Assembly: GCF_903853455.1 (NCBI RefSeq)
Contig: NZ_CAINTR010000003.1
Span: 1 to 64,000, forward strand
Length of the DNA: 64,000 nucleotides
Reading direction: 5' to 3'
Source: an uncultured Magnetospirillum sp.
GTDB lineage: Bacteria; Pseudomonadota; Alphaproteobacteria; Rhodospirillales; Magnetospirillaceae
Shown: piece by piece, positions 1-64,000 of the stretch
How the letters are laid out: each line of letters begins with the position of its first letter
How positions within the stretch are numbered: the stretch's first letter is position 1
Program-made: the position numbers and the translations under genes
The notes under the pieces: generated by a model
What the model was told of the DNA's origin: nothing
The model's database searches: none
What the model saw: only the letters and a program-made list of their open reading frames with translations

Positions 1-91
1 CCGTACCACGCCACACCACTTTGCCCGCTCCGTCGATCACGCAGACGCTTGTCCGCTTCAACGACACATCCAATCCGACGTACAATCCCAT
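1..91 (-). mobile_element. IS110-family transposase, 5' end only (cut by window edge)
   Basis: The minus strand from the ATG at 91 reads MGLYVGLDVSLKRTSVCVID and runs off the left edge after 30 codons. An N-terminal GLDVS-x(3)-S-x-C-V-ID is the usual opening of the RuvC-like DEDD domain of IS110/IS1111 transposases, where the first Asp is a catalytic metal ligand. Only the N-terminus is visible, so completeness, subgroup and the far end of the element cannot be judged. No terminal inverted repeat could be assigned; the flanking bases 92-172 contain only the hairpin listed separately. The element lies just beyond the 3' end of the feo operon and in the same orientation. Confidence 0.72.
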
Positions 92-119
92 GGCTGCTCT
101 CCCTCGCTTTAACCCCAAC

Positions 120-137
120 CCGATCATCGCTGATCGG
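120..137. terminator. Hairpin between feo operon and IS110 element
   Basis: CCGATCA (120-126), loop TCGC (127-130), TGATCGG (131-137) form a perfect 7-bp stem downstream of the last feo gene. There is no T-tract on either side, so it may be a weak terminator or part of the IS110 end rather than a classical intrinsic terminator. Confidence 0.35.
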
Positions 138-172
138 ATCGGGGAGAGCAGCACCCCGGACTACCGCATGTA

Positions 173-316
173 TCAACCCTCGCCGCATTTGGAACAGCCG
201 CCGCAGCCGCCGGCCGTCTTGCTCCGGCGTTTGCGGGCCCAGCGCCAGACGCGGAACCCGATCCAGCCGGCCGAGCCGGCGACGATCAGCGCCGTCAGGA
301 TGTGCTGATGACCCAT
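173..316 (-). CDS. FeoB-associated Cys-rich membrane peptide
   Basis: A 47-residue protein starting at the ATG at 316, five bases after the feoB stop. Residues 6-24 form one hydrophobic transmembrane segment, followed by a basic stretch (RWARKRRSK) and a C-terminal tail containing CGGC-SKC (Cys38, 41, 44). This layout, one helix then a short Cys-cluster tail, matches the small FeoB-associated Cys-rich membrane proteins often encoded after feoB, occupying the place FeoC has in enterobacteria. The Cys tail could hold iron or a cluster; that is inference. Position and orientation indicate it is the last gene of the feo operon. Confidence 0.72.
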   Translation of the reverse strand: MGHQHILTALIVAGSAGWIGFRVWRWARKRRSKTAGGCGGCSKCGEG

Positions 317-321
317 GGCGG

Positions 322-2223
322 CTAGCCTCCCAGCACCGCCACCGCCACCCGGTAGGTGGTGAAGGCGGCGAGATAGGCGAGGCCGGTGAGGAAGACGAAC
401 ATCACCGCCGGCCAGACCAGCGAGTTCAGCTCGCGCCGCACCACTCCCAGGGTGGCGATGCACTGGGGCGCGAAGACATACCAGGCCAGCAGCGACAGGG
501 CGGTGGGAAGGCTCCACGACGCCGCCAGCAGGCCGCCCAGGGAGGAGCGCAGCGAATCGCCGCTATCGCTGAGGGCGTAGATGGTGCCCAGCACCCCCAC
601 CGCCACTTCACGCGCCGCCATGCCCGGTACCAGCGCCACCGCGATCTGCCAGTTGAAGCCGATGGGGGCCAGCACCGGTTCGAGGAAATGGCCGATCATG
701 CCGGCGATGGAATAGTGGATGGCCGGCTCGGTGGCGCCCTCGGGGGCGCCGGGATAGCTGGCCAGGAACCAGATCACCACCATCAGGGCGAAGATGGTGG
801 TGCCGGCGCGGGTCAGGAAGGCCTTGGCCCGCTCGAACAGGCCCAGCGCCACGTTGCGCGGGCGCGGCAGCCGGTAGGCGGGAAGCTGCATCAACAGCGG
901 CTCGCGGGCGCCGTGCAGGATGGTGCGCTTGAGCACGAAGGCCACAATTAGCCCCGACAGGATGCCGGCGGCGTAAAGGGCGAACATCACCAGCCCCGGC
1001 AGCCCCACCCAACCGCCCAGCACGTCGCGCTGAGGCACGAAGGCGGCGATGATCAGGGTGTAGACCGGCAGCCGGGCCGAGCAGGTCATCAGCGGCGCGA
1101 TCATGATGGTGGCGATGCGGTCGGCGCGGTTCTCGATGGTGCGGGCCGCCATGATGCCGGGGACGGCGCAGGCGAAGCTGGACAGCAGCGGGATGAAGGC
1201 GCGGCCGTGCAGCCCGACTCCGCCCATCAGCCGGTCGAGCAGGAAGGCGGCGCGGGCCATGTAGCCCGAATCCTCCAGGATCTGGATGAACAGGAACAGC
1301 ACCAGGATCTGGGGCAGGAAGATTACCACGCTGCCGACGCCGGCGATGACGCCGTCGGTCAGCAGGCTTCTCAGCGGTCCGTCGGCCATGTTGGCGTCGA
1401 CCAGCCCCTTGACCAGGGTGAGGCCGCCGTCGATCAGCTCCATGGGCAGCCGCGCCCAAGTGAACACCGCCTGGAACATCAGGAACAGCAGCGTCAGCAG
1501 GATGGCCAGACCCGCCGCCGGATGCAGCAGCACCGTGTCGATGCGGTGGGTGGCGAGATGGGGACGGGTGGGGGAGGTCACCGACAGGGCGATGATGCGC
1601 TCGACCTCGCGGTGGTAGTCGCGCAGGTCGTGGGCGTTGGGCTCGCTCCAGCCACACTGGGCATGAACCGGGGCGAAACCCTCGGTCTCGGCGACCTGGA
1701 TGGTGCGGTCGATCTGGTCGAGCAGCGCCTGGACGCCGCCGGTCTGGATCGCCACGGTGGGAACCACCGGAATGCCCAGCGCCGCCGACAACTCGGCGGC
1801 ATCGATGGTCATCCCCTGCTTTTCCGCCTCGTCCATCATGTTGAGCGCCAGGATGATGGGGCGGTCCAACTTCTTCAGCTCCAGCACCAGCCGCAGATTG
1901 AGGCGCAGATTGGTGGCGTCGGCGACGCAGACGATGGCCTCGGGGACCTCCTCGTCCTCCATGCGCCCCAGCACCACGTCGCGGGTGACCTCCTCGTCGG
2001 GTGAGCGGGCGCGCAGGCTGTAGGTGCCGGGCAGGTCGATCACCTTGACCCGCGTGCCGGCGGGGCTGACGAACAGGCCTTCCTTGCGCTCGACGGTGAC
2101 GCCGGCATAGTTGGCGACCTTCTGCCGCGCCCCGGTCATGGCGTTGAACAGGGCGGTCTTGCCGCAATTGGGATTGCCGACCAGGGCGATACGCGGGGGA
2201 GGCGGCGGCTTGTGGTGGGTCAT
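322..2223 (-). CDS. feoB: Ferrous iron transporter FeoB
   Basis: Inner-membrane Fe(II) uptake protein of 633 residues with an N-terminal G domain. G1 is GNPNCGKT (16-23), G3 is DLPG (63-66) and G4 is NMMD (128-131). After a linker, the C-terminal half carries the two Gate-type membrane regions with many hydrophobic helices. It is shorter than the enterobacterial protein (about 770 residues) but not truncated in any recognised domain. The start codon overlaps the feoA stop by 4 nt (ATGA), pointing to translational coupling. Iron control is suggested by the Fur-like box upstream of feoA. Confidence 0.96.
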   Translation of the reverse strand: MTHHKPPPPPRIALVGNPNCGKTALFNAMTGARQKVANYAGVTVERKEGLFVSPAGTRVKVIDLPGTYSLRARSPDEEVTRDVVLGRMEDEEVPEAIVCVADATNLRLNLRLVLELKKLDRPIILALNMMDEAEKQGMTIDAAELSAALGIPVVPTVAIQTGGVQALLDQIDRTIQVAETEGFAPVHAQCGWSEPNAHDLRDYHREVERIIALSVTSPTRPHLATHRIDTVLLHPAAGLAILLTLLFLMFQAVFTWARLPMELIDGGLTLVKGLVDANMADGPLRSLLTDGVIAGVGSVVIFLPQILVLFLFIQILEDSGYMARAAFLLDRLMGGVGLHGRAFIPLLSSFACAVPGIMAARTIENRADRIATIMIAPLMTCSARLPVYTLIIAAFVPQRDVLGGWVGLPGLVMFALYAAGILSGLIVAFVLKRTILHGAREPLLMQLPAYRLPRPRNVALGLFERAKAFLTRAGTTIFALMVVIWFLASYPGAPEGATEPAIHYSIAGMIGHFLEPVLAPIGFNWQIAVALVPGMAAREVAVGVLGTIYALSDSGDSLRSSLGGLLAASWSLPTALSLLAWYVFAPQCIATLGVVRRELNSLVWPAVMFVFLTGLAYLAAFTTYRVAVAVLGG

Positions 2224-2513
2224 TCCTCGATCACCTGAACGATGACGGCATTGGCTTCGGCGCGGCGCAGCGCGACGGTATGGTCGCTGACCCGCACCGC
2301 CATGGGGTCGCGGCGGGGAAAGCCCTCGTGCAGGACCTCGATCACCGCGCCTTCCACCAGCCCCATCTCGATCAGGCGCCGCTCCAGCTCGCCCGCCTGC
2401 AACGGGGTGGCGATGCCGGTTTCGTCCAGGCCGACGATCTCGGCCCGGGCCTTCTTGCCCAGGCTGCCCAGCTTGACGCCGTGACCGGCCTTGTGTCGCG
2501 CGTGATTGTGCAT
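2220..2513 (-). CDS. feoA: Ferrous iron transport protein FeoA
   Basis: A 97-residue cytoplasmic SH3-like protein that is needed for FeoB function in characterised systems. The chosen ATG at 2513 is preceded by GAGGAG nine bases upstream. The short His-rich lead-in MHNHARHKAGH is followed by the FeoA fold: LGSLGKKARAEIVGL, then a central ERRLIEMGLVEG segment (about residues 44-55), and C-terminal beta strands ending in VIVQVIEE. An upstream in-frame ATG would fall inside the promoter and lacks a good Shine-Dalgarno. First gene of feoA-feoB-Cys-rich peptide. Confidence 0.9.
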   Translation of the reverse strand: MHNHARHKAGHGVKLGSLGKKARAEIVGLDETGIATPLQAGELERRLIEMGLVEGAVIEVLHEGFPRRDPMAVRVSDHTVALRRAEANAVIVQVIEE

Positions 2514-2532
2514 TGCGTCATCTCCTCGGTCC

Positions 2533-2572
2533 ATCATAGAGAGCCGGGACGCGCATTTGCAACTCACTCGCA
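2533..2572 (-). promoter_or_regulatory. feoA promoter with Fur-like operator
   Basis: On the minus strand TTGCAA (2562-2557) and TATGAT (2538-2533) are separated by 18 nt, a good sigma-70-type pair just upstream of feoA. The imperfect palindrome TGCGAGTGAGTTGCA (minus strand, 2572-2558) overlaps the -35 element. It resembles alphaproteobacterial Fur boxes (TGCGAATGATTCGCA-like; 12 of 15 positions by eye). This fits iron-repressed transcription of feoAB. The operator is inferred by resemblance only. Confidence 0.55.
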
Positions 2573-2589
2573 TCAAAAGGCGGCAAAAT

Positions 2590-4623
2590 TTATGTGGGTA
2601 TGTCCGCCATGGCGGCTTCGGTCCACAGCCGGTGGTCGGGGCCGATGGGGCGGAAGGCATGGCGATGGGCCAGCTTGGCCCGCCACCAGGCGGCGTAGTC
2701 CTTGACCGCCAAGGCCTCGAATTCGTCGTAATCCTGGGCGATTCCCACCTCGAGATAGACGTCCAGATTGGTCAGGTCGGGCTTGGGCAGGCTGTCGCTT
2801 TCCAGCGCGGCCCACATCTGGGCGTAGAGGTCTTCCAGCCGGCTGACCAGCAGGGGGGTGTCGAACAGCATGCAGGAGTCGCGCCGCGCGGTCAGCTGCT
2901 CGCGGTAGCGCCGGGTCATGGTGCGGTCGCGGCCGAGGGCGACGGCGCGGTCCACATATTCCTCGGGCGAGGAGCAGGCCAGCTCGGGCAGGCCGGCGGC
3001 GCGGACCAGGGAGCCGCAGACCCGCGACGCGAAGGAGCGGCCGGACAGGGTCAGCACCGGAACCCCCATCCACAGGGCGTCGGAGGCGGTGGTATGGGCG
3101 CCATAGGGCGCGGTATCGAGGAACAGGTCGGCCAGGGGATAGCGGGCGAGGTGATAGGCGTTGGCCATCTTGTCGGCGAAGATCAGCCGGGCCGGGTCGA
3201 TGCCGCGCGCCTTGGCGAAGGCCTGCAAGCGCGCCTGGGGGCCTTCGGCGCTGCCCAGCAGCCACAGCACGCTGCCCGGCACCCGTTCCAGGATGGTCAG
3301 CCAGCGCTCGAAGGTGAAGCGGTTCAGCTTGTGGACGCCGTTGAAGCAGCAATAGACCATGGCGTCTTCGGGCAGCCTGGCGTCGGCGCGCGACGGCGTC
3401 TGGGGGGATACCACCCGCTGGCGGTCGTTGGGCTGGTAGCACGGCAGCCGCACCACCTTCTCCGCGTAATAGATCTCGCTCTCGGGCGGGATGACCCATT
3501 CGTCGGCGATGAGATAGTGGTGGTAGGGGCTGCCGACGGTGCCGGGAAAGCCCAGCCAGTTGACGATGATCGGCGCCGGCCGTAGCGCCAGCAGCTTGGT
3601 GCGGCCGTCGCGGGTGTAGCCGTTGACGTCCACCAGGATCTGGATGCCGTCATCGGCGATGCGCCGGGCGGCGGTGGCGTCGTCCATGTCGGTGATGGGC
3701 ACCCAGTGGTCCACCGCCGCCTTGATGCGGGCGTTCAGCGGGTCGGTGGCCGCCGGTCCGCAGTAATAGGCGAAGACCTCGACTTTGCCGCGGTCGTGCA
3801 GCTCGAAGATTTCCGCCGTCAGATGGCCGACCGCGTGTTCGCGCAGGTCCGAGGACAGATAGCCGATGCGCAACGGGCCGGCGCGGTGGCCCTCGCGGGC
3901 CGCCCAATGGGAGGTGACCACCGGATTGGCGGGCTGGCCCACGTCGCTCCTGTTGTAGTGCCACGCCGCCGCCAGATGCAGCATGGGGTCGTCGGTATAG
4001 GCGGCGATGGACAGCGGCGACATGCCCTTCATCAGGGTGTCGCGGCTGATCCGCTCCCACGGCGCCACCACCGGCCATTCACATTGCCGCTGGCGCAGCG
4101 CGATGAAGTGCTGCAACGCCTCGCGCTGGTCGCGGTCCAGATCCAGGCTCTGGCGCAGCATGGCCTCGGCGGATTCGTCCTGGTTGCCGTCCTCCATCAC
4201 CCGGGCGATCTGGTTGAGCGCCGCCGTCTTGTGGGTGATGGCGCTGCCGGTGACCAGGGCCAGCCGGTCGGCCATGGCCGACCATTGCACCACCGCCGTC
4301 CCCGCCGCCCCCAGCCGCTCGTGCAGGCGGCCGAGATTGATGTAGGCGGGCATGAAGTCGGGATTGAGGGCGATCGCCTGCTCCAGGCATGCGCGGGCGG
4401 TGTCGAGGTCGCCGGAATCGGTCAGGGTGACGCTGTAATTGAACAGGACGGCGTAGAGCAGCGGGTTGTCGGCATTGTGGCGGACCCAGGTGTCGTAGAG
4501 GGTCAGAACCCCGGCCGGGCCATTGGCCGACTTGACCTGCTCGGCGGTGCGGATGAGATCGAGGACACTGAGATTCCGCTCGGAGGACCGGGCGATCGCC
4601 GACGACAAAAGTTCGCTGTCCAT
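2590..4623 (-). CDS. TPR-containing SPINDLY/OGT-type (GT41) glycosyltransferase
   Basis: A 677-residue protein. The N-terminal ~200 residues are helical with TPR-like repeats (a clear one around NPDFMPAYINLGRLHERLG). The rest is the GT41 catalytic region: RIGYLSSDLREHAVGHL, ILVDVNGYTRDGRT, PIIVNWLGFPGTVGS, VVRLPCYQPND, VYCCFNGVHKLN, VPGSVLWLLGS and DLFLDTAPYGAHTTASDALW. GT41 enzymes transfer GlcNAc or related sugars from nucleotide sugars to Ser/Thr, or Asn in some bacteria. AGGAT lies six bases before the ATG. The gene starts 22 nt after the stop of the giant Ser/Thr-rich repeat gene and is probably cotranscribed with it, so that protein is the obvious candidate substrate (inference). Related family members also occur in flagellin or surface-glycan loci, none of which is seen here. 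Confidence 0.88.
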   Translation of the reverse strand: MDSELLSSAIARSSERNLSVLDLIRTAEQVKSANGPAGVLTLYDTWVRHNADNPLLYAVLFNYSVTLTDSGDLDTARACLEQAIALNPDFMPAYINLGRLHERLGAAGTAVVQWSAMADRLALVTGSAITHKTAALNQIARVMEDGNQDESAEAMLRQSLDLDRDQREALQHFIALRQRQCEWPVVAPWERISRDTLMKGMSPLSIAAYTDDPMLHLAAAWHYNRSDVGQPANPVVTSHWAAREGHRAGPLRIGYLSSDLREHAVGHLTAEIFELHDRGKVEVFAYYCGPAATDPLNARIKAAVDHWVPITDMDDATAARRIADDGIQILVDVNGYTRDGRTKLLALRPAPIIVNWLGFPGTVGSPYHHYLIADEWVIPPESEIYYAEKVVRLPCYQPNDRQRVVSPQTPSRADARLPEDAMVYCCFNGVHKLNRFTFERWLTILERVPGSVLWLLGSAEGPQARLQAFAKARGIDPARLIFADKMANAYHLARYPLADLFLDTAPYGAHTTASDALWMGVPVLTLSGRSFASRVCGSLVRAAGLPELACSSPEEYVDRAVALGRDRTMTRRYREQLTARRDSCMLFDTPLLVSRLEDLYAQMWAALESDSLPKPDLTNLDVYLEVGIAQDYDEFEALAVKDYAAWWRAKLAHRHAFRPIGPDHRLWTEAAMADIPT

Positions 4624-4645
4624 GCCGAATCCTAAAGCCTGTTTC

Positions 4646-7600
4646 TTACGTCAGCGCGGTTTGCATCGCGGCGACCTGGGCCACGGTCATGCTGTTGATC
4701 TGCGTCGGTGTCAAGGCGTCGATCTGGGACGCCGCCAGCGATTCGATCTGGGTGGTGCTCAGCTCGCTGATGTTGGTGGTGTTCAGCGACGCCACCTGGG
4801 TGGTGGTCAGGCCGGAGATCTGGTCGGCGCTGAGGGTGGAAATCTCGGTCGCCGACAGGTTGGTGAGCTGGGTGGTGTTCAACGCCCCGATCTGGGCCGA
4901 GGTCAAGGCGCCGAACTGGGTGGCGTTCAGGGCCTGCAGCTCGGTGCCGGTCAGGTTGGCGATCTGCGTGGTGGACAGGGTGCCGATCTGGGTCGGGGTC
5001 AGCGAGGCGAACTGGGTGGTGGTCATGGCGCGGAGCTGCACTCGGGCCAGGGCGCCCAGCTGGGTGGTGGTCAGCGCCGGGATCTGGGTGGTGGTCAAGC
5101 CGCTGATTTCGGTGGTGCTGAGCGCCGCCAGTTGCGAGGTCATCAGGCCGGCGATCTGGGTGGTGGTCAGCGCCGCGATCTGGCTGGAGGTCAGGCCGAC
5201 GATGCCGGTGGTGGACAGCGCCCCGACCTGGGTCGAGGACAGCGCCGACAGCTGGGTGGTGGTCAGCGACTGCACCTCGGAGGAGGTCAGGCCGCCGATG
5301 CCCGAGGCCGACAGCGCCGCGATCTGGGTGGTGACCAGGCCGCCGAGCTGGGTGGTGGACAGCGCCGCGATGCCCGACCCGATCAGGCCGCCCAGTTGGG
5401 TGGTGGACAGCGACCCGATTTCGGTGGTGGTGAGGCCGGAAACCTGGGTGGTGGTCAGGGCTCCCATCTGGGTGACGGTCAGGCCGCCGAGCTGGGTGGT
5501 GGTCAGCGAGCCGATCTGGCTGTCGCTGAGGCCGCCGATGCCGGTGGTGGACAGCGATCCGATCTGGGTCGGGGTCAGGCCGCGGATCTGGGTGGTGGTC
5601 AGGGCGGCGATGCCGGTGGTGGACAGGCCGCCCAGCTGGGTCGCGCTCAGCGCGGCGATTTCGGTCGAGGTCAGGCCGCCGACCTGATCCGCCGACAGGG
5701 CTCCCATCTGGGGCGCCGACAGGCCGCCGAGCTGGGTGGTGGACAGCGCCGCCAGCTGGGTCGGGGTCAGGCCGTTGATGCCGGTGGTGGTCAGGGCGCC
5801 AAGCTGGGTCTGGGTCAGGCCGCGGATCTGGGTGGTGGTCAGCGCCGTCATCTGGGTGTCGGCCACGCCCACCAGTCCGGTGGTGGACAATCCGCCGATC
5901 TGGGTGGCGGTCAGTCGGCCGAGCTGGGTGGTGGTCAGCGCCTGGATGCCGGTTGAGCTGAGGCCGGAAAGTTGGGTGGTGGTCAGCGCCGCCAGGTCGT
6001 TGTTGGTCAGGCTGTTGACCTGGGTAGTGGCCAGCGCCCCCATCTGGGTCCCGGTCAGGCCGCGCAGCTGGGTGGTGCTGAGCGCCGCCATCTGGGTTTC
6101 CGACAGCCCGTTGATGGCGGTGGTGGACAACCCGCCCAACTGGGTCGAGGTCAGGCCGGTGAGCTGGGTGATGGACAGCGCCGCGATCTGGGTGTCGCTC
6201 AACCCGTCGAGCTGGGTGGTGGTCAGCGCCGCCAGCTCGGTGGTGGTGAAGCCGCCGATCTGGGTTTGGGTCAGGGCGGCGATGCCGGTCTCGGCCAGGG
6301 CGCCGAGCTGGTTCATGGTCAGCGCCGCCAGTTCGGTGGTGGTCAGGCCGCTGACCTGGTCGACGGTGAGCGCTCCCATCTGGGTCGAGGTCAGGCCGCG
6401 CAGCTGGTTGGTGGTCAGCGAGCCGATCTGGGTCAGGGTCAGGCCGCCGATGCCGGTGGTGGACAACCCGCCGATCTGGGTGGCGGTCAGGCGTCCCAAC
6501 TGGGTGGTGGACAGCGCCGCCACTTGCCCGTCGGTGAAGCCGCCCAACTGGGTGGTGGTCAGGGTCGAGAGCTGGGTGGTGGTCAGGCCGCTGATCTCGG
6601 TGGTGGTCAGCACCGAGATCTGGTCGGTTCCCAGGCCGCGCAACTGGGTGGTGGTCAGCGCCGCCATCTGGCTGTCGCTCAGGCTGGCGACCTCGTCGTA
6701 GCCCAGCGCGGTGATCTGGGTCGAGGTCAGGCCGCGCAGCTGGGTGGTGGTCAGCGCCGCCATCTGGGTGTCGGCGAGGCCGTTGATCTGCTCGGTGGGC
6801 AGGGCACCGATCTGGGTCGAGCTGAGGGCGGCGAGCTGGGTGACGTTCAGCTCCTGCAACTGGGTGTTGAGCAATCCCTTGATCTGGGTGGTGGTCAGCG
6901 CCGCGACCTCGGTGTCGGTCAGGCTGTCGATGGCGGTGGCGGACAGGGCGCTGATCTGAGTGTCGGCCAATCCCCGCAACTGGTTGGTGGACAGCGCCGC
7001 GATCTGGGTGGTCGCCAAGCCGCTGACGGCGGTGAGCGACAGCGCCGCCACCTGGGTGGAGGCCATGACGCCGATCTGGGCGGCGGTCAGCGCCCCCGCC
7101 TGGGTGTCGGTCAGGCCAGCCATCTGGGTGGTGGTCAGCGCCGCGATTTCGGTGGTGGTCAGGCTGGCGACCTGGCTGGTGGCCAGTTGGCCGATCTGGT
7201 CGATGGTCAGGTTGCGCAACTGGCTGGTGGTGACCGTCGCCAGTTCGAGGGCGGTCAGCCCGTTGAGGCCGGTGGCGGACAGGGCGACGATCTGGGTCGA
7301 GCGCAGCGCGCCCAATTGGGCGGCGGTCAGCGCCGCGACCTGGGTATCGACCAGACCGCTGATCCCGGTGGTGGACAAGGCCCCGATCTGGGTGGTGGTC
7401 AGGTCGCGGATCTGGGTGGTGGACAGCGCGCCGACCTGGGCGTCGGTCAGGCCGCCGATCTGGGTGGTGGAGAGCGAGCCGAACTGGGTCGGGGTCAGGG
7501 CGTCCACCTGGGTGGTGGTCAGGGCGCCGACCAGCGCCGGGGTCAGGGCACCCAGCTGGGTGGTGGTCAGCGCCGCGATCTGGGTCTCGGTCAGGCCGAC

Positions 7601-10600
7601 GATGCCGTCGGTGGACAGCGACCCGAACTGGGTGGCGGTGAGGACGCCCAGTTGAAGCCCGGTCAAGGCCTCCAGCTGGGTGGTGGCCAGCCCGGCCAGT
7701 TGGGTGGTGGTCAGCGCCGAGATTTCCGTGGTGGTCAGGCCGCCCAGCTGGGTCTCGTTCAACTCGGCCAATTGGCTGGAGGCGAGAGTCTTGATCTGGG
7801 TGGTGGTCAGCGCCGAAATCTCGGTGGTGGTCAGGGCGTCGATCTGGCCGAGGCTCAGGGCGGCGACCTGGGTGGTGGTCAGCGCCGCCAGTTGGGCGGT
7901 GGACAGCGCCGCGATCTGGCTGTCGGCCAGCCCGCCCAGCGCGATGGTGGACAGCGCCGCCGCCTGGGTGGTGGAGAGGAAGCCGATCTGGGCGGTGGAC
8001 AACGCCGCCGCGCCGGTGTCGGTCAGCCCCCGGATCTGGGTGGTGGTCAGCAAGGCGATGTCGCCGGCGGTCAGGCCGCCGATGCCGGTGGTGGACAGGG
8101 CGGCGACCTGGGAGGGCGTCAGCCCCTTGATCTGGGTGGAAGACAGCGCCGCGACCTGGGTGTCCATCAGGCCGCTCACGCCGAGGGCGGTCAGGCCGGC
8201 CATCTGGGTGGTGGTCAGGACCGCCAGTTGGGTGGTGGTCAGCGACTGGACCTGGGTGTCGGTCAAGCCGGCCAACTGGGTCGAGGCCAGGTTGCCCATC
8301 TGGGTCCGGGTCAGGCCGTCGATGCCGGTGGTGGACAGGGCGGCGATCTGGCTGGCGCTCAGCGCCTTGACCTGGGTGGAGGTCAGCGCCGCCGTCTCGG
8401 TGTCGGCCAGGGCGTTCAGTTGGGTGCTGGACAGGGTGCCGATCTGGGTGGTGGTCAGCGCCGCCAACTGGGCGGTGGTCAGCGACCCGATCTGGGTCTC
8501 GGTCAGCCCGTTGACCGCCGTGGAGGTCAGGGCGGCGATCTGGTTGGTGGTCAGGCCGCCCATCTGGGTGTCGGTCAGCGCCTGCATCTGGGTCTGGGCC
8601 AGACCGGAGAACTGGGTGGTGGACAGCGCCGCCAGGTCGGTGGTGGTCAGGCTGGAGATCTGATCCTCGGTCAGCGCCCCCAACTGGGTCGAGGTCAGGG
8701 CGGCGAACTGCGAGGTGGTGAGCGATCCCAACTGGGTCGAGGTCAGGCCGCGAATGCCGGAGGCCGACAGCGCCACCATCTGGGTGGTCTTCATGACCGC
8801 CAGCTGGGTGGTCGCCAGACCCTCGATGACGGTGGCCGACAATCCCTGAAGCTGGGTGGTGGTCAGCGCCAGAATCCCGGCGGTGGTCAGGGTGTCGAGC
8901 TGGGTGGTGTTCATGGCCGCCATCTGAGTGGCGGTCAGCGCCTTGACCTGAGTGGAGGTCAGGGCGGCGATCTCGTCGGTGGTCAGGGCGCCGATCTGGG
9001 TCTGGTTCAAGCCGCCGAACTGGGCGGTGGTCAGGGCGGAGAGCTGGCTGGTGGACAGCGCCGCCATCTGGGTGTCGGCCAGCCCGGACAGCCCCAGGGC
9101 GGACAGGGCGGTCAGCTGGGTGGTGGTCAGGGCGGCCAGTTGGGTGGTGCCGAGGGCGGCCATCTGGGTATCGACAAGTCCGGCCATCTGGGTGGTGCTC
9201 AGCACCGCCAGCTCGGTGGTGGTGAGGCCGCTGATCCCGGTGGTGGACAAGGCCGCCAGCTGGGTCGCCGCCAGACCCTTGATCTGGGCGGTGGAGAGGC
9301 CCGCCACCTGGGTGTCGGTCAAGCCGTCGACGGCGAAGGAGGACAGGGCGGCCAACTGGATGGTCGACAGGGTGGCGAGCTGGGTGGCGCCGAGGGCGGC
9401 CACCTGGGTGTCGACCAGACCGCGGATCTGGGTGGAGGACAGCGCCACCATGTCGGCGGTGGTGAGGCCGGTGATCTGGTCGGTGGTCAGGGACCCGATC
9501 TGCGCCGCCGTCAGCCCCTTGATCTGGGTGGTGGACAGGGTCGCCATTTCCGTGGCGGTCAGGCCGCTCACCTGGGTGGTGGACAGGCCGCCGATCTGCG
9601 ACTGGGTCAGGGCGCCCAACTGGGTGGCGGTCAGAACCCCGATCTGGTCCTGGGTCAGGCCGGACATGCCGGTGGCCGACAGGGCGGTGATCTGGTTGGT
9701 GGTGAGGCCGCCGATCTGGGTGGTGGTCAGGGAGCCCAACTGGGTCGAGCTGAGGCCGCCGAGCTGGGAGGTGGAGAACGCGGCCAGTTCCGTCGCCGTC
9801 AGGCCCGCCACCTGGTCGCCGGTCAGCATTCCCATCTGGGTCGAGGTGATGGCCCCCAACTGGGTGGTGGTCATGCCGCCGATCTGGGTCTGGGTCAGGC
9901 CGCCGATCCCGTCCGCCGACAGGGCCGCCATCTGGGTGGCGGTCATGACGCCGAGCTGGGTTCCGTCCAGGGCGCCGACCACCGAGCCGGACAGGCCGCG
10001 CAGCTGGGTGGTGGCCAGCACCGTCATGTCGGTGGTCGACAGCGCCGCCACCTGGGTGTCGGCCAGGACGTTCAACTGGGCGACGGACAATCCCTTGACC
10101 TGGGTGGTGGTCAGCGCCGCCACGTCGCCGGGGCTCAGGCTGGCGATCAGGGTGGTGCCCATGCCCGAGAGCTGGGTGGTGGTCAGCGCCACCAGCTGGG
10201 TGGTGCTCAGCGCCTGAATCTGGGTGTCGGCCAGTCCGCCGACCGCGTTGATGGACAGGGCGGCGACCTGCCTGGTGGTCAGGGCGGCGACCTGGGTTTC
10301 GTCAAGGGCCGCCAGCCCGGTCGATGCCAGCCCGCCGATCTGGGTGGTGGACAGCGCCGCCATTTCGGTGGTGGTCAGGCCGCCGACAGCGGTGGAGGTC
10401 AGCGCTCCGACCTGGGTCGAGGTCAGGGCCGCCAACTGGGTGGCGGTCAGGCCGGCGACCTGGGTCGAGGTCAGCCCGCCGATCCCGGCGGTGGACAGTG
10501 CGGCGATCTGCCCCGCCGACAGGGCGGCGATCTGGGTGTCGGCCAATTCGCCGACCACGGTGGCGGACAGTCCCGCCATCTGGGTGGTGGTCAACACCGC

Positions 10601-13600
10601 CATCTCGCCCGAGGACAATCCCTGGAAATGGCTGTTGTCCAGGGCGCCGAACTGGGCCGCCGTCAGCGACTTCAACTGGGTGGTGCTCAATCCGCCGATC
10701 TGGGTGGTGGTCAGGGCCGCGACCTGGGTGGTGGTCAGCACCGAGATCTGCGTCGTCTTCAGCGCCGCCAACTGGCTCGCGGTCAAGGCCTGGATCTGGT
10801 TCTCGTTGAGGCCGATGATCCCGGTCGAATTCAACGATCCCCACTGGGTGGCCGACAGGGCGGCCAGTTGATCCGTCCCCAGGGCGTCCAATTCGGTGGC
10901 GGTCAGCGCCTTGACCTGGGTCGAGGTCAGCGCCGCCATCTGGGTGGGCGTCAGGGCGGCGATCTCGGTGGTGGTCAGGGCGGCGATCTGGGTCGAGGTC
11001 AGGGCGGCGACCTGGGTGACGGCTAGCGCCGCCATCTGGGTGTCGGCCAGGGCGGCGATCTGGGTGGTGGACAGCGAGGCAAGCTGACTGGTGACGAAGG
11101 CGCCCATCTGGGTGGTGGTCAGGGCGCCCAGCTGGGTCGGGGTCAGGCCGCTCAGCTGAGTGGTGTTCAGCACCGCGATGTCCGAGGTGTTCAGTCCGCT
11201 GATGGAATATTCGGACAGCGCCGCGACCTGCCGCGACGACAGCCCCCGGGCCTGGGTGGTGGTCAGCGAAGCCAGTTGGTCGGAGGTCATGCCGCCGACG
11301 GCGTCGGTGGTCAGGGTGGCGATCTGGGTCGAGACCATGGCCCCGAGTTGGGTGGTGGTCAGCGACCCCAGCTCCGTCGCGGTCAGGCCGGAGATCCCGG
11401 AGAAGGACAGCGCCCGCACCTGGGTCGCGGTCAGGGCGCGAAGCTGGTCGTCGGTCAGAGCCCCCACCTGAAGCGCGGTCAGGCCGCCGAATTGGGCGGT
11501 GCTCAGCGCCGCCATGACGGTGCCGGGCAGGTTGGCGATCTGGTCGGGGCTGAGGGCGCCGATCTGGCTTACGGTCAGGGCGCCCAGTTGGGAGGAGGAC
11601 AGCGCCGCCAGCCCGCTGGTGGTCAGGCCGGTGATCTGGGAGGCTCCCAGATTGCGGATCTGGCCGATGGTCAGGCCGGTGATCTGGGTGGTGCTCAGCG
11701 CTCCTAGCTCGGTGCTGGTCAGCCCGCCGATCTGGGTGGTGGAGAGTCCCGCCAGCTGGGTCTGCGACAACTGGCTGATCTGGTCCAGGGACAGAGCCGC
11801 CAGACTGGTGGTGGTCATGCCGCCGAGCTGGGTGCTGGTCAGCAGTCCCATCTGGGTGTCGGTCAGGCCGGCGACCTGGGTGGTGTTGAGAACCGAGATC
11901 TGGGTCGAGTTCAGGGCGGCGAACTGGGCATTGCTCAGCCCGCCGATCTGGGTGTCGGCCATGCCGCGGATGGTCGCCGACGGAAGCACCGCGATCTGCG
12001 CCGGGCTCAGGGCTCCCAGCTGGGTCATGTTCATGGCCTGGATCGCGCCGATGGACAGGCCCCTGACCTGACTGGTGGTCAGCGCCGCGATCTGGGTGTC
12101 GGCCAGGCCGTCGATCTGCGAGGGGGCCAGGGAGCCGATCTGGGTGACCGACAGGGCGGACAGCTGGGTGATGGACAGCGCCGCCAGGTCGTCGTCGCTC
12201 AGGCCGGCCATGGCGGCGAGCGAGAGCCCGGCGATCTGGGTCGCCGCCAGGGAAACGAGCTGGGTGGAGCTTAGCGCCGCCCCCTGCACCGCGGTCATGC
12301 CCTTGAGCTGCTGTCCGGTCAGCGCGGTCAGCTGGGTGGTGGTCAGGGCCTGGAACTGGTCGGGGGTCAGCTCGCCCAGTTCGGTCGAACTCATGCCGCC
12401 GAGCTGGGTGAGGGTCAGATTGGCGATGTCGGTGGTGGAGAAGGCCTGGATCTGGTCGGAGGTCATGGCCGCGATCTGATCCGCGCTGAGGGCGCCGATC
12501 TGGGTCGCGTTCAGTTGGGTGATTTCCGTGTCGGTCAGGCCGGTGATCTTGGTGGCGGTCAGCGAGGCCACCTGGCTGGTGGACAAGACGCCGACCTGGT
12601 CCATGGACAGGGCCGCCAGTTCGGTCGTGGTCAGGTTGCCGAACTGGGTGGTGGTCAGCGCCGCGACCTGGGTGGTGGTGAGGTTGCCGATCTGGCTGGC
12701 CGACAGCGCCGCGAACTGGGTCGAGCCCAGGGACGCGATCTGCGTCGCGCTCAGGGCCGCCAGCGAATTGCTGTCCAGGGCGGCCATCTGGTTGACGTTC
12801 AACGCGCCGAGCTGGGTGGTGGTCAACCCGGTCAACTGGGTCGCGGTGAAGCCGCGCGCCGCGAAGATGCTGAGTTGGGCGATCTGCGCCGCGCTCAGCG
12901 CCGCGATCTGGTCGCTGGACAGGCTGGCCATGCCGCTGAGCGAGATGCCCCTGACCTGGGTGGTGTTCAGCGCCGCGATCTGGGTGCTGGACAGCACGTC
13001 GATCTGGGTGGTGTCCAGATACGCCAGATCCGCCGAGGTCAGGCCGCCGACCTGGGTGGTGTTCAGCGCCGCCAGGGCGTCGTTCGACAGGCTGAGGGCC
13101 TGGGTGGTGGTCAGGCCGGCGATCTGGGTCGAATTCAGGCCGCTCATCTGGGTGGTGGTGAGCATCCCCAGCGCGGTCTGGGTCAGGCCGGTGATCTGGG
13201 TGGTGGTCAGCACGCCCAGCTGGGTCGGCGACAACACGCCGAACTGGGAGGTGGTCAGGTTCCCCAGTTCGCTGGCGGTCAGCCCTTTCACCTGCTGGGT
13301 GGTCAGGGCGGCGATTTCCTCCACCCCGAAGGCCTGGACCTGCGCGTCGATCAGGACGGACAGCTGAACCGCGTTGAACGCCATCTGGCTGACGCTGAGC
13401 GCGGAGATCTGGTCCGGGGTCAGCGCCGCCACCTGATTGGCCGACAGCGCCGACAGCTGCGTGCCGCTGAGTTCGCCGATTTCGGTCAGGGTGAAGGCTT
13501 GGATCTGGGTGGCCGCCAGCCCACTCATATCCGTCGCCGTCAACCCCTGGATGGAGGTATTCGACAGCTGTGCGATTTGCACTTCGGATAAGGATGATAC

Positions 13601-13612
13601 GGACGAGACCAC
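4646..13612 (-). CDS. Giant octapeptide-repeat protein (2988 aa), unknown function
   Basis: The frame opens at a GTG (13612); an in-frame TGA lies 39 nt upstream with no ATG between, and GGAG sits 10 nt before the GTG. From about residue 8 to the end the product is tandem octads, consensus L-[TS]-x-T-[QED]-[ILVM]-x-[AGS], about 370 copies, e.g. LTTTQIGA or LSTTQLGG. Position 1 is nearly always Leu, position 6 aliphatic, position 2 Ser/Thr and position 5 Gln, Glu or Asp, with periodic Gly/Ala there. I saw no Cys or Trp. There is no signal peptide, membrane segment, RTX motif or C-terminal anchor. Position 2 followed three residues later by Gln/Glu/Asp matches an S/T-x-x-E helix capping box, so a solenoid of very short helices is plausible; a beta-solenoid is the alternative. 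The downstream neighbour is an OGT-type glycosyltransferase. Function is not recognised; a glycosylated adhesin, matrix or surface protein is a guess. Confidence 0.85.
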   Translation of the reverse strand: MVSSVSSLSEVQIAQLSNTSIQGLTATDMSGLAATQIQAFTLTEIGELSGTQLSALSANQVAALTPDQISALSVSQMAFNAVQLSVLIDAQVQAFGVEEIAALTTQQVKGLTASELGNLTTSQFGVLSPTQLGVLTTTQITGLTQTALGMLTTTQMSGLNSTQIAGLTTTQALSLSNDALAALNTTQVGGLTSADLAYLDTTQIDVLSSTQIAALNTTQVRGISLSGMASLSSDQIAALSAAQIAQLSIFAARGFTATQLTGLTTTQLGALNVNQMAALDSNSLAALSATQIASLGSTQFAALSASQIGNLTTTQVAALTTTQFGNLTTTELAALSMDQVGVLSTSQVASLTATKITGLTDTEITQLNATQIGALSADQIAAMTSDQIQAFSTTDIANLTLTQLGGMSSTELGELTPDQFQALTTTQLTALTGQQLKGMTAVQGAALSSTQLVSLAATQIAGLSLAAMAGLSDDDLAALSITQLSALSVTQIGSLAPSQIDGLADTQIAALTTSQVRGLSIGAIQAMNMTQLGALSPAQIAVLPSATIRGMADTQIGGLSNAQFAALNSTQISVLNTTQVAGLTDTQMGLLTSTQLGGMTTTSLAALSLDQISQLSQTQLAGLSTTQIGGLTSTELGALSTTQITGLTIGQIRNLGASQITGLTTSGLAALSSSQLGALTVSQIGALSPDQIANLPGTVMAALSTAQFGGLTALQVGALTDDQLRALTATQVRALSFSGISGLTATELGSLTTTQLGAMVSTQIATLTTDAVGGMTSDQLASLTTTQARGLSSRQVAALSEYSISGLNTSDIAVLNTTQLSGLTPTQLGALTTTQMGAFVTSQLASLSTTQIAALADTQMAALAVTQVAALTSTQIAALTTTEIAALTPTQMAALTSTQVKALTATELDALGTDQLAALSATQWGSLNSTGIIGLNENQIQALTASQLAALKTTQISVLTTTQVAALTTTQIGGLSTTQLKSLTAAQFGALDNSHFQGLSSGEMAVLTTTQMAGLSATVVGELADTQIAALSAGQIAALSTAGIGGLTSTQVAGLTATQLAALTSTQVGALTSTAVGGLTTTEMAALSTTQIGGLASTGLAALDETQVAALTTRQVAALSINAVGGLADTQIQALSTTQLVALTTTQLSGMGTTLIASLSPGDVAALTTTQVKGLSVAQLNVLADTQVAALSTTDMTVLATTQLRGLSGSVVGALDGTQLGVMTATQMAALSADGIGGLTQTQIGGMTTTQLGAITSTQMGMLTGDQVAGLTATELAAFSTSQLGGLSSTQLGSLTTTQIGGLTTNQITALSATGMSGLTQDQIGVLTATQLGALTQSQIGGLSTTQVSGLTATEMATLSTTQIKGLTAAQIGSLTTDQITGLTTADMVALSSTQIRGLVDTQVAALGATQLATLSTIQLAALSSFAVDGLTDTQVAGLSTAQIKGLAATQLAALSTTGISGLTTTELAVLSTTQMAGLVDTQMAALGTTQLAALTTTQLTALSALGLSGLADTQMAALSTSQLSALTTAQFGGLNQTQIGALTTDEIAALTSTQVKALTATQMAAMNTTQLDTLTTAGILALTTTQLQGLSATVIEGLATTQLAVMKTTQMVALSASGIRGLTSTQLGSLTTSQFAALTSTQLGALTEDQISSLTTTDLAALSTTQFSGLAQTQMQALTDTQMGGLTTNQIAALTSTAVNGLTETQIGSLTTAQLAALTTTQIGTLSSTQLNALADTETAALTSTQVKALSASQIAALSTTGIDGLTRTQMGNLASTQLAGLTDTQVQSLTTTQLAVLTTTQMAGLTALGVSGLMDTQVAALSSTQIKGLTPSQVAALSTTGIGGLTAGDIALLTTTQIRGLTDTGAAALSTAQIGFLSTTQAAALSTIALGGLADSQIAALSTAQLAALTTTQVAALSLGQIDALTTTEISALTTTQIKTLASSQLAELNETQLGGLTTTEISALTTTQLAGLATTQLEALTGLQLGVLTATQFGSLSTDGIVGLTETQIAALTTTQLGALTPALVGALTTTQVDALTPTQFGSLSTTQIGGLTDAQVGALSTTQIRDLTTTQIGALSTTGISGLVDTQVAALTAAQLGALRSTQIVALSATGLNGLTALELATVTTSQLRNLTIDQIGQLATSQVASLTTTEIAALTTTQMAGLTDTQAGALTAAQIGVMASTQVAALSLTAVSGLATTQIAALSTNQLRGLADTQISALSATAIDSLTDTEVAALTTTQIKGLLNTQLQELNVTQLAALSSTQIGALPTEQINGLADTQMAALTTTQLRGLTSTQITALGYDEVASLSDSQMAALTTTQLRGLGTDQISVLTTTEISGLTTTQLSTLTTTQLGGFTDGQVAALSTTQLGRLTATQIGGLSTTGIGGLTLTQIGSLTTNQLRGLTSTQMGALTVDQVSGLTTTELAALTMNQLGALAETGIAALTQTQIGGFTTTELAALTTTQLDGLSDTQIAALSITQLTGLTSTQLGGLSTTAINGLSETQMAALSTTQLRGLTGTQMGALATTQVNSLTNNDLAALTTTQLSGLSSTGIQALTTTQLGRLTATQIGGLSTTGLVGVADTQMTALTTTQIRGLTQTQLGALTTTGINGLTPTQLAALSTTQLGGLSAPQMGALSADQVGGLTSTEIAALSATQLGGLSTTGIAALTTTQIRGLTPTQIGSLSTTGIGGLSDSQIGSLTTTQLGGLTVTQMGALTTTQVSGLTTTEIGSLSTTQLGGLIGSGIAALSTTQLGGLVTTQIAALSASGIGGLTSSEVQSLTTTQLSALSSTQVGALSTTGIVGLTSSQIAALTTTQIAGLMTSQLAALSTTEISGLTTTQIPALTTTQLGALARVQLRAMTTTQFASLTPTQIGTLSTTQIANLTGTELQALNATQFGALTSAQIGALNTTQLTNLSATEISTLSADQISGLTTTQVASLNTTNISELSTTQIESLAASQIDALTPTQINSMTVAQVAAMQTALT
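4646..13612. repeat. 24-bp tandem repeat array (about 370 degenerate copies) with 240/336-bp super-repeats
   Basis: The array encodes the octads of the giant protein. On the plus strand most units resemble 'ctgggtggtggtcagcgccg' with a 24-nt period. A higher order is visible: the Gly-type unit motif gccgccgatg/gccgttgatg recurs at 5291, 5531 and 5771, exactly 240 nt apart, and then at about 6107 and 6443, exactly 336 nt apart. This indicates growth by duplication of 10- and 14-octad blocks. Because the period is a multiple of three, several antisense frames are also open over long distances. Confidence 0.95.
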
Positions 13613-14018
13613 GGCAGCGTGACTCCAGTTACCGTCAGCAGAACAAGATCATAGGACGAGACTCTTTAAAAATTATCTGTTTACACGCAACGACGCCCCG
13701 GTTCCATGCAAGGCGAATTCCGAACCATCCTCGGGTGCCGGCGGAGGTCGCCTTTCCACCACGAAACGGTCGCTACCCGCTTCCCATGCAATGGGCGAGC
13801 CAAGGGCCGGCGGGGCCGAATGCCCTGATTCCACGCCATGCAGGGCGGCGGTGGCGTCTTCCCCGGTCGGTCCTGCCCGGCAAGATTTGCCGGTCGAGGG
13901 AGCGGATGGGAAAATGATTCCGCCTGTCCGGCGGTCTCCATCCTTCCTCCAAGATTGGGGATCAAGGTGGGGGTTCCGGTCGGCTCGGGCGCTGGCCTTC
14001 CATGCGGGGTGAGGGGCC
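13613..14018. other. Divergent intergenic region, giant repeat gene / hemerythrin
   Basis: No convincing gene lies in these 406 bp. An AT-rich stretch at about 13664-13682 (ctctttaaaaattatctgt) stands out from the GC-rich background and is the best place for a promoter of the giant gene (minus strand). I cannot assign -35/-10 boxes with confidence. The right half has no distinct signal before the hemerythrin start. Confidence 0.4.
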
Positions 14019-14471
14019 ATGGGCGCATCCATCGGGAAACGCGACTCCTTGGCCGACGGGGCGCGGCTCGGCAGTTCGTTCCAGTGGCACGACGGTTTTC
14101 TCGTCGGTCATGACGGGGTCGATGCGGATCACAAGCGCTTCTTCGGCTACTTCTCGGATCTGGCCCGCGAAATCGATGGTCCGGCGGATCCGGCGGCCCT
14201 CGAACACCTGTTCACCGTGGTTCTCGGCGATCTCGGCCAGCATCTGATGGCCGAGGAACTCTTTCTCGACGCGATCGGTTTCCCCGAAACCGCCAGTCAT
14301 CGGACCAGCCATCTCATGTTGAGCGAGCAGGCCAAGGCGGCGTTCGCTATCGGACTCGATGGAGAGTGGGCGACCGCGTTGCGGCTGTTGGCGACCTCGG
14401 TGTTGGAGCACATCACCGAGGAGGACAGCAAGATGCGCCCATTCCTGGCCGTGACGAGCGCCGCTGAGTAG
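14019..14471 (+). CDS. Bacteriohemerythrin-like protein
   Basis: A 150-residue single-domain hemerythrin. All seven di-iron ligands of the family can be placed: His38 (in VDADHKR), His75 and Glu79 (HLMAE), His94 and His98 (HRTSH), His131 and Asp136 (HITEED). Such proteins bind O2, or sometimes NO, at a non-haem di-iron site. There is no signal peptide, so it is cytoplasmic. It is followed 12 nt later by a sensor kinase and a response regulator, so it could supply oxygen information or simply be co-regulated. GAGG lies close before the ATG. Confidence 0.85.
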   Translation: MGASIGKRDSLADGARLGSSFQWHDGFLVGHDGVDADHKRFFGYFSDLAREIDGPADPAALEHLFTVVLGDLGQHLMAEELFLDAIGFPETASHRTSHLMLSEQAKAAFAIGLDGEWATALRLLATSVLEHITEEDSKMRPFLAVTSAAE

Positions 14472-14483
14472 GATGCCCACAGC

Positions 14484-16370
14484 GTGGCCGAGTTTGGTGT
14501 GAGGGCGATGGGAAGCGTTTCATCGGTGATCTTGAGGTGGGTGAAAGCCTATGACCAGCGGGTGGTCGTCCGGCTGGGAGTCTTCGCCGTCGCCCTGGTG
14601 ATGGTGGGCATGCTCGGGCGGATCGCGGTCCTGCTGCCCTATCTCAAGGAGGGGCTGGCCGAGTTCTCCACTTCGCACCAGATGGCCCTGGCCGGCTATG
14701 TCGCCGGCGACATCGGCGGCAAGGTCAAGGACCGGCTGGATCTGCTGGACCATCTCGTCGGGGTTCTTCCCCCGGATCTGCTGGACGACCCCGAGCGGTT
14801 GCGGGCGTGGCTGAAGGACCGCCAGGACACCAATCCGATCTTCTCCAACGGGATGATGGTGGTGCGGCGGAATGGTCTCGGCGCCATCGCCGAATATCCC
14901 ATGGTCGCCGGCCGGCTTCCCCTGGATTACGCCGACAGCGACTGGCTGGCCGACGCCGTCCGAGAGGGGCGGGCGGTCCTCGGCAAGCCCATCCGCGGCC
15001 GGGCCACCAACGAGCCCATCATCATCATGGCGGCGCCGATCCTGGGGCGGGACGGCCGTGCCGTGGCGGTTCTCGCCGGGGTGACGGCGCTTGCCGCGCC
15101 GGGCTTCCTCGATCTGCTGCAACGGACCCGCATCGGGGAAACCGGCGGCTTCCTGCTGATTTCCCCCAGGGACAACGTCTTCGTCGCCGCCACCGACCGG
15201 TCCAAGACCCTGGCGCCGTTGCCCCGGCCGGGGCTGAACCCCCTGCATGATCGGGCCATGGCGGGATACCGGGGCACCGGCATCACCACCAATATCGTCG
15301 GCGTCGAGGAGTTGTCGGCCATGGTGTCGGTGCCCGGCACCGACTGGTTCCTGGTGGCGCGTCTTCCGACCGACGAGGCTTTCGCGCTGATCGAGCGGAC
15401 CCGTGTCTTCATCATGCGCAACAGCATCTTCCTGAGTGGGTTCGCGGCCATGGCCTGTCTGGTGGTGCTGCCGCGCTTCCTGCGGCCGCTGACCACCGTT
15501 TCGCGGCTGATCCACCGCATGGCCGAGGGCGAGATTCCGTTGCAGCCGGTTCCGGTGGTGCGGCGCGACGAGGTGGGGGAACTGGCCACCGGCTTCAATG
15601 TCCTGCTGGCCCGTCTCACCGAGGTGACCGCCCAGAAGGAGGCCGAGGAGCGTCTGCGCATGGCCGACAAGGAGCGGATGGAGGTCTCGCTGCGGCAATG
15701 GATGGCCGACACCTCCCATGAATTGCGCACGCCCATCGCGGTGCTGCGGGCGCAGATCGAGGCCATCCAGGACGGGGTCCACACGGTCGACGAGCGCACC
15801 TTCGACGTCCTTCATCGCGAGACCATGGGGCTGTCGCGGCTGGTGGACGACCTCAACACCCTGGCCCTGTCCGACGTGGGGCGGTTGGAGTGCCGCTTCG
15901 ATCCGGTGGAGCCGCTCAGCCTGCTCGACGACGTGGTCGGCGCCTTCGGCAACCGCTATGCCGCCGCCGGCCTGGGGATCGAATGGCTGGAGCGTCCAGC
16001 CGTCCATCCCGTGATGTCCGGTGATTCCGAGCGTCTGCGGCAGGTGTTCTCCAATCTGCTGGAGAACACCTTGCGCTATACCGACGCCGGCGGGCGATTG
16101 CGGATCGGCTGCGTGGTCGAGCCGCGGACCCTGACGCTGCACTTCGACGACACGGCGCCCGGCGTTCCGGCGGAGGCCTTGCCGCGACTGTTCGAGCGCT
16201 TCTTCCGGGTCGAGGCGTCGCGCAGCCGGGTGCGGGGCGGGGCCGGCATCGGCATGGCGCTGTGCCGGAGCATCGTCGAGGCCCATGGCCGCAGCATCGC
16301 GGCGGCGGCATCCCCGCTGGACGGCCTGCGCGTCACTTTGGTTCTTCCTTGTCTGGTGGTGAAAGCATGA
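14484..16370 (+). CDS. Membrane sensor histidine kinase (dCache-HAMP-HisKA-HATPase)
   Basis: 628 residues from the GTG at 14484; an ATG at 14508 is an equally possible start. A first transmembrane helix (about 29-52) is followed by a ~280-residue extracytoplasmic dCache-like sensor region, a second helix (about 310-332), HAMP, and a HisKA motif DTSHELRTP with the phospho-acceptor His412. The HATPase domain has an N box (NLLENTLRYTDAGG) and a degenerate G1 box (FDDTAPGVP). The cytoplasmic half resembles BaeS-type kinases. Its last codons overlap the response-regulator start (ATGA), so the two form a cognate pair. The ligand is unknown; Cache domains usually bind small metabolites. Confidence 0.9.
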   Translation: MAEFGVRAMGSVSSVILRWVKAYDQRVVVRLGVFAVALVMVGMLGRIAVLLPYLKEGLAEFSTSHQMALAGYVAGDIGGKVKDRLDLLDHLVGVLPPDLLDDPERLRAWLKDRQDTNPIFSNGMMVVRRNGLGAIAEYPMVAGRLPLDYADSDWLADAVREGRAVLGKPIRGRATNEPIIIMAAPILGRDGRAVAVLAGVTALAAPGFLDLLQRTRIGETGGFLLISPRDNVFVAATDRSKTLAPLPRPGLNPLHDRAMAGYRGTGITTNIVGVEELSAMVSVPGTDWFLVARLPTDEAFALIERTRVFIMRNSIFLSGFAAMACLVVLPRFLRPLTTVSRLIHRMAEGEIPLQPVPVVRRDEVGELATGFNVLLARLTEVTAQKEAEERLRMADKERMEVSLRQWMADTSHELRTPIAVLRAQIEAIQDGVHTVDERTFDVLHRETMGLSRLVDDLNTLALSDVGRLECRFDPVEPLSLLDDVVGAFGNRYAAAGLGIEWLERPAVHPVMSGDSERLRQVFSNLLENTLRYTDAGGRLRIGCVVEPRTLTLHFDDTAPGVPAEALPRLFERFFRVEASRSRVRGGAGIGMALCRSIVEAHGRSIAAAASPLDGLRVTLVLPCLVVKA

Positions 16371-17047
16371 GCGCAGCCGAGCGGCATATCCTGGTGGTCG
16401 AGGACGAACCGACCATCGCCGAAATCCTGGTGGACTACCTGCGCCATGCCGGATTCACCCCTCGGCACCTGGAGAACGGGGCCGAGGCCCTGGAGGCGAT
16501 CCGGTCCGATCCCCCGGACCTGGTGGTGCTCGACATCATGTTGCCCGGCCTGGACGGAATGACGGTGTGCCGGGAGGTTCGCAAGTTCTCGGCGGTGCCG
16601 ATCATCATGGTGACGGCGCGGGCGGAGGAGATCGACCGCCTGATGGGGCTTGACGTCGGCGCCGACGATTATGTCTGCAAGCCGTTCAGCCCGCGCGAGG
16701 TGGTGGCGCGGGTGACCACCGTGCTGCGGCGCGCCGGTCGCGGCGGCGACGCGCCGATCCCGTCGCTGATCGAGATCGACGAGGAATCCCAGCGGCTGTC
16801 CGTCAGCGGCCAGCGGCTCGACCTGACGCCGACCGAGTTCCGGCTGTTGCGTCTGTTGGTGTCGCGGCCGGGGCGCATCTATTCGCGGGCGCAGATCCTC
16901 GACCTCGCCTATCTCGACGACCAGGACGTGTCCGACCGGATCATCGACAGCCACATCAAGAACGTCCGCAAGAAGATCGCGGCGGTCCTGCCGGGAGTCG
17001 ACCTGATCCATTCGGTCTACGGGGTGGGCTACCGGTTCGAGGTGTAG
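16367..17047 (+). CDS. OmpR-family response regulator (BaeR-like)
   Basis: 226 residues from the ATG that overlaps the kinase stop by 4 nt. The receiver domain has the acidic pair in VVEDEPT, the phospho-acceptor Asp in VVLDIMLPG, the Thr in MVTARAEE and the Lys in DDYVCKPFSPRE. The C-terminal winged-helix domain is of the OmpR/PhoB type (LTPTEFRLLRLLVSRPG ... SHIKNVRKKI ... VYGVGYRFEV). It is the partner of the upstream dCache kinase. Its end lies 4 nt from the converging SpoIIE gene, with no room for a separate terminator. Confidence 0.92.
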   Translation: MSAAERHILVVEDEPTIAEILVDYLRHAGFTPRHLENGAEALEAIRSDPPDLVVLDIMLPGLDGMTVCREVRKFSAVPIIMVTARAEEIDRLMGLDVGADDYVCKPFSPREVVARVTTVLRRAGRGGDAPIPSLIEIDEESQRLSVSGQRLDLTPTEFRLLRLLVSRPGRIYSRAQILDLAYLDDQDVSDRIIDSHIKNVRKKIAAVLPGVDLIHSVYGVGYRFEV

Positions 17048-17051
17048 CCGG

Positions 17052-18578
17052 TCAATACGGCCGGAAGGCGACGATGGTCATGTCGTCGCGCCGGTTCTGG
17101 CCGCCGCGATGGTCGGACAGCGCCGCCTGGATGCGCTCGACCTGATCGGGCAGCGGCAGCGCCTGGCTGGCGGCGATCACCTCGGTCAGCCGGCGGCGGC
17201 CGAACAGCCGGGGCGGCGAGCCGCCCACATGGTCGGTCATGCCGTCGGTGAACAGGTAGACGCAGGTTTGCGGCGCGATGGGGAACACCTGGTCGACGAA
17301 GGCCTTGACCCGGCCGGTGCTGCGATATCCCAGCGAGCGGCGGTCGCCCTTGATGGTGCGGACCTCGCCGCCGGTGCAGGTCATCAGCGGCATGTTGGCG
17401 CCGGCGAAGGTCAGGGTGTGGGTCTCGCCGTCCCACAGGCAGACGGCGGCGTCGAGACCGTCGTCGCTGGAGCCTTCCGGGCGGTCCTGGCGCAGGCGCT
17501 CGCGCACCGCCTTGTCCAGCTTCTCCAGGATGGCCGAGGGCAGCAGGGCGCCGTTTTCCATCAGGATGCGGTCCAAGGCGGTGGCCACCACTACCGTCAT
17601 GAAGGCGCCCGGCACGCCGTGACCGGTGCAGTCGGCCAGCAGGACCAGGGCCTTGCGGCCGAAGCGGTGCAGCCAGTAATAGTCGCCGCCCACCTGATGC
17701 AGCGGTTCCCAACTGACGTGGAACTCGGCCACCGCGTCGCCCAAGGTGGAGGCGTCAGGCAGCAAGCCATCCTGAATCTTGCGGGCGTAGCCGATGCTGT
17801 CGAGCACCAGCCGGCTGGCCTTTTCCAGCGCCACGTTGTTGTCGATCAGCTTGGCCTGGGTCGTCTCCAGCTCCTTGAGCAGGCGCTTGGCCTCGTCGCC
17901 CGAGCGCAAGCCTTCCACCATGCGGTTGAAGGCGGCGGCCACATGGCCGATCTCGTCGCCACTGGACCAGGCCAGGGTCGTCCAGTCCTTGCGTTCGACC
18001 CGGGCCATGGCGGCCAGCAACTGGCCCAGCGGCCGCAGGATCAGCCGCCGCGTCGTCCCATGGATGGTGGCGAAGGTCGCCAGCAGCAAGCACAGGATGG
18101 CGACGATGCCGATGACGATCTGCTGCCGGGCGCTGTCGGCCAGTTCGGCCTTGGACAGCACCAGTTGGAATTCGCCGATGCGGCCCAGATGGCTGGGATC
18201 GGGGCCGCTGGGATCGGCGATGGGCTGGCGGGCCGTGATCACCGGCAGGTCGAGCGCCGGCTCCTCGCCGTATTGGAAGGTGATCTGGCCGCTTTCGTCC
18301 ATGATGCGGGCCATGACGAAGGCGGGATCGCTGCCGACGGCGCGGACCTGGGCCTGATAGATCGCCTGATCCAGGTTCCACAACGGCCGGGCGATGGCTT
18401 GGGCGGTCAGGGTGGCAACCAACTCGGCCCGCGCCGCCAGGGCGTCGAGGCGGGCGGCGTAGTTGATCCACCCCACCGCCAGTTGGGTGGCCAGGATCGC
18501 TGCCACCACGATGGGCAAGGTGGCGGCGGACACCTTGACCGCCAGCCCGCGACCGGGGCGGAAGGGGGCGTTGTCCAT
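17052..18578 (-). CDS. Membrane SpoIIE/RsbU-type protein phosphatase with HAMP
   Basis: 508 residues. An N-terminal transmembrane helix (about 14-36), a periplasmic segment of roughly 120 residues and a second helix are followed by HAMP and a short coiled coil, then a PP2C-like SpoIIE domain with GGDYYW, DCTGHGVPGAFM and a final DDMTIVAF, the metal-binding and core motifs. Such enzymes dephosphorylate anti-sigma-factor antagonists or related Ser/Thr-phosphoproteins. The start at 18578 is one base after the stop of the binding-protein gene upstream, so the two are almost certainly cotranscribed and the binding protein may feed a signal to this phosphatase. No anti-sigma partner is nearby. Confidence 0.88.
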   Translation of the reverse strand: MDNAPFRPGRGLAVKVSAATLPIVVAAILATQLAVGWINYAARLDALAARAELVATLTAQAIARPLWNLDQAIYQAQVRAVGSDPAFVMARIMDESGQITFQYGEEPALDLPVITARQPIADPSGPDPSHLGRIGEFQLVLSKAELADSARQQIVIGIVAILCLLLATFATIHGTTRRLILRPLGQLLAAMARVERKDWTTLAWSSGDEIGHVAAAFNRMVEGLRSGDEAKRLLKELETTQAKLIDNNVALEKASRLVLDSIGYARKIQDGLLPDASTLGDAVAEFHVSWEPLHQVGGDYYWLHRFGRKALVLLADCTGHGVPGAFMTVVVATALDRILMENGALLPSAILEKLDKAVRERLRQDRPEGSSDDGLDAAVCLWDGETHTLTFAGANMPLMTCTGGEVRTIKGDRRSLGYRSTGRVKAFVDQVFPIAPQTCVYLFTDGMTDHVGGSPPRLFGRRRLTEVIAASQALPLPDQVERIQAALSDHRGGQNRRDDMTIVAFRPY

Positions 18579-18579
18579 G

Positions 18580-19341
18580 TCAGTCCTTGATGCCGAAATC
18601 CCGCCACAGCCGGGCCAGGGTCTGGTCCTTGTCCATGGCGGCGAGCAGGCGGTTGAGGTCGGCGACGGTGATGGCGGCGTCGCGGCGCACCAGGGCACGG
18701 TGGGCATAGCGCTGGTCCAGCCGCTCCGACACCAGCAGCTTGTCGGCGGTGCCGGGATGGGATGTCAGATAGCGTTTGAGGTAGGAATCGGTCACCACCG
18801 CCACGTCGCCGCGATCCTTCAGGATCATTTCGATGCTGGCGGCGTTGTCGTTGACCAGGGTCATGCGGAATTTTTTCGCCAGTTCGGCGGGATCGGACTC
18901 GAAGCCGGCGAAGCCGTAATGGTAGCCCAGGATGCCCACCATGCGCTTCTCGGCCAGATGGGCGAAATAGTCCTGGCCGCGTCCGGGCTTGGCCAGGGCG
19001 ATGTACTGCTCGCCGCCGTCGAGGAAGACCTGGGAGGCGTCGACCGGCAGCTTCTTTTCGGCCCAGCCCCAGTCGGGGCTCTCGAAGAAGATGACGTCGA
19101 ACTTGTGGTCCTCGAAATCCTTGTAGCGGCGGTTGGGCGAGGTCAGCACCACCTGGAAGGTGAAGCGGTCCTGATAGCGATTCAGTGTCTCGATCAGGGC
19201 AAAGGTCAGCCCGTCGGGCTTGCCGGCGGCGTCCAGGTTGACGAAGGGGCCGAACTCGTAGCCGCCGACCTTGACGACCTCGCGTGCCGAGGCGGCACTG
19301 CCGACCAGCATCGCCAGGATCAGGGCCAAGGCCTTCAGCAT
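18580..19341 (-). CDS. Periplasmic solute-binding protein (SBP_bac_3-like)
   Basis: 253 residues with a signal peptide ending near AASA-RE (about residue 19) and the bacterial extracellular solute-binding family 3 fold: GGYEFGPFVNLDAAGKPDGLTFALIE near the N-terminus and repeated hinge-type segments. GGAGAAACGC precedes the ATG. No ABC permease or ATPase is adjacent; the only partner is the membrane SpoIIE phosphatase one base downstream, which suggests a sensory rather than a transport role. The ligand is unknown. Confidence 0.8.
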   Translation of the reverse strand: MLKALALILAMLVGSAASAREVVKVGGYEFGPFVNLDAAGKPDGLTFALIETLNRYQDRFTFQVVLTSPNRRYKDFEDHKFDVIFFESPDWGWAEKKLPVDASQVFLDGGEQYIALAKPGRGQDYFAHLAEKRMVGILGYHYGFAGFESDPAELAKKFRMTLVNDNAASIEMILKDRGDVAVVTDSYLKRYLTSHPGTADKLLVSERLDQRYAHRALVRRDAAITVADLNRLLAAMDKDQTLARLWRDFGIKD

Positions 19342-19464
19342 GCGTTTCTCCGGCCGTCACGTCTGGTCACAAAGATGGCCATACTATGCCCCACGCCAAG
19401 GATGGGCGGAAGCGATTCCTGTGGCACACTGGGGCGTCATGCCAACCGCTCCGGGTTTCCTCCC

Positions 19465-20304
19465 ATGTCGCCCTTCACCTTGTCCGATACCGAGATCGAC
19501 CGCTTGCTGGCCGAGGACGTGCCCTATGGCGACCTCACCACCCGCTCGCTGGGGATCGACGACGCGCCGGGACGCATGGTGTTCCGCGCCCGCGCCGCCA
19601 TGGTGGTCAGCTCCACCGAGGAGGCGGCCCGGCTGCTGCACCGGGCCGGTGCCGTGGTTCAATCGTTCCGGCCCAGCGGCGCGGTGCTGGAGGCGGGCGA
19701 AGTGCTGCTGGAGGCGTCCGGTCCCGCTGGCGCCCTGCTGGCCGGTTGGAAGGTGGCCCAGACCCTGGTGGAATCGGCCTCCGGCATCGCCGGCGCGGCG
19801 CGGCGCATCGTCCAGGCGGCCCGCGCCGTCGCGCCCGGCATCAGCGTCGCCTGCACCCGCAAGACCTTTCCCGGCACCAAGGCGGTGGCCATCAAGGCGA
19901 TCATGGCCGGCGGCGCGGTGGCGCATCGGCTGGGCCTGTCGGAAAGCGTGCTGCTGTTCCCCGAGCATCGGGTGTTCCGGCCCGGCCAGTCGCTGGCCGA
20001 CCTGATCGCCGACCTGCGGCAAGCCTGCCCGGAGCGCAAGATCGTGGTCGAGGTCACCAGCCTGGACGAGGCGGTTCAGGCCGCCCAATCCGGCGCCGAC
20101 GTGGTGCAACTGGAAAAATTCGCCCCCGCCGAGGTGGCGGCGGCGGTGGAGAAGATCGGCGCGTCCTGCGTGGTCGCCGCCGCCGGCGGCGTCAACGCCG
20201 CCAATGCCGCCGAATATGCCGCCACCGGCGCGCGGGTGCTGGTGACCTCGGCCCCCTACTGGGCTCCGCCCGCCGACGTGGCGGTGACGATCACCGCCGC
20301 TTGA
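19465..20304 (+). CDS. modD: ModD-type nicotinate-nucleotide pyrophosphorylase-like protein
   Basis: 279 residues of the quinolinate phosphoribosyltransferase superfamily. The opening LSDTEIDRLLAEDVPYGDLT, TRKTFPGTKAVAIKAIMAGG, HRLGLSESVLLFPEHRVF and the C-terminal barrel (VVQLEKF, AAAGGVNAANAAEYAATG) match ModD, the paralogue of NadC often linked to molybdate transport, better than NadC itself. ModD is itself poorly characterised biochemically. No mod transport genes are adjacent, so a role in molybdenum metabolism rests only on family membership. It stands alone, divergent from the binding-protein gene and convergent with hypX 16 bp downstream. Confidence 0.8.
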   Translation: MSPFTLSDTEIDRLLAEDVPYGDLTTRSLGIDDAPGRMVFRARAAMVVSSTEEAARLLHRAGAVVQSFRPSGAVLEAGEVLLEASGPAGALLAGWKVAQTLVESASGIAGAARRIVQAARAVAPGISVACTRKTFPGTKAVAIKAIMAGGAVAHRLGLSESVLLFPEHRVFRPGQSLADLIADLRQACPERKIVVEVTSLDEAVQAAQSGADVVQLEKFAPAEVAAAVEKIGASCVVAAAGGVNAANAAEYAATGARVLVTSAPYWAPPADVAVTITAA

Positions 20305-20320
20305 GGGAGGCCGGCCGGGC

Positions 20321-21952
20321 TCATTCCTTCCGCCGGTGCCGCGCCAGATAGAGCGGCGTGCGGCTCTTCGGCACCTTATGGATGAAGTTGTAGCGCGCCA
20401 CGTGGTAGCTGGGATCGAAGCCGTAGAAGTTCAGCTTCATCCGCTCCAACTCCTCGGCGCGGTACTGCTCCAAGGGCTTGGCGGCTTCGTCGGCGGCCCG
20501 CGTCAGGCGCTTGGCGATCAGGCGTTCCTCCAGGGCGGGGTCGGCGGCCAGGGCCTCGGCCATCTCGTCGACCAGCCGGCGGAATTCCGGCACGCTGGCC
20601 CCGAAGCGGGAATCGATCAGTCCCAGCCGTTCGGCCTCGGCGGTGCCCATGGGCAGGCGGGCTTCCACCACCTCCTTGGCCTTGGCCTCGCCGCAGCGCC
20701 GGGGCAGCAGATAGGTCCAGTATTCCGAGCCGTAAAGGTTGCCCATGCCCTTGTAATGGGGGTTGAGCACCACGCCCTCGCGGGCCAGCACCAGATCGGC
20801 GGCGAGCGCCATGAACACCCCGCCGGCGCCGGCGTTGCCCTGCATGGCGGCGACGGTAAGGTGGCTGCCGCAGGTGATGATCGCGTGGCACAGGTCGTTC
20901 ATGGCGTTGATGTTGCGCCACGATTCCTCGGCCGGGCTGGCGGCGGCCTCGATGGTGCCGAGATGGATGCCGTTGGACCAGAAATCCGGCCCGCCCATCA
21001 GGGCGATCACCTTGGTGGGGCGCCGGGTGGCGGCGACGAAGGCGTCGCGCAGCCGCTCGCACTGGTCGGTGCTCATGGCGCCGTTGACGAAGGGGAAATG
21101 CAGGTACCCCACCCCGTGACGCTCGTCGTACCAGATGTCGTGATAGCCCGGTACTTCGGGCAAGGCTTCCAGACCGGTCAGTATACTTGCCGCCGGCAGT
21201 TTGAGGGAATGCTCCTCCTGGACCCGCAGATGGCCGATCCACACCGCGCCGTCGGTGGTGGCCCTGGCGACGGCTCCGCCGTGGCGGGCGACCAGTTCAC
21301 CGGGCTGACCGGTCAGTCCGGTGGCGGCATGGGCATCGTGCAGATAGACCGGTCGGTCTTGTATGCGGTCCAGCACGCCCGGGGTGCCGTCGGCCGAGCG
21401 GATCTTGCGCAACACCGTGGCGGTATCGTCCTTGGTCCAATGGATGGCGCGGTCGGCCTGCTTGACCGCCGGCTTCCAGGTGGAGGCGGCAGGGCGCGCG
21501 CCCTCGGTCTTCTCCAACGCTTCCAGCACGGCTTCGATGGCGGCGTCGGCCACCTCGTTGCGGTAGAGGCTGGACTTGGTGGCGGGGCGCATGGGAAAGG
21601 TCCGGCTGGCCCAGACCGGGCCGGCATCCATCTCGGCCTCGGCCTGCAACACGGTGACGCCCCAGGTCTCGCGGCCCTCCAGGATGGCCCAGTCCAGCGC
21701 CGACGGTCCCCGGTCGCCGGGCGGACCGGGATGGACCACCAGACAGAGGTGGTTCTTCCACACCGGCTCTGGGATGGCACGCTTGAGGAAGGGGGCGAGG
21801 ATCAGGTCGGGCCTGGCCAGGGCGACCGCCTCGGTGGTGACGGCGTCGTTGACGTCGAACTCCAGGGTGACGTCGTGACCGCGGCTTCCCAGCTCGACCC
21901 ACAGGCGCTGGGTCAGGCTGTTGAAGGAATGGGCCAACAGCAGGACGCGCAT
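20321..21952 (-). CDS. hypX: HypX, CO-forming [NiFe]-hydrogenase maturation protein
   Basis: 543 residues in two halves. Residues 1 to about 260 are a formyl-tetrahydrofolate hydrolase/transferase-like domain (HPGPPGDRGPSALDWAIL region). The C-terminal half is a crotonase/enoyl-CoA hydratase-like domain (LMGGPDFWSNGIHLG, MQGNAGAGGVFMALAAD). In characterised HypX the two domains convert formyl-THF to CO for the active-site iron under oxic conditions. Its presence suggests hydrogenase assembly when oxygen is available. The start overlaps the hypE stop by one base. It is the last gene of the hydrogenase locus, converging on modD. Confidence 0.93.
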   Translation of the reverse strand: MRVLLLAHSFNSLTQRLWVELGSRGHDVTLEFDVNDAVTTEAVALARPDLILAPFLKRAIPEPVWKNHLCLVVHPGPPGDRGPSALDWAILEGRETWGVTVLQAEAEMDAGPVWASRTFPMRPATKSSLYRNEVADAAIEAVLEALEKTEGARPAASTWKPAVKQADRAIHWTKDDTATVLRKIRSADGTPGVLDRIQDRPVYLHDAHAATGLTGQPGELVARHGGAVARATTDGAVWIGHLRVQEEHSLKLPAASILTGLEALPEVPGYHDIWYDERHGVGYLHFPFVNGAMSTDQCERLRDAFVAATRRPTKVIALMGGPDFWSNGIHLGTIEAAASPAEESWRNINAMNDLCHAIITCGSHLTVAAMQGNAGAGGVFMALAADLVLAREGVVLNPHYKGMGNLYGSEYWTYLLPRRCGEAKAKEVVEARLPMGTAEAERLGLIDSRFGASVPEFRRLVDEMAEALAADPALEERLIAKRLTRAADEAAKPLEQYRAEELERMKLNFYGFDPSYHVARYNFIHKVPKSRTPLYLARHRRKE

Positions 21953-23001
21953 CAGCAAATCCTCGGCAGTTGCTCGCCGGCCAGCCAGTCCACCACCCGC
22001 ATGCCGCCCATCCCTGTGCGCATCTGGACGAAGTGGTGGGCGTCGTCGCGGCACGACCCGATGCGCGCCGCGTCGGCGCCGAGCGGATGGGCGCGCATGA
22101 CCGCCAGCAGGGCTTCGGCGTCGGAATCGGCGCAGATGCAGATCAGTTTGCCCTCGTTGGCCACGTAAAGCGGGTCGAGGCCCAGCAGTTCGCAGGCGCC
22201 CAGCACCTCGGGCCGCACCGGCACCGCCGCTTCCTCGATCAGCATGCCCACCGCCGACTGCGCCGCGATCTCGTTCAGCGTCGCCGCCAGTCCGCCCCGT
22301 GTGGGGTCGCGCAGCACGTGGATGCCCGGCACGGCGGCGATCATGGCCGCCACCATGGTGTGCAGCGCCGCCGAATCCGACAGGATGGCGGTCTCGAACC
22401 CCAGCGATTCGCGCTGGCTCATCACCGCCACGCCGTGGTCGCCCATGGTGCCGGAAATCAGGATGGCGTCGCCGGCCCGGGCCCGGTCGCCGGAAATGGC
22501 GACGCCGGGCGGCACCATGCCGATGCCGGCGGTGGTGATGAAGATGCCGTCGCCCTTGCCCTTCTCCACCACCTTGGTGTCGCCGGTGACCACCGGTACC
22601 CCGGCGTCCTTGGAGGCCTTGGCCATGGAGGCGACGATGCGCGCCAGATCGGCCAGCGGGAAGCCTTCCTCGATGATGAAGCCGGCCGACAGCGACAGGG
22701 GAACCGCGCCCGCCATGGCGACGTCGTTGACGGTGCCGTGCACCGCCAGGCTGCCGATGTCGCCGCCGGGAAAGAACAGCGGGCTGATGACATAGCCGTC
22801 GGTGGTCATCACCATGCGCCCGGCCGGCACGTCGAAGGCGGCCTGGTCGTTGCGCTGGTTCAAGGCCTCGTTGTCGAAGGCCTTGATGAACAGCTCTTCC
22901 ACCAACTGAGCCATGGCGCGACCGCCGCCGCCATGGGTGAGATCGACTCTCCCGTTGGCGATGTCGAGCGGGCGGGGATGGGCGCGGCGGGGCAGGGTCA
23001 T
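21952..23001 (-). CDS. hypE: HypE, carbamoyl dehydratase of [NiFe]-hydrogenase maturation
   Basis: 349 residues of the PurM/AIR-synthase-like fold. LTHGGGGRAM, GTVNDVAMAGA, TGDTKVV and HVLRDPTRGGLA are family motifs. The chain ends in PRIC, the conserved terminal Cys that receives the carbamoyl group from HypF and is dehydrated to a thiocyanate for cyanide delivery to iron. Full length. Its start lies 2 nt after the stop of the DUF2442 gene, so it is coupled to that inserted gene rather than directly to hypD. Confidence 0.96.
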   Translation of the reverse strand: MTLPRRAHPRPLDIANGRVDLTHGGGGRAMAQLVEELFIKAFDNEALNQRNDQAAFDVPAGRMVMTTDGYVISPLFFPGGDIGSLAVHGTVNDVAMAGAVPLSLSAGFIIEEGFPLADLARIVASMAKASKDAGVPVVTGDTKVVEKGKGDGIFITTAGIGMVPPGVAISGDRARAGDAILISGTMGDHGVAVMSQRESLGFETAILSDSAALHTMVAAMIAAVPGIHVLRDPTRGGLAATLNEIAAQSAVGMLIEEAAVPVRPEVLGACELLGLDPLYVANEGKLICICADSDAEALLAVMRAHPLGADAARIGSCRDDAHHFVQMRTGMGGMRVVDWLAGEQLPRIC

Positions 23002-23003
23002 GC

Positions 23004-23267
23004 TCAGTGCTGTCCGGGAAGGGGGGCGCCGGTGATGCGCGAATAGAGAACGTCGGGGCAGAGGTCGGCGCCGTTGGGCCAGCAGATGGTGCCGATTTCG
23101 GTGTTGACCACGACCTTGGCGAATTCAGCGGGGTCCTTGAGCGGGGCGAAGACGCCCTTGAACGACAGGAATTGGGCGAAGTCCATTTCACCCTCGGCTC
23201 CATCCCGGAAGCGAAGCCGTAGGGTGTAGTCTCCGGTTCGGGTCACGGCGACGACGTCTCTGTTCAT
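23004..23267 (-). CDS. DUF2442 protein
   Basis: 87 residues of the DUF2442 family: VVAVTRTGDYTLRLRFRDGA, GEMDFAQFL, FKGVFAPLKDPAEF and VNTEIGTICWPNGADLCPDV are the usual blocks. The biochemical function is unknown. It is paired with the DUF4160 gene 3 nt upstream, and its stop is 2 nt before the hypE start. The pair sits inside the hyp operon where hypD and hypE are normally adjacent. DUF2442/DUF4160 neighbours recur in bacteria and have a toxin-antitoxin-like look, but nothing here proves that. Confidence 0.82.
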   Translation of the reverse strand: MNRDVVAVTRTGDYTLRLRFRDGAEGEMDFAQFLSFKGVFAPLKDPAEFAKVVVNTEIGTICWPNGADLCPDVLYSRITGAPLPGQH

Positions 23268-23270
23268 GGC

Positions 23271-23531
23271 TTACTCCAGCGGCAGAATCGCCTTGAGAGG
23301 AAGGTCCTGGCAAGCCAGGGCCCAATCTTCTTCCAACTCGGCGCGATGGGCCGAAGCCCATTCTATCACAAGCCCCATGGCCTTTGGCGGCAGGCGTCCA
23401 GTCAGACAGGCCAAGTCGAGAATGCTTATGACGGCTTCGTGCTCGCCGTAGCGGACGTGAAAATGCGGCGGAGCGTGATCATCGTAATACATGCGAATGA
23501 TCATCCCCAGGAACCGCGAAATCTCAGGCAT
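23271..23531 (-). CDS. DUF4160 protein
   Basis: 86 residues from the ATG at 23531. The signature is MPEISRFLGMIIRMYYDDH-x(3)-HFHVRYGEH, with the HxH of DUF4160, followed by WASAHRAELEEDWA. A longer in-frame start 33 nt upstream lies deeper in hypD and would add non-family residues. The first 8 bases overlap the end of hypD. Function unknown; encoded as a pair with DUF2442. Base composition appears less GC-biased than the flanking hyp genes, consistent with later acquisition. Confidence 0.8.
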   Translation of the reverse strand: MPEISRFLGMIIRMYYDDHAPPHFHVRYGEHEAVISILDLACLTGRLPPKAMGLVIEWASAHRAELEEDWALACQDLPLKAILPLE

Positions 23532-24666
23532 CGGCCTTCTTCCCCACATCCCTAAACCGTCCATAGGTCCAGTGGGCGGCGCAGGCGCCTTCGGCCGAGA
23601 CCATGCACGACCCCATGGGGTTCTCCGGGGTGCAGACGGTGCCGAACAGCTTGCAGTCGACCGGCTTCTTGACGCCGCGAAGGATGGCGCCGCATTCGCA
23701 GGCCTTGTTGTCGGGCGGCGAGTCCTGGGGCACGTCCCAGCGGCGCTCGGCGTCCCAGGCGGCGTAGGGCTCCTTCAGCCGCAGCGCCGAATAGGGCACC
23801 AGACCCAGGCCCCGCCACTCGAAGGCGCGGCGCAGCTCGAACATCTCGGCCACCAGCGCCTTGGCCTTTTCGTTGCCGTCGCGGGTGACGGCGCGGGAGA
23901 ACTCGTTCTCCACCTCGAAGCGGCCGTCGTTGATCTGGCGCACCAGCATGCGCACCGCCTGCATCACGTCCAGCGGCTCGAAGCCGGCGATCACCACCGG
24001 GCGCTGGTACTCCTCGGCGAAATACTCGTAGGGGCGCGAGCCGATGATGGTGGAGACATGGGCGGGGCCGATGAAGGCGTCGATGGTGACGGTTCCCAAC
24101 TGCCGCACTTCCGGGCTGTCGAGGATCTGGGCGATGGCGGACGGTGTCAGCACGTGGTTGCAGAACACGCTGAAATTCCCGAGGTTCAGCGCTTGCGCCT
24201 GTTTGATCGCCACGGCGGTGGGCGGCGTGGTGGTCTCGAAGCCGATGGCGAAGAACACCACCTGGCGCTCGGGGTGGGCCTGGGCCAGCTTGAGGGCGTC
24301 CAGGGTGGAATAGACCATGCGGATGTCGCAGCCCTCGGCCTTGGCTTTCAGCAGCGACAGCCGCTGGGAGCCCGGCACGCGCAGCATGTCGCCATAGGTG
24401 CACAGCGTCACGCCGTCTTGGCGCGCCAGCCAGATGGCGGCGTCGATGCGCCCCACCGGCAGCACGCAGACCGGACAGCCGGGGCCGTGGATCATGCGCA
24501 CATTGGCCGGCAGCAGGTCCTCCAGCCCATAGCGCGAGATGGCGTGGGTGTGGCCGCCGCAGAATTCCATGATGTGGTAGGCGCGCGCCGGATCGGCCTC
24601 GGCGGCGATGGTCCGGGCGATACCTTGGGCGACGGCGCCGTCGCGAAATTCGTCGATATACTTCAC
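23524..24666 (-). CDS. hypD: HypD, Fe-S scaffold for Fe(CN)2CO assembly
   Basis: 380 residues from a GTG at 24666 that overlaps the hypC stop (GTGA). The conserved Cys motifs are present: EFCGGHTHAISRYG, GPGCPVCVLPVGRID, then the C-terminal [4Fe-4S] region with CECG, CKLFGTVCTPENPMGSCMVS and EGACAAHW. HypD with HypC carries the iron while cyanide and CO are added. Length and domain order are normal. Its end overlaps the inserted DUF4160 gene by 8 nt. Confidence 0.96.
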   Translation of the reverse strand: MKYIDEFRDGAVAQGIARTIAAEADPARAYHIMEFCGGHTHAISRYGLEDLLPANVRMIHGPGCPVCVLPVGRIDAAIWLARQDGVTLCTYGDMLRVPGSQRLSLLKAKAEGCDIRMVYSTLDALKLAQAHPERQVVFFAIGFETTTPPTAVAIKQAQALNLGNFSVFCNHVLTPSAIAQILDSPEVRQLGTVTIDAFIGPAHVSTIIGSRPYEYFAEEYQRPVVIAGFEPLDVMQAVRMLVRQINDGRFEVENEFSRAVTRDGNEKAKALVAEMFELRRAFEWRGLGLVPYSALRLKEPYAAWDAERRWDVPQDSPPDNKACECGAILRGVKKPVDCKLFGTVCTPENPMGSCMVSAEGACAAHWTYGRFRDVGKKADA

Positions 24667-24896
24667 GCCGGCTCCGCCTCGAACTGCTCCAGCTCCTCGA
24701 ACAGCGCCAGGGTCCGGGCCGCCTCCTCGGGGTCGATCTTGGACAGGGCGTAGCCCACATGGATGATGACGTAGTCGCCCACCGCCACGTCGGAGACCAG
24801 CGCCAGCGACACCGTCTTGGCGATGCCGCCCAGATTGACCTTGGCGGAATCGTCGGGCAGCAACTCGGTCACCAGGGCGGGCAGGGCAAGGCACAT
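24663..24896 (-). CDS. hypC: HypC, hydrogenase maturation chaperone
   Basis: 77 residues beginning MCLALPALV. After Met removal the N-terminal Cys2 is the essential residue contacting HypD and the large-subunit precursor. AGAGGA lies nine bases before the ATG at 24896. The beta-barrel core is VSDVAVGDYVIIHVGYALS and the C-terminus is acidic and helical. A longer in-frame start would destroy the MC start that defines the family and would read through the REP-like element. Overlaps hypD by 4 nt. Confidence 0.95.
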   Translation of the reverse strand: MCLALPALVTELLPDDSAKVNLGGIAKTVSLALVSDVAVGDYVIIHVGYALSKIDPEEAARTLALFEELEQFEAEPA

Positions 24897-24927
24897 AGGC
24901 GGCGGTCCTCTCTTGTCACGCTGATCG

Positions 24928-25028
24928 TCATTCCCGCGAAAGCGGGAATCCATGCATCGGCAACCCTCTATTTCGTCGTTCGCATCGACTTTCGCCCCAC
25001 CATGGACCCCCGCCTTCGCGGGGGTGAC
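24928..25028. repeat. Inverted pair of REP-like palindromes between hypF and hypC
   Basis: Element 1 is TTCCCGC (24931-24937), GAAA, GCGGGAA (24942-24948). Element 2 is CCCCCGC (25007-25013), CTTC, GCGGGGG (25018-25024). Reverse-complementing element 2 gives the same frame as element 1 (GTCA-palindrome-TCCATG), so they are two copies of one REP-like unit in opposite orientation. Such palindromes can stabilise mRNA ends or attenuate transcription; the effect here is unknown. Confidence 0.75.
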
Positions 25029-25038
25029 GAAACACTCT

Positions 25039-26136
25039 TCAATCTTCGCTCAGGCCGGCGATCCACGCCTGCCCCAGACTTAAACCGGCATCGCCGGGCG
25101 AGACCCGGATGGCGGTCAGGGGGGTAAGGCCCCGTTGCCGCAGCCGCTCCACCAGCCCGGTGGTCAGCACCCGGTTGAGGAAGCAGCCTCCGCCCAGAGT
25201 TACCGTCCCGACTCCCGTGGTCTCCGCCGCCTCCGCCGCCCATTGGGCCAGCGCCGCGATCAGGGTTCCATGGAACAGGTTGGCACCTTTCGCCCTGTCG
25301 GTGCAAGACGACAGCCGCTCCAGCAGCGGAGCCAAATCGAGCACGCCGTCGGCGAGGGTCCAGCCGGCCGGGTCGCATTGGGGAGCGGTGGCCAGGGCTT
25401 CCAGCGCCATGGGGGCCTGGCCCTCGAACGCCGCGACGAGATGCAGCCCCAGCAACCCGCAGGCGGCGTCGAACAGCCGGCCGGCGCTGGAGGTGGGGGG
25501 CGAGTTCAACCCTTTGTCCAGCACTTGGCCCAACAACGCGGCGGCGGGGATGGCGGCGAAGCGGCTGGCGATCTCACCACCCCGCCCCAGCCGGTGCAGC
25601 ACAGCAGCCGCCATGCGCCAGGGCTCGCGGGCGGCGACGTCGCCGCCGGGCTGGGCCAGCAGGGCGAGATGCCCCAGCCGACGATAGCGGGGGCCGTCGG
25701 CCAGCAGCAGTTCGCCGCCCCAGGACTGGTTGCCGGGGCCGAGGCCATACCCGTCCAGCGACAGGGCGACCACCGGCCCGTCATGGCCATGCTCGGCGGC
25801 GATGGCGGCGGCATGGGCGTGGTGGTGCTGCACCGCCACCTGGGGCAGGTCGAGGCTCTGGGCGTAGCGGGTGGAGTGGAAATCGGGATGAAGGTCGTGG
25901 GCGACCCGTAGCGGCCGCACCCCCAGCTCCGCCACCATCGCCTCCACCGAGGCCTCGAAGGCGGCGATGGCGTCGGGGGTGCCGAGATCGCCGTGGATCG
26001 CCGAGACGAAGGCCTCCGCTCCCCGGGTGACGCAGACGGTGTTCTTGAGGAACGGCCCCACCGCCAGCACCGAGGGCACGGCGCGGGGCAGGGGAATGAC
26101 GGAGGCGATGGCGGTCATGGGAGGAGTTGCCGGCAT
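25039..26136 (-). CDS. hypF: HypF, C-terminal carbamoyltransferase part only
   Basis: About 365 residues if the ATG at 26136 is used (ATG at 26118 is the alternative; neither has a good Shine-Dalgarno). What is present is the Kae1/TobZ-like C-terminal domain: HDLHPDFHSTRYAQSL, VQHHHAHAAAIAAEHG, LSLDGYGLGPGNQSWGGE, SSAGRLFDAACGLLGL and VTLGGGCFLNRVLTTGL. Full-length HypF (about 750 residues) also has an acylphosphatase domain, zinc fingers and a YrdC-like domain; all are absent here. This half could still transfer carbamoyl groups to HypE if carbamoyl-adenylate is made by another protein. Rightward genes abut its 5' end, consistent with a rearrangement that removed the N-terminal half. Confidence 0.85.
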   Translation of the reverse strand: MPATPPMTAIASVIPLPRAVPSVLAVGPFLKNTVCVTRGAEAFVSAIHGDLGTPDAIAAFEASVEAMVAELGVRPLRVAHDLHPDFHSTRYAQSLDLPQVAVQHHHAHAAAIAAEHGHDGPVVALSLDGYGLGPGNQSWGGELLLADGPRYRRLGHLALLAQPGGDVAAREPWRMAAAVLHRLGRGGEIASRFAAIPAAALLGQVLDKGLNSPPTSSAGRLFDAACGLLGLHLVAAFEGQAPMALEALATAPQCDPAGWTLADGVLDLAPLLERLSSCTDRAKGANLFHGTLIAALAQWAAEAAETTGVGTVTLGGGCFLNRVLTTGLVERLRQRGLTPLTAIRVSPGDAGLSLGQAWIAGLSED

Positions 26137-26194
26137 GTTGCAATCATGGCAATAGGGTGCCAATCTCTGGTGGTTGAACGCCGGAGGGCATGGA

Positions 26195-26419
26195 ATGGGC
26201 GCGATCGATCTCGAGACGCGGATTGCGCATCTGGAGCAAGCACTTCTAAAGATCTGTGCGGCAACCATGGATCTTGTTGTCGTAGTCGCCGATGAGCCTC
26301 CGAAGGGGGGGCTTTATAAGCCGACGCGGGAACAGAAAGGTGTAGCCATGGCAAAGGCCGTCGATTATGTCCGCGAGGCTGCCGAAATCGTGAGTGGTGA
26401 ACATGCCCCCCGAAAATGA
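26195..26419 (+). CDS. Hypothetical small protein between hypF and hypB
   Basis: 74 residues from the ATG at 26195, with GGAGGG six bases upstream. It is a predominantly helical, charged protein (MGAIDLETRIAHLEQALLKI ... YVREAAEIVSGE) without a signal peptide or membrane segment. I do not recognise a family. It is read opposite to the hydrogenase operon and overlaps the next rightward gene by 17 nt. Codons such as GTT, GTA, CTA and AAA are commoner than in the neighbours, suggesting foreign origin. Confidence 0.55.
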   Translation: MGAIDLETRIAHLEQALLKICAATMDLVVVVADEPPKGGLYKPTREQKGVAMAKAVDYVREAAEIVSGEHAPRK

Positions 26420-26741
26420 CAACGTGGATTACCGCCGCATGGAAGGCTGGCTCGACAGTCAAGCCATGCGAGAGCGGCATTCCGGCGGCGGCCCGCCCCA
26501 TGGCGGTGGTGACGACCTCAGTCATCGGGTCGCGGCGCTGGAAGGCGACGTCAAGGAGATCAAGGCCGACTTGAAGGGGGTGGTCAAGGATCTGGCTTCG
26601 GTCAAGGAGCGTCTGGCCGGCATCGAGGGCCGTCTGTCCAACCTGCCGACCACCTTTCAGATGCTGACCTGGTTCCTCGGCGTTTCCCTCGGTCTGGTGG
26701 GGGTGGTGTTCACCATTGCCCGGACGGTGGGTGCTCATTAG
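26403..26741 (+). CDS. Small coiled-coil membrane protein (XhlA-like layout)
   Basis: 112 residues from the ATG at 26403. A Gly/His-rich N-terminal segment ([11 protein letters not shown]) is followed by a heptad-patterned coiled coil ([20 protein letters not shown] ... RLAGIEGRL, about 43-80) and one C-terminal transmembrane helix (about 86-108). This coiled coil-plus-tail-helix plan resembles XhlA-type proteins of phage lysis cassettes, but no lysis genes are present and the match is architectural only. Rightward, overlapping the upstream small gene, and ending in a 4-nt convergent overlap with the hypB stop. Confidence 0.62.
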
Positions 26742-27634
26742 CCGACCTTGACCCGTGCTGCCGCCGCCCGCCGCCGCCCTTCGGCGATCCAGGCCAGCCA
26801 CTCGTCGAAGCCCTCGCCGCTGCGGGCCGACAGTTTCAGCACCACGATGTCGGGATTGACCCTGCGCGCGAAGGCGATGCAGCGCTCCACGTCGAAATCG
26901 CAATAGGGCAGCAGGTCGATCTTGTTGAGGATCATCATGCCGGCGGCGTGGAACATGTCGGGGTATTTGAGCGGCTTGTCCTCGCCCTCGGTCACCGACA
27001 GGATCGCCACCTTGTAGGCCTCGCCCAGGTCGAAGGCGGCGGGGCAGACCAGATTGCCCACATTCTCGATGAACAGCACCGAGTCGTCGGCGGGGGCAAG
27101 GCGCTCGATGGCGCTTTCCACCATATGGGCGTCGAGATGGCAGCCCTTGCCGGTGTTGACCTGAAGCGCGGGAATGCCGGTGGCGCGGATGCGGTCGGCG
27201 TCGAAGCTGGTCTGCTGGTCGCCCTCGATCACCGCCAGCGGGAACTTGGCCTTCAGCGCCTCGGCGGTGCGGCACAGCAGGGTGGTTTTCCCGGAGCCGG
27301 GGCTGGAGACCAGATTGAGGGCGAAGACGCCGTGCCGAGCCAGCCAGGCCCGGTTGCGGCCGGCGAAGTCGTTGTTGTGGCCGAGGATGTCCTGTTCGAT
27401 CTGGACGATGCGCGACTGGCTGAGCCCCGGCACATGGACGCCGGCGATGCCCTGGCCGTAATGGATGTGGCCGTGGTCGTGATCATGGGGGTGGGAATGG
27501 TCGTGATCGTGGGAATGGCCATGGTCGTGGGAGTGATCGTGCCCATGGTCATGATCATGGGAGTGGGGATGGATATGGCCCTCGACCTTGGCCCCCTCCA
27601 CTTTGGCATCGCCGCAACCGCAGACCGTGCACAT
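26738..27634 (-). CDS. hypB: HypB, nickel-binding GTPase
   Basis: 298 residues. The N-terminus MCTVCGCGD holds the high-affinity Ni motif (CxxCGC). It is followed by a remarkable His tract in which every even residue from 20 to 58 is His (20 His, alternating with D, G, S, P or I). The GTPase domain has P-loop SPGSGKTT (111-118), [10 protein letters not shown] with the metal-binding Cys, and NKIDLLPY. HypB delivers Ni to the large subunit with HypA; His-rich forms also store Ni. The start overlaps the hypA stop by one base. Downstream the operon is interrupted by two rightward genes. Confidence 0.96.
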
Positions 27635-27978
27635 CACTCCACCTCCAATTCCTTGATCCGCATCTCCTCGCCGGTGGTGACCGCCAGCTTGGCTCCGCCG
27701 CATTGGGGGCAGAGGTCGATACGCGACGCGACGACGACGGAACCCGAGCAATCCATGCACCAAGCGGTGCCGGGAATCCGGATGATTTCCAGCCTTGCGC
27801 CCTCGGTCAGCGGGCTGCCCTTGGCGACGGCGCCGAAACAGAATTCCATGCTTTCCGGCACCACGGTGGACAATTCGCCGATCTCCAGCCAGATCGTCTT
27901 GACCCGGGTAAAGCCATGGGTCGCCGCCTGATCCTCCAGGATCCGCACCACGCCTTCGGTCAGCGACATCTCATGCAT
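27634..27978 (-). CDS. hypA: HypA, nickel chaperone
   Basis: 114 residues starting [11 protein letters not shown]. His2 is the conserved Ni ligand and so fixes the start. A structural Zn site is formed by two CxxC motifs (WCMDC and LCPQC, about residues 73-76 and 90-93). Works with HypB in Ni insertion. It overlaps the hupK stop by 8 nt and hypB by 1 nt. Confidence 0.95.
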
Positions 27979-29143
27979 GGTCCAGAACCTCGATACGGCA
28001 GGCGACGCAAGGGTCGAGCGCGGCGACCAGCAGGCGGGCCCGCCAGTCCAGGTCGGGGCCGGCCTCGGCGCCCAGCAGGCCGGCGCGCAGCGGTCCTTCG
28101 GGGTGGAAGTTCCACTCGGTCGGCGCCAGGATCTGATAGCGGCTCACCACACCCTCCTCGATCTCCACCCGGTGGGCCAGCAGGCCGCGGGCGGCGTCGA
28201 CCATGCCCAGGCCGCTGCCGCTGCCCGAGGGCTCGGCGGCCGTGCCGGAATCGTCGCACAAATCCTGCACCAAATCCTCCAGTTCCCGCAATGCCTCGAC
28301 GATCTCGACCAGACGGGCGAGTAGGCGGGGCGCGAGGCCGGTGCCGTGCCGGGTCATCAGGTCGGCGACCAGGGGATGAGCGCTCTGACGCGACAAGGCG
28401 TTGGTCTCCAACACCTGTCCGCCGCTGTCGGGGCGGGCGACATAGGCGCCGGACGCGTCGGCGGTCAGGCGGGACTCCAGGTCGCGCGGTCCGGCATCCG
28501 GCATCAGATGGGGGGCCGACCTCCCGAATCCCGCCAGGTCGCTCCGGCCGACGCGGTCGAGCAGGCGGGCGGCGACGCCCTCGCCCCGCCGCATCCAGGC
28601 TTGGAGGGCCGCCGGGTCCTCGGCCCAGTCCTCCGGGCTGCCGTCGAACAGATGGGCCGCCAGAGTGGTCATCAGCCGCATCTGCTCGATCAGGGCGCCA
28701 TGGTCGATGGTCAGACGGCCGCCGCCGGGCCGCGCCCAGTCGCCATGGGGATAAAGCGCCCGCTTGGCGGCGGTGACCATGGGGCGCAGCGGCTTGATGC
28801 TGGCCAGATCCGGCGGTTCGTCCAGCAGCGCCGGCCAGTCGCGCAGGATGCCCTGGGCGTGCTCGGTCACGCTCTCCACCCGCAGCAGGACGCGCCGCGC
28901 CATGCGTTGGGCCGGCGACGGAACCAGTCCCAGCGCCGCTTCCATGGCGGCAATGCCGGCCAGCGCCTGGGCGGTGCCGCACAGGGCATAGACGGTGGGC
29001 AGGATGGTGGCGACTTGGGGTGGGGTGCGGCCGGCCAGCAGGCGCGACGCCTGCACCAGTCGGGTCGAACGGATCTGGACCTCGGCGACGGCGCCGTCGG
29101 CGACGTGCAGCGCCACGGACAGGCCGGATTCCAGGTGGCTCAT
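27971..29143 (-). CDS. hupK: HupK-type hydrogenase assembly protein
   Basis: 390 residues, related to a degenerate [NiFe]-hydrogenase large subunit: it ends [15 protein letters not shown], echoing the large-subunit DPCxxC motif, but lacks the N-terminal RxCGxC. HupK proteins are proposed scaffolds during Fe(CN)2CO transfer to the large subunit under oxic conditions. It starts with a one-base overlap on hupF and ends overlapping hypA by 8 nt. Together with HupF and HypX it points to a hydrogenase assembled in the presence of oxygen. Confidence 0.85.
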   Translation of the reverse strand: MSHLESGLSVALHVADGAVAEVQIRSTRLVQASRLLAGRTPPQVATILPTVYALCGTAQALAGIAAMEAALGLVPSPAQRMARRVLLRVESVTEHAQGILRDWPALLDEPPDLASIKPLRPMVTAAKRALYPHGDWARPGGGRLTIDHGALIEQMRLMTTLAAHLFDGSPEDWAEDPAALQAWMRRGEGVAARLLDRVGRSDLAGFGRSAPHLMPDAGPRDLESRLTADASGAYVARPDSGGQVLETNALSRQSAHPLVADLMTRHGTGLAPRLLARLVEIVEALRELEDLVQDLCDDSGTAAEPSGSGSGLGMVDAARGLLAHRVEIEEGVVSRYQILAPTEWNFHPEGPLRAGLLGAEAGPDLDWRARLLVAALDPCVACRIEVLDHA

Positions 29144-29376
29144 CAAGCCAGACCGCTGGCCAGCACGTCCGCCAGATAGGCCAGCGCCTCGGCGGCGACG
29201 TCCGGCTCGACCTTCTCGGCGGCGAAGTTGCCGCCGGCCCCCAGGATCACGTAGTCGCCCACCGCCACCTCGTCCCCCAGCAGCATCAGGCTGGTGGTGC
29301 GGAGCGTGCCGAACGCCTCGACGGTGGCGACGCCCTGGTCGATGGCGATGATGCGGGACGGCACCGCCATGCACAT
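29143..29376 (-). CDS. hupF: HupF, HypC-like chaperone
   Basis: 77 residues with the MCMAVPSRI start typical of HypC/HupF, a small beta-barrel (GDEVAVGDYVILGAGGNFA) and a helical tail. Second HypC-family gene in this locus. The copy next to hupD and hupK is normally HupF, which protects the large-subunit precursor, whereas the copy next to hypD is HypC. The start is 3 nt after the hupD stop. Confidence 0.88.
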   Translation of the reverse strand: MCMAVPSRIIAIDQGVATVEAFGTLRTTSLMLLGDEVAVGDYVILGAGGNFAAEKVEPDVAAEALAYLADVLASGLA

Positions 29377-29379
29377 GAT

Positions 29380-29862
29380 TCAGGCGGCCTTGGGCCGGGG
29401 CGTGATCCCCAGCGCGGTCAACTCCGCCACCAGGGCGGCCACCACGTCGGGCAGCCGCGCCGCGATGTCGGGCGACAGTTCCATGGCGGTGGCGAAGCTC
29501 TTGGGCTCGACCCCGATCAGGACGATGTTCTTGGGCATCAGGCCGTGGAAGTTCAGCGTCCCCAGCATGTCGGAAATGCCCACCTGATGCGGCGAGATCT
29601 TGGTCTTGAAGAAGGCGGGAATCTGGTCGCCCGCCAGCCGGGTGATGGTGCCGGGCTCCTGCTTGGAGCGCATGGCGTCGGCGATCAGCAGATGGTCGGC
29701 GCCGGAGACCTGATCCAGGCAATCCATGCCCGAGGTGCCGCCGTCGATGACCTCGACCTCGTCCCCCAGGTCGTAGCGGGCGGCAAGCTCGTTGACCGCG
29801 TAGACGCCCACACCTTCATCGGTGAGCAGGATGTTGCCGACGCCCAGGATCACCACACGCAT
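29380..29862 (-). CDS. hupD: [NiFe]-hydrogenase maturation endopeptidase
   Basis: 160 residues of the HyaD/HybD/HupD family. It opens VVILGVGNILLTDEGVGVYA with the Glu ligand (DEGVG), followed by VIDGGTSGMDCLD containing the conserved Asp of the metal site, and the HQVGISDML segment with the His ligand. It clips the C-terminal peptide of HybC after Ni insertion. It lies downstream of hybC across a 175-bp gap that contains a large inverted-repeat element. Confidence 0.93.
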   Translation of the reverse strand: MRVVILGVGNILLTDEGVGVYAVNELAARYDLGDEVEVIDGGTSGMDCLDQVSGADHLLIADAMRSKQEPGTITRLAGDQIPAFFKTKISPHQVGISDMLGTLNFHGLMPKNIVLIGVEPKSFATAMELSPDIAARLPDVVAALVAELTALGITPRPKAA

Positions 29863-29878
29863 GCAAACCTCAAATTTA

Positions 29879-30019
29879 CCCCTCGCCCGCTTGCGGGAGA
29901 GGGAGGGGCCCGGCCTCGGGCCGGGAGGGTGAGGGCCTGTCCGCCGCGTGCGCTTGCGACAGACGAGCCCTCACCCGGCTCACTTCGTTCGCCACCCTCT
30001 CCCGCAAGCGGGCGAGGGG
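29879..30019. repeat. 141-bp cruciform-type inverted-repeat element
   Basis: A 25-bp arm at 29879-29903 is the perfect reverse complement of the arm at 29995-30019, and each arm is itself nearly palindromic around CCCGC-TTGC/GCAA-GCGGG. Inside, GGGTGAGGGC (29927-29936) pairs with GCCCTCACCC (29967-29976). A second copy of the element occurs at 61513-61651. It lies between hybC and hupD, where it could act as an mRNA-stabilising or attenuating structure separating structural from accessory genes. Confidence 0.9.
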
Positions 30020-30037
30020 GCCGAGCCCAACGTATAC

Positions 30038-31741
30038 CTACAGAGCCTTGACCTGAACGACTTCCTTGTTGTCCTCGACCACATGCACCGCGCAGGCGAG
30101 GCAGGGATCGAAGGAGTGGATGGTGCGCAGGACCTCCAGCGGCTGTTCGGCGTCGGCGATGGGGTTGTCCAGCAGCGACGCCTCGTAGGGGCCGATCTTG
30201 TCGTTCTCGTCACGCGGCCCGGCGTTCCAGGTGCTGGGGACCACGCACTGGTAGTTGGCAATCTTGCCGTCGCGGATGACCGTCCAGTGGGACAGCAGGC
30301 CGCGCGGCGCCTCGTGGAAGCCGTAACCCATGATCTCGCCCTTGGGGAAGGTGGGCTTGTTGAAGGTCGCCACGTCGCCCTTGCCGATATTGTCGATCAG
30401 GGCCTGCCAGTTTTGCTGCATGACATCCTGCATCACGCCACAGCGGACGGCGCGGGCGGCATGACGGCCGATGGTGGAGTGCAGCGCCGCCAGCGGGATC
30501 TTCGATCCCAACAGCGAGGACGCGGTGTCCAGCACCTGGGTGGCGTAGGTGATGGTCGGCTTGTGACCGGCGGCGACGCCGCACAGCACGTTGGCCAACG
30601 GTCCCACCTGGGCGCGCTCGCCGTAGAAGGTGGGGGCCTTCAGCCAGGAATACTTGCCGTCATCCTGGAAGTCGGTGTAGTTCGGCGTGGTCTCGCCCTT
30701 GTAGGGATGCAGCGGACCCGGCTTGGAATAGTTGTACCAGGCGTGCTTGACGCTTTCCTCGACGCCATCGCGCAGATAGGCGTCGCCGAAGGCGGTGATG
30801 GGCTTGTACTTGGCGATGTCGCCGCCGGGGATGTAGCCGCCGGGGGTCAGGAACTGGGTGCCCTTGCTGTCCATGGGGAAGTCGGGGGCGGACAGGTAGT
30901 TCATGACGCCGGCGCCGTACTTGGTCCATTCGGCGTAGAAGGCGCCGATGGCGGCGATGTCCACCAGATAGACCTTGCGGATGAACTCACCCAGCGCGTC
31001 CATGTGCGGCTTGAGGGCCAGCAGACGCTCGACCGTCAGCACCGACTGGCTGTCGGTGGCGATGGGGTTGGAGACGCCGCCCACCGCCACGTTCTGGATG
31101 TGCGGGCTCTTGGATCCCAGGATGGTGACGATCTTATTGGCGTGGCGCTGGGCTTCCAGCGCCTGGAGGTAGTGGGTCACCGCCAGCAGGTTGACTTCCG
31201 GCGACAGCTTCATGGCCGGATGGCCCCAATAGCCGTTGGTGAACGGCCCCAGCTGGCCGCTGCCGACGAAGGTCTTCAGCTTCTCCAGCGTCTGGGTCAT
31301 GACCGCCCGGCCGTTGAGCGGCCAGTCGGACAGGCTTTCCGCCAGCGCCGCCGTCTTGATCGGATCGGCCTTCAACGCGCTGACCACGTCCACCCAGTCC
31401 AGCGCCGACAGGTGGTAGAAGTGGACGATATGGTCGTGGATGGCATGGGCCGAGATGATCATGTTCCGGATGAACTGGGCGTTCACCGGGATCTCCAGGT
31501 TCAGGGCGTTTTCCACGGCGCGCACCGAGGTGATGGCGTGCACGGTGGTGCAGACGCCGCAGATGCGCTGGGTGATGGCCCAGGCGTCGCGCGGGTCGCG
31601 GCCGAGCAGGATCAGCTCGACGCCACGCCACATCTGGCCCGAGGACCAAGCCTTGGTGACCTTGCCCCCATCGACTTCGACATCGACGCGCAGATGGCCT
31701 TCAATCCGAGTGATGGGATCGATGGTGATTCTCTTGGACAC
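30038..31741 (-). CDS. hybC: [NiFe]-hydrogenase large subunit
   Basis: 567 residues from a GTG at 31741 with AAGGAG upstream. The Ni-Fe ligands are in RICGVC (Cys61, Cys64) and DPCLAC (Cys547, Cys550). The conserved His553 is followed by a 14-residue tail (VVEDNKEVVQVKAL) that the HupD protease should remove. TRIEGHLR near the N-terminus is also typical. The order small subunit-HybA-HybB-large subunit marks a Hyb-like membrane-associated uptake hydrogenase that oxidises periplasmic H2. It lacks its own Tat signal and is exported with HybO. Confidence 0.97.
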   Translation of the reverse strand: MSKRITIDPITRIEGHLRVDVEVDGGKVTKAWSSGQMWRGVELILLGRDPRDAWAITQRICGVCTTVHAITSVRAVENALNLEIPVNAQFIRNMIISAHAIHDHIVHFYHLSALDWVDVVSALKADPIKTAALAESLSDWPLNGRAVMTQTLEKLKTFVGSGQLGPFTNGYWGHPAMKLSPEVNLLAVTHYLQALEAQRHANKIVTILGSKSPHIQNVAVGGVSNPIATDSQSVLTVERLLALKPHMDALGEFIRKVYLVDIAAIGAFYAEWTKYGAGVMNYLSAPDFPMDSKGTQFLTPGGYIPGGDIAKYKPITAFGDAYLRDGVEESVKHAWYNYSKPGPLHPYKGETTPNYTDFQDDGKYSWLKAPTFYGERAQVGPLANVLCGVAAGHKPTITYATQVLDTASSLLGSKIPLAALHSTIGRHAARAVRCGVMQDVMQQNWQALIDNIGKGDVATFNKPTFPKGEIMGYGFHEAPRGLLSHWTVIRDGKIANYQCVVPSTWNAGPRDENDKIGPYEASLLDNPIADAEQPLEVLRTIHSFDPCLACAVHVVEDNKEVVQVKAL

Positions 31742-31754
31742 TGCTCAGGTCTCC

Positions 31755-32960
31755 TTACTCGGCGGCCGCGGTGGTGGAGTGGCCGGGTAGAATGGGGAAT
31801 TTCCGGACGAAAACGATGTAGGCGAGCACTTCGATGGCGATCACGCCGATGGTGACCAGCATCTCGGGCGCGCTGGGGAAGTAATGCCAGCCGGGGCCGG
31901 TGTCGTAGGCCACCAGGAAGGCGTCGATGCGGTACAGCACCGCGCCGGTCAGCATGCTGAGCGACGCCGCCAGCAGCTTGGACAGACGCCGGCGGTTGGC
32001 CGGGCTGGACAGAACCACCACCGGGTAGGCGAAGGTGGCCATCTCGATCACGAACATCACGCTCTTGATGCCCGAGGTGAACACCTGGAAGATGGCGCCC
32101 CGCCAGATCAGATCGCCGATGCGGATGATCAGGTAGGCCACCAGGATGCCCATGATGATCTTGCCGATCTTGGACAGCAGCGGCAGTTCCTCGTGGATGT
32201 CGCGCTTGAACCCCACCGCCGCCACCGTCGCCTCGACGATGACGATGGCGAAGCCCATGCAGACGGCGGTCAGCAGGAACAACAGCGGCAGCAGCGGCGT
32301 CTGCCACAGCGGATGGATCTGGTAGCCGAACACCACCAGCAGCGATCCCAGCGAGGATTGGTGCATGGTCGGCAGCAGCACGCCCAGGCCGATGAACACG
32401 AACATGACCTTGTTCAGCTTGCCCTTGAGGTCCCGCTTGCGCAGATGTTCGAGGAAGGTCGGCGAGAACTCGATCCACAGCACCACGATGTAAAGGCTGA
32501 TGCAGGCGGCGACTTCGAACATCACCGAGCCGGGCTGGGCGTAGCCGGGCCACAGGATGTGCCAGAAGTTCCAGTAGCGGCCGAGGTCGATCAGCACCGA
32601 CAGGCCGCCCAGCGAATAGCCGAACAGCGAGGCGGTCAGGGCCGGACGCACCAGATGGTGGTACTCGCCCTTGTTGAGGATGTAGACGACCAGGGCCATG
32701 GCATAGCCGCCGCAGGCGAAGCCAGTGGCGATGACCACGTCCCACACCACCCAGATGCCCCAGGGGTAGCCGTTGTTGATGTTGGTGACCGCTCCCAGGC
32801 CGTAGATGAACCGCTGGGCCAGGAAGAACATGGCGATGGCGATGAACACGCCCAGAACCAGGGTGAAGGGGCTCCACAGGCTGCCGCCGAGGGCGGTGTG
32901 CTTGGCCTTGGCCTTTTGCAGCCGGCTCGCGACCTCGCTGGGGATGGGGTGATTAACCAT
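31755..32960 (-). CDS. hybB: HybB, NrfD-family quinone-reducing membrane subunit
   Basis: 401 residues with about ten hydrophobic helices and the NrfD/HybB pattern (NNGYPWGIWVVWDVVIATGFACGGYAMAL; GRYWNFWHILWP; PTMHQSSLGSLL). It carries no haem-binding cytochrome b signature; such subunits pass electrons from the HybA Fe-S chain to the quinone pool. Overlaps hybA by 8 nt and lies 13 nt before hybC. Confidence 0.94.
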   Translation of the reverse strand: MVNHPIPSEVASRLQKAKAKHTALGGSLWSPFTLVLGVFIAIAMFFLAQRFIYGLGAVTNINNGYPWGIWVVWDVVIATGFACGGYAMALVVYILNKGEYHHLVRPALTASLFGYSLGGLSVLIDLGRYWNFWHILWPGYAQPGSVMFEVAACISLYIVVLWIEFSPTFLEHLRKRDLKGKLNKVMFVFIGLGVLLPTMHQSSLGSLLVVFGYQIHPLWQTPLLPLLFLLTAVCMGFAIVIVEATVAAVGFKRDIHEELPLLSKIGKIIMGILVAYLIIRIGDLIWRGAIFQVFTSGIKSVMFVIEMATFAYPVVVLSSPANRRRLSKLLAASLSMLTGAVLYRIDAFLVAYDTGPGWHYFPSAPEMLVTIGVIAIEVLAYIVFVRKFPILPGHSTTAAAE

Positions 32961-33969
32961 GGTTGTGTCCCCCGTGCCGGTCGTCGTGAAGGTCGTCGTC
33001 GTCGTGATGATCCTTGGACCCGTGCCATGCCGCCGCCACCAGACCGGCCAGCGCCACGCCCGGCAGGATCAGCCCGCCGTACAAGGTGTGCTGCAAGGTC
33101 TCGGAATCGGCGGCATAGGCCCGCTCGGGCAGGCCGACCGGCAGGGCCAGCTTGTCGAACGGCACGCCCGACAGATAGCGCACCTGGGTGCCGCCGGCGT
33201 CCTTCTGGCCGTAGACGTGGTCCACGTATTCGGCGGCGGCCCGTTCGTGGGTGTCGCCGGAATCCGGGGTGCGCCGGGGGAACAGGTTGGGCTCGCCCGC
33301 CTTCATGGCCTTGCGGCGGTCGATTTCCGCCGAAAGCTGCGGGTAGGTGCCGAAGATGGTGGCGCCGGTGGGGCATTGCTGGGCGCAGGCCGGGATCTTG
33401 CCGTCGACCAGCAGATGCTTGCACATCTGGCACTTGGCGATCTGGGGCGTCGGCGTGTCGTACTGGAACTGCGGCACCCCGAACGGGCAGGCGGCGACGC
33501 AGTAGCGGCAGCCGATGCAGGCGTCCTTGTTGTAGCCGACCACGCCGGTCTTGGCGTCCTTGGTCATGGCCGAGACCGGGCAGGCCGACACGCAGCTGGG
33601 ATCGACGCAGTGCAGGCACTGGCGCTTGATGTGGGCAAAGCCGTTCTCGGCCTTGTCCTTATGCTCCATGGTGCCGTTCTGGTAGATCTTGATGACGGTG
33701 TAGGTCTTGCCCGATAGCTCCAGCGGCGTGTCCCACAGCTTCTCGCCGACATTGTCCTCGGGCGGGAGGTTGTTGGCGGTCTTGCAGCCGGACATGCAGG
33801 CCTTGCAGCCGATGCACAGCGTCGAGTCGTAGAGCATCCCGAGAGCGTTGTCGGGAAGCGCCTTGTTGTCGCGCGCCTCGGCGGGGCTGGGGGCCAGGGT
33901 GGCGCAAGCGGCTGCCGCCGCCGTGCCACCCGCCGCCGCGCGCAGGAAGTTGCGTCTGGTGATGGTCAT
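32953..33969 (-). CDS. hybA: HybA, periplasmic 4x[4Fe-4S] ferredoxin-like subunit
   Basis: 338 residues with a Tat signal (TRRNFLRAAAGG) and four Cys clusters: CIGCKACMSGC, CLHCVDPSCVSAC, CIGCRYCVAAC and CQMCKHLL...CAQQC. A C-terminal hydrophobic helix (GLILPGVALAGLVAAAW) is followed by a short His/Asp tail (HDDDDLHDDRHGGHNHG). It carries electrons from HybO to HybB. The charged His/Asp tail is not part of the core family and may bind metal. The gene is 6 nt from hybO. Confidence 0.94.
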   Translation of the reverse strand: MTITRRNFLRAAAGGTAAAAACATLAPSPAEARDNKALPDNALGMLYDSTLCIGCKACMSGCKTANNLPPEDNVGEKLWDTPLELSGKTYTVIKIYQNGTMEHKDKAENGFAHIKRQCLHCVDPSCVSACPVSAMTKDAKTGVVGYNKDACIGCRYCVAACPFGVPQFQYDTPTPQIAKCQMCKHLLVDGKIPACAQQCPTGATIFGTYPQLSAEIDRRKAMKAGEPNLFPRRTPDSGDTHERAAAEYVDHVYGQKDAGGTQVRYLSGVPFDKLALPVGLPERAYAADSETLQHTLYGGLILPGVALAGLVAAAWHGSKDHHDDDDLHDDRHGGHNHG

Positions 33970-33975
33970 GACGAC

Positions 33976-35106
33976 TTACCCCTGCTTGCCGGAATCCGGA
34001 CCGTTCTCGCTCTTGCCGAGATTGCCGACCAGCTTGGCGCCGGCACCGATGGCCAGGCCGCCGACCACGGCCACGGTGGCGATGGCGCCGATGGACGCGC
34101 CCGCGCCCTGTTCCTCGACCACGCGCGGATAGCTCACGGGCGGACGCTGGGCCTGGAGATCGGCCAGGGCGTGGATGGGCTTCTCGAAGCCGATATGCTT
34201 CTCGGAGCAGCCGATGCAGGGATGGCCGGTGCCCACCGGCCACGAGCCGGTTCCCACGTCGTTGAACAGGATGGAGGGGCAGTTGGCGTAGGTCTCGGGA
34301 CCCTTGCAGCCCAGCTTGTACAGGCAGTAGCCCTTGCGGTGGCCTTCGTCGCCGAATTCCAGGGCGAAGCGGCCGGCGTCGAAATGGGCGCGGCGTTCGC
34401 AGTTTTCGTGGATCAGGCGGGAATAGGCGAACTTCGGACGGCCCTTGTCGTCGATGGCGGGCAGGGCGCCGAAGGTCAGGAAGTGCACCACGGTGGACAG
34501 GAAGTTGTAGGGGTTGGGCGGGCAGCCGGGGATGGTGACCACCGGCTTGGGCGCCAGGATCTCCGGCACGCCGGTGGAGCCGGTCGGATTGGGCGGGGTC
34601 GACGGCATGCCGCCCCACGAGGCGCAGGAGCCGATGGCGATCACCGCCGCGGCGCCCTCGGCGCATTCCTTGACCAGCTGGAGGGCGGTCTTGCCGCCGA
34701 CCTTGCAGTAGATGCCGTTGTCCTTGACCGGGATGGCGCCCTCGACCACCAGGACGTACTTGCCCCAGTTCTTCTTCATGGCGGCTTCGCGGGCGGCCTC
34801 GACCTGATGGCCGGCGGCGGCGAACAGGGTCTCGTGATAATCCAGCGAGATGATCTCCAGGATCAGCTTCTCGATGGTGGGGTGTTCCGCCCGAAGCATG
34901 GACTCGGTACAGCCGGTGCACTCCTGGAAGTGCAGCCAAATCACGCTGGGGCGCTCCTTGGCGGTGATGGCCGTGGCGATCTCGGCTTCCGCCCCCTTGG
35001 GCAGGCCCATGGTCGCGGCCATGGCGGCGCAGAACTTGAGGAAGTCGCGACGCTCGATATTGAAGCGGTTCGCGATCTCGCGGGAAATTTCGGTGTCGTC
35101 GTACAT
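33976..35106 (-). CDS. hybO: [NiFe]-hydrogenase small subunit
   Basis: 376 residues from the ATG at 35106. This start places the Tat motif ERRDFLKF at residues 18-25, as in HybO-type precursors, and has a GGTGGGGGA Shine-Dalgarno. Longer in-frame starts would run through the leader. The proximal cluster site is ECTGCTES, GSCASWGG and GCPPNP supply further ligands, and C-terminal CysHis motifs (HENCERR, YKLGCKGP, HPCIGCSE) bind the medial and distal clusters. A C-terminal hydrophobic helix (ASIGAIATVAVVGGLAIGAG) anchors it. First gene of the locus, behind the sigma-54 promoter. Confidence 0.96.
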   Translation of the reverse strand: MYDDTEISREIANRFNIERRDFLKFCAAMAATMGLPKGAEAEIATAITAKERPSVIWLHFQECTGCTESMLRAEHPTIEKLILEIISLDYHETLFAAAGHQVEAAREAAMKKNWGKYVLVVEGAIPVKDNGIYCKVGGKTALQLVKECAEGAAAVIAIGSCASWGGMPSTPPNPTGSTGVPEILAPKPVVTIPGCPPNPYNFLSTVVHFLTFGALPAIDDKGRPKFAYSRLIHENCERRAHFDAGRFALEFGDEGHRKGYCLYKLGCKGPETYANCPSILFNDVGTGSWPVGTGHPCIGCSEKHIGFEKPIHALADLQAQRPPVSYPRVVEEQGAGASIGAIATVAVVGGLAIGAGAKLVGNLGKSENGPDSGKQG

Positions 35107-35246
35107 TGTCCCCCACCTTGTCTGGCGCATCGGGCTGGCGAAGTCCCGGAAGGCCGAAAGAGCGCGACGCGCAGGGTCTTGCCCCGGTCGGTCCGCTCCC
35201 ATCGTCTCCCCCCGGAATCCGTGGTCTCGGTTGTGCGATGCAGTTA

Positions 35247-35263
35247 CCGCAAAGGCCGTGCCA
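35247..35263 (-). promoter_or_regulatory. Sigma-54 promoter of the hydrogenase operon
   Basis: The minus strand from 35263 reads TGGCACGGCCTTTGCGG, which is TGGCACG-N4-TTGC, the full -24/-12 consensus except the last A/T. Transcription would start near 35237, about 130 nt before the hybO ATG. Uptake-hydrogenase operons in several proteobacteria are sigma-54-dependent and activated by NtrC-family HoxA/HupR or NifA. No such activator gene is in the window. Confidence 0.78.
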
Positions 35264-35635
35264 GCCAAATCGGGTAGGGGCGAGGGAGTGGGGGCATACC
35301 ACCAATGCCGCAGACGCAAGGCTCTGACGGGCGGTCTTTTAATGCATCCAAACAGCATGGCGAGGACGTTGTGGAAAGTAAGTTTCCATCGCTGCAAGAT
35401 ATCTATCCTGTAAGCGGAGCTGAAGATCCATCTTTCTCATGGATATCAAGGGTCTCGATATCGGGCATGGCGTCCTGCTTGTCAGGCCCGCTCATGGGCA
35501 GCCACTCCGCGCCGCACGGCCCGGGCATGAGCCGGCGGGGGCAAAACTCCATCACGCGGCGTGAGCGCCTCAGACCCACAACCCCATAGGGAATGGGGAT
35601 TGATCCTTGACGGGGCGGATCGACACAGATTAGTG

Positions 35636-35649
35636 TTAATTAACATCAA
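35636..35649 (+). promoter_or_regulatory. FNR/Anr-like site upstream of sulfonate-type ABC operon
   Basis: TTAATTAACATCAA matches TTGAT-N4-ATCAA at 9 of 10 specified bases. It lies 37 nt before the ATG of the binding-protein gene, in a short AT-rich block, so it overlaps or abuts the promoter. It suggests oxygen-responsive control of the downstream operon. Resemblance only. Confidence 0.45.
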
Positions 35650-35685
35650 TCAACACCAATATTTTGTCATTAAGGAGGGTGCTCG

Positions 35686-36675
35686 ATGTCGTTTGCCAAG
35701 CTGTGGGGTCGTGCCTTTCGTGCCGCTCTGGCCGTCGCGGCCGGGCTGAGCCTGACCGGAAACGCCCATGCCGCCGACAAGGTGGACGAGATCCGGATCG
35801 ACTACGCCTATTACAATCCGGTCAGCCTGGTGCTGAAGGACAAGGGCTGGCTGGAGCAGGACCTGGCCAAGGACGGCATCAAGGTCCGCTGGGTCCTGTC
35901 GCTGGGCTCCAACAAGGCGCTGGAATTCCTCAACGCCAAGAGCCTGGACTTCGGCTCGTCGGCCGGTGCCGCCGCCCTGCTGGCCCGCATCAACGGCAAT
36001 CCGGTGAAGTCGGTCTATGTCTATTCCAAGCCGGAATGGACGGCGTTGGTCACCCAGGGCGGCTCGCCCATCCAGAAGGTCGCCGATCTCAAGGGCAAGC
36101 GCATCGCCGCCACCCGTGGCACCGATCCCCACATCTTCCTGATCCGCACCCTGGCCGAGAACAATCTGACCGAGAAGGACGTCAAGATCGTCCTGCTCCA
36201 GCATCAGGACGGGCGTCTGGCGCTGGCCAAGGGCGACGTGGACGCCTGGGCCGGTCTCGATCCGCTGATGGCCCAGGCCGAGCTGGACGACGGCGCCCGC
36301 ATCTTCTACCGCAACGCCGAGATCAACACCTGGGGCGTGCTCAACACCCGCGAGGACTTCATCGCCGACCATCCCGACCTGGTGTTGAAGGTGTTGGCGG
36401 CCTACGAGAAGGCCCGCGCCTTCGCCATCAATAATCCGGCCGAGTTGAAGAAGACCATCGGCGAGCAGGCCAAGCTGACCGAGGCCGTCGCCGCCCGCCA
36501 GCTCGAGCGCACCGACCTGTCCACCGCCGCCATCGGCGAGCGTCAGAAGACGACCATCGCGGGGGCCGGCATCGCCCTGCAGCAGGCCGGGGTGATCCCC
36601 GCCGACGTGGATGTTCCCTCCGTCGCCGCATCCCTGGTAGACTCCAGCTTCGTCACCAAGCTGGGCGTCAAATGA
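35686..36675 (+). CDS. Sulfonate/nitrate-type periplasmic binding protein (SsuA-like)
   Basis: 329 residues with a cleavable signal (cut near NAHA-AD, about residue 28), then the NMT1/SsuA fold: EIRIDYAYYNPVSLVLKDKG, LSLGSNKALEFLNAKSLDFG, DLKGKRIAATRGTDPHIFLI and WAGLDPLMAQAELDDGARI. AAGGAGGG precedes the ATG. It starts a six-gene operon with permease and ATPase. The family binds alkanesulfonates, taurine, nitrate or related small acids; the ligand here is not determined, but the downstream sulfur enzyme favours an organosulfur compound. Confidence 0.85.
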   Translation: MSFAKLWGRAFRAALAVAAGLSLTGNAHAADKVDEIRIDYAYYNPVSLVLKDKGWLEQDLAKDGIKVRWVLSLGSNKALEFLNAKSLDFGSSAGAAALLARINGNPVKSVYVYSKPEWTALVTQGGSPIQKVADLKGKRIAATRGTDPHIFLIRTLAENNLTEKDVKIVLLQHQDGRLALAKGDVDAWAGLDPLMAQAELDDGARIFYRNAEINTWGVLNTREDFIADHPDLVLKVLAAYEKARAFAINNPAELKKTIGEQAKLTEAVAARQLERTDLSTAAIGERQKTTIAGAGIALQQAGVIPADVDVPSVAASLVDSSFVTKLGVK

Positions 36676-36685
36676 GGGTCTGACC

Positions 36686-37510
36686 TTGTCTTCCGTGAAT
36701 ACCGTCGCCGCCTCCTCCCCGGAGGCGGCGCTTCCGTCTCGTGGCTTCAGCGCCAAATGGTTGATCGGCTTCATCCTGCCGGTGGGCCTCGCCCTCGCCT
36801 GGGAAGTGGTGGTGGCGCTGAAATGGGCCGACGGCCGCCTGCTGCCGACCCCGTCGCGGGTGATCGGCACCCTGGTCGGGCTGGCCCGCACCGGCGAACT
36901 GGGCGGCCATGTTCTCGCCACCTTGCAGCGGGTGGCCATGGGTTTCAGCCTCGGGGTGGCGGCCGGCACCGTGCTGGGCGCGGTCAGCGGCTACTGGACC
37001 CTGGCCCGGCGGCTGGTCGATCCCATGTTGCAGGCGTTGCGCAACATTCCCTCCATCGCCTGGGTGCCCATGTTCATCCTGTGGTTCGGCATCTTCGAGA
37101 CCTCCAAGGTGATCTTGATCGCGGTGGGCGTGTTCTTTCCCATCTATCTCAGCCTGTCGGGCGCCATCCTGGGGGTGGACCGCAAGCTGGTGGAGGTGGG
37201 GCGCATCTTCCGCTTCAGCCACCGCGAGATGATCACCCGCATCCTGCTGCCGGCGACCTTGCCCACCTATGTCATATCGCTGCGCTCCGGCCTGGGGCTG
37301 GGCTGGATGTTCGTGGTGGCGGCCGAGTTCATGGGCGCCGAGGAGGGGTTGGGCTTCCTGTTGGTGGACGGCCAGCAGACCGGGCGGCCGGCGGTGATCC
37401 TGGCCTCCATCACCGCCTTCGCCATTCTCGGCAAGCTGACCGACTGGCTGCTGGCCTCGGTGTCGGCGCGCTTCCTGACCTGGCAAGATTCCTTCCGGCC
37501 GGCGGAGTAG
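36686..37510 (+). CDS. ABC transporter permease (SsuC/TauC-like)
   Basis: 274 residues from a TTG at 36686 with GAGGG seven bases upstream. It has about six helices and the inner-membrane EAA-type loop (VDRKLVEVGRIFRFSHREMI) followed by LLPATLPTYVISLRSGLGLGWMFVVAAEF, typical of sulfonate/taurine importers. Gene order SsuA-SsuC-SsuB-like with 10- and 5-nt gaps. Confidence 0.88.
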   Translation: MSSVNTVAASSPEAALPSRGFSAKWLIGFILPVGLALAWEVVVALKWADGRLLPTPSRVIGTLVGLARTGELGGHVLATLQRVAMGFSLGVAAGTVLGAVSGYWTLARRLVDPMLQALRNIPSIAWVPMFILWFGIFETSKVILIAVGVFFPIYLSLSGAILGVDRKLVEVGRIFRFSHREMITRILLPATLPTYVISLRSGLGLGWMFVVAAEFMGAEEGLGFLLVDGQQTGRPAVILASITAFAILGKLTDWLLASVSARFLTWQDSFRPAE

Positions 37511-37515
37511 CGGCC

Positions 37516-38286
37516 ATGCTCAGCATTTCCAACGTGGACAAGCGTTATCCCAACGGCCTGCTGGCCCTGGCCGGGCTGGATCTGGCGGTGGCCGAGGGCG
37601 AGATCCTGGCTATCGTCGGCGGCTCGGGCTGCGGCAAGAGTACGCTGCTGCGGCTGATCTCCGGGCTGGACACCCCCACCGCCGGCACGGTCGGCCTGGA
37701 CGGCACCCCGGTGCGCGAGCCGCGTCCGGAAATCGGGCTGGTGTTCCAGGAGCCCCGGCTGATGCCGTGGCTGACCATCGACCAGAACGTCGCCTTCGGC
37801 ATCCGCCACCTGCCGGCCGAGGAGCAGAAGGCCCGCGTCTCCGAGACCCTGGCCCGCGTCGGCCTGGCCTCCCATCTGGGCCACTGGCCGCGCGAGCTGT
37901 CGGGCGGTCAGGCCCAGCGCGTCGCCCTGGCCCGCGCCCTGGTGGGGCGGCCCAAGGTGCTGCTGCTGGACGAGCCGTTCTCCGCCCTGGACGCGCTGAC
38001 CCGCGGCGACCTCCAGGACCATCTGCTGGACCTGTGGGCCTATGACCGCCCCACCATGATCCTGGTCACCCACGACATCGAGGAGGCCCTGGTCCTGGCC
38101 GACCGTATCGTGGTGATGCAGCCCAATCCCGGCCGGGTGCGGGTGGAGGTGACGCCGCCGCTGGCCCGGCCGCGTGATCGCCTCGATCCCGAGTTCCTGC
38201 AGTGGAAATACAAGCTGCTGGGCGAGTTGGATCACGCCAGCCGTCCGCCGACAGGCGACGAAACCTTCCCCGCCGGAGCGATCTGA
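37516..38286 (+). CDS. ABC transporter ATPase (SsuB/TauB-like)
   Basis: 256 residues with Walker A GGSGCGKST, a Q-loop in LVFQEPRLMPWLT, signature LSGGQAQRVALARAL, Walker B VLLLDEPFSALDA and the H-loop VTHDIEEAL. The 'FQEPRLMPW' form is typical of the nitrate/sulfonate/taurine import ATPases. It is the energy unit for the two genes upstream, and ends 5 nt before the acyl-CoA synthetase. Confidence 0.92.
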   Translation: MLSISNVDKRYPNGLLALAGLDLAVAEGEILAIVGGSGCGKSTLLRLISGLDTPTAGTVGLDGTPVREPRPEIGLVFQEPRLMPWLTIDQNVAFGIRHLPAEEQKARVSETLARVGLASHLGHWPRELSGGQAQRVALARALVGRPKVLLLDEPFSALDALTRGDLQDHLLDLWAYDRPTMILVTHDIEEALVLADRIVVMQPNPGRVRVEVTPPLARPRDRLDPEFLQWKYKLLGELDHASRPPTGDETFPAGAI

Positions 38287-38291
38287 CCGCC

Positions 38292-40250
38292 ATGTCCGAC
38301 ATCTACCCCGTTCCTCCCGACTTCGCCGCCCGCGCTCATGTGGACGCGGCGGCCTATGACCGGCTTTACCGGCAATCGCTGGACGACAACGACGGCTTCT
38401 GGCGCGAGCAGGCGGCGGCCCTCGACTGGATCCGGCCGTTCACCCAGGTCAGCGACACCAAGTTCGATCCGGCGGATCTGCGCATCCGCTGGTTCGCCGA
38501 CGGCACGCTGAACGCCTCGGTCAACTGCGTCGATCGCCATTTGCCGGCCAAGGCGGATAAGCCCGCCATCCTGTGGCAGGGCGACGGCGAGGGCGAGAGC
38601 GAGAGCCGCAGCGTCACCTGGGGCGAGCTGGCCGACAAGGTCAACCGGCTGGCCAATGTGCTGAAGGGCCTGGGGGTGGCCAAGGGCGACGTGGTCACCA
38701 TCTACCTGCCGGTCATCCCCGAGGTGATGGTGGCGATGATGGCCTGCGTCCGCCTGGGGGCGGTGCATTCGGTGGTGTTCTCCGGCTTTTCCGCCGAGGC
38801 GCTGGCCAACCGCATCGAGGATGCCGGGGCCAAGGTGCTGATCACCGCCGACGAGGGCCATCGCGGCGGACGGGTGGTGCCGTTGAAGCACAACGCCGAC
38901 GCCGCCGTCGCCGCTCAGCCTTCCATCCGCCATGTGGTGGTGGTGCGGCGCTCGGGGGCTTCGGTGCCGTTCACCCCCGGTCGCGACCTGTGGTACGACG
39001 AGGCGGTGGCGGCGGCCGAACCCTGGTGCCCGCCGGTGGAGGTGGGGGCCGAGGACCCCCTGTTCATCCTCTACACCTCGGGCTCCACCGGCAAGCCCAA
39101 GGGGCTGGTGCACACCACCGGCGGCTATCTGGTCCATGCCGGCACCTCATGGCGGGTGATCTTCGACTGGCACGAGGGCGAGGTGTTCTGGTGCACCGCC
39201 GATGTGGGCTGGGTCACCGCCCACACCTACAAGATCTACGGGCCGCTGTTGAACGGCGCCACCAGCGTCATGTTCGAGGGCGTGCCCACCTGGCCGGATT
39301 CGTCGCGCTGGTGGTCGATCATCGAGCGTTACCGGGTCAACATCTTCTATACCGCCCCCACCGCGCTGCGCTCGCTGATGCGCGAGGGCGAGGCCCCGGT
39401 CCAGCGCCACGACCTGTCCAGCCTGCGGGTGCTGGGCTCGGTGGGCGAGCCGATCAATCCCGAGGCCTGGCGCTGGTATCACAGCGTGATCGGCGGCGGC
39501 CGCTGCCCCATCGTCGACACCTATTGGCAGACCGAGACCGGCGCCGTGCTGCTGGTTCCCATTCCCGGCGCCGTCGCCAACAAACCCGGCATGGCCGCCA
39601 AACCCTATTTCGGCATCCGGCCGGTGGTGGTGGACGCGGCGGGGACGCGCCTCGACGGAGTGGCCGAGGGCAACATGTGCTTCGAGGGCTCGTGGCCGGG
39701 TCAGGCGCGCACCATCCTGCACGACCACGAGCGGTTCGTGCTGACCTATTTCGCCCCCTATCCCGGCCTGTTCTTCACCGGCGACGGTGGGAGACGCGAC
39801 GAGGACGGCTATTTCCGCATCACCGGCCGGGTCGATGACGTCATCAATGTTTCCGGCCATCGGCTGGGCACGGTGGAGCTGGAAAGCGCCATCTCGTCCC
39901 ATCCGGCGGTGGCGGAATCGGCGGTGGTGGGCTTTCCCCACGACCTCAAGGGCCAAGGCGTGTTCGCCTATGTCACCCTCAAGGAAAACATCGACGAATC
40001 CGAGGCGCTGCGCCGCGAGATCGTCGATTGGGTGCGAGCCCGCATCGGCGCCATCGCCAGCCTCGACGTCGTCCAGTGGGCGCCGTCGCTGCCCAAGAAC
40101 CGCGCCGGCAAGATCCTGCGCCGCATCCTGGCCAAGGTCGCGGCCAACGACTTCGAGAATTTCGGCGACACCTCCACCGTTGCCGATCCCGCCATCGTCG
40201 GCGACATTGTTCTTCGCCGCAAACAAACGCTTGAAAGGGAATCCTCATGA
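38292..40250 (+). CDS. Acetyl-CoA synthetase-like acyl-CoA ligase
   Basis: 652 residues, the normal Acs length. The ATP/AMP motif is YTSGSTGKPKG, and the acyl-pocket motif DTYWQTETG keeps the Trp that limits Acs to acetate-sized acids. The C-terminal PKNRAGKILRR includes the Lys that is regulated by acetylation in this family. The substrate is probably a short carboxylate; its place after a sulfonate-type importer and before an OsmC protein and a sulfur-amino-acid enzyme suggests activation of a short acid derived from the imported compound rather than housekeeping acetate use (inference). The stop overlaps the OsmC start by 4 nt. Confidence 0.88.
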   Translation: MSDIYPVPPDFAARAHVDAAAYDRLYRQSLDDNDGFWREQAAALDWIRPFTQVSDTKFDPADLRIRWFADGTLNASVNCVDRHLPAKADKPAILWQGDGEGESESRSVTWGELADKVNRLANVLKGLGVAKGDVVTIYLPVIPEVMVAMMACVRLGAVHSVVFSGFSAEALANRIEDAGAKVLITADEGHRGGRVVPLKHNADAAVAAQPSIRHVVVVRRSGASVPFTPGRDLWYDEAVAAAEPWCPPVEVGAEDPLFILYTSGSTGKPKGLVHTTGGYLVHAGTSWRVIFDWHEGEVFWCTADVGWVTAHTYKIYGPLLNGATSVMFEGVPTWPDSSRWWSIIERYRVNIFYTAPTALRSLMREGEAPVQRHDLSSLRVLGSVGEPINPEAWRWYHSVIGGGRCPIVDTYWQTETGAVLLVPIPGAVANKPGMAAKPYFGIRPVVVDAAGTRLDGVAEGNMCFEGSWPGQARTILHDHERFVLTYFAPYPGLFFTGDGGRRDEDGYFRITGRVDDVINVSGHRLGTVELESAISSHPAVAESAVVGFPHDLKGQGVFAYVTLKENIDESEALRREIVDWVRARIGAIASLDVVQWAPSLPKNRAGKILRRILAKVAANDFENFGDTSTVADPAIVGDIVLRRKQTLERESS

Positions 40251-40759
40251 ACGCCGATGAATTGCGCGCCGTCCAGGCGCCGTTGAAGGACAGCTACAAG
40301 ACCGCCCCCGAGGTTGCCCTGATCACCCTCAAATCCAAGGGCGAGCTGGATTCCGACGACGTGGTCTGTCGGGTCGAGACCGGCCGCGCCCTGGTGGAAG
40401 CCGGGCTGCATCCCGCCACCGGCGGCACCGGCGCCTTCGCCTGTTCCGGCAACATGCTGCTGGACGCCCTGGTCGCCTGCGCCGGCGTCACCCTGAAGGC
40501 GGTGGCCACCGCCATCGATTTCGACCTCAAGGGCGGCAGCGTCCTGGCCGAGGGCGACCTGGACTTTCGCGGCACCCTGGGGGTGGCCAAGGACGCGCCG
40601 GTGGGGTTTGGCGAGATTCGCCTGACCTTCGCCCTCGAGACTTCCGAACCGCAGGAGCGCATCGACCAGTTGACTAAGCTGACCGAGCGTTATTGCGTGG
40701 TGTTCCAGACCCTGGCCAAGCCGCCGGTCCTGGCCCTGACGGTCAAGACCCATGGCTGA
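40247..40759 (+). CDS. OsmC-family protein
   Basis: 170 residues of the OsmC/Ohr fold. The two redox Cys appear in LVACAGVTLKAVA and near ERYCVVFQTLAKPP, spaced as in YhfA-type OsmC proteins rather than in Ohr. Members reduce organic hydroperoxides or handle other reactive thiol substrates; the function of this branch is not settled. It overlaps the ligase by 4 nt and the PLP enzyme by 8 nt, so it belongs to the same transcript. Confidence 0.82.
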   Translation: MNADELRAVQAPLKDSYKTAPEVALITLKSKGELDSDDVVCRVETGRALVEAGLHPATGGTGAFACSGNMLLDALVACAGVTLKAVATAIDFDLKGGSVLAEGDLDFRGTLGVAKDAPVGFGEIRLTFALETSEPQERIDQLTKLTERYCVVFQTLAKPPVLALTVKTHG

Positions 40760-41894
40760 CCATGACCTCCGCCCGGAAACGCTGGCGGCCCATGCCCTGG
40801 GCGGCATCGACGGGGCGACGGGGGCGATCATTCCCCCCATCCACCCCTCGACCACCTATGAGCGCGACGCCGACCTGGGCTATGGGCGGGGGCGCTGCTA
40901 TTCGCGGGCCGACAACCCCACCTATGACGCCGCCGCCGACACCCTGACCGCCCTGGAGGGCGGCGCCCAGACGCTGCTGTTCGCCTCGGGCATGGCGGCG
41001 GCGACGGCGGTGTTCCAGGCGCTGGAGCCCGGCGACCATGTGGTGGTGTCCAAGGTGATGTATTGGGCGCTGCGGGCCTGGCTGCGCGGCTTCGCCACCC
41101 GCTGGGGGCTGGAGGTCGAGGCGGTGGACACGTCTTGCCTCGACGCGGTCCGCTCGGCCCTGCGGCCCGGCCGCACCCGGCTGGTCTGGGTCGAAAGCCC
41201 GGCCAATCCGCTGTGGGTGATCAGCGACATCGCCGCCCTGGCCGAACTGGCCCATGGCGCCGGGGCCAAGCTGGCGGTGGATTCCACCATCGCTTCCCCG
41301 GTGCTGACCCGGCCGCTGGCGCTGGGTGCCGACATCGTCATGCACTCCGCCACCAAATACCTCAACGGCCATTCCGACGTGGTGGCCGGCACTCTGACCA
41401 CCGCCGCCCGGGACGAGTTCTGGGCGCGGATCAAGGCGGTGCAGGTTCAGATCGGCGGCGTGCTGGGGCCGTTCGAGGCCTGGCTGTTGCAGCGGGGCCT
41501 GCGCACCCTGTTCGCCCGCGTGCGCTGGCAATGCGCCTCGGCGCAGGATCTCGCCCAGCGTCTGTCGGAGCATACCGGGGTGGCCGAGGTGCTGTATCCC
41601 GGCCTGCCGGGCTTCGCCGGCCATGAGGTCGCACGGCGGCAGATGAGCGGCGGCTTCGGCGGCATGCTGTCCATCCGGGTCGCGGGCGGCGAGGCCGCCG
41701 CCATCGCGGTGGCGGCGGCGACCGGTGTGTGGAAGCGCGCCACCTCGCTGGGCGGCGTCGAGAGTCTGGTCGAGCACCGCGCCAGCATGGAAGGCGCCGA
41801 GTCGCCGGTGCCGGGCGACCTGCTGCGCCTGTCGGTGGGACTGGAAGCGGTCGAGGACCTTTTCGCCGACCTGGATCAGGCTTTGCGGCGATAG
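40752..41894 (+). CDS. Cys/Met-metabolism PLP enzyme (cystathionine synthase/lyase family)
   Basis: 380 residues of PLP fold type I. The PLP lysine is in MHSATKYLNGHSD, with upstream YSRADNPTYDAAADTLTALEGG and FASGMAAATAVF, and C-terminal TSLGGVESLVEHRASM and LLRLSVGLEAVEDL. The family includes cystathionine gamma-synthase, gamma-lyase and beta-lyase and O-acetylhomoserine sulfhydrylase; sequence alone does not decide. As the last gene of the ABC-ligase-OsmC operon it may cleave or form a C-S bond in the imported substrate's pathway. Confidence 0.85.
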   Translation: MADHDLRPETLAAHALGGIDGATGAIIPPIHPSTTYERDADLGYGRGRCYSRADNPTYDAAADTLTALEGGAQTLLFASGMAAATAVFQALEPGDHVVVSKVMYWALRAWLRGFATRWGLEVEAVDTSCLDAVRSALRPGRTRLVWVESPANPLWVISDIAALAELAHGAGAKLAVDSTIASPVLTRPLALGADIVMHSATKYLNGHSDVVAGTLTTAARDEFWARIKAVQVQIGGVLGPFEAWLLQRGLRTLFARVRWQCASAQDLAQRLSEHTGVAEVLYPGLPGFAGHEVARRQMSGGFGGMLSIRVAGGEAAAIAVAAATGVWKRATSLGGVESLVEHRASMEGAESPVPGDLLRLSVGLEAVEDLFADLDQALRR

Positions 41895-41898
41895 ACGC

Positions 41899-42216
41899 CT
41901 AACGCCGACGATCCACCCAGGGCGAGCCGCCGCCGAACATGGAGTTGAACGGCGACGGGTTGGAATAGGTGGATTGGGGCGTCGTCGAGAAGCTCCAGCT
42001 GCCGCTGCCCCCTTGCGGGGTGGCGAAGGTGCGGACCCGCTGGTTGCCGTCGTCGGACCGCCCGGCCATGCGCTCGACCGCCTCGTCGGGATCGGTGAAC
42101 ATGGCGCTGCCGTCCGGTTTGGTGGGCGCTGGCCGCTCCGACCACGCCAGCGCCGCCTGGGGCGCCAGGGCGACGGCGATCAACATGGTGAGGGCAATCC
42201 AGGTCGGTCGAAGCAT
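41899..42216 (-). CDS. Small secreted hypothetical protein
   Basis: 105 residues from the ATG at 42216 with GAGAGG six bases upstream. A signal peptide (to about ALA-WS, residue 24) is followed by a polar, Ser/Pro/Gly-rich mature chain with no Cys and no recognised domain. It converges on the PLP enzyme with a 4-bp gap. Function unknown. Confidence 0.6.
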   Translation of the reverse strand: MLRPTWIALTMLIAVALAPQAALAWSERPAPTKPDGSAMFTDPDEAVERMAGRSDDGNQRVRTFATPQGGSGSWSFSTTPQSTYSNPSPFNSMFGGGSPWVDRRR

Positions 42217-42570
42217 GGGAAACCTCTCGCGCGGAAGACCCGCCACTTTAGGCTCGCTTGCCCGGCGAGGGCAAGGATTCCGGATTCGGGGGTGTTTCGC
42301 GCACAAGCCGTGCGGCGCCCGCTGGCCGCCTTCCACCCTGTGTGGGACCGTCTTTTCCGAATCTTCCCGATTTTTCCTTCATAATATTCCCGGTCATCGC
42401 TCCAGAGGATCCTGAAGACTTCCCCGTGAAGCGCCGTGATTCCGTCGGAACTTGCCTAAGACCTTCCGCCAATACGGCGAATATTGGTCTGGTGGCATTG
42501 TTGGCTTGTTTTTGGGGCAGGCGGCGATTGGTCGCCGATGCCCCGGCAGCCTCGAATCCGGGAGAGGAGC
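42217..42570. other. Intergenic region upstream of TonB-dependent receptor
   Basis: No supported gene in 354 bp. An AT-rich run around 42365-42395 contains CATAAT/TAATAT and may be a promoter for the receptor operon (plus strand) or for the small secreted gene (minus strand). A -35 box cannot be assigned with confidence. No riboswitch-like structure was recognised. Confidence 0.35.
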
Positions 42571-44856
42571 ATGCACCGATCCATTCCGCTGGCCGTCGTC
42601 CTGACTATGGCGGGTCTTCCGGTGGCCATGGCGGAGGAGGCGGTGCGACTGCCGGAGATGACGGTGGTAGGGGTGACGCCGCTGCTCGGAACCGGAGTCG
42701 AGCTTGACCGGGTTCCCGGCAATGTGCAGGTGATCGACACGGCCAAGGAGCGGGCCAAGGCGCCCGGCTCGGTGGCGCAGATGCTCGACGGCCGGCTGGG
42801 CTCGGTGTCGGTGGCCGACTACCAGGGCAACCCGTTGCAGCCCAATCTGAGCTTTCGCGGCTTCAACGCCTCGCCGGTGCTGGGCGATCCCCAAGGACTG
42901 GCGGTGTACCAGAACGGCATGCGCCTGAACGAGGCCTTCGGCGACCTGGTTCACTGGGACATGTCGCCCAGCTTCGCCGTGGACAGCATCCAGGTGATCC
43001 CCGGCTCCAACCCGGTATTCGGGCTCAACGCCCAGGGTGGCGCCATCGCGCTTCGCATGAAGGACGGCTTCACCACCCATGGCCGCTCGGTGGACTTGGG
43101 CGGCGGCTCGTTCGGCCGGGCTCGTCTGACGGTGGAGCAGGGCGGCCAGGCCGGCAACCTCGGACTCTATGCCGGCCTGTCGGCCCAGAACGACAACGGC
43201 TGGCGCCAGCATTCGCCATCCAAACTGATCCAGGGCTATGCCGACATCGCCGCGCGCAAGGACAGCGTCGATCTCGGGCTGGGGATCACCCTGGGCGCCT
43301 CCGATCTGAGCGGCCTGGGGACGGTGCCGTCCGACCTGCTCGACAGCCAGCGTTCGGCTGTCTTCACCGCTCCCGACAAGACCCAGAATGCCCTGGTCGC
43401 CGCCAATCTGCGGGGCGCCGTCGAGCTTGGCGCCAATCTGTCGCTGCAGGGCAACGCCTATGTCCGGCGGCTGCGCACCGCCACCCACAACGGCGACCCC
43501 ACCAACCTGACCGATTGCGGCGCCGGTCCCAATGCCGGCACCCTGTGCGACGACAACGGCAACCAGATCCTCAGCCGTGGCGGCGCTCCCATCGCCTCGA
43601 CCAATACTGGGGCCATCAACAATACCACCACCGAAAGTACCAGCATCGGTGCCGGTGTCCAGCTCAGCCGCGATTCCGACCTGTTCGGCCACCGCAACAC
43701 CGCCATCGCCGGCCTGTCCACCGACCAGGGCTGGACCCGGTACGGCACCAATTCCGAGGTCGGAATCGTCGGCGGCGACCGGGTGGTGGCCGGTACCGGG
43801 GCCTACTACGACGGCAACGCCTACAATGTGTCGCTGGACACCCGCAACGCCTATTACGGCGCCTATGTCACCGACACCTTCTCCCTCGCCGACCAACTGC
43901 ATCTGACCCTGGCCGGACGTTACAATCTCGCCTGGATCGATCTCGCCGACCGGCTGGGCAGCGGCCTGGACGGCCATCACTACTACCAGCGCTTCAATCC
44001 CTCTCTGGGCCTGACCTGGCAGATGGCGCCGGGGCTGACCTCCTATGCCAGCTATGGCGAGGCCAACCGTGCTCCCACCGCCGCCGAGCTGTCCTGCGCC
44101 GATGCCATCAATCCCTGCCGGGTGCCCAACGCCTTCCAGTCCGACCCCAGCCTGCGTCAGGTGGTGTCGCGCACCGTCGAGGCCGGCGCCCGGGGCAGGT
44201 CCGCCCTCGACGACGAAGGGGGAAAGCTGGGCTGGTCGGCGGCGGTCTTCGCCACCCGCAACGACGACGACATCATCTTCGTCAATTCCGGCAACGTCTC
44301 GGGCCAGGGCTATTTCACCAATGCCGGCGCGACCCTGCGCAAGGGCGTCGAAGCCAGCCTGGACGCCGCGTTCGGTCCCTGGACCCTGGCGGCGGCCTAT
44401 GCCCTGGTGGACGCCACCTTCGAGTCGCATCTGCAGATCGTCAGCCCCAACAACGTGTCGGCGGTCAACAACGTGATCCAGGTGGATCCCGGCAACCGGA
44501 TGCCGGGAATTCCGCTGCACTCCCTGAAGCTGTCGGCCGACTACGCCATGACCGAGGCGTGGTCGGTGGGGGGCGACGCCCGGCTGGTGTCGGGGCGCTA
44601 TTATCGCGGCGACGAGTCCAACACCATGCGCCAGATTCCGGCCTATGCCGTGTTCGACGCCCGCACCGCCTACACGGTGCGGCCGGGCAGCCAGGCCTAT
44701 CTGCTGGTGCGCAACATCGCCGACAGCAGTTACGCCACCGCCGGCACCCTGGGTGATCCCACCGGCGGTGCCGCTGGCTTCGCCTTCGCCAGCCACCGCT
44801 TCCTCGCGCCCGGGGAGCCCCGCAGCGTCTGGGCCGGGCTGCGGGTGGAGTTCTAA
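42571..44856 (+). CDS. TonB-dependent outer-membrane receptor
   Basis: 761 residues from the ATG at 42571 (GAGAGGAG upstream); a longer in-frame start lacks a signal peptide. Signal MHRSIPLAVVLTMAGLPVAMA, then a plug domain (RVPGNVQVIDTAKERAKAPG, LSFRGFNASPVLGDPQGLAV, IQVIPGSNPVFGLNAQGGAI) and a 22-strand barrel ending in ...VWAGLRVEF with the terminal aromatic. It is followed after 3 nt by a sensor kinase and response regulator, so uptake and signalling are linked. In PQQ/lanthanide gene clusters a receptor of this kind serves lanthanide or metallophore uptake; that role is inferred from context. Confidence 0.88.
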   Translation: MHRSIPLAVVLTMAGLPVAMAEEAVRLPEMTVVGVTPLLGTGVELDRVPGNVQVIDTAKERAKAPGSVAQMLDGRLGSVSVADYQGNPLQPNLSFRGFNASPVLGDPQGLAVYQNGMRLNEAFGDLVHWDMSPSFAVDSIQVIPGSNPVFGLNAQGGAIALRMKDGFTTHGRSVDLGGGSFGRARLTVEQGGQAGNLGLYAGLSAQNDNGWRQHSPSKLIQGYADIAARKDSVDLGLGITLGASDLSGLGTVPSDLLDSQRSAVFTAPDKTQNALVAANLRGAVELGANLSLQGNAYVRRLRTATHNGDPTNLTDCGAGPNAGTLCDDNGNQILSRGGAPIASTNTGAINNTTTESTSIGAGVQLSRDSDLFGHRNTAIAGLSTDQGWTRYGTNSEVGIVGGDRVVAGTGAYYDGNAYNVSLDTRNAYYGAYVTDTFSLADQLHLTLAGRYNLAWIDLADRLGSGLDGHHYYQRFNPSLGLTWQMAPGLTSYASYGEANRAPTAAELSCADAINPCRVPNAFQSDPSLRQVVSRTVEAGARGRSALDDEGGKLGWSAAVFATRNDDDIIFVNSGNVSGQGYFTNAGATLRKGVEASLDAAFGPWTLAAAYALVDATFESHLQIVSPNNVSAVNNVIQVDPGNRMPGIPLHSLKLSADYAMTEAWSVGGDARLVSGRYYRGDESNTMRQIPAYAVFDARTAYTVRPGSQAYLLVRNIADSSYATAGTLGDPTGGAAGFAFASHRFLAPGEPRSVWAGLRVEF

Positions 44857-44859
44857 GCC

Positions 44860-46248
44860 GTGGCGGGGCGGTCGCTGCGGCTGCGGCTGATGGTCATTCC
44901 CGCCGTGATCGTGGCCTTGGCCATCGTCGGGGTGATGGCGGGGCTGACCCGTCAGGCCCGCGAGCGGGTCGCGGCCGAGCGGAACTCCGCCGCCGATCTC
45001 GCCGGACAACTGATCGGCGCCGCCATCGCCACCCTGCCGGCCACCGCCGATCCCGGCCCGGCGCTGGCCGAGCGGATCGGCGGCTTGCCGGAGCTCCGCC
45101 ATGTCCGGCTGTTCGTCCTGCCGCGCCAGGAGGCGGCACTGGACCGCTTTCGCGCCGAGCCCACCGGCCCGGCGGCGGTGCCGGGCTGGTTCGCGGCGCT
45201 GTCGCGGCCGGCGGCGTGGGAGAAATGGTGGCCGGTGGTCGAGGACGGGCGCACCCTGGCCCATGTGGCGGTCATCGGGGATCCCGACGACGAGCTCGCC
45301 GAGCTGTGGGACGAGATGGTGGCCCTGGCCGGGGTGATGGCGGGGCTGCTGGTGTTATTCGTGGCGCTGGTGGCCTGGAGCGTGGGGCGGGCGTCGCGGC
45401 CCGTCGCCATGATCAGCGCCGGGCTGGCGCGGCTGGAGCAGGGCGATTACGACGCCGTGCTGCCACCTTGCGCCATCGCCGAGATCGATCCGGTGCGTCA
45501 TGCGGTCAATCGCCTAGCCACCACCCTGCGGCGGATGAGCGACGACAACCGGCGGCTGATCAAGACGCTGATCACCCTGCAGGAGGCCGAACGCAAGCTG
45601 CTGGCCCACGAACTCCACGACGAACTCGGCCCCACCCTGTTCGCGGTGCGGGCCCAGGCGGCGATGATCGCGCGGCCGGGCGGGGGCGTCTCGCCCGAGG
45701 CCGGCGCCCGCACCATCCTCGGGCTGGCCGACGAGGTGCAGGCGCTCAACCGGCGGATCCTCGACCGGTTGCGGCCCCTGTCGTTGCACGAGTTCGGGCT
45801 GACCGCCGCCATCGGCCAACTGGTGGAGGACTGGCGGGGCCGGCTGCCCGATACGCGCTGGGAGGTCGGCAGCCGGGGATCGGAGCCGTCGCCGGACGAC
45901 GAGGCGGCGCTCGCCCTGTATCGGGTGGTGCAGGAATGCCTGACCAATGCCGGCCGTCATTCCGGGGCGACGGCGGTGACGGTCGAGCTGGCCTTTGGCG
46001 ACTGGGACGACCTTGACGTCGGCGATCTTGAATGGAACGGCGGTCCGGAGGATGCTGTGGCGTATGTGGCGGTGCGCGACGACGGGATCGGGATCGGCGC
46101 GGCGCCCTGCCACGGTTTCGGTTTGCTCGGAATTCGCGAGCGGGTGCGCTGCCTGGGCGGAACCGCGCGGGTGATGACGCCGAGCGGCGGTGGTACCGTG
46201 GTCGAGGCGCTTTTGCCGCTGGGACGGCTGGAGGACGGGACAGGATGA
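44860..46248 (+). CDS. NarX-type sensor histidine kinase (HisKA_3), EraS-like
   Basis: 462 residues from a GTG 3 nt after the receptor stop. Transmembrane helices at about 8-29 and 149-172 flank a short periplasmic domain, followed by HAMP, the HisKA_3 motif ERKLLAHELHDELGPTL, and a HATPase_c domain (VVQECLTNAGRHS, DDGIG, HGFGLLGIRERV). Its stop overlaps the NarL-type regulator by 4 nt. Kinase/regulator pairs of this type (EraSR, PedS2R2) control PQQ-alcohol dehydrogenase genes in pseudomonads; the parallel is by context. Confidence 0.88.
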   Translation: MAGRSLRLRLMVIPAVIVALAIVGVMAGLTRQARERVAAERNSAADLAGQLIGAAIATLPATADPGPALAERIGGLPELRHVRLFVLPRQEAALDRFRAEPTGPAAVPGWFAALSRPAAWEKWWPVVEDGRTLAHVAVIGDPDDELAELWDEMVALAGVMAGLLVLFVALVAWSVGRASRPVAMISAGLARLEQGDYDAVLPPCAIAEIDPVRHAVNRLATTLRRMSDDNRRLIKTLITLQEAERKLLAHELHDELGPTLFAVRAQAAMIARPGGGVSPEAGARTILGLADEVQALNRRILDRLRPLSLHEFGLTAAIGQLVEDWRGRLPDTRWEVGSRGSEPSPDDEAALALYRVVQECLTNAGRHSGATAVTVELAFGDWDDLDVGDLEWNGGPEDAVAYVAVRDDGIGIGAAPCHGFGLLGIRERVRCLGGTARVMTPSGGGTVVEALLPLGRLEDGTG

Positions 46249-46874
46249 CGGTGACGGCGCGGGTGCTGCTGGTGGACGACCACGCCGTGGTACGGGCGGG
46301 GTGCCGCCAGTTGCTGGAGGCCTGGGAGGGCTTCGAGGTGGCCGAGGCCGCCACCGCCGCCGAGGCGCTGCGCCGCGCCGCCGAGATCCGACCCGACCTG
46401 GTGATCCTCGACATCAACCTGCCCGACCGCAGTGGGCTGGAGATCATCGCCGATCTGGCGGCGGCGGTGCCGGGACTGCGGATCCTGATGTTCAGCATGC
46501 ACGGCGACAGCGCCCATGTCGCCCGCGCCATGGAGCGCGGCGCCCACGGCTTCGTCACCAAGAGCGACCCGCCCGAGGTCATCGTCGAGGCCGCCCGCCG
46601 GGTGGTCGCCGGCGAGGTCTATCTCAGCCAGCCGGTGGCCCAGCGCCTTGCCCTGGCCCGGATGGCACCGGTCGAGGACCGCTTGGACCAGCTGACCCGG
46701 CGGGAGCGTGAGGCGCTGCGGCTGCTCGGCCAGGGCAAGACCCTGGCCGAAATCGCCGCCAGCCTGGGGGTCAGCTACAAGACGGTGGCCAACACCCTGT
46801 CGGGGGTCAAACTCAAGCTCGGCCTGTCCAGCTCGGCCGAGCTGATGCGTTTCGCCGTCCAGGAGACGGCGTAG
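46245..46874 (+). CDS. NarL/LuxR-type response regulator, EraR-like
   Basis: 209 residues. The receiver has VDDHAVVRAG, VILDINLPD with the phospho-acceptor Asp, SMHGD and VTKSDPPE (Lys). The C-terminal LuxR helix-turn-helix reads LTRREREALRLLGQGKTLAE ... VSYKTVANTLSGVKLKLG. It overlaps the cognate kinase. It may control the receptors or the downstream oxidation genes. It ends 7 nt from the converging second receptor gene. Confidence 0.9.
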   Translation: MTVTARVLLVDDHAVVRAGCRQLLEAWEGFEVAEAATAAEALRRAAEIRPDLVILDINLPDRSGLEIIADLAAAVPGLRILMFSMHGDSAHVARAMERGAHGFVTKSDPPEVIVEAARRVVAGEVYLSQPVAQRLALARMAPVEDRLDQLTRREREALRLLGQGKTLAEIAASLGVSYKTVANTLSGVKLKLGLSSSAELMRFAVQETA

Positions 46875-46881
46875 CCTCCGG

Positions 46882-48963
46882 CTAGAACTTCACCGTCACT
46901 CCCCCCATCAGGGTGCGCGGCGCGCCGGGGAAATATTGGTCGACGCCGGTGGTGGAGATGGCGGCGCGGTCGGCGTAATTGCGGTCGGCGATGTTCATGA
47001 GCTTGGCGTGCAGGCTGACGGACTCGTCGATCTTGGCGGCGAAGCGCAGGTTGAGCAATTCGTGGCCGCCATAGGAATGGGTGCCGGCGTTGTCGGTGGT
47101 GTAACGGCCCATATGGACCCATTCCAGTTCGGCGCGAGCATCGGGCCAGAAGGTGTAGCCCAGCCGGATATTGGCCTGATTGCGCGGCGCCTCGGGGATC
47201 AGTCCTCCCTTGTGAACCGAAGCGATGACGCCCTGGGTGCCGGCCGAGGTGTCGGTGAAGCTGTAGTCGTAGGTGTGCAGCGCCAGGCTTCCGGCGGCGC
47301 CGACGTCGAAGCCGGCGGGCAGCGGGGCGGAGACGCCCAGCTCGACGCCGCGATGCTCGGTCTGGCCGAAGGGGACGTTGAGGCCGTTGGACGAGCGGTA
47401 GAAGTAGTTCTTTTTCCGCATCCAATAGGTCGCCAGGTCGAAGCTGACGTCGGCGATGGTGCCGCGGGTGCCGATTTCGAGGCTGTTCATGGTCTCGGTC
47501 TTGATCTGTCCCGCGACCTGCTTGTACTGAAGTTCGTAGAGGTCGGTGACCTGGGGGGCGCGGGCGCCGCGCGACAGGTTGACGTAGCTGCTCACCGCCT
47601 TGCTCCATTCCTGCACCACGCCGAACTTGGGGGTGAAGGTGGTGAATTCGTCGGCGCGGTTGGACTCGCGCTGGAACAGGCCGAAGGTGCCGACGCTGGC
47701 GTTGTTGACGTAGGTGTAATAGGTCTGCTCGGCCCTGGCCCCGGCCACCACGCGGGTGTGGTCGAGTACCTGCCACTCGGTGTGGAGATAGGGCGCCAGC
47801 ACCGTCGATGTCACGCCCATGTCGTAATGCAGGCCGGTGATGTAGGTGCTGCTGCCCGAGACCAGGGTCGGCTTGTTCTGCTCCTCGGTGTACCAGCCGT
47901 TGGTGTATTCGGTGTCGAGTCCGGCGATGACGGTGCTGCGCTCGCCGATGCTCTGGTACAGCGCCGCCTGGGTGCCGACGCTGCTGTGGGCGTTCTTCTG
48001 GATCGGCTGCTGCGGAATGAAGTGCATCATGAAGTCCATTTCGGTGTAACGGACATAGGGCGTCACACTGAGCTGGAGCGTGTCGTTCAGGTCGTGCTGC
48101 CAGCGGCTCATGGCCCGCATGGATTCGGCCCGGCGGTAGGCGTCGGGGATCGGGTTGGTCTGGGCGACCTTGCGGCTCTGGTAGGAATTGGTGCCGGTCA
48201 GGTAGGCGCCGACATTCTGGTCCAGCTTCTGGCCGGAGATGGTGGAGGTGACGGTGTCGCCGGCGCCGCTCCACACGTTGCGGCCGACGACTTTCTGTTC
48301 GTCCAGGCTGGTGGTCTGGCGCCAGCCCTGCTCGTGGTTCTCCTCCAGGCTGGCGCGGTAGCCGTCCTTGCCGATGGTGTCGCTGACGGTTCCGGCGGCA
48401 CGGACCAGGCCGTACTGGCCGGCGCTGGCGTCGAGTTCGGCCTCGAACGACTTGGCGGGGGCGCGGGGAATGAAGTTGATCAGGCCGTGCACCGCGTTGG
48501 AGCCGTAAAGCGCGCTGCCGGGACCGCGCACCACCTCGATGGAGCCGGATTGGGAGGCGTTGGCCTCGTAGAGGCCGTTGCCGTTGCCGAAGCCTGCCGC
48601 CCGCAGCGGCACGCCGTCCTCGAGGAACAGGAACGAGCCGGCGCCGGCGCCCCCGTTCAGCACCGGCGAGCGGATGGCGGTCAGGTGCTCCTCGCCGCTG
48701 CCTTGCTGGATGTTGAGGCCGGGCACCCGGTTGATCACTTCGGCGGGCCGTTGCGGCAAGGTGAAGTCGATGGTGTCGGTGCCGATGACCTCGGTGTTGC
48801 CGGCCAGGTCGCGCAGTTGAGTCTGCGAGCGGGTGGCGGTCACCACCACGTTGTCGAGGGCATAGGGCGTCGCCGGCTCGGCCGCCGTCGCCACGCTCCC
48901 CGAAACGGCCAGGACGGCCGCGACCGCCGTCGAACAAACAGACCTGACCACCATCTCGGACAT
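46882..48963 (-). CDS. Second TonB-dependent receptor
   Basis: 693 residues; signal peptide to about ATA-AE, and the first Met or Met4 could be the start. The TonB box region is DNVVVTATRSQ. The plug has GVPLRAAGFGNGNGLYEANA and IEVVRGPGSALYGSNAVHGLI, typical of vitamin B12/siderophore-type receptors. The barrel ends GGVTVKF with the terminal Phe. It lies 78 nt downstream of a tonB gene in the same direction. The substrate is not evident from sequence. Confidence 0.9.
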   Translation of the reverse strand: MSEMVVRSVCSTAVAAVLAVSGSVATAAEPATPYALDNVVVTATRSQTQLRDLAGNTEVIGTDTIDFTLPQRPAEVINRVPGLNIQQGSGEEHLTAIRSPVLNGGAGAGSFLFLEDGVPLRAAGFGNGNGLYEANASQSGSIEVVRGPGSALYGSNAVHGLINFIPRAPAKSFEAELDASAGQYGLVRAAGTVSDTIGKDGYRASLEENHEQGWRQTTSLDEQKVVGRNVWSGAGDTVTSTISGQKLDQNVGAYLTGTNSYQSRKVAQTNPIPDAYRRAESMRAMSRWQHDLNDTLQLSVTPYVRYTEMDFMMHFIPQQPIQKNAHSSVGTQAALYQSIGERSTVIAGLDTEYTNGWYTEEQNKPTLVSGSSTYITGLHYDMGVTSTVLAPYLHTEWQVLDHTRVVAGARAEQTYYTYVNNASVGTFGLFQRESNRADEFTTFTPKFGVVQEWSKAVSSYVNLSRGARAPQVTDLYELQYKQVAGQIKTETMNSLEIGTRGTIADVSFDLATYWMRKKNYFYRSSNGLNVPFGQTEHRGVELGVSAPLPAGFDVGAAGSLALHTYDYSFTDTSAGTQGVIASVHKGGLIPEAPRNQANIRLGYTFWPDARAELEWVHMGRYTTDNAGTHSYGGHELLNLRFAAKIDESVSLHAKLMNIADRNYADRAAISTTGVDQYFPGAPRTLMGGVTVKF

Positions 48964-49041
48964 CCTCGCCTCGGTCTCTTGGGTGCAGTCCCCAAGTAAG
49001 CCGGAACCGTCGGCGGCCTCATATTGTGCTTAGGTCCGAAA

Positions 49042-49767
49042 TCAGCGCAGACGATAGCTGATCGGCAGGGTGAAGACGGCCTCGGCCACGCGCAGGCCGG
49101 AGGGCAGCGGCGGGAAGGGGGCCGCGTCGCGGACCGCCGTCAGCGAGGCCTCGATCAGGCGGGCGGGGGCGTCGTCCACCGGATGGATCTCCACCAGGCG
49201 GCCGTCCGCCGCCAGGGTGAGGCGGATGGTGACGGTTCCCTCCTCGCCGCGCCGGAGCGACAGGGCGGGATAGCGTTTGTACTGTTCCAGGCGGGCGAGC
49301 AACTGGCGGGCATAGCCGGCCATCATCTCGCCGCTGGGAGGCTGGGGATTGGGCGCCACCGTCAGCGGGGCCTGTGTCGCCTCGCTGACGGTGGTGGTCG
49401 GCGCGCCGCTCGTTTCCGTGGGGGGGGCGGGGAGCGGCGGCACCGCTTCGTGGGGGGCGGGGAGCGTGGCGGGGCGCGGCCTGCGTGGCGCCGGGGCGGC
49501 GGGAACGATCCGGGTCGGCGGCTGCGCCATGGCGGGAGGCTCGGGCGTCGGTTCCGGCATCGGTGCGGCGGGGGCGGCCCAGGCCAGGGTCACCTCCACG
49601 ATCCGCGCCGGTTCGGGCTCCGGTTCGTGGCCGGGGGCATGCCAGGCCAGCCCGATCAGAGGCAACAAGATCGCGGCGTGGACCGCCGAGGACAGGAGGA
49701 CGGCCGCCGCTCCCGGCGCGAGGGAGCGCGTCTTCCGGCGGAGCTTCAGCGGCGGCAGGGCGATCAT
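49042..49767 (-). CDS. tonB: TonB-family energy transducer
   Basis: 241 residues: a cytoplasmic N-terminus (LKLRRKTR), one transmembrane helix (about 19-42), a Pro/Ala/Glu-rich periplasmic spacer (about 45-145), and the TonB C-terminal domain (YARQLLARLEQYKRYPALSL, GTVTIRLTLAADGRL). No exbB or exbD is adjacent, so it must use ExbBD encoded elsewhere. It is dedicated, by position, to the receptor gene 78 nt downstream. Confidence 0.88.
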   Translation of the reverse strand: MIALPPLKLRRKTRSLAPGAAAVLLSSAVHAAILLPLIGLAWHAPGHEPEPEPARIVEVTLAWAAPAAPMPEPTPEPPAMAQPPTRIVPAAPAPRRPRPATLPAPHEAVPPLPAPPTETSGAPTTTVSEATQAPLTVAPNPQPPSGEMMAGYARQLLARLEQYKRYPALSLRRGEEGTVTIRLTLAADGRLVEIHPVDDAPARLIEASLTAVRDAAPFPPLPSGLRVAEAVFTLPISYRLR

Positions 49768-49944
49768 CCTGCCATGCTGCGCCTATCTTCCGGCCGGGAA
49801 AATTCGACCAAGGTCCAAGGCCTGGAATCGCCGCCGGGACAAGACCTATTGCCAATTGGCGGTGGAGGCCGGTCTCCTATAATCGACGCTGCAAGGGGAG
49901 GAGGTTCCGCCGCCCCTGTCATTCCGAGAGGCGAAGGGGGCCGC

Positions 49945-50598
49945 ATGCTGGTCGTGGTTGCCGACTGTCATCCCTTGTTCCGCGAGGTCCTTCGCGGCCT
50001 CGTCGACGAGATCCTGCCGGGCGCCTGCTGCCTGGAGGCGGCGACGGTGGTCGACGTCCTCGACCTGCTGGCTGCCGGCAACGGCGTCGGCTTGCTGCTG
50101 GTCGACCAGTCGCTGCCCGACGCCGACGGCCTGGCCGGCCTGGTCCGCCTCGCCATTTCGGCGCCCGATCTGCCGATCATCCTGTTTTCGCCCATGGACA
50201 GCCCGGTCGTACGCTTCCACGCCCTGGTCTGCGGCGCCGCCGGTTTCGTGTCGAAATCCCTGACCCGGCCGGAGATGGTGGCGATCATCGCCGGGGTGAT
50301 CGGCAAAGGCGCCGCGCCTCTCGACATCCGGCACCGCTCCCGCGCCGAGCCGGCCGAGCGCGTCGACATTCTGACGCTACGCGAACGGATGGTGTTGGAA
50401 GCGCTGGTCCGCGGCTGTTCCAACAAGCAGATCGCCTACGAATTGCAGGTGTCCGACACCACGGTCAAGGTTCACGTTTCGTCGGTGTTGCGCAAGCTCC
50501 GGGTGCATTCGCGCACGCAGGTGGTGATCAAGACCAAGCGCATCAACGAGGGTATCACTCCGCCGAGCCCTCGAACTGATCTTTCAGTTCGAGGGTAG
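49945..50598 (+). CDS. LuxR-type response regulator (ErbR/AgmR-like)
   Basis: 217 residues from an ATG preceded by GAAGGGGG. The receiver has VVADCHPLFREVL and LLLVDQSLPDADG with the acceptor Asp, and AAGFVSKSLTRPEM. The HTH region is LTLRERMVLEALVRGCSNKQ ... VSDTTVKVHVSSVLRKLRV. No kinase is adjacent in the same direction; the hybrid kinase 150 bp away converges on it. In Pseudomonas an orphan LuxR regulator (AgmR/ErbR) near the ErcS' kinase controls ethanol-oxidation genes, and this arrangement resembles that. A strong hairpin overlaps its 3' end. Confidence 0.85.
   Translation: MLVVVADCHPLFREVLRGLVDEILPGACCLEAATVVDVLDLLAAGNGVGLLLVDQSLPDADGLAGLVRLAISAPDLPIILFSPMDSPVVRFHALVCGAAGFVSKSLTRPEMVAIIAGVIGKGAAPLDIRHRSRAEPAERVDILTLRERMVLEALVRGCSNKQIAYELQVSDTTVKVHVSSVLRKLRVHSRTQVVIKTKRINEGITPPSPRTDLSVRG
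50568..50595. terminator. Perfect hairpin overlapping the 3' end of the LuxR regulator gene
   Basis: CCCTCGAACTGA (50568-50579), loop TCTT, TCAGTTCGAGGG (50584-50595): a perfect 12-bp stem that includes the last coding codons and ends immediately before the TAG stop. There is no T-tract, so it is better called a termination- or stability-type hairpin. It lies between convergent genes and could serve both strands. Confidence 0.55.
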
Positions 50599-50747
50599 GA
50601 CGGCAAGGGCGAAGCCCGCCACGGCCCCCGCCGGCTTCGCCGGCAATTACATGATTGCACGCCTGCGCGTGCGTGCCGTGTAAGCCAAGCGCCAGCGCCC
50701 GGCGCCTGAGGGCCAACGAGACGAGCCACGACAGGGGCTCGTCGGTA

Positions 50748-53048
50748 TCAGCGTGTCAGGTCCTTGACCAGATGGGACATCAGGGCGCGCAGCCGGGCCG
50801 GCTGGACCGGCTTGAGCAGCATGGGCAGCCCCTGTTCCTTCAAGCTGGCGCGTAGCTCGGGCGTGCGGTCGCTGGTGACCACGAAGGCGGCGAGGTCCTC
50901 GCCGAAGCGTTGACGCAGACGGCGGATCAGCATCACGCCGTTGCTGCCGTCGCCCAGATGGAAGTCCGCGACCACCACATGGGGGGGCGGGGGCTCGCCC
51001 TCAAGCCAGGTCTCGAGAGTGGCGCTGGAGGTTATGGGGGTGACCGAGCATTTCCAGGCGGTCAGCAGGGCGGTGATGGCGTCCAGGCCGCTGGGGTCGT
51101 CGTCGATGGCCAGGACCCCGAGATTCACCAGGGCGTCCCGGTCGGCGGCCTCGATCCTGGACTGGCCGACCGAGGGCGTGGCGGTGGCGCGGCTGGTGGT
51201 GGGCACCCGGATGGCGAAGGACGATCCCTTGCCCAGGCGGGAACGGACTTCCAGCGGATGGTTGAGCAGACGGGAGATGCGTTCGACGATGGCCAGACCC
51301 AGGCCCATGCCCTTCTCGCGCCGACGGCCGGGCAGGGCGATCTGCTGGAATTCCTGGAACACGTCGAGCTGCTTGTCCTCGGGAATGCCGATGCCGGTGT
51401 CCCACACGCCGATCAGCAGCGTATCCCCCTGGCGGCGGCAGCCCAGCAGAACCTTCCCGTGTTCGGTATAGCGCAGCGCGTTGGACAGGAAGTTGCGCAA
51501 CACGCGGGCGAGCAGGCGCGGATCGGTGCGGATGGCGACCGAGCAGGGGACCACCCGCAGCTCCAACTTGCCCTCGCGCGCCTGGGGCCGGATCTCGCGG
51601 GCGAGTTGGAGCAACAGCGGTCCGACCTCGATCTCGGCGATCTCGGCGGTCATCACGCCGGCATCCAGCTTGGAGATGTCGAACAGGGCGCGAAGCAATC
51701 CGTCGATGGCTTCCAGCGCGTTGTCGATGGAGGCGACCAGATCGCGGTTGCCCCGATCCATGCCGGCCTGCTCGGCGAGGGCGGCGACGAACAGACGGGC
51801 GGCGTTGAGCGGCTGGTGCAGGTCGTGGCTGGCGGCGGCGAGGAATTTCGTCTTGGAGATGTTGGCGTGCTCGGCGACGATCCTGGCCTGCTCCAGGGCC
51901 TGGTTGGCGGTGCTCAGTTCGGCGGTGCGCTGCTCGACCCGCCGTTCCAGGGATTCGTTGGCCAAGCGCAATTCCCGCGCCGCCGCCTTCAGCCGCTGTT
52001 CCGATTCGCGCAGCATGCGGTCGGCGCGCTTGCGCTCGGTGATGTCGGTGTAGGTGCTGACGAAGCCGCCATCGGGCATGCGGTTGCTGGCGACGTCGAT
52101 GACGCGGCCGTCGGACAATTGTCGCTCCACCGAGCGGGGCAGATTCGCCAGGGCCGCGTCGGTCCTGGTCGCCACCAGTTCCCCGGGATTGCCGGGGCCG
52201 TACTCGCCCCGCTCGGCGTTGCAGCGCAGCACCTCGGAGTAGTGGGTGTTCTCGCGGATCAGCCCGGCGGGAAAACGGTGAAGGTCGATGTAACGCTGGT
52301 TCCACGCCGCCAGCCGCAGGTGATGGTCGAACACCGCCACGCCCTGCGACAGGCTTTCCAACATGGCTTGCAGCAACAGCGAACGCTCGGCCAATTCACG
52401 CTCGCGGCGTTGCTCCTCCACCTGCTTGATGTGGGTGATGTCGGTGTAGACCGAGACGGTGCCGCCGTCATAGGTGCGGCGCTCGTTCATCTGGACCCAG
52501 CGGCCGTCGCTGAGGCGGTAGACGAAAGGGCGCCCCGGCGGGTGGTGGTGGTGGGCGATGCGTTCGGCGATCCAGTCTTCCTCATGGCCCATGGCGTCGC
52601 GGATGGCACCATGGGCCACCGCGGTGTGGATCACCTCGGCGAACGGGGTTCCGACCCGGACATTCTGGCCCAGTACCTTCATCAGCCCCACATAGTTGCC
52701 GTTCCACAACACCAGCCGGTCATGGGCGTCGAACAGGGCGAAGCCCTCGGAGATGGTTTCGATCGCCTCGCGCAGGCGGTGCTGGGCGGTTTCCGCCTGT
52801 TCCTTGGCGCGGGACAGGTCGGCGTTGACGGTTTCGAGCTGGCGCAAGGCGGATTCGAGCTGGATGGTCCGTTCCTCGACCCGGCCCTGCAGCACGATGG
52901 AGGCCTGGAACAGCGAGAAGGCGTTGCCCTGCCAGTCGGTCGAACGTTCGACCCGGTCCATCAGGACCCGGTTGATCTTGCGCAGCTTCTGGTTCTCGGT
53001 CCGCAGCCGCTCCAGTTCGTCCGGCTCGGCGGCGGGTTCGGGCTTCAC
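50748..53048 (-). CDS. Hybrid PAS sensor kinase (NahK/ErcS'-like)
   Basis: 766 residues from a GTG at 53048 overlapping the FIST gene stop by 4 nt. Soluble: an N-terminal coiled coil, two PAS-type sensor domains (EGFALFDAHDRLVLWNGNYV; QGVAVFDHHLRLAAWNQRY), a HisKA motif LAAASHDLHQPLNAAR with the acceptor His, HATPase (NFLSNALRYT, DTGIGIP, GMGLGLAIV), and a C-terminal receiver (LAIDDDPSG, VVADFHLGDG, LLKPV). The domain order and the pairing with a FIST protein match NahK/ErcS' of Pseudomonas, where the kinase is inhibited by NO-bound NosP and takes part in alcohol-oxidation and biofilm control. Confidence 0.9.
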   Translation of the reverse strand: MKPEPAAEPDELERLRTENQKLRKINRVLMDRVERSTDWQGNAFSLFQASIVLQGRVEERTIQLESALRQLETVNADLSRAKEQAETAQHRLREAIETISEGFALFDAHDRLVLWNGNYVGLMKVLGQNVRVGTPFAEVIHTAVAHGAIRDAMGHEEDWIAERIAHHHHPPGRPFVYRLSDGRWVQMNERRTYDGGTVSVYTDITHIKQVEEQRRERELAERSLLLQAMLESLSQGVAVFDHHLRLAAWNQRYIDLHRFPAGLIRENTHYSEVLRCNAERGEYGPGNPGELVATRTDAALANLPRSVERQLSDGRVIDVASNRMPDGGFVSTYTDITERKRADRMLRESEQRLKAAARELRLANESLERRVEQRTAELSTANQALEQARIVAEHANISKTKFLAAASHDLHQPLNAARLFVAALAEQAGMDRGNRDLVASIDNALEAIDGLLRALFDISKLDAGVMTAEIAEIEVGPLLLQLAREIRPQAREGKLELRVVPCSVAIRTDPRLLARVLRNFLSNALRYTEHGKVLLGCRRQGDTLLIGVWDTGIGIPEDKQLDVFQEFQQIALPGRRREKGMGLGLAIVERISRLLNHPLEVRSRLGKGSSFAIRVPTTSRATATPSVGQSRIEAADRDALVNLGVLAIDDDPSGLDAITALLTAWKCSVTPITSSATLETWLEGEPPPPHVVVADFHLGDGSNGVMLIRRLRQRFGEDLAAFVVTSDRTPELRASLKEQGLPMLLKPVQPARLRALMSHLVKDLTR

Positions 53049-54193
53049 CGTTGGACGGTCCCCAGGGCCACGCCGGTGAAGGTCTGGTTCACATGCATGG
53101 CGTTGAACTGCTCGCCGTAGGTGTTGAAGCCGACCACGTTGTTGGCGGTCAGCAGGTCGCCCATGCGCTGTTTCATCTGGGTCCGCTCCATTTCCAGGGA
53201 GCGCAGCACGCATTCGCAGCCGATGATCATCTGCGGCGGTCCGATCTCGGCCTTGATGTCGGCAAAGACCTGGGCGAGGTTGTCGTAGGGATCGACGGCG
53301 CGCGCCACCGACAGCACCAGGCCTTCGTCGATGGCGCAGAAGAACGACAGCGATCCGTCGGGATTGACCTTCTGGATCGAGCGGACGTAATCGGCCCCCC
53401 CGACCCGGACCACCACCGGATGGGTGGCGAAGATCATGGGCGTCAGTTCCTCCACGTCCAGCCCGACCATGCGGGCGAATTCGCGCGCCGCCGGTTCGGC
53501 GTTGATCTCGCTGACGACGCGGCGCAGGGGGTCGGCGGCGGTGATCACCATCTTGGTGTCCGATCCGATGAAATGCTGGGTCTTGAACACCCTGAAGGGA
53601 AAGGGGGTGTGCACCAGCACCAGGACGGCGATGTCGTTCTGGAAGCGGCCGTCCTGGTAGATCCAGGTCTGGTTGAAGGCGAGGTTGTCGCCGGCCGAGC
53701 CGCCGAACAGCGGAATCTCCCCCAGGCCGGCATGCAGCGCCGACAAAACCGAATCCTCGGCGCCCGACATGCCGTCGATCATCAGCATGGCGAAGGTGTG
53801 GGAGGCGAAATCAGGCCCTTCGGCGGCGGTCATGCGTGCCATGGCCGCTCGCACCGCGTCGAGGCCGTGGGTGAAGGTGAAGTTCGACAAGTGCTCGATG
53901 GGGAAGGATTCGGCGTGGCAGGCGCCGCGCGCCATGGACAAGCCGGTCAGCGATCCGTTGAGATAGCCGGCCGGGGTGATCTCTCCCGCCGTGGTGCAGC
54001 CCAGGGTGAGAACGCCGGGAAAGGCTTCGGCCATGGCGTCGCCGATGACGGCGAGGTCGTAGGTCGGCGAACAGAAGAACAGCACCAGTTCGAGGTCCGG
54101 CTGGTGAAGCTGGTCGCGCAGATGGGCAACGGCTTCGCGGGCGTCGCCCACCTGTGTGTGGCCGCGCCTGAATCCTGCGGAGGCGGTGGTCAC
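53045..54193 (-). CDS. FIST-domain sensory protein (NosP-like)
   Basis: 382 residues if the GTG at 54193 is used (GAGGGAG upstream); an ATG at 54310 would add 39 residues but lies upstream of a likely -10 box. FIST_N contains FFCSPTYDLAVIGDAM, LGCTTAGEITPAGYLNGSLT and GGSAGDNLAF. FIST_C ends in the CECVLRSLEMERTQMKQRMG helix and NNVVGFNTYGEQFNAMHVNQ. NosP proteins bind haem and sense NO, transmitting through the kinase encoded immediately downstream. That this copy binds haem is inferred from pairing only. Confidence 0.85.
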   Translation of the reverse strand: MTTASAGFRRGHTQVGDAREAVAHLRDQLHQPDLELVLFFCSPTYDLAVIGDAMAEAFPGVLTLGCTTAGEITPAGYLNGSLTGLSMARGACHAESFPIEHLSNFTFTHGLDAVRAAMARMTAAEGPDFASHTFAMLMIDGMSGAEDSVLSALHAGLGEIPLFGGSAGDNLAFNQTWIYQDGRFQNDIAVLVLVHTPFPFRVFKTQHFIGSDTKMVITAADPLRRVVSEINAEPAAREFARMVGLDVEELTPMIFATHPVVVRVGGADYVRSIQKVNPDGSLSFFCAIDEGLVLSVARAVDPYDNLAQVFADIKAEIGPPQMIIGCECVLRSLEMERTQMKQRMGDLLTANNVVGFNTYGEQFNAMHVNQTFTGVALGTVQR

Positions 54194-54501
54194 GTCCGTT
54201 TCAACTCCCTCGGCCCACCGGTCTGATTGCGGCGGTTGGCCCCAATATACCTTGCCCTGCCGGAGAATGGTATTGCTGCGCTTACGGATCGTCTCAATGT
54301 CTATGGCCATGGTTTGGTCGGCCAGAATCCAGGCAATGTGAAGGGATTCCAAATCTAGAGCCGGCGTTACTCCGTCGCTATTAGCAAAAGGTCGCAGGTC
54401 GCTTCTTGGCGCCGTGTTCTTGTACCAAGGTCGGGGTTGTCGCGTTTTCAGGTTCGACGGCAGGCTCATGGCGGGGGACCTCACCCGAGAGGGGGCCGGA
54501 A
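54194..54501. promoter_or_regulatory. Divergent promoter region, NosP-like / NosR-like genes
   Basis: In this 308-bp gap the minus strand carries TATATT (54249-54244), a plausible -10 about 50 nt before the GTG start of the FIST gene. For the rightward NosR-like gene no clear promoter boxes were identified; the stretch 54330-54420 is less GC-rich. No FNR box was found by eye. Confidence 0.4.
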
Positions 54502-56556
54502 GTGCGAAGACTCGTCCTGTGCGTGCTGCTGCTGGTGGCGCTGGTCATCCCGGCGCCGGTCAAGGCGGGGCTGTCCGAACGCGACCTCGCGGCCATGATC
54601 ACGCCGCCGTTGCAATTGGGAACCCACGATTCCGGCCTGCCGGTCTGGACTCTGTTGGACGGGGGCGGCGCCTTCATCGGTTATGTTTTCGAATCGCGCG
54701 ACCTCGCGCCGCTTCCGGGATTCTCCGGCACGCCGATCAACCTCATGGTCGCCATGGACAAGACCGGGACGTTCCTCGACGTGCGGGTGCTCGAGCAGAA
54801 CGAGCCGGTCTTCGTCGACGGCTTGGGGCCCCAGCCGATGTTGGAGTTCGTCCGCCAGTATCGCGGCCTGTCGCTCGGCAATTCCATCAAGGTCGGCGGC
54901 GCCCATGACGAAGGGCGTGACCACAGCACCAACACCTGGATCGACGGGGTGACCAAGGCCACCGCGTCGGTGCGGATCATCAACGAGACCGTCCTGGCCT
55001 CGGCCCTCAAGGTGGCGCGCGAGCGCCTGGCCGGCATCGCCCCCAAGCCGGCCGGGCGGCCACGCGCGGATATCTTCCGGCCCATGAGCTGGGACGAGTT
55101 GACGGCCGCCGGCCTGATCCGGCGGCTGCGGCTGACCTCCGGCGAGGTGGACGCCGCCTTCGCCGGCACGCCCTATGCCGACCATGGCGAGGGCGGTGAC
55201 GCCGGCGCGGTGGAGGTCGATCTGTGGGTCGCCGATCTGGGCCTGCCCCTGGTGGCCCGCAACCTGCTGACCGAGGACACGCTGCGCCGCATGGCGCGCC
55301 ATGTGGACGCCTGGGAGGAGCCGATCCTGGTGCTGGCCGAGGGGCGCTATTCCATCACCGGCGAACATTTCGTGCGCAATTCGGTTCCCGACCGTCTGGC
55401 GGTGCGCCAGGGCGCCTTTCCGGTGGGGGTGCGCGACGCCGACGTGGAGCCGGAACTGCGGCCCGGCCTTCCCCGTCCGGGGGAAGGCCTGATCCTGCGC
55501 CTCGACACCCGGCTCGGCTTCGACCCCGCCTCGCCGTGGAGCCTGGGCGTGCGTATCGCCCGCAGCCGGGGCCCCATGATGGCAGGGGCCGACCGCACCT
55601 TTACCGTGGAGGTCAGGCCGCCGGCCGAACTGTACGTCTTCCCCCGGATCGAGGCGCCGGCGCCGCCATGGCTGGCGTCGTGGACCGGCCGCGCCGGGGA
55701 GATCGCGGCGCTGCTGGCCTTCCTGGCCGGGCTGACCGTGCTGCTGGCCTTGCCGCGCCGCTGGGCGGCAAGGCCGCGTCTGCTGGCGACCCTGCGGCCG
55801 GCGGTGCTGGCGGTGACGCTGGGCTTCGTCGGCTGGTACGGCCAGGGGCAGTTGTCCATCGTCAACCTGACGGCCTTGGTCAAGACGCTGCGCGGTGCCG
55901 GCGGCATGGATTTCCTGCTCTACGATCCCTTCACCCTGATCCTGTGGCTTTACGTGGTGCCGACCCTGGTGGTGTGGGGGCGGGGGACCTTCTGCGGCTG
56001 GCTGTGTCCGTTCGGCGCCCTGCAGGATTTCGTTGGCGAAGTGGCACGGCTGTCGCGCCTGCGCCAGCTGACGATTCCCGAAGCCCTTCATCGCCGGCTG
56101 CTGGGAGTGAAATACGCGGTGCTGGCGGTGCTGCTCCTGGCGGCGGCGGTGTCGGATACCGCCGCCGACCGGCTGGTGGAGGTGGAGCCGTTCAAGACCG
56201 CCATCACCCTGACCTTCCTCCGCCATTGGCCGTTCGTCGCCTATGCGGCGGCGCTGCTGGCGGCGGGGCTGGTGGTGTACAAGGGATTCTGCCGCTATCT
56301 CTGCCCGCTGGGGGCTTTCCTGGCCTTGGCCGGACGGCTGCGGCGGTTCGACTGGATCGCCCGGCGGACGGAATGCGGCTCGCCCTGCCGGCTGTGCGAG
56401 GGGCGTTGCCGCTACCGCGCCATCGCCCGCGACGGCGCGGTCGATTACGGCGAGTGTTTCCAGTGCCTGGACTGCGTCGCCATCCACGACGACCCCAAAC
56501 GCTGCGTCCCGCTGGTGCTCGCTGATCGCAAGAAGAAGGGATCGGGCAATGGCTAA
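54502..56556 (+). CDS. NosR/NirI-like flavin and Fe-S membrane protein
   Basis: 684 residues from a GTG at 54502 placed before the signal/anchor VRRLVLCVLLLVALVIPAPV. An extracytoplasmic FMN-binding domain follows (FSGTPINL about 74-81). The flavinylation site is DGVTKAT (148-154), close to the D-G-x-[ST]-G-A-T consensus but with Lys for Gly, so Thr154 is the likely FMN-Thr. Then a long periplasmic segment and helices with two FC-x3-CP motifs (Cys498/502 and Cys597/601), and a C-terminal 2x[4Fe-4S]-type region (CGSPCRLCEGRC, CFQCLDC). Such proteins move electrons across the membrane to periplasmic partners. No nos genes are present, so this is a NosR-like module serving another pathway. Overlaps apbE by 8 nt. 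Confidence 0.85.
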   Translation: MRRLVLCVLLLVALVIPAPVKAGLSERDLAAMITPPLQLGTHDSGLPVWTLLDGGGAFIGYVFESRDLAPLPGFSGTPINLMVAMDKTGTFLDVRVLEQNEPVFVDGLGPQPMLEFVRQYRGLSLGNSIKVGGAHDEGRDHSTNTWIDGVTKATASVRIINETVLASALKVARERLAGIAPKPAGRPRADIFRPMSWDELTAAGLIRRLRLTSGEVDAAFAGTPYADHGEGGDAGAVEVDLWVADLGLPLVARNLLTEDTLRRMARHVDAWEEPILVLAEGRYSITGEHFVRNSVPDRLAVRQGAFPVGVRDADVEPELRPGLPRPGEGLILRLDTRLGFDPASPWSLGVRIARSRGPMMAGADRTFTVEVRPPAELYVFPRIEAPAPPWLASWTGRAGEIAALLAFLAGLTVLLALPRRWAARPRLLATLRPAVLAVTLGFVGWYGQGQLSIVNLTALVKTLRGAGGMDFLLYDPFTLILWLYVVPTLVVWGRGTFCGWLCPFGALQDFVGEVARLSRLRQLTIPEALHRRLLGVKYAVLAVLLLAAAVSDTAADRLVEVEPFKTAITLTFLRHWPFVAYAAALLAAGLVVYKGFCRYLCPLGAFLALAGRLRRFDWIARRTECGSPCRLCEGRCRYRAIARDGAVDYGECFQCLDCVAIHDDPKRCVPLVLADRKKKGSGNG

Positions 56557-57547
56557 GCTGTCCCGCCGCCGCTTTATCGCCGTCACCGGCATCGCCGCCG
56601 GTCTGGCCCTGTCGTCCCGGTGGTCGCGGGCGGCGGCGAGTCCGCTGCGCTGGCGCGGCACCGCCATGGGCGCCGAGGCCAGCATCACCCTTTACCACCC
56701 CGATCCGGCGGCGGCGCGGGCGGTGATCGAAGCGGCGGAGGCCGAGATCGCGCGGGTCGAGGCGGTGTTCAGCCTGTTCCGCCGCGATTCCGCGCTGGTG
56801 CGGCTCAACCGTGACGGCCGGCTGGACCGGGCGCCGCCGTTGTTCCTCGACTTGCTGGCCCAGGCCCGCGCCATGGCGGAGGTGAGCGACGGCGCCTTCG
56901 ACGTGACGGTGCAGCCGCTCTGGGCGCTCTATTCCCGCCATTTCGCCCGCATGGACGCCGATCCGGCCGGACCGCCGGCTGACGCGATGGCCCGGGCGGC
57001 GGCGGCGGTGGGATGGCGCGACCTGATTGGCGAGGGGGACGCGGTGTGGTTCCGCCGTCCCGGCATGGCCGCCACCTTCAACGGCATCGCCCAGGGCTAC
57101 GTCACCGACCGGGTGGCAGAGTTGATGCGTCAGGCCGGCATCATCGACGTCCTGCTCGACCTGGGCGAGTTCCGGGCCATGGGCAGCCACCCCGACGGCC
57201 GGGCCTGGACGGTGGGGGTGGCCGATCCACGGGCGCCGGACCGCCTGCTCGAGACCCTGGAACTGCGCCAGGGGGCGGTGGCCAGTTCGGGCGGCTACGG
57301 CACCGTGTTCGATCCGGCCGGACACTTCCACCATCTGTTCGACCCGGCCAGCGGGCGGCCGTCGCCGTCCTGGGCCGGGGTGACGGTCGCCGCCGCCACC
57401 GCCACCCGGGCCGACGGCTTGTCCACCGCCCTGGCGGTGGCGCCGCCCGACAAGGCCGAAGCGATCTTCGCCGCCGGCGAGGGACGTTCGGCGATGCTGG
57501 TGGCGGCGGACGGAACCGTCCGGCGTCTGGAGCAGCACAGGACCTAG
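56549..57547 (+). CDS. apbE: FAD:protein FMN transferase (ApbE)
   Basis: 332 residues with a Tat-type signal (LSRRRFIAVTG). ApbE motifs: RGTAMGAEASI, VSDGAFDVTVQPLWALY, ATFNGIAQGYVTDRV, LLDLGEFRAMG, ASSGGYGTVFD, HHLFDPASGRP and the C-terminal TATRADGLSTALAV with the metal-binding Asp. It attaches FMN to Thr of extracytoplasmic flavoproteins; the NosR-like protein overlapping it by 8 nt is the evident substrate. Confidence 0.93.
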   Translation: MAKLSRRRFIAVTGIAAGLALSSRWSRAAASPLRWRGTAMGAEASITLYHPDPAAARAVIEAAEAEIARVEAVFSLFRRDSALVRLNRDGRLDRAPPLFLDLLAQARAMAEVSDGAFDVTVQPLWALYSRHFARMDADPAGPPADAMARAAAAVGWRDLIGEGDAVWFRRPGMAATFNGIAQGYVTDRVAELMRQAGIIDVLLDLGEFRAMGSHPDGRAWTVGVADPRAPDRLLETLELRQGAVASSGGYGTVFDPAGHFHHLFDPASGRPSPSWAGVTVAAATATRADGLSTALAVAPPDKAEAIFAAGEGRSAMLVAADGTVRRLEQHRT

Positions 57548-57616
57548 GTCGAATGGCTGCCGGGAGGGGCCGGTGCTAGCCTCCCGGAAATTACGACTTC
57601 AGGGGGACCTGTACTC

Positions 57617-58381
57617 ATGAGACAGCTGCGAGGGTGGGCCATCGCGTCGGTGGCCCTGCTGTGGGCGGCGGCACCCGCCCGGGCCGAGACGGTGGAGGAA
57701 ATCGCCGGCAAGCACGTGTTCGAGCGCTGCAAGGCCTGCCACTCCGTCGAGCTGGGCAAGATGGGCTTCGGCCCCAGCCTGCACGGCATCATCGGCCGGC
57801 CGGCGGCGTCGCTGCCCATGTTCCTGTATTCCGACGCGCTCAAGGCGTCCGGCCTGATCTGGACCGAGGACAACCTCCGATCCTGGATGGCCGGCAACGA
57901 CAAGCTGGTGCCCGGCACCCGCATGCGCCATGTGGGCATCACCGACAAGGCCGAGCAGGACTACCTGATCGCCTATCTCAAGACCCAGTCCGCCGCCATG
58001 GGGCCGGAGCAGGCCCGCGTCCTGCTGGACCGCGCCGTCGCCAAGCTGAAGGCCGACGGTCCCGACAAGGCTTTCGCCACCTTCAACGACCCCAAGGGCG
58101 GCTTCATCGCCCGCGACCTCTACGTCTTCGTGTTCGACATGACCGGCAAGTACATGGCCTCGGGCGCCAATCCCAAGCTGACCGGCAGCGACGCCAAGGA
58201 CCTGCACGACGCCGAGGGCAAGGACATCGTCCGCGAGATGATCAACATCGCCAATTCCACCGGCAGCGGCGAGGTCGACTACATGTGGCTCAACCGGGTG
58301 GACAATCGGGTCGAGAAGAAGCGCTCGATGATCCAGCGGGTCGGCGACTACATCGTCGGGGTCGGCTACTACTTCAACTGA
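57617..58381 (+). CDS. Periplasmic cytochrome c fused to a single-Cache domain
   Basis: 254 residues: signal peptide (cut after about ARA, residue 23), a class I cytochrome c with CKACH (Cys38, Cys41, His42) and PGTRM supplying the probable Met ligand, then from about residue 130 a sCache-like domain (LYVFVFDMTGKYMASGANPK ... GEVDYMWLNRVDNRVEKKRSM ... GVGYYFN). Cache domains bind small ligands and usually sit in receptors; direct fusion to a haem c domain with no membrane anchor is unusual and suggests ligand-gated electron transfer or a redox sensor. It lies in the NosR-like/ApbE operon just before a binding-protein-dependent transporter. Confidence 0.85.
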   Translation: MRQLRGWAIASVALLWAAAPARAETVEEIAGKHVFERCKACHSVELGKMGFGPSLHGIIGRPAASLPMFLYSDALKASGLIWTEDNLRSWMAGNDKLVPGTRMRHVGITDKAEQDYLIAYLKTQSAAMGPEQARVLLDRAVAKLKADGPDKAFATFNDPKGGFIARDLYVFVFDMTGKYMASGANPKLTGSDAKDLHDAEGKDIVREMINIANSTGSGEVDYMWLNRVDNRVEKKRSMIQRVGDYIVGVGYYFN

Positions 58382-58408
58382 CCGGTGCCCGACGAAAGGA
58401 GGGGCGGG

Positions 58409-59377
58409 ATGCGCGCTCTGGTGTTGGGCATGGTGGCGCTGTTGGCGCTGGCGGTACCGGCGCGGGCGGCCGAGAGCATCCGCCTCGGCCTGCTCGCCTT
58501 CGGCACGGTGCAGTGGGAGATCGAGACCCTGCGCGCCGAGGCGCTGGACGCCGCCCACGGCATCCGGGTCGAGCCGGTGGAACTGGCCGGCAAGGACGGC
58601 TCGGCGGTGGCGCTGCTGGGCGGTTCGGTGGACGCCATCGTCACCGACTGGCCCTGGGTGTCGCGCCAGCGCGGCATGGGCCACGACCTGGTCTTCGTGC
58701 CGTGGTCGCTGATGACCGGCGCCGTGCTGGTGCCGGCCGATTCGCCGATCCACTCCCTGGCCGATCTGGCCGGGCGGCGGCTGGGCATCGCCGGCGGGCC
58801 GCTGGACAAGAGCTGGCTGCTGCTGCGCGCCTTGGCGACCAAGCGGCACGGCCTCGATCTCGACACGGCGGTGGAAAAGACCTTCGGGGCGCCGCCGCTG
58901 CTGTCGCAGCAGATGACGGCCGGGCGGCTGGACGCCCTGCTGACCTATTGGCAGGCGGCGGCGCCGCTGGAGGCCAAGGGCTTCCGCCGGTTGGTGGACG
59001 TGGCGTCCATTCCCGCCGAGCTCGGCGTCACCCATGCCATCCCCATGGTGGGCTGGGTGATGCGCCGCGACTGGGCCGCGTCCCATGCCGCCACCGTCAC
59101 GGCATTCCTGGCGGCGGAGAATGACGCACGGAGCCGGCTATGCGCCGAGGGTGCCGACTGGCGCCGGCTCGATCTCCTGACCAAGGCGGCGGACGACGCC
59201 AGCCGTGACCGATTCCGCCGGGGCTTCTGCGCCGGCATCCCCAAGGCCTGGGGCGCGTCGGAGCGGGCCGACGCCGCCCGGATCTACGCCATCCTGGCGG
59301 CCCTGGGCGGGCCGGACCTGACCGGGAGTTCGCCGGGACTCGATCCCGGCACCTTCTGGCCGGAGGTCAGCTACTGA
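58409..59377 (+). CDS. Periplasmic substrate-binding protein (NMT1/TauA-like)
   Basis: 322 residues from the ATG at 58409 with AAAGGAGGGG upstream. A signal peptide (about 20 residues) is followed by an NMT1/SsuA-like fold: LLAFGTVQWEIETLRAEALD, GKDGSAVALLGGSVDAIVTD, SLADLAGRRLGIAGGPLDKS and LTYWQAAAPLEAKGFRRLVD. The mature N-terminus is Cys-free. It overlaps the permease start by 1 nt. The ligand is unknown; similar transporters accompany PQQ-alcohol-dehydrogenase loci. Confidence 0.82.
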   Translation: MRALVLGMVALLALAVPARAAESIRLGLLAFGTVQWEIETLRAEALDAAHGIRVEPVELAGKDGSAVALLGGSVDAIVTDWPWVSRQRGMGHDLVFVPWSLMTGAVLVPADSPIHSLADLAGRRLGIAGGPLDKSWLLLRALATKRHGLDLDTAVEKTFGAPPLLSQQMTAGRLDALLTYWQAAAPLEAKGFRRLVDVASIPAELGVTHAIPMVGWVMRRDWAASHAATVTAFLAAENDARSRLCAEGADWRRLDLLTKAADDASRDRFRRGFCAGIPKAWGASERADAARIYAILAALGGPDLTGSSPGLDPGTFWPEVSY

Positions 59378-60120
59378 TGCCGCCGCGTCTGGTCTGGCAG
59401 GCGCTGTCGCTGCTGCTGCTGGCGGTGGTCTGGCACGGCGCCGCCCTGGTGGCGCCCGCCGCCACCCTGCCGCCGCCGCTGGAGGTGGGCCGCGCCCTGG
59501 TGGTGGCGGTGACGCAGGGCGATCTGCTCCGCCATCTCGGCGTCACCTTGGCCCGGGTCGGCGCCGCCTTCGTGCTGTCGCTGTCGCTGGGGACGGCGCT
59601 GGGGGTGGCGCTGGGGCGGATGCCGTTGCTGGACCGCATCCTCGACGGCTGGGTGGTGTTCTTCCTCAACCTGCCGGCCCTGGTCACCGCCATCCTGTGC
59701 TTCGTCTGGTTCGGCCTGGGCGAGGCGGCGGCGCTGGCGGCGGTGGCGGTCAACAAGATCCCGTCGGTGGTGGTGACGGTGCGCGAAGGCGCCCGCGCCC
59801 TCGACCCCGGCTACGACGCGGTGGCGCTGGCCTACCGCTTCGGCTGGCGCAAGAGCCTGGTCCATGTGGTGCTGCCGCAACTGGCGCCCTATCTGATGGC
59901 GGCGGCGCGGTCGGGGCTGGCGCTGATCTGGAAGATCGTGCTGGTGGTCGAGCTGCTGGGCCGCAGCGACGGCATCGGCTTCAAGCTGCATGTCTTTTTC
60001 CAAAACTTCGACGTGACCGGCATCCTGGCCTACAGCCTGGCCTTCATCGTGGTGGTCCAGGCCATCGAGCTGGCGGTGCTGGCGCCGCTCGACCGCATGA
60101 CGAGGGCGTGGCGTGGCTGA
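59377..60120 (+). CDS. ABC transporter permease (TauC/SsuC-like)
   Basis: 247 residues with about six helices. The EAA-type loop is VREGARALDPGYDAVALAYRFG followed by HVVLPQLAPYLMAAARSGLALIWKIVLVVELLG, as in taurine/sulfonate permeases. It shares one base with the binding-protein stop and 8 bases with the ATPase start. Confidence 0.87.
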   Translation: MPPRLVWQALSLLLLAVVWHGAALVAPAATLPPPLEVGRALVVAVTQGDLLRHLGVTLARVGAAFVLSLSLGTALGVALGRMPLLDRILDGWVVFFLNLPALVTAILCFVWFGLGEAAALAAVAVNKIPSVVVTVREGARALDPGYDAVALAYRFGWRKSLVHVVLPQLAPYLMAAARSGLALIWKIVLVVELLGRSDGIGFKLHVFFQNFDVTGILAYSLAFIVVVQAIELAVLAPLDRMTRAWRG

Positions 60121-60700
60121 CGCGATCCGCGCCCGCGTCGAGGCCAAGCGCTACGGCGGCAAGCTGGTACTGGCCGGGCTGGAGATCGCCGTGGCCGAGG
60201 GCGAGTTCGTCGCCGTCACCGGGCCGTCGGGCTGCGGCAAGTCGACCTTGCTGGCCATCCTGGCCGGGCTCGACCGCCATTTTCGCGGCGAGGTCCAGGC
60301 TCCCGGCCGGCTCGGCATGGTGTTCCAGGAGCCGCGCCTGCTGCCGTGGCGCAGCGCCGCCGCCAACATCGCCCTGGCGGCTCCCGATCTCGATGCCGCC
60401 GCCGTCGAGGCGGCCTTGGCGGCGGTGGGACTGGCGGGGCAGGGGGCGCTTTATCCCCGCCAGATGTCGCTGGGCATGGCGCGGCGGGTGGCCCTGGCCC
60501 GCGCCCTGGCGGTGGCGCCCGACATCCTGCTGCTGGACGAGCCGTTCGTTTCGCTCGACGCCGAGTCGGCCGATCTGGTCCGCCGGGTGGTGGTGGCGGA
60601 TTGGCAGGCGCGGCGTCCGACGGTGGTGATGGTGACCCACGACCTCGCCGAGGCCGAAGCCCTGGCCCAGCGGATCATTCGGCTGAGCTCTACTCCATGA
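60113..60700 (+). CDS. Short ABC ATPase with degenerate signature motif
   Basis: 195 residues from a GTG at 60113. Walker A GPSGCGKST (37-45), Q-loop in MVFQEPRLLPW, Walker B ILLLDEPFVSLDA and H-loop MVTHDLAEAEAL are intact. The signature that should read LSGGQ is MSLGMARRVALARAL, so the first invariant Gly of the motif is Leu. The protein also ends soon after the H-loop, some 60 residues shorter than the other SsuB-like ATPase in this window. It is the apparent partner of the preceding permease and may be slow or need another ATPase. Its 3' end overlaps the converging ABC-2 permease by 11 nt. Confidence 0.85.
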   Translation: MADAIRARVEAKRYGGKLVLAGLEIAVAEGEFVAVTGPSGCGKSTLLAILAGLDRHFRGEVQAPGRLGMVFQEPRLLPWRSAAANIALAAPDLDAAAVEAALAAVGLAGQGALYPRQMSLGMARRVALARALAVAPDILLLDEPFVSLDAESADLVRRVVVADWQARRPTVVMVTHDLAEAEALAQRIIRLSSTP

Positions 60701-61484
60701 CCTTGCGGCGGATCAGGCCCCGCGCCGGGTCGTAGCCCCATACCGCGAGGGCGGCGAAGGCGAGCAGGCTGCCCGCCACCCCGGCCAGGGCTGGCCAATC
60801 GGCCTGGAGGTAGAGGGCGAAGCGGATGGCCTCCACCGCCTGGGTGAAGGGGTTCCAGCCGGCCAGCTCGGCCAGCAGCGGATTGGATTCGGCGATCTTC
60901 CACAGCGGATACAGCGCCGAGGACAGGAAGAAGGCGGGGAAGATCACGAAGTTCATCACCCCGGCGAAATTCTCCAGTTGGCGGATGACCGAGGACAGGA
61001 ACAGCCCCGCCGCCCCCAGCATCAGCCCGGTCAGCAGCAGCACCGGCGCCGCCGCCAGATAGCCCCAGGCCGGCACCGCCACCCCGAAGGCGAGGGCGGC
61101 GAGCAGGAAGGCGTAGACCTGCACCAGCGACACCAGGGCGCCGGCCAGCAGCTTGCAGAACAGCAGCCACCAGCGCGGCAGCGGGCTGACCAGCAGGGCT
61201 CGCATGCTGCCGGTCTCGCGGTCGTAGACCATGGACAGCGAGGTCTGCATGCCGTTGAACAACTGCACCATGCCGATCAAGCCGGGCAGGATGTAGACCT
61301 CGTAGGTGATGTAGGTCTCGTAGGGGGGCGTGATCGCCACTCCCAAGGCGGCGCGGAAGCCCGAGGCGAAGATCACCAGCCACAGCATGGGCCGCAGCAG
61401 GGCCGACAGCAGCCGTTCCCGCTGACTCAGGAAGCGCAGGCTCTCGCGGATCAGAATGCCCCATAGCGCCACGATATAGGTCAT
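60690..61484 (-). CDS. ABC-2 type permease (lutF/ped-like)
   Basis: 264 residues with six predicted helices and the ABC-2 family pattern (YEVYILPGLIGMVQLFNGMQTSL, YDRETGSMRALLVSPLPRW, GVMNFVIFPAFFLSSALYPL, WNPFTQAVEAIRFAL). It is the membrane unit for the ATPase encoded 172 bp upstream across a repeat element. In PQQ/lanthanide clusters (lut of Methylorubrum, ped of Pseudomonas) such a permease, an ATPase, a beta-propeller and a binding protein occur together, as here. Confidence 0.86.
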   Translation of the reverse strand: MTYIVALWGILIRESLRFLSQRERLLSALLRPMLWLVIFASGFRAALGVAITPPYETYITYEVYILPGLIGMVQLFNGMQTSLSMVYDRETGSMRALLVSPLPRWWLLFCKLLAGALVSLVQVYAFLLAALAFGVAVPAWGYLAAAPVLLLTGLMLGAAGLFLSSVIRQLENFAGVMNFVIFPAFFLSSALYPLWKIAESNPLLAELAGWNPFTQAVEAIRFALYLQADWPALAGVAGSLLAFAALAVWGYDPARGLIRRKVME

Positions 61485-61512
61485 CGTTTCTGTCCCTCCA
61501 GTGGCCGCCTCC

Positions 61513-61651
61513 CCCTCTCCCGCTTGCGGGAGAGGGCCGGGGTGAGGGTGGCCCGCGCGGATGCACGGGCCTCGCGCCAGCGAAGGAGTCGGCCCTCACC
61601 CTCCCACCGCTTCGCGGCGGGTCCCTCCCTCTCCCGCAAGCGGGCGAGGGG
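61513..61651. repeat. Second copy of the ~140-bp cruciform-type repeat
   Basis: A 24-bp perfect palindrome at 61513-61536 and a 25-bp arm at 61627-61651, the latter identical to 29995-30019, flank GGGTGAGGG and CCCTCACCC-type inner arms. Layout, spacing and orientation match the element at 29879-30019. Here it separates the ABC-2 permease from its ATPase gene. Confidence 0.9.
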
Positions 61652-61656
61652 ACTCA

Positions 61657-62379
61657 TCAAAGCGTCAGAACTCCGAACGCCGCTTCCATGTCGGTCGCAC
61701 CGACCCGCTCCATCAACGCGGCGGCGGTGCCGGCGGCGCGCACTTGGCCGCGTTGGAGCAGCACCACGTCGTCGGCCGGCTCGATTTCGTCCATCAGGTG
61801 GGTGGCCCACAGCACCCCCACCCCCTGGTCGCGGCACAGGGTCCGCACATGGGCGAGCAGCGCCCGGCGCGACGGCAGGTCGAGGCCGACGGTGGCCTCG
61901 TCGCAGATCAGCACCGCCGGGAGGTGGGCCAGGGCGCGGGCCACTTCCAGCTTGCGGCGGTTGCCGCCCGACAGGGCGCGGGCCGGTCGGCCGGCGGATT
62001 CGGTCAGGCCGAAGCGGTCGAGCGCCTCGGCGACGGCGATGGCGGCGCGGCGTCCGGCGATGCCTTGCAGCGCCAGGGCATAGGCGAGGTTGCGCCGCAC
62101 CGACAGGTCGAGGTCCAGGGTGGTCTGCTGGAACACCACTCCCAGCTTGGCCAGCGCCGGTCCCGGCCGCTCCGCCAGGGGATGGCTGGCGATGGTCACC
62201 GTCCCCGACACCGGGGCGTAGAGGCGGGTCAGCAGGTTGACCAGGGTACTCTTGCCGGCGCCGTTGGGGCCGAGCAGCACCGTCATGCGGCCTTGCTCCA
62301 CCACCAGATCGATCCCCTCCAGCGCGAAGCCGGCGCGGTAGCGGTAGCCCAGGGCCCTGACCTCCAGCGCGTTGGTCAT
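61657..62379 (-). CDS. ABC ATPase of the PQQ-alcohol dehydrogenase type (lutE/ped-like)
   Basis: 240 residues starting in a 4-nt overlap with the beta-propeller stop. Walker A GPNGAGKST, Q-loop in VVFQQTTLDLDLSVRRNLAY, signature ALSGGNRRKLEVARAL, Walker B VLICDEATVGLD and H-loop WATHLMDEI. The 'LSGGNRRK' form is typical of the DrrA/ABC-2-linked ATPases that accompany PQQ-dependent alcohol-oxidation genes. It pairs with the permease downstream. Confidence 0.9.
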   Translation of the reverse strand: MTNALEVRALGYRYRAGFALEGIDLVVEQGRMTVLLGPNGAGKSTLVNLLTRLYAPVSGTVTIASHPLAERPGPALAKLGVVFQQTTLDLDLSVRRNLAYALALQGIAGRRAAIAVAEALDRFGLTESAGRPARALSGGNRRKLEVARALAHLPAVLICDEATVGLDLPSRRALLAHVRTLCRDQGVGVLWATHLMDEIEPADDVVLLQRGQVRAAGTAAALMERVGATDMEAAFGVLTL

Positions 62380-63335
62380 GGCCGGATCGCCACGCCCCAG
62401 GGATAGCGCCCCACCGGGATGGATTTCAGCACCTCCATCCGCTCGGTGTCGATCACCGAGACGTCGCCCGACACGCCGTTGGTGGCCAGCAGGCGCGAGC
62501 CGTCGGGCGTCAGCGCCAGATGCCACACCCGGCGCCCCACCAGCAGGTATTTGACCACCTTGAGGCTGGCGGTGTCGATCACCGCCACATGGTTGGCGGG
62601 ACCCAGGGCGACGAAGGCCAGCTTGCCGTCGTTGCTGAGGCGCAGGCCGACCGGCTGGATCTTGTCCTTGGGAATGCCGGGAATGGCGAAACTGATCGTC
62701 TGGCGTTCCTTGTGGGTGGCGGCGTCGATGACGTGGACGGTGCCGCCGACCTCGGCGGTGACCCACAGGGTGCGGCCCTCCTTGTCGAACAGGGCGAAGC
62801 GCGGCCGCGAGCCCACCAGGGTGTTGTCCAGCAGGGTCAGCTTGTCGGCGTCGAACCAGTGGACCATGTTGGTGGTCTCGGAGGTGTTGACCGCCACCTT
62901 GCCGTCGGGACTGACCGCCATGCCTTCCGGCTCGATGCCCACGTCCACTTGGCCGATTACCCGGCGGGTCTGGGTGTCGATCACCGTGACCACGTTGTTG
63001 TTCTCGTTGGCGACGTAGAGGCGGCGGCCGTCGGGATGCAGGGTGAACTGCTCGGGGTCCTCGCCCGAGGGCAGGTCGTGGACGATCTTGAGGGTGGCGA
63101 GGTCCATCACCTGGATGGTGTCGCTGTCCGAGGCGCAGATATAGAGCTGCTTGAAGTCGGGAGTCAGGGTGATGCCGCGCGGCCGCCGCCCGACCTTGAC
63201 GGTCTGGGTGACGGTCATGCTTTTCACGTCGATCACCGAGATGGTGTCGTCCTTCTCGTTGGAGACATAGGCGGTCTGGGCCCGGACTCCCCCGGCGGCC
63301 AGCATCGCTACCATCATCACTGCCGCGCGGCGCAT
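62376..63335 (-). CDS. Periplasmic YVTN beta-propeller protein of PQQ/lanthanide clusters
   Basis: 319 residues with a signal peptide (to about VRA-QT) and seven YVTN-like blades, e.g. TAYVSNEKDDTISVIDVKSM, RLYVANENNNVVTVIDTQTR and RLLATNGVSGDVSVIDTERM. The family accompanies ABC systems of PQQ-dependent catabolism (the position of lutD in lut clusters). The exact role is not known; it may hold a cofactor or metal in the periplasm. It overlaps the end of the binding-protein gene by 19 nt. Confidence 0.88.
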   Translation of the reverse strand: MRRAAVMMVAMLAAGGVRAQTAYVSNEKDDTISVIDVKSMTVTQTVKVGRRPRGITLTPDFKQLYICASDSDTIQVMDLATLKIVHDLPSGEDPEQFTLHPDGRRLYVANENNNVVTVIDTQTRRVIGQVDVGIEPEGMAVSPDGKVAVNTSETTNMVHWFDADKLTLLDNTLVGSRPRFALFDKEGRTLWVTAEVGGTVHVIDAATHKERQTISFAIPGIPKDKIQPVGLRLSNDGKLAFVALGPANHVAVIDTASLKVVKYLLVGRRVWHLALTPDGSRLLATNGVSGDVSVIDTERMEVLKSIPVGRYPWGVAIRP

Positions 63336-64000
63336 TTCTTTTCCCCCTGATCGGATCCCAAGGTATCGAGGTCGGTGAACGGGTGCAGGAAGCCCTCCTG
63401 CGGTGCCACCGCCACCACCGCGCGGGCCCAACCCACCAGGATCGGCTGGCGCAACTGGCCGTCCCAGGGCCGGAAGCTGGCGGCGCGGCCCTTGAACACC
63501 GCCAGGGTGAAATCGGAGCCGCGCATGGCGGCTTCGATGCGGGCGGGGTCGCTGGTGCGCCCTCGCATGGCGGCTTCGCCGACGGCGCGGCCGGCCGCCC
63601 AGGCGGCGAAATCCCGTTCGGTCATGGCGCGGCCGGCCTGGGCGCGAAAGCGGTTCTGCACCTGGGTGGCGCCCCACTGGTCATGGACGGGGCTCCAGGC
63701 CGAGGCGGTCAGGCCCTGGGTGCCCGCCACCGGTCGCGGCTCCCAGGTGTTGAAGACCATGCTGTCGCCGAAGGCGCCGGCCTCGTCGGCCACCACCACC
63801 ACGTCGTAGGAGACGCCCTGGGTCAGCGCCACCGATTCGCCCTCGGCGGTGCGCTGGGCGTCGCGGGTGTAGGTCCACGGCCGTTCGGCGACGATGCGGG
63901 CGCCGAACTTGGCGGCGGCGCGGCGGATGGCGGCGGCATAGAGGCGGTCGGCCGGTTCCGGCCCCACCACCAGCAGCCAGGATTTCCAGGATTTGCGCAC
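63317..64000 (-). CDS. Substrate-binding protein of PQQ-type ABC system (5' end outside window)
   Basis: 227 residues are visible, reading from the right edge. It has a periplasmic-binding-protein type I-like C-terminal half (SYDVVVVADEAGAFGDSMVF, GTQGLTASAWSPVHDQWGAT, QNRFRAQAGRAMTERDFAAW). It resembles the branched-chain-amino-acid-type binding proteins attached to PQQ-alcohol dehydrogenase ABC systems (lutA-like). A GTG at 64000 is in frame, but proteins of this family are over 330 residues, so the true start and signal peptide lie beyond the window. Confidence 0.78.
   Translation of the reverse strand: MRKSWKSWLLVVGPEPADRLYAAAIRRAAAKFGARIVAERPWTYTRDAQRTAEGESVALTQGVSYDVVVVADEAGAFGDSMVFNTWEPRPVAGTQGLTASAWSPVHDQWGATQVQNRFRAQAGRAMTERDFAAWAAGRAVGEAAMRGRTSDPARIEAAMRGSDFTLAVFKGRAASFRPWDGQLRQPILVGWARAVVAVAPQEGFLHPFTDLDTLGSDQGEKKCAARQ

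Follow-up and report, generated by a model that had tools for sequence, protein, structure and literature searches.

The hyp operon of the uncultured Magnetospirillum sp. analyzed here carries a hypF gene that codes only for the Kae1-like carbamoyltransferase half of HypF. This is the only HypF found in the assembly, it is under purifying selection, and it belongs to a short form of the protein that arose at least twice and in which the same near-invariant residues were repeatedly lost. The product probably works as a stand-alone HypF of the HypF1 type, without a dedicated split partner and with a carbamoyl donor that most likely reaches it as a free metabolite; Sua5 is a candidate source of this donor, although we hold its involvement to be slightly less probable than its absence.

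Extent and domain content of the truncated hypF gene

Within the 64,000 nt stretch of DNA that was analyzed (the window), the truncated hypF gene occupies positions 25039-26136 of the minus strand. It is contained in an ORF spanning 25039-26268 and, read from position 26136, codes for 365 aa, the reading used here for residue numbering; the gene may also start at position 26118, giving a product of 359 aa, as in several relatives the start codon coincides with residue 7 of the longer reading. The only Pfam domains over cut-off in the ORF were HypF_C and HypF_C_2, and no acylphosphatase, zinc-finger or YrdC domain passed the Pfam cut-off in the chain. The equivalog model for full-length HypF, TIGR00143, aligned over its positions 385–739 of 741 and with a score of 237 bits, below its curated cut-off of 466.1, so that the product does not qualify as a full-length HypF. 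Likewise, the alignments with solved HypFs begin at chain residues 399 (3vth) and 297 (3tsp), at the start of the Kae1-like part, and the predicted fold of the truncated protein (pLDDT 92.7) had HypF 3vth as its top match in the PDB, with a TM-score of 0.90. The TsaD/Kae1 proteins belong to the same fold family; in sequence, PF00814 matches only weakly, under its cut-off (E 0.0031). The gene also resembles hypF1 of Cupriavidus necator in that its product comprises the Kae1-like half alone, within about 360–395 aa, in its location between hypB and hypC in the hyp operon, and in the retention of the Kae1-like metal-site and core residues. These comparisons confirm what a first-pass annotation of the window had proposed, that the gene encodes the carbamoyltransferase half of HypF only; as also stated there, no second hypF fragment was found in the window.

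Organization of the hyp operon

The gene order on the minus strand is hypA-hypB-hypF-hypC-hypD-hypE-hypX, adjoining [NiFe]-hydrogenase genes, which is the same order as in the hypF1 operon of C. necator (Ralstonia eutropha) H16. Upstream of hypF lie hypA (27634-27978; PF01155, TIGR00100) and hypB (26738-27634, start approximate; TIGR00073, NF007775), and downstream of it hypC (24663-24896; PF01455 and TIGR00074 matches from residue 20 of a 96-aa ORF), hypD (23524-24660, start approximate; PF01924, TIGR00075) and hypE (21952-23001; TIGR02124, 455 bits). The deduced HypE ends in PRIC, the C-terminus expected to bear the carbamoyl-accepting cysteine, and the same end occurs in all 36 truncated-type and all 50 full-type loci with a readable end, some genomes being counted twice. 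The last gene of the operon, hypX-like (20321-21958), codes for formyl-transferase and enoyl-CoA hydratase domains (Pfam); its product is 55% identical to that at the hypX position in the megaplasmid pHG1 of C. necator and, by homology to C. necator HypX, would participate in the synthesis of the CO ligand. The neighboring hydrogenase genes, also on the minus strand, code for a hydrogenase maturation protease (29380-29862; PF01750), the [NiFe]-hydrogenase large subunit (30038-31741; PF00374, 716 bits) and, beside it, an NrfD-type membrane subunit (31755-32960; PF03916).

Two small ORFs on the plus strand (26174-26419 and 26394-26741) separate hypB from hypF. Neither of them matches any HypF domain, and we discarded an N-terminal fragment of HypF hidden in this spacer; the second ORF matches phrog_6136 (E 4.7e-10). 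A similar pair of ORFs is found in the same place in genome G007, with 69% and 54% identity, and is absent from the nearest relative, G011. Only 18 bp lie between the matches for hypB and hypF in this last genome, too little space upstream of hypF to encode the 400 residues that are missing.

A short HypF as the only one found in the source genome and in most short-form genomes examined

The first-pass annotation had suggested searching the rest of the genome for a HypF piece with YrdC or acylphosphatase domains, or for a second hypF. In the source assembly (G000; 5.18 Mb in 223 contigs, 100% complete), this search retrieved a single HypF_C match, which is the truncated hypF itself, and no zf-HYPF over cut-off (best E 0.48). 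YrdC gave one match over cut-off and two weak ones under it; the former is a 335-aa housekeeping Sua5 with its C-terminal Sua5 domain, encoded in contig C14, with hypF being in contig C3. Sua5 is thus the only candidate over cut-off, and the search of this genome yielded no YrdC protein that would be a dedicated split partner. The genome also encodes one free-standing acylphosphatase, so the cell does not lack this activity. It is unlikely, but possible, that a HypF gene was missed in an assembly of 223 contigs.

A HypF match was found in 46 genomes from a first set of 60, the source genome included. We considered the form as short when no YrdC or N-terminal part was found beside HypF_C (36 genomes) and as full when such a part adjoined it (nine genomes); one genome (G050), in which the contig ends 40 bp upstream of the HypF match, was left undecided. 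No other HypF match was present in 35 of the 36 short-form genomes, with the short form also being the sole HypF in the single-contig genomes G008 and G010, and the remaining one (G049) had a second, weak match with 33% identity. Comparison of the source hypF with its relatives yielded dN/dS values of 0.21–0.37 (18 comparisons), indicating that the gene is under purifying selection. Because the short form is common, being present in 36 of the 46 HypF-bearing genomes, and because of these low dN/dS values, hypF does not look like a remnant. The possibility, raised in the first-pass annotation, that a full-length HypF elsewhere makes this copy a remnant was therefore not borne out, given the conservation of the short form and the lack of another HypF in the assembly.

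Exactly one YrdC match was detected in 33 of the 36 short-form genomes; there was none in G028 (89% complete) and G058 (88% complete), and three in G029. A dedicated stand-alone YrdC was rejected as the partner of the short HypF, as two extra copies occur in only one of the 36 genomes (G029), in a different cluster and contig from hypF. A free acylphosphatase was similarly rejected as a required partner: 33 of the 36 short-form genomes have one, as do full-HypF genomes, and it is absent from G018, G025 and G034 (100%, 91% and 92% complete, respectively).

We also scanned named genomes, retaining the best 80 loci among the matches listed, which do not amount to a census; 24 of them were truncated and 56 full, with three of the truncated loci duplicating genomes from the first set (identical rows). 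Each of the 24 genomes with a truncated locus contained a single HypF_C match and either one (13 genomes) or two (11 genomes) YrdC matches over cut-off, the latter being genomes of Nitrosomonas, Nitrotoga and Gallionella. Among the matches listed, the nearest named relatives were Phaeospirillum and Magnetospirillum. A class-wide draw, which offers only a rough upper view of the frequency of the short form, contained HypF_C in 24 of 389 genomes, mostly in long frames; those of G000 and G024 are short, G053 is broken, and the frames in G316 and G325 measure 688 and 616 aa. Matches occurred in 132 plasmid records, and six stretches from these were compared.

Repeated origin of the short form and shared loss of residues

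A tree of HypF with 130 rows, from which G053 was omitted as broken, needs three changes to the short form. These correspond to truncated lineage 1, with 50 rows of alphaproteobacterial type; lineage 2, with two rows, C. necator HypF1 and Acidovorax; and lineage 3, with 11 rows from Nitrosomonas, Nitrotoga and Gallionella. Topology tests with 62 of the 130 rows, chosen by us, rejected a single ancient truncation, with all truncated rows in one clade (p-AU 4.9e-07), as well as the union of the two large truncated lineages (p-AU 6.0e-05). Joining the C. necator pair to either of the large lineages was not rejected (p-AU 0.163 and 0.063); C. necator HypF1 and the source short form belong to separate lineages in the tree, with a p-AU of 0.063 for joining them. 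These results point to at least two truncations, and perhaps to three. The interpretation in the first-pass annotation, which saw here a local reduction of HypF, is thus partly supported: the half length stands, but the form is old, arose at least twice and was already published for C. necator HypF1.

The positions with at least 97% conservation across the full set of 130 rows include H104, H108, D128 and D349, as well as the motifs GGC and GRxFDAA. By homology, H104, H108, D128 and D349 would be metal ligands, putatively matching the columns of H133, H137, D156 and D333 from GdmN. The Kae1-like domain and this conserved core are shared with the four-domain HypFs from E. coli (3tsp), Caldanaerobacter (3vth) and Thermococcus (4g9i); in contrast with them, the source HypF is devoid of the acylphosphatase, zinc-finger and YrdC domains and has replaced H47, P346 and G350, three residues that are present in the aligned E. 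coli and Caldanaerobacter HypFs.

Shared losses were analyzed in the 60 columns with at least 97% conservation in the 67 full-length rows, after dropping three duplicate rows, and a column was considered lost when its residue was kept in less than 60% of the ungapped rows. Truncated lineages 1, 2 and 3 lost four, eight and six of these near-invariant columns, respectively, and four of them, R38, H47, P346 and G350, were lost in all three lineages, the equivalent positions in locus L098 being R414, H423, P721 and G725. By chance, and treating columns as equal, three or more shared losses occurred in 2 of 200000 draws, and four in none; the independent losses would be only two if C. necator HypF1 shares its truncation with another lineage. 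H47 is not retained in any truncated row, whereas G350 is retained in 3/47 and P346 in 1/47 and 3/11 of them; the loss of R38, the weakest of the four, is soft, with R still present in 16/47, 1/2 and 5/11 rows. The C. necator pair resembles the source HypF in this respect, with H47, P346 and G350 lost in both rows and R38 in one. In control clades made up of full-length HypFs, the numbers of lost columns were 1, 0, 1, 0, 13, 3, 0 and 0, the 13 columns, R38 among them, corresponding to the deep pair G051/G037. The conserved Asp D349 has P346 and G350 on either side of it, G350 being its direct neighbor. What was lost in common could be the surface that once faced the YrdC domain or, alternatively, could reflect a changed donor site.

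Possible sources of the carbamoyl group

The textbook route to the cyanide ligands runs from carbamoyl phosphate, through the acylphosphatase and YrdC domains of HypF, to HypE. In carbamoyltransferases of this kind, the YrdC-like domain is described as producing carbamoyl-AMP, which the Kae1-like domain then consumes; in those of the GdmN/TobZ type, transfer from carbamoyl-AMP occurs in the Kae1-like domain, where a metal is held by two His and two Asp residues (PMC9633730). The acceptor for HypF is reported to be the C-terminal cysteine of HypE (PMC9633730, PMC4506123). For the short HypF, we propose that the carbamoyl donor would reach the protein from outside the chain, as a free metabolite; Sua5, the only YrdC-fold enzyme found, could make the carbamoyl-AMP, and the short HypF, keeping the second half of the protein, would transfer the carbamoyl group to the C-terminal cysteine of HypE. 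The product known for Sua5 is threonylcarbamoyl-AMP (PMC10321239); the enzyme is not known for carbamoyl-AMP. The arrangement proposed is that of TsaD/Kae1, which uses the adenylate from a separate TsaC/Sua5 (PMC10321239) but differs in acting on tRNA and in its other partner proteins. The O-carbamoyltransferases TobZ and GdmN likewise have a Kae1-like domain and carbamoyl-AMP as donor (PMC9633730), but carry the YrdC-like domain in the same chain and act on small-molecule acceptors.

HypF1 from C. necator H16, encoded in pHG1, has 394 aa and, as here, consists of the Kae1-like half only. This truncation and the idea that HypF1 requires carbamoyl-adenylate from elsewhere were already published in PMC9100943, which also describes that, in anaerobic E. 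coli, HypF1 seemed inactive and interfered with the E. coli HypF; lowering the temperature brought a recovery, which the authors relate to oxygen. As reported in PMC5350229, HypF1 failed to complement an E. coli hypF mutant, in which production of HypF1 could not be shown, and the soluble hydrogenase is cited as needing HypF2. C. necator also possesses this full-length HypF2 (807 aa), whereas no second HypF was found in the source genome. With HypF2 present beside HypF1, there was little pressure to decide whether the short form is sufficient; the genomes found with the short form as their only HypF, some of them in a single contig, lend themselves to testing this, and the four residues lost in common offer concrete sites for mutation. 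In the open-licence literature searched, we found no description of genomes with the short form alone, of several origins for it or of the residues lost in common, and all three are new to us.

Among the alternatives, the one that fares best, although we regard it as unlikely, is that the short HypF uses another donor, such as carbamoyl phosphate directly, together with a nucleotide bound by HypF itself, with no YrdC step. It would agree with the loss of R38, H47, P346 and G350 in all truncated lineages, two of them at either side of D349, and in particular the loss of G350 could reflect a changed substrate instead of the same carbamoyl-AMP; it would also agree with the failure to find a dedicated YrdC partner and with G018, a genome that is 100% complete and shows neither acylphosphatase nor HypX. 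However, the remaining Kae1-like core is unchanged, residues that did no more than face the absent YrdC domain would be expected to be lost in the same way, and structures of relatives have carbamoyl-AMP bound in the Kae1-like domain (PMC9633730).

More doubtful is that Sua5 docks onto the short HypF, the pair working as a split full HypF, even if Sua5 is the only YrdC over cut-off in the source genome and a single YrdC exists in 33 of 36 truncated-HypF relatives. If the docking resembled the covalent arrangement, residues facing YrdC should persist, yet the truncated lineages share losses; these would speak against a Sua5 docked in the same pose if the lost residues mark that surface. Additionally, the genes for Sua5 and HypF are not near each other in the source genome, lying in different contigs.

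We consider it very improbable that hypF is a decaying remnant, with the cyanide ligands coming from an unassembled full HypF or not being made at all. The apparent inactivity of C. necator HypF1 in E. coli, the fragmented assembly and the two opposite-strand ORFs interrupting hypB-hypF would fit a remnant, but the short form is the sole HypF in most truncated-type genomes examined, single-contig ones included, its dN/dS is low, the operon is intact beside the hydrogenase genes, and the nearest relative also carries a short HypF, with no such ORFs between hypB and hypF. Finally, that the function missing from HypF is taken over by HypX, encoded next in the operon, can be practically dismissed: the operon is the same as in C. 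necator and a clear HypX is present in 27/36 truncated-HypF versus 1/9 full-HypF relatives, a contrast confounded by kinship, but nine of the 36 short-form genomes have no clear HypX, HypX is also frequent at loci with a full HypF, in Bradyrhizobium and others, and its published role is in the CO ligand (PMC9100943).

Returning to a stand-alone short HypF that receives a free donor, it is possible, and we suggest it tentatively, that the short HypFs were re-tuned more than once, dropping the intramolecular carbamoyl-AMP route for a free donor of their own, with the parallel loss of R38, H47, P346 and G350. If so, synthesis of the cyanide ligands would need neither the acylphosphatase nor the YrdC domain of HypF.

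Other features of the hyp loci

A second HypC-like protein is encoded near the hydrogenase genes (29143-29376, minus strand; PF01455), and hypE is separated from hypD by a DUF2442/DUF4160 pair (23004-23267 and 23271-23564, minus strand). Gaps of about 520–540 bp between hypE and hypD occur in the same place in G008, G010, G013 and G020. The extra YrdC proteins from G029 are encoded in locus L065 (5483-6190 and 8102-8827), in a cluster that looks biosynthetic. In six Nitrosomonas loci (L120, L127, L136, L139, L140 and L154), hypA and hypB adjoin the truncated hypF, and no hypC, hypD or hypE over 60 bits was detected in the stretch compared. Three genomes of the same genus as the source, G004, G006 and G015 (loci L057, L058 and L059), contain a full-length HypF of a different lineage and no clear HypX, which would fit a short form that was either never acquired or later displaced there.
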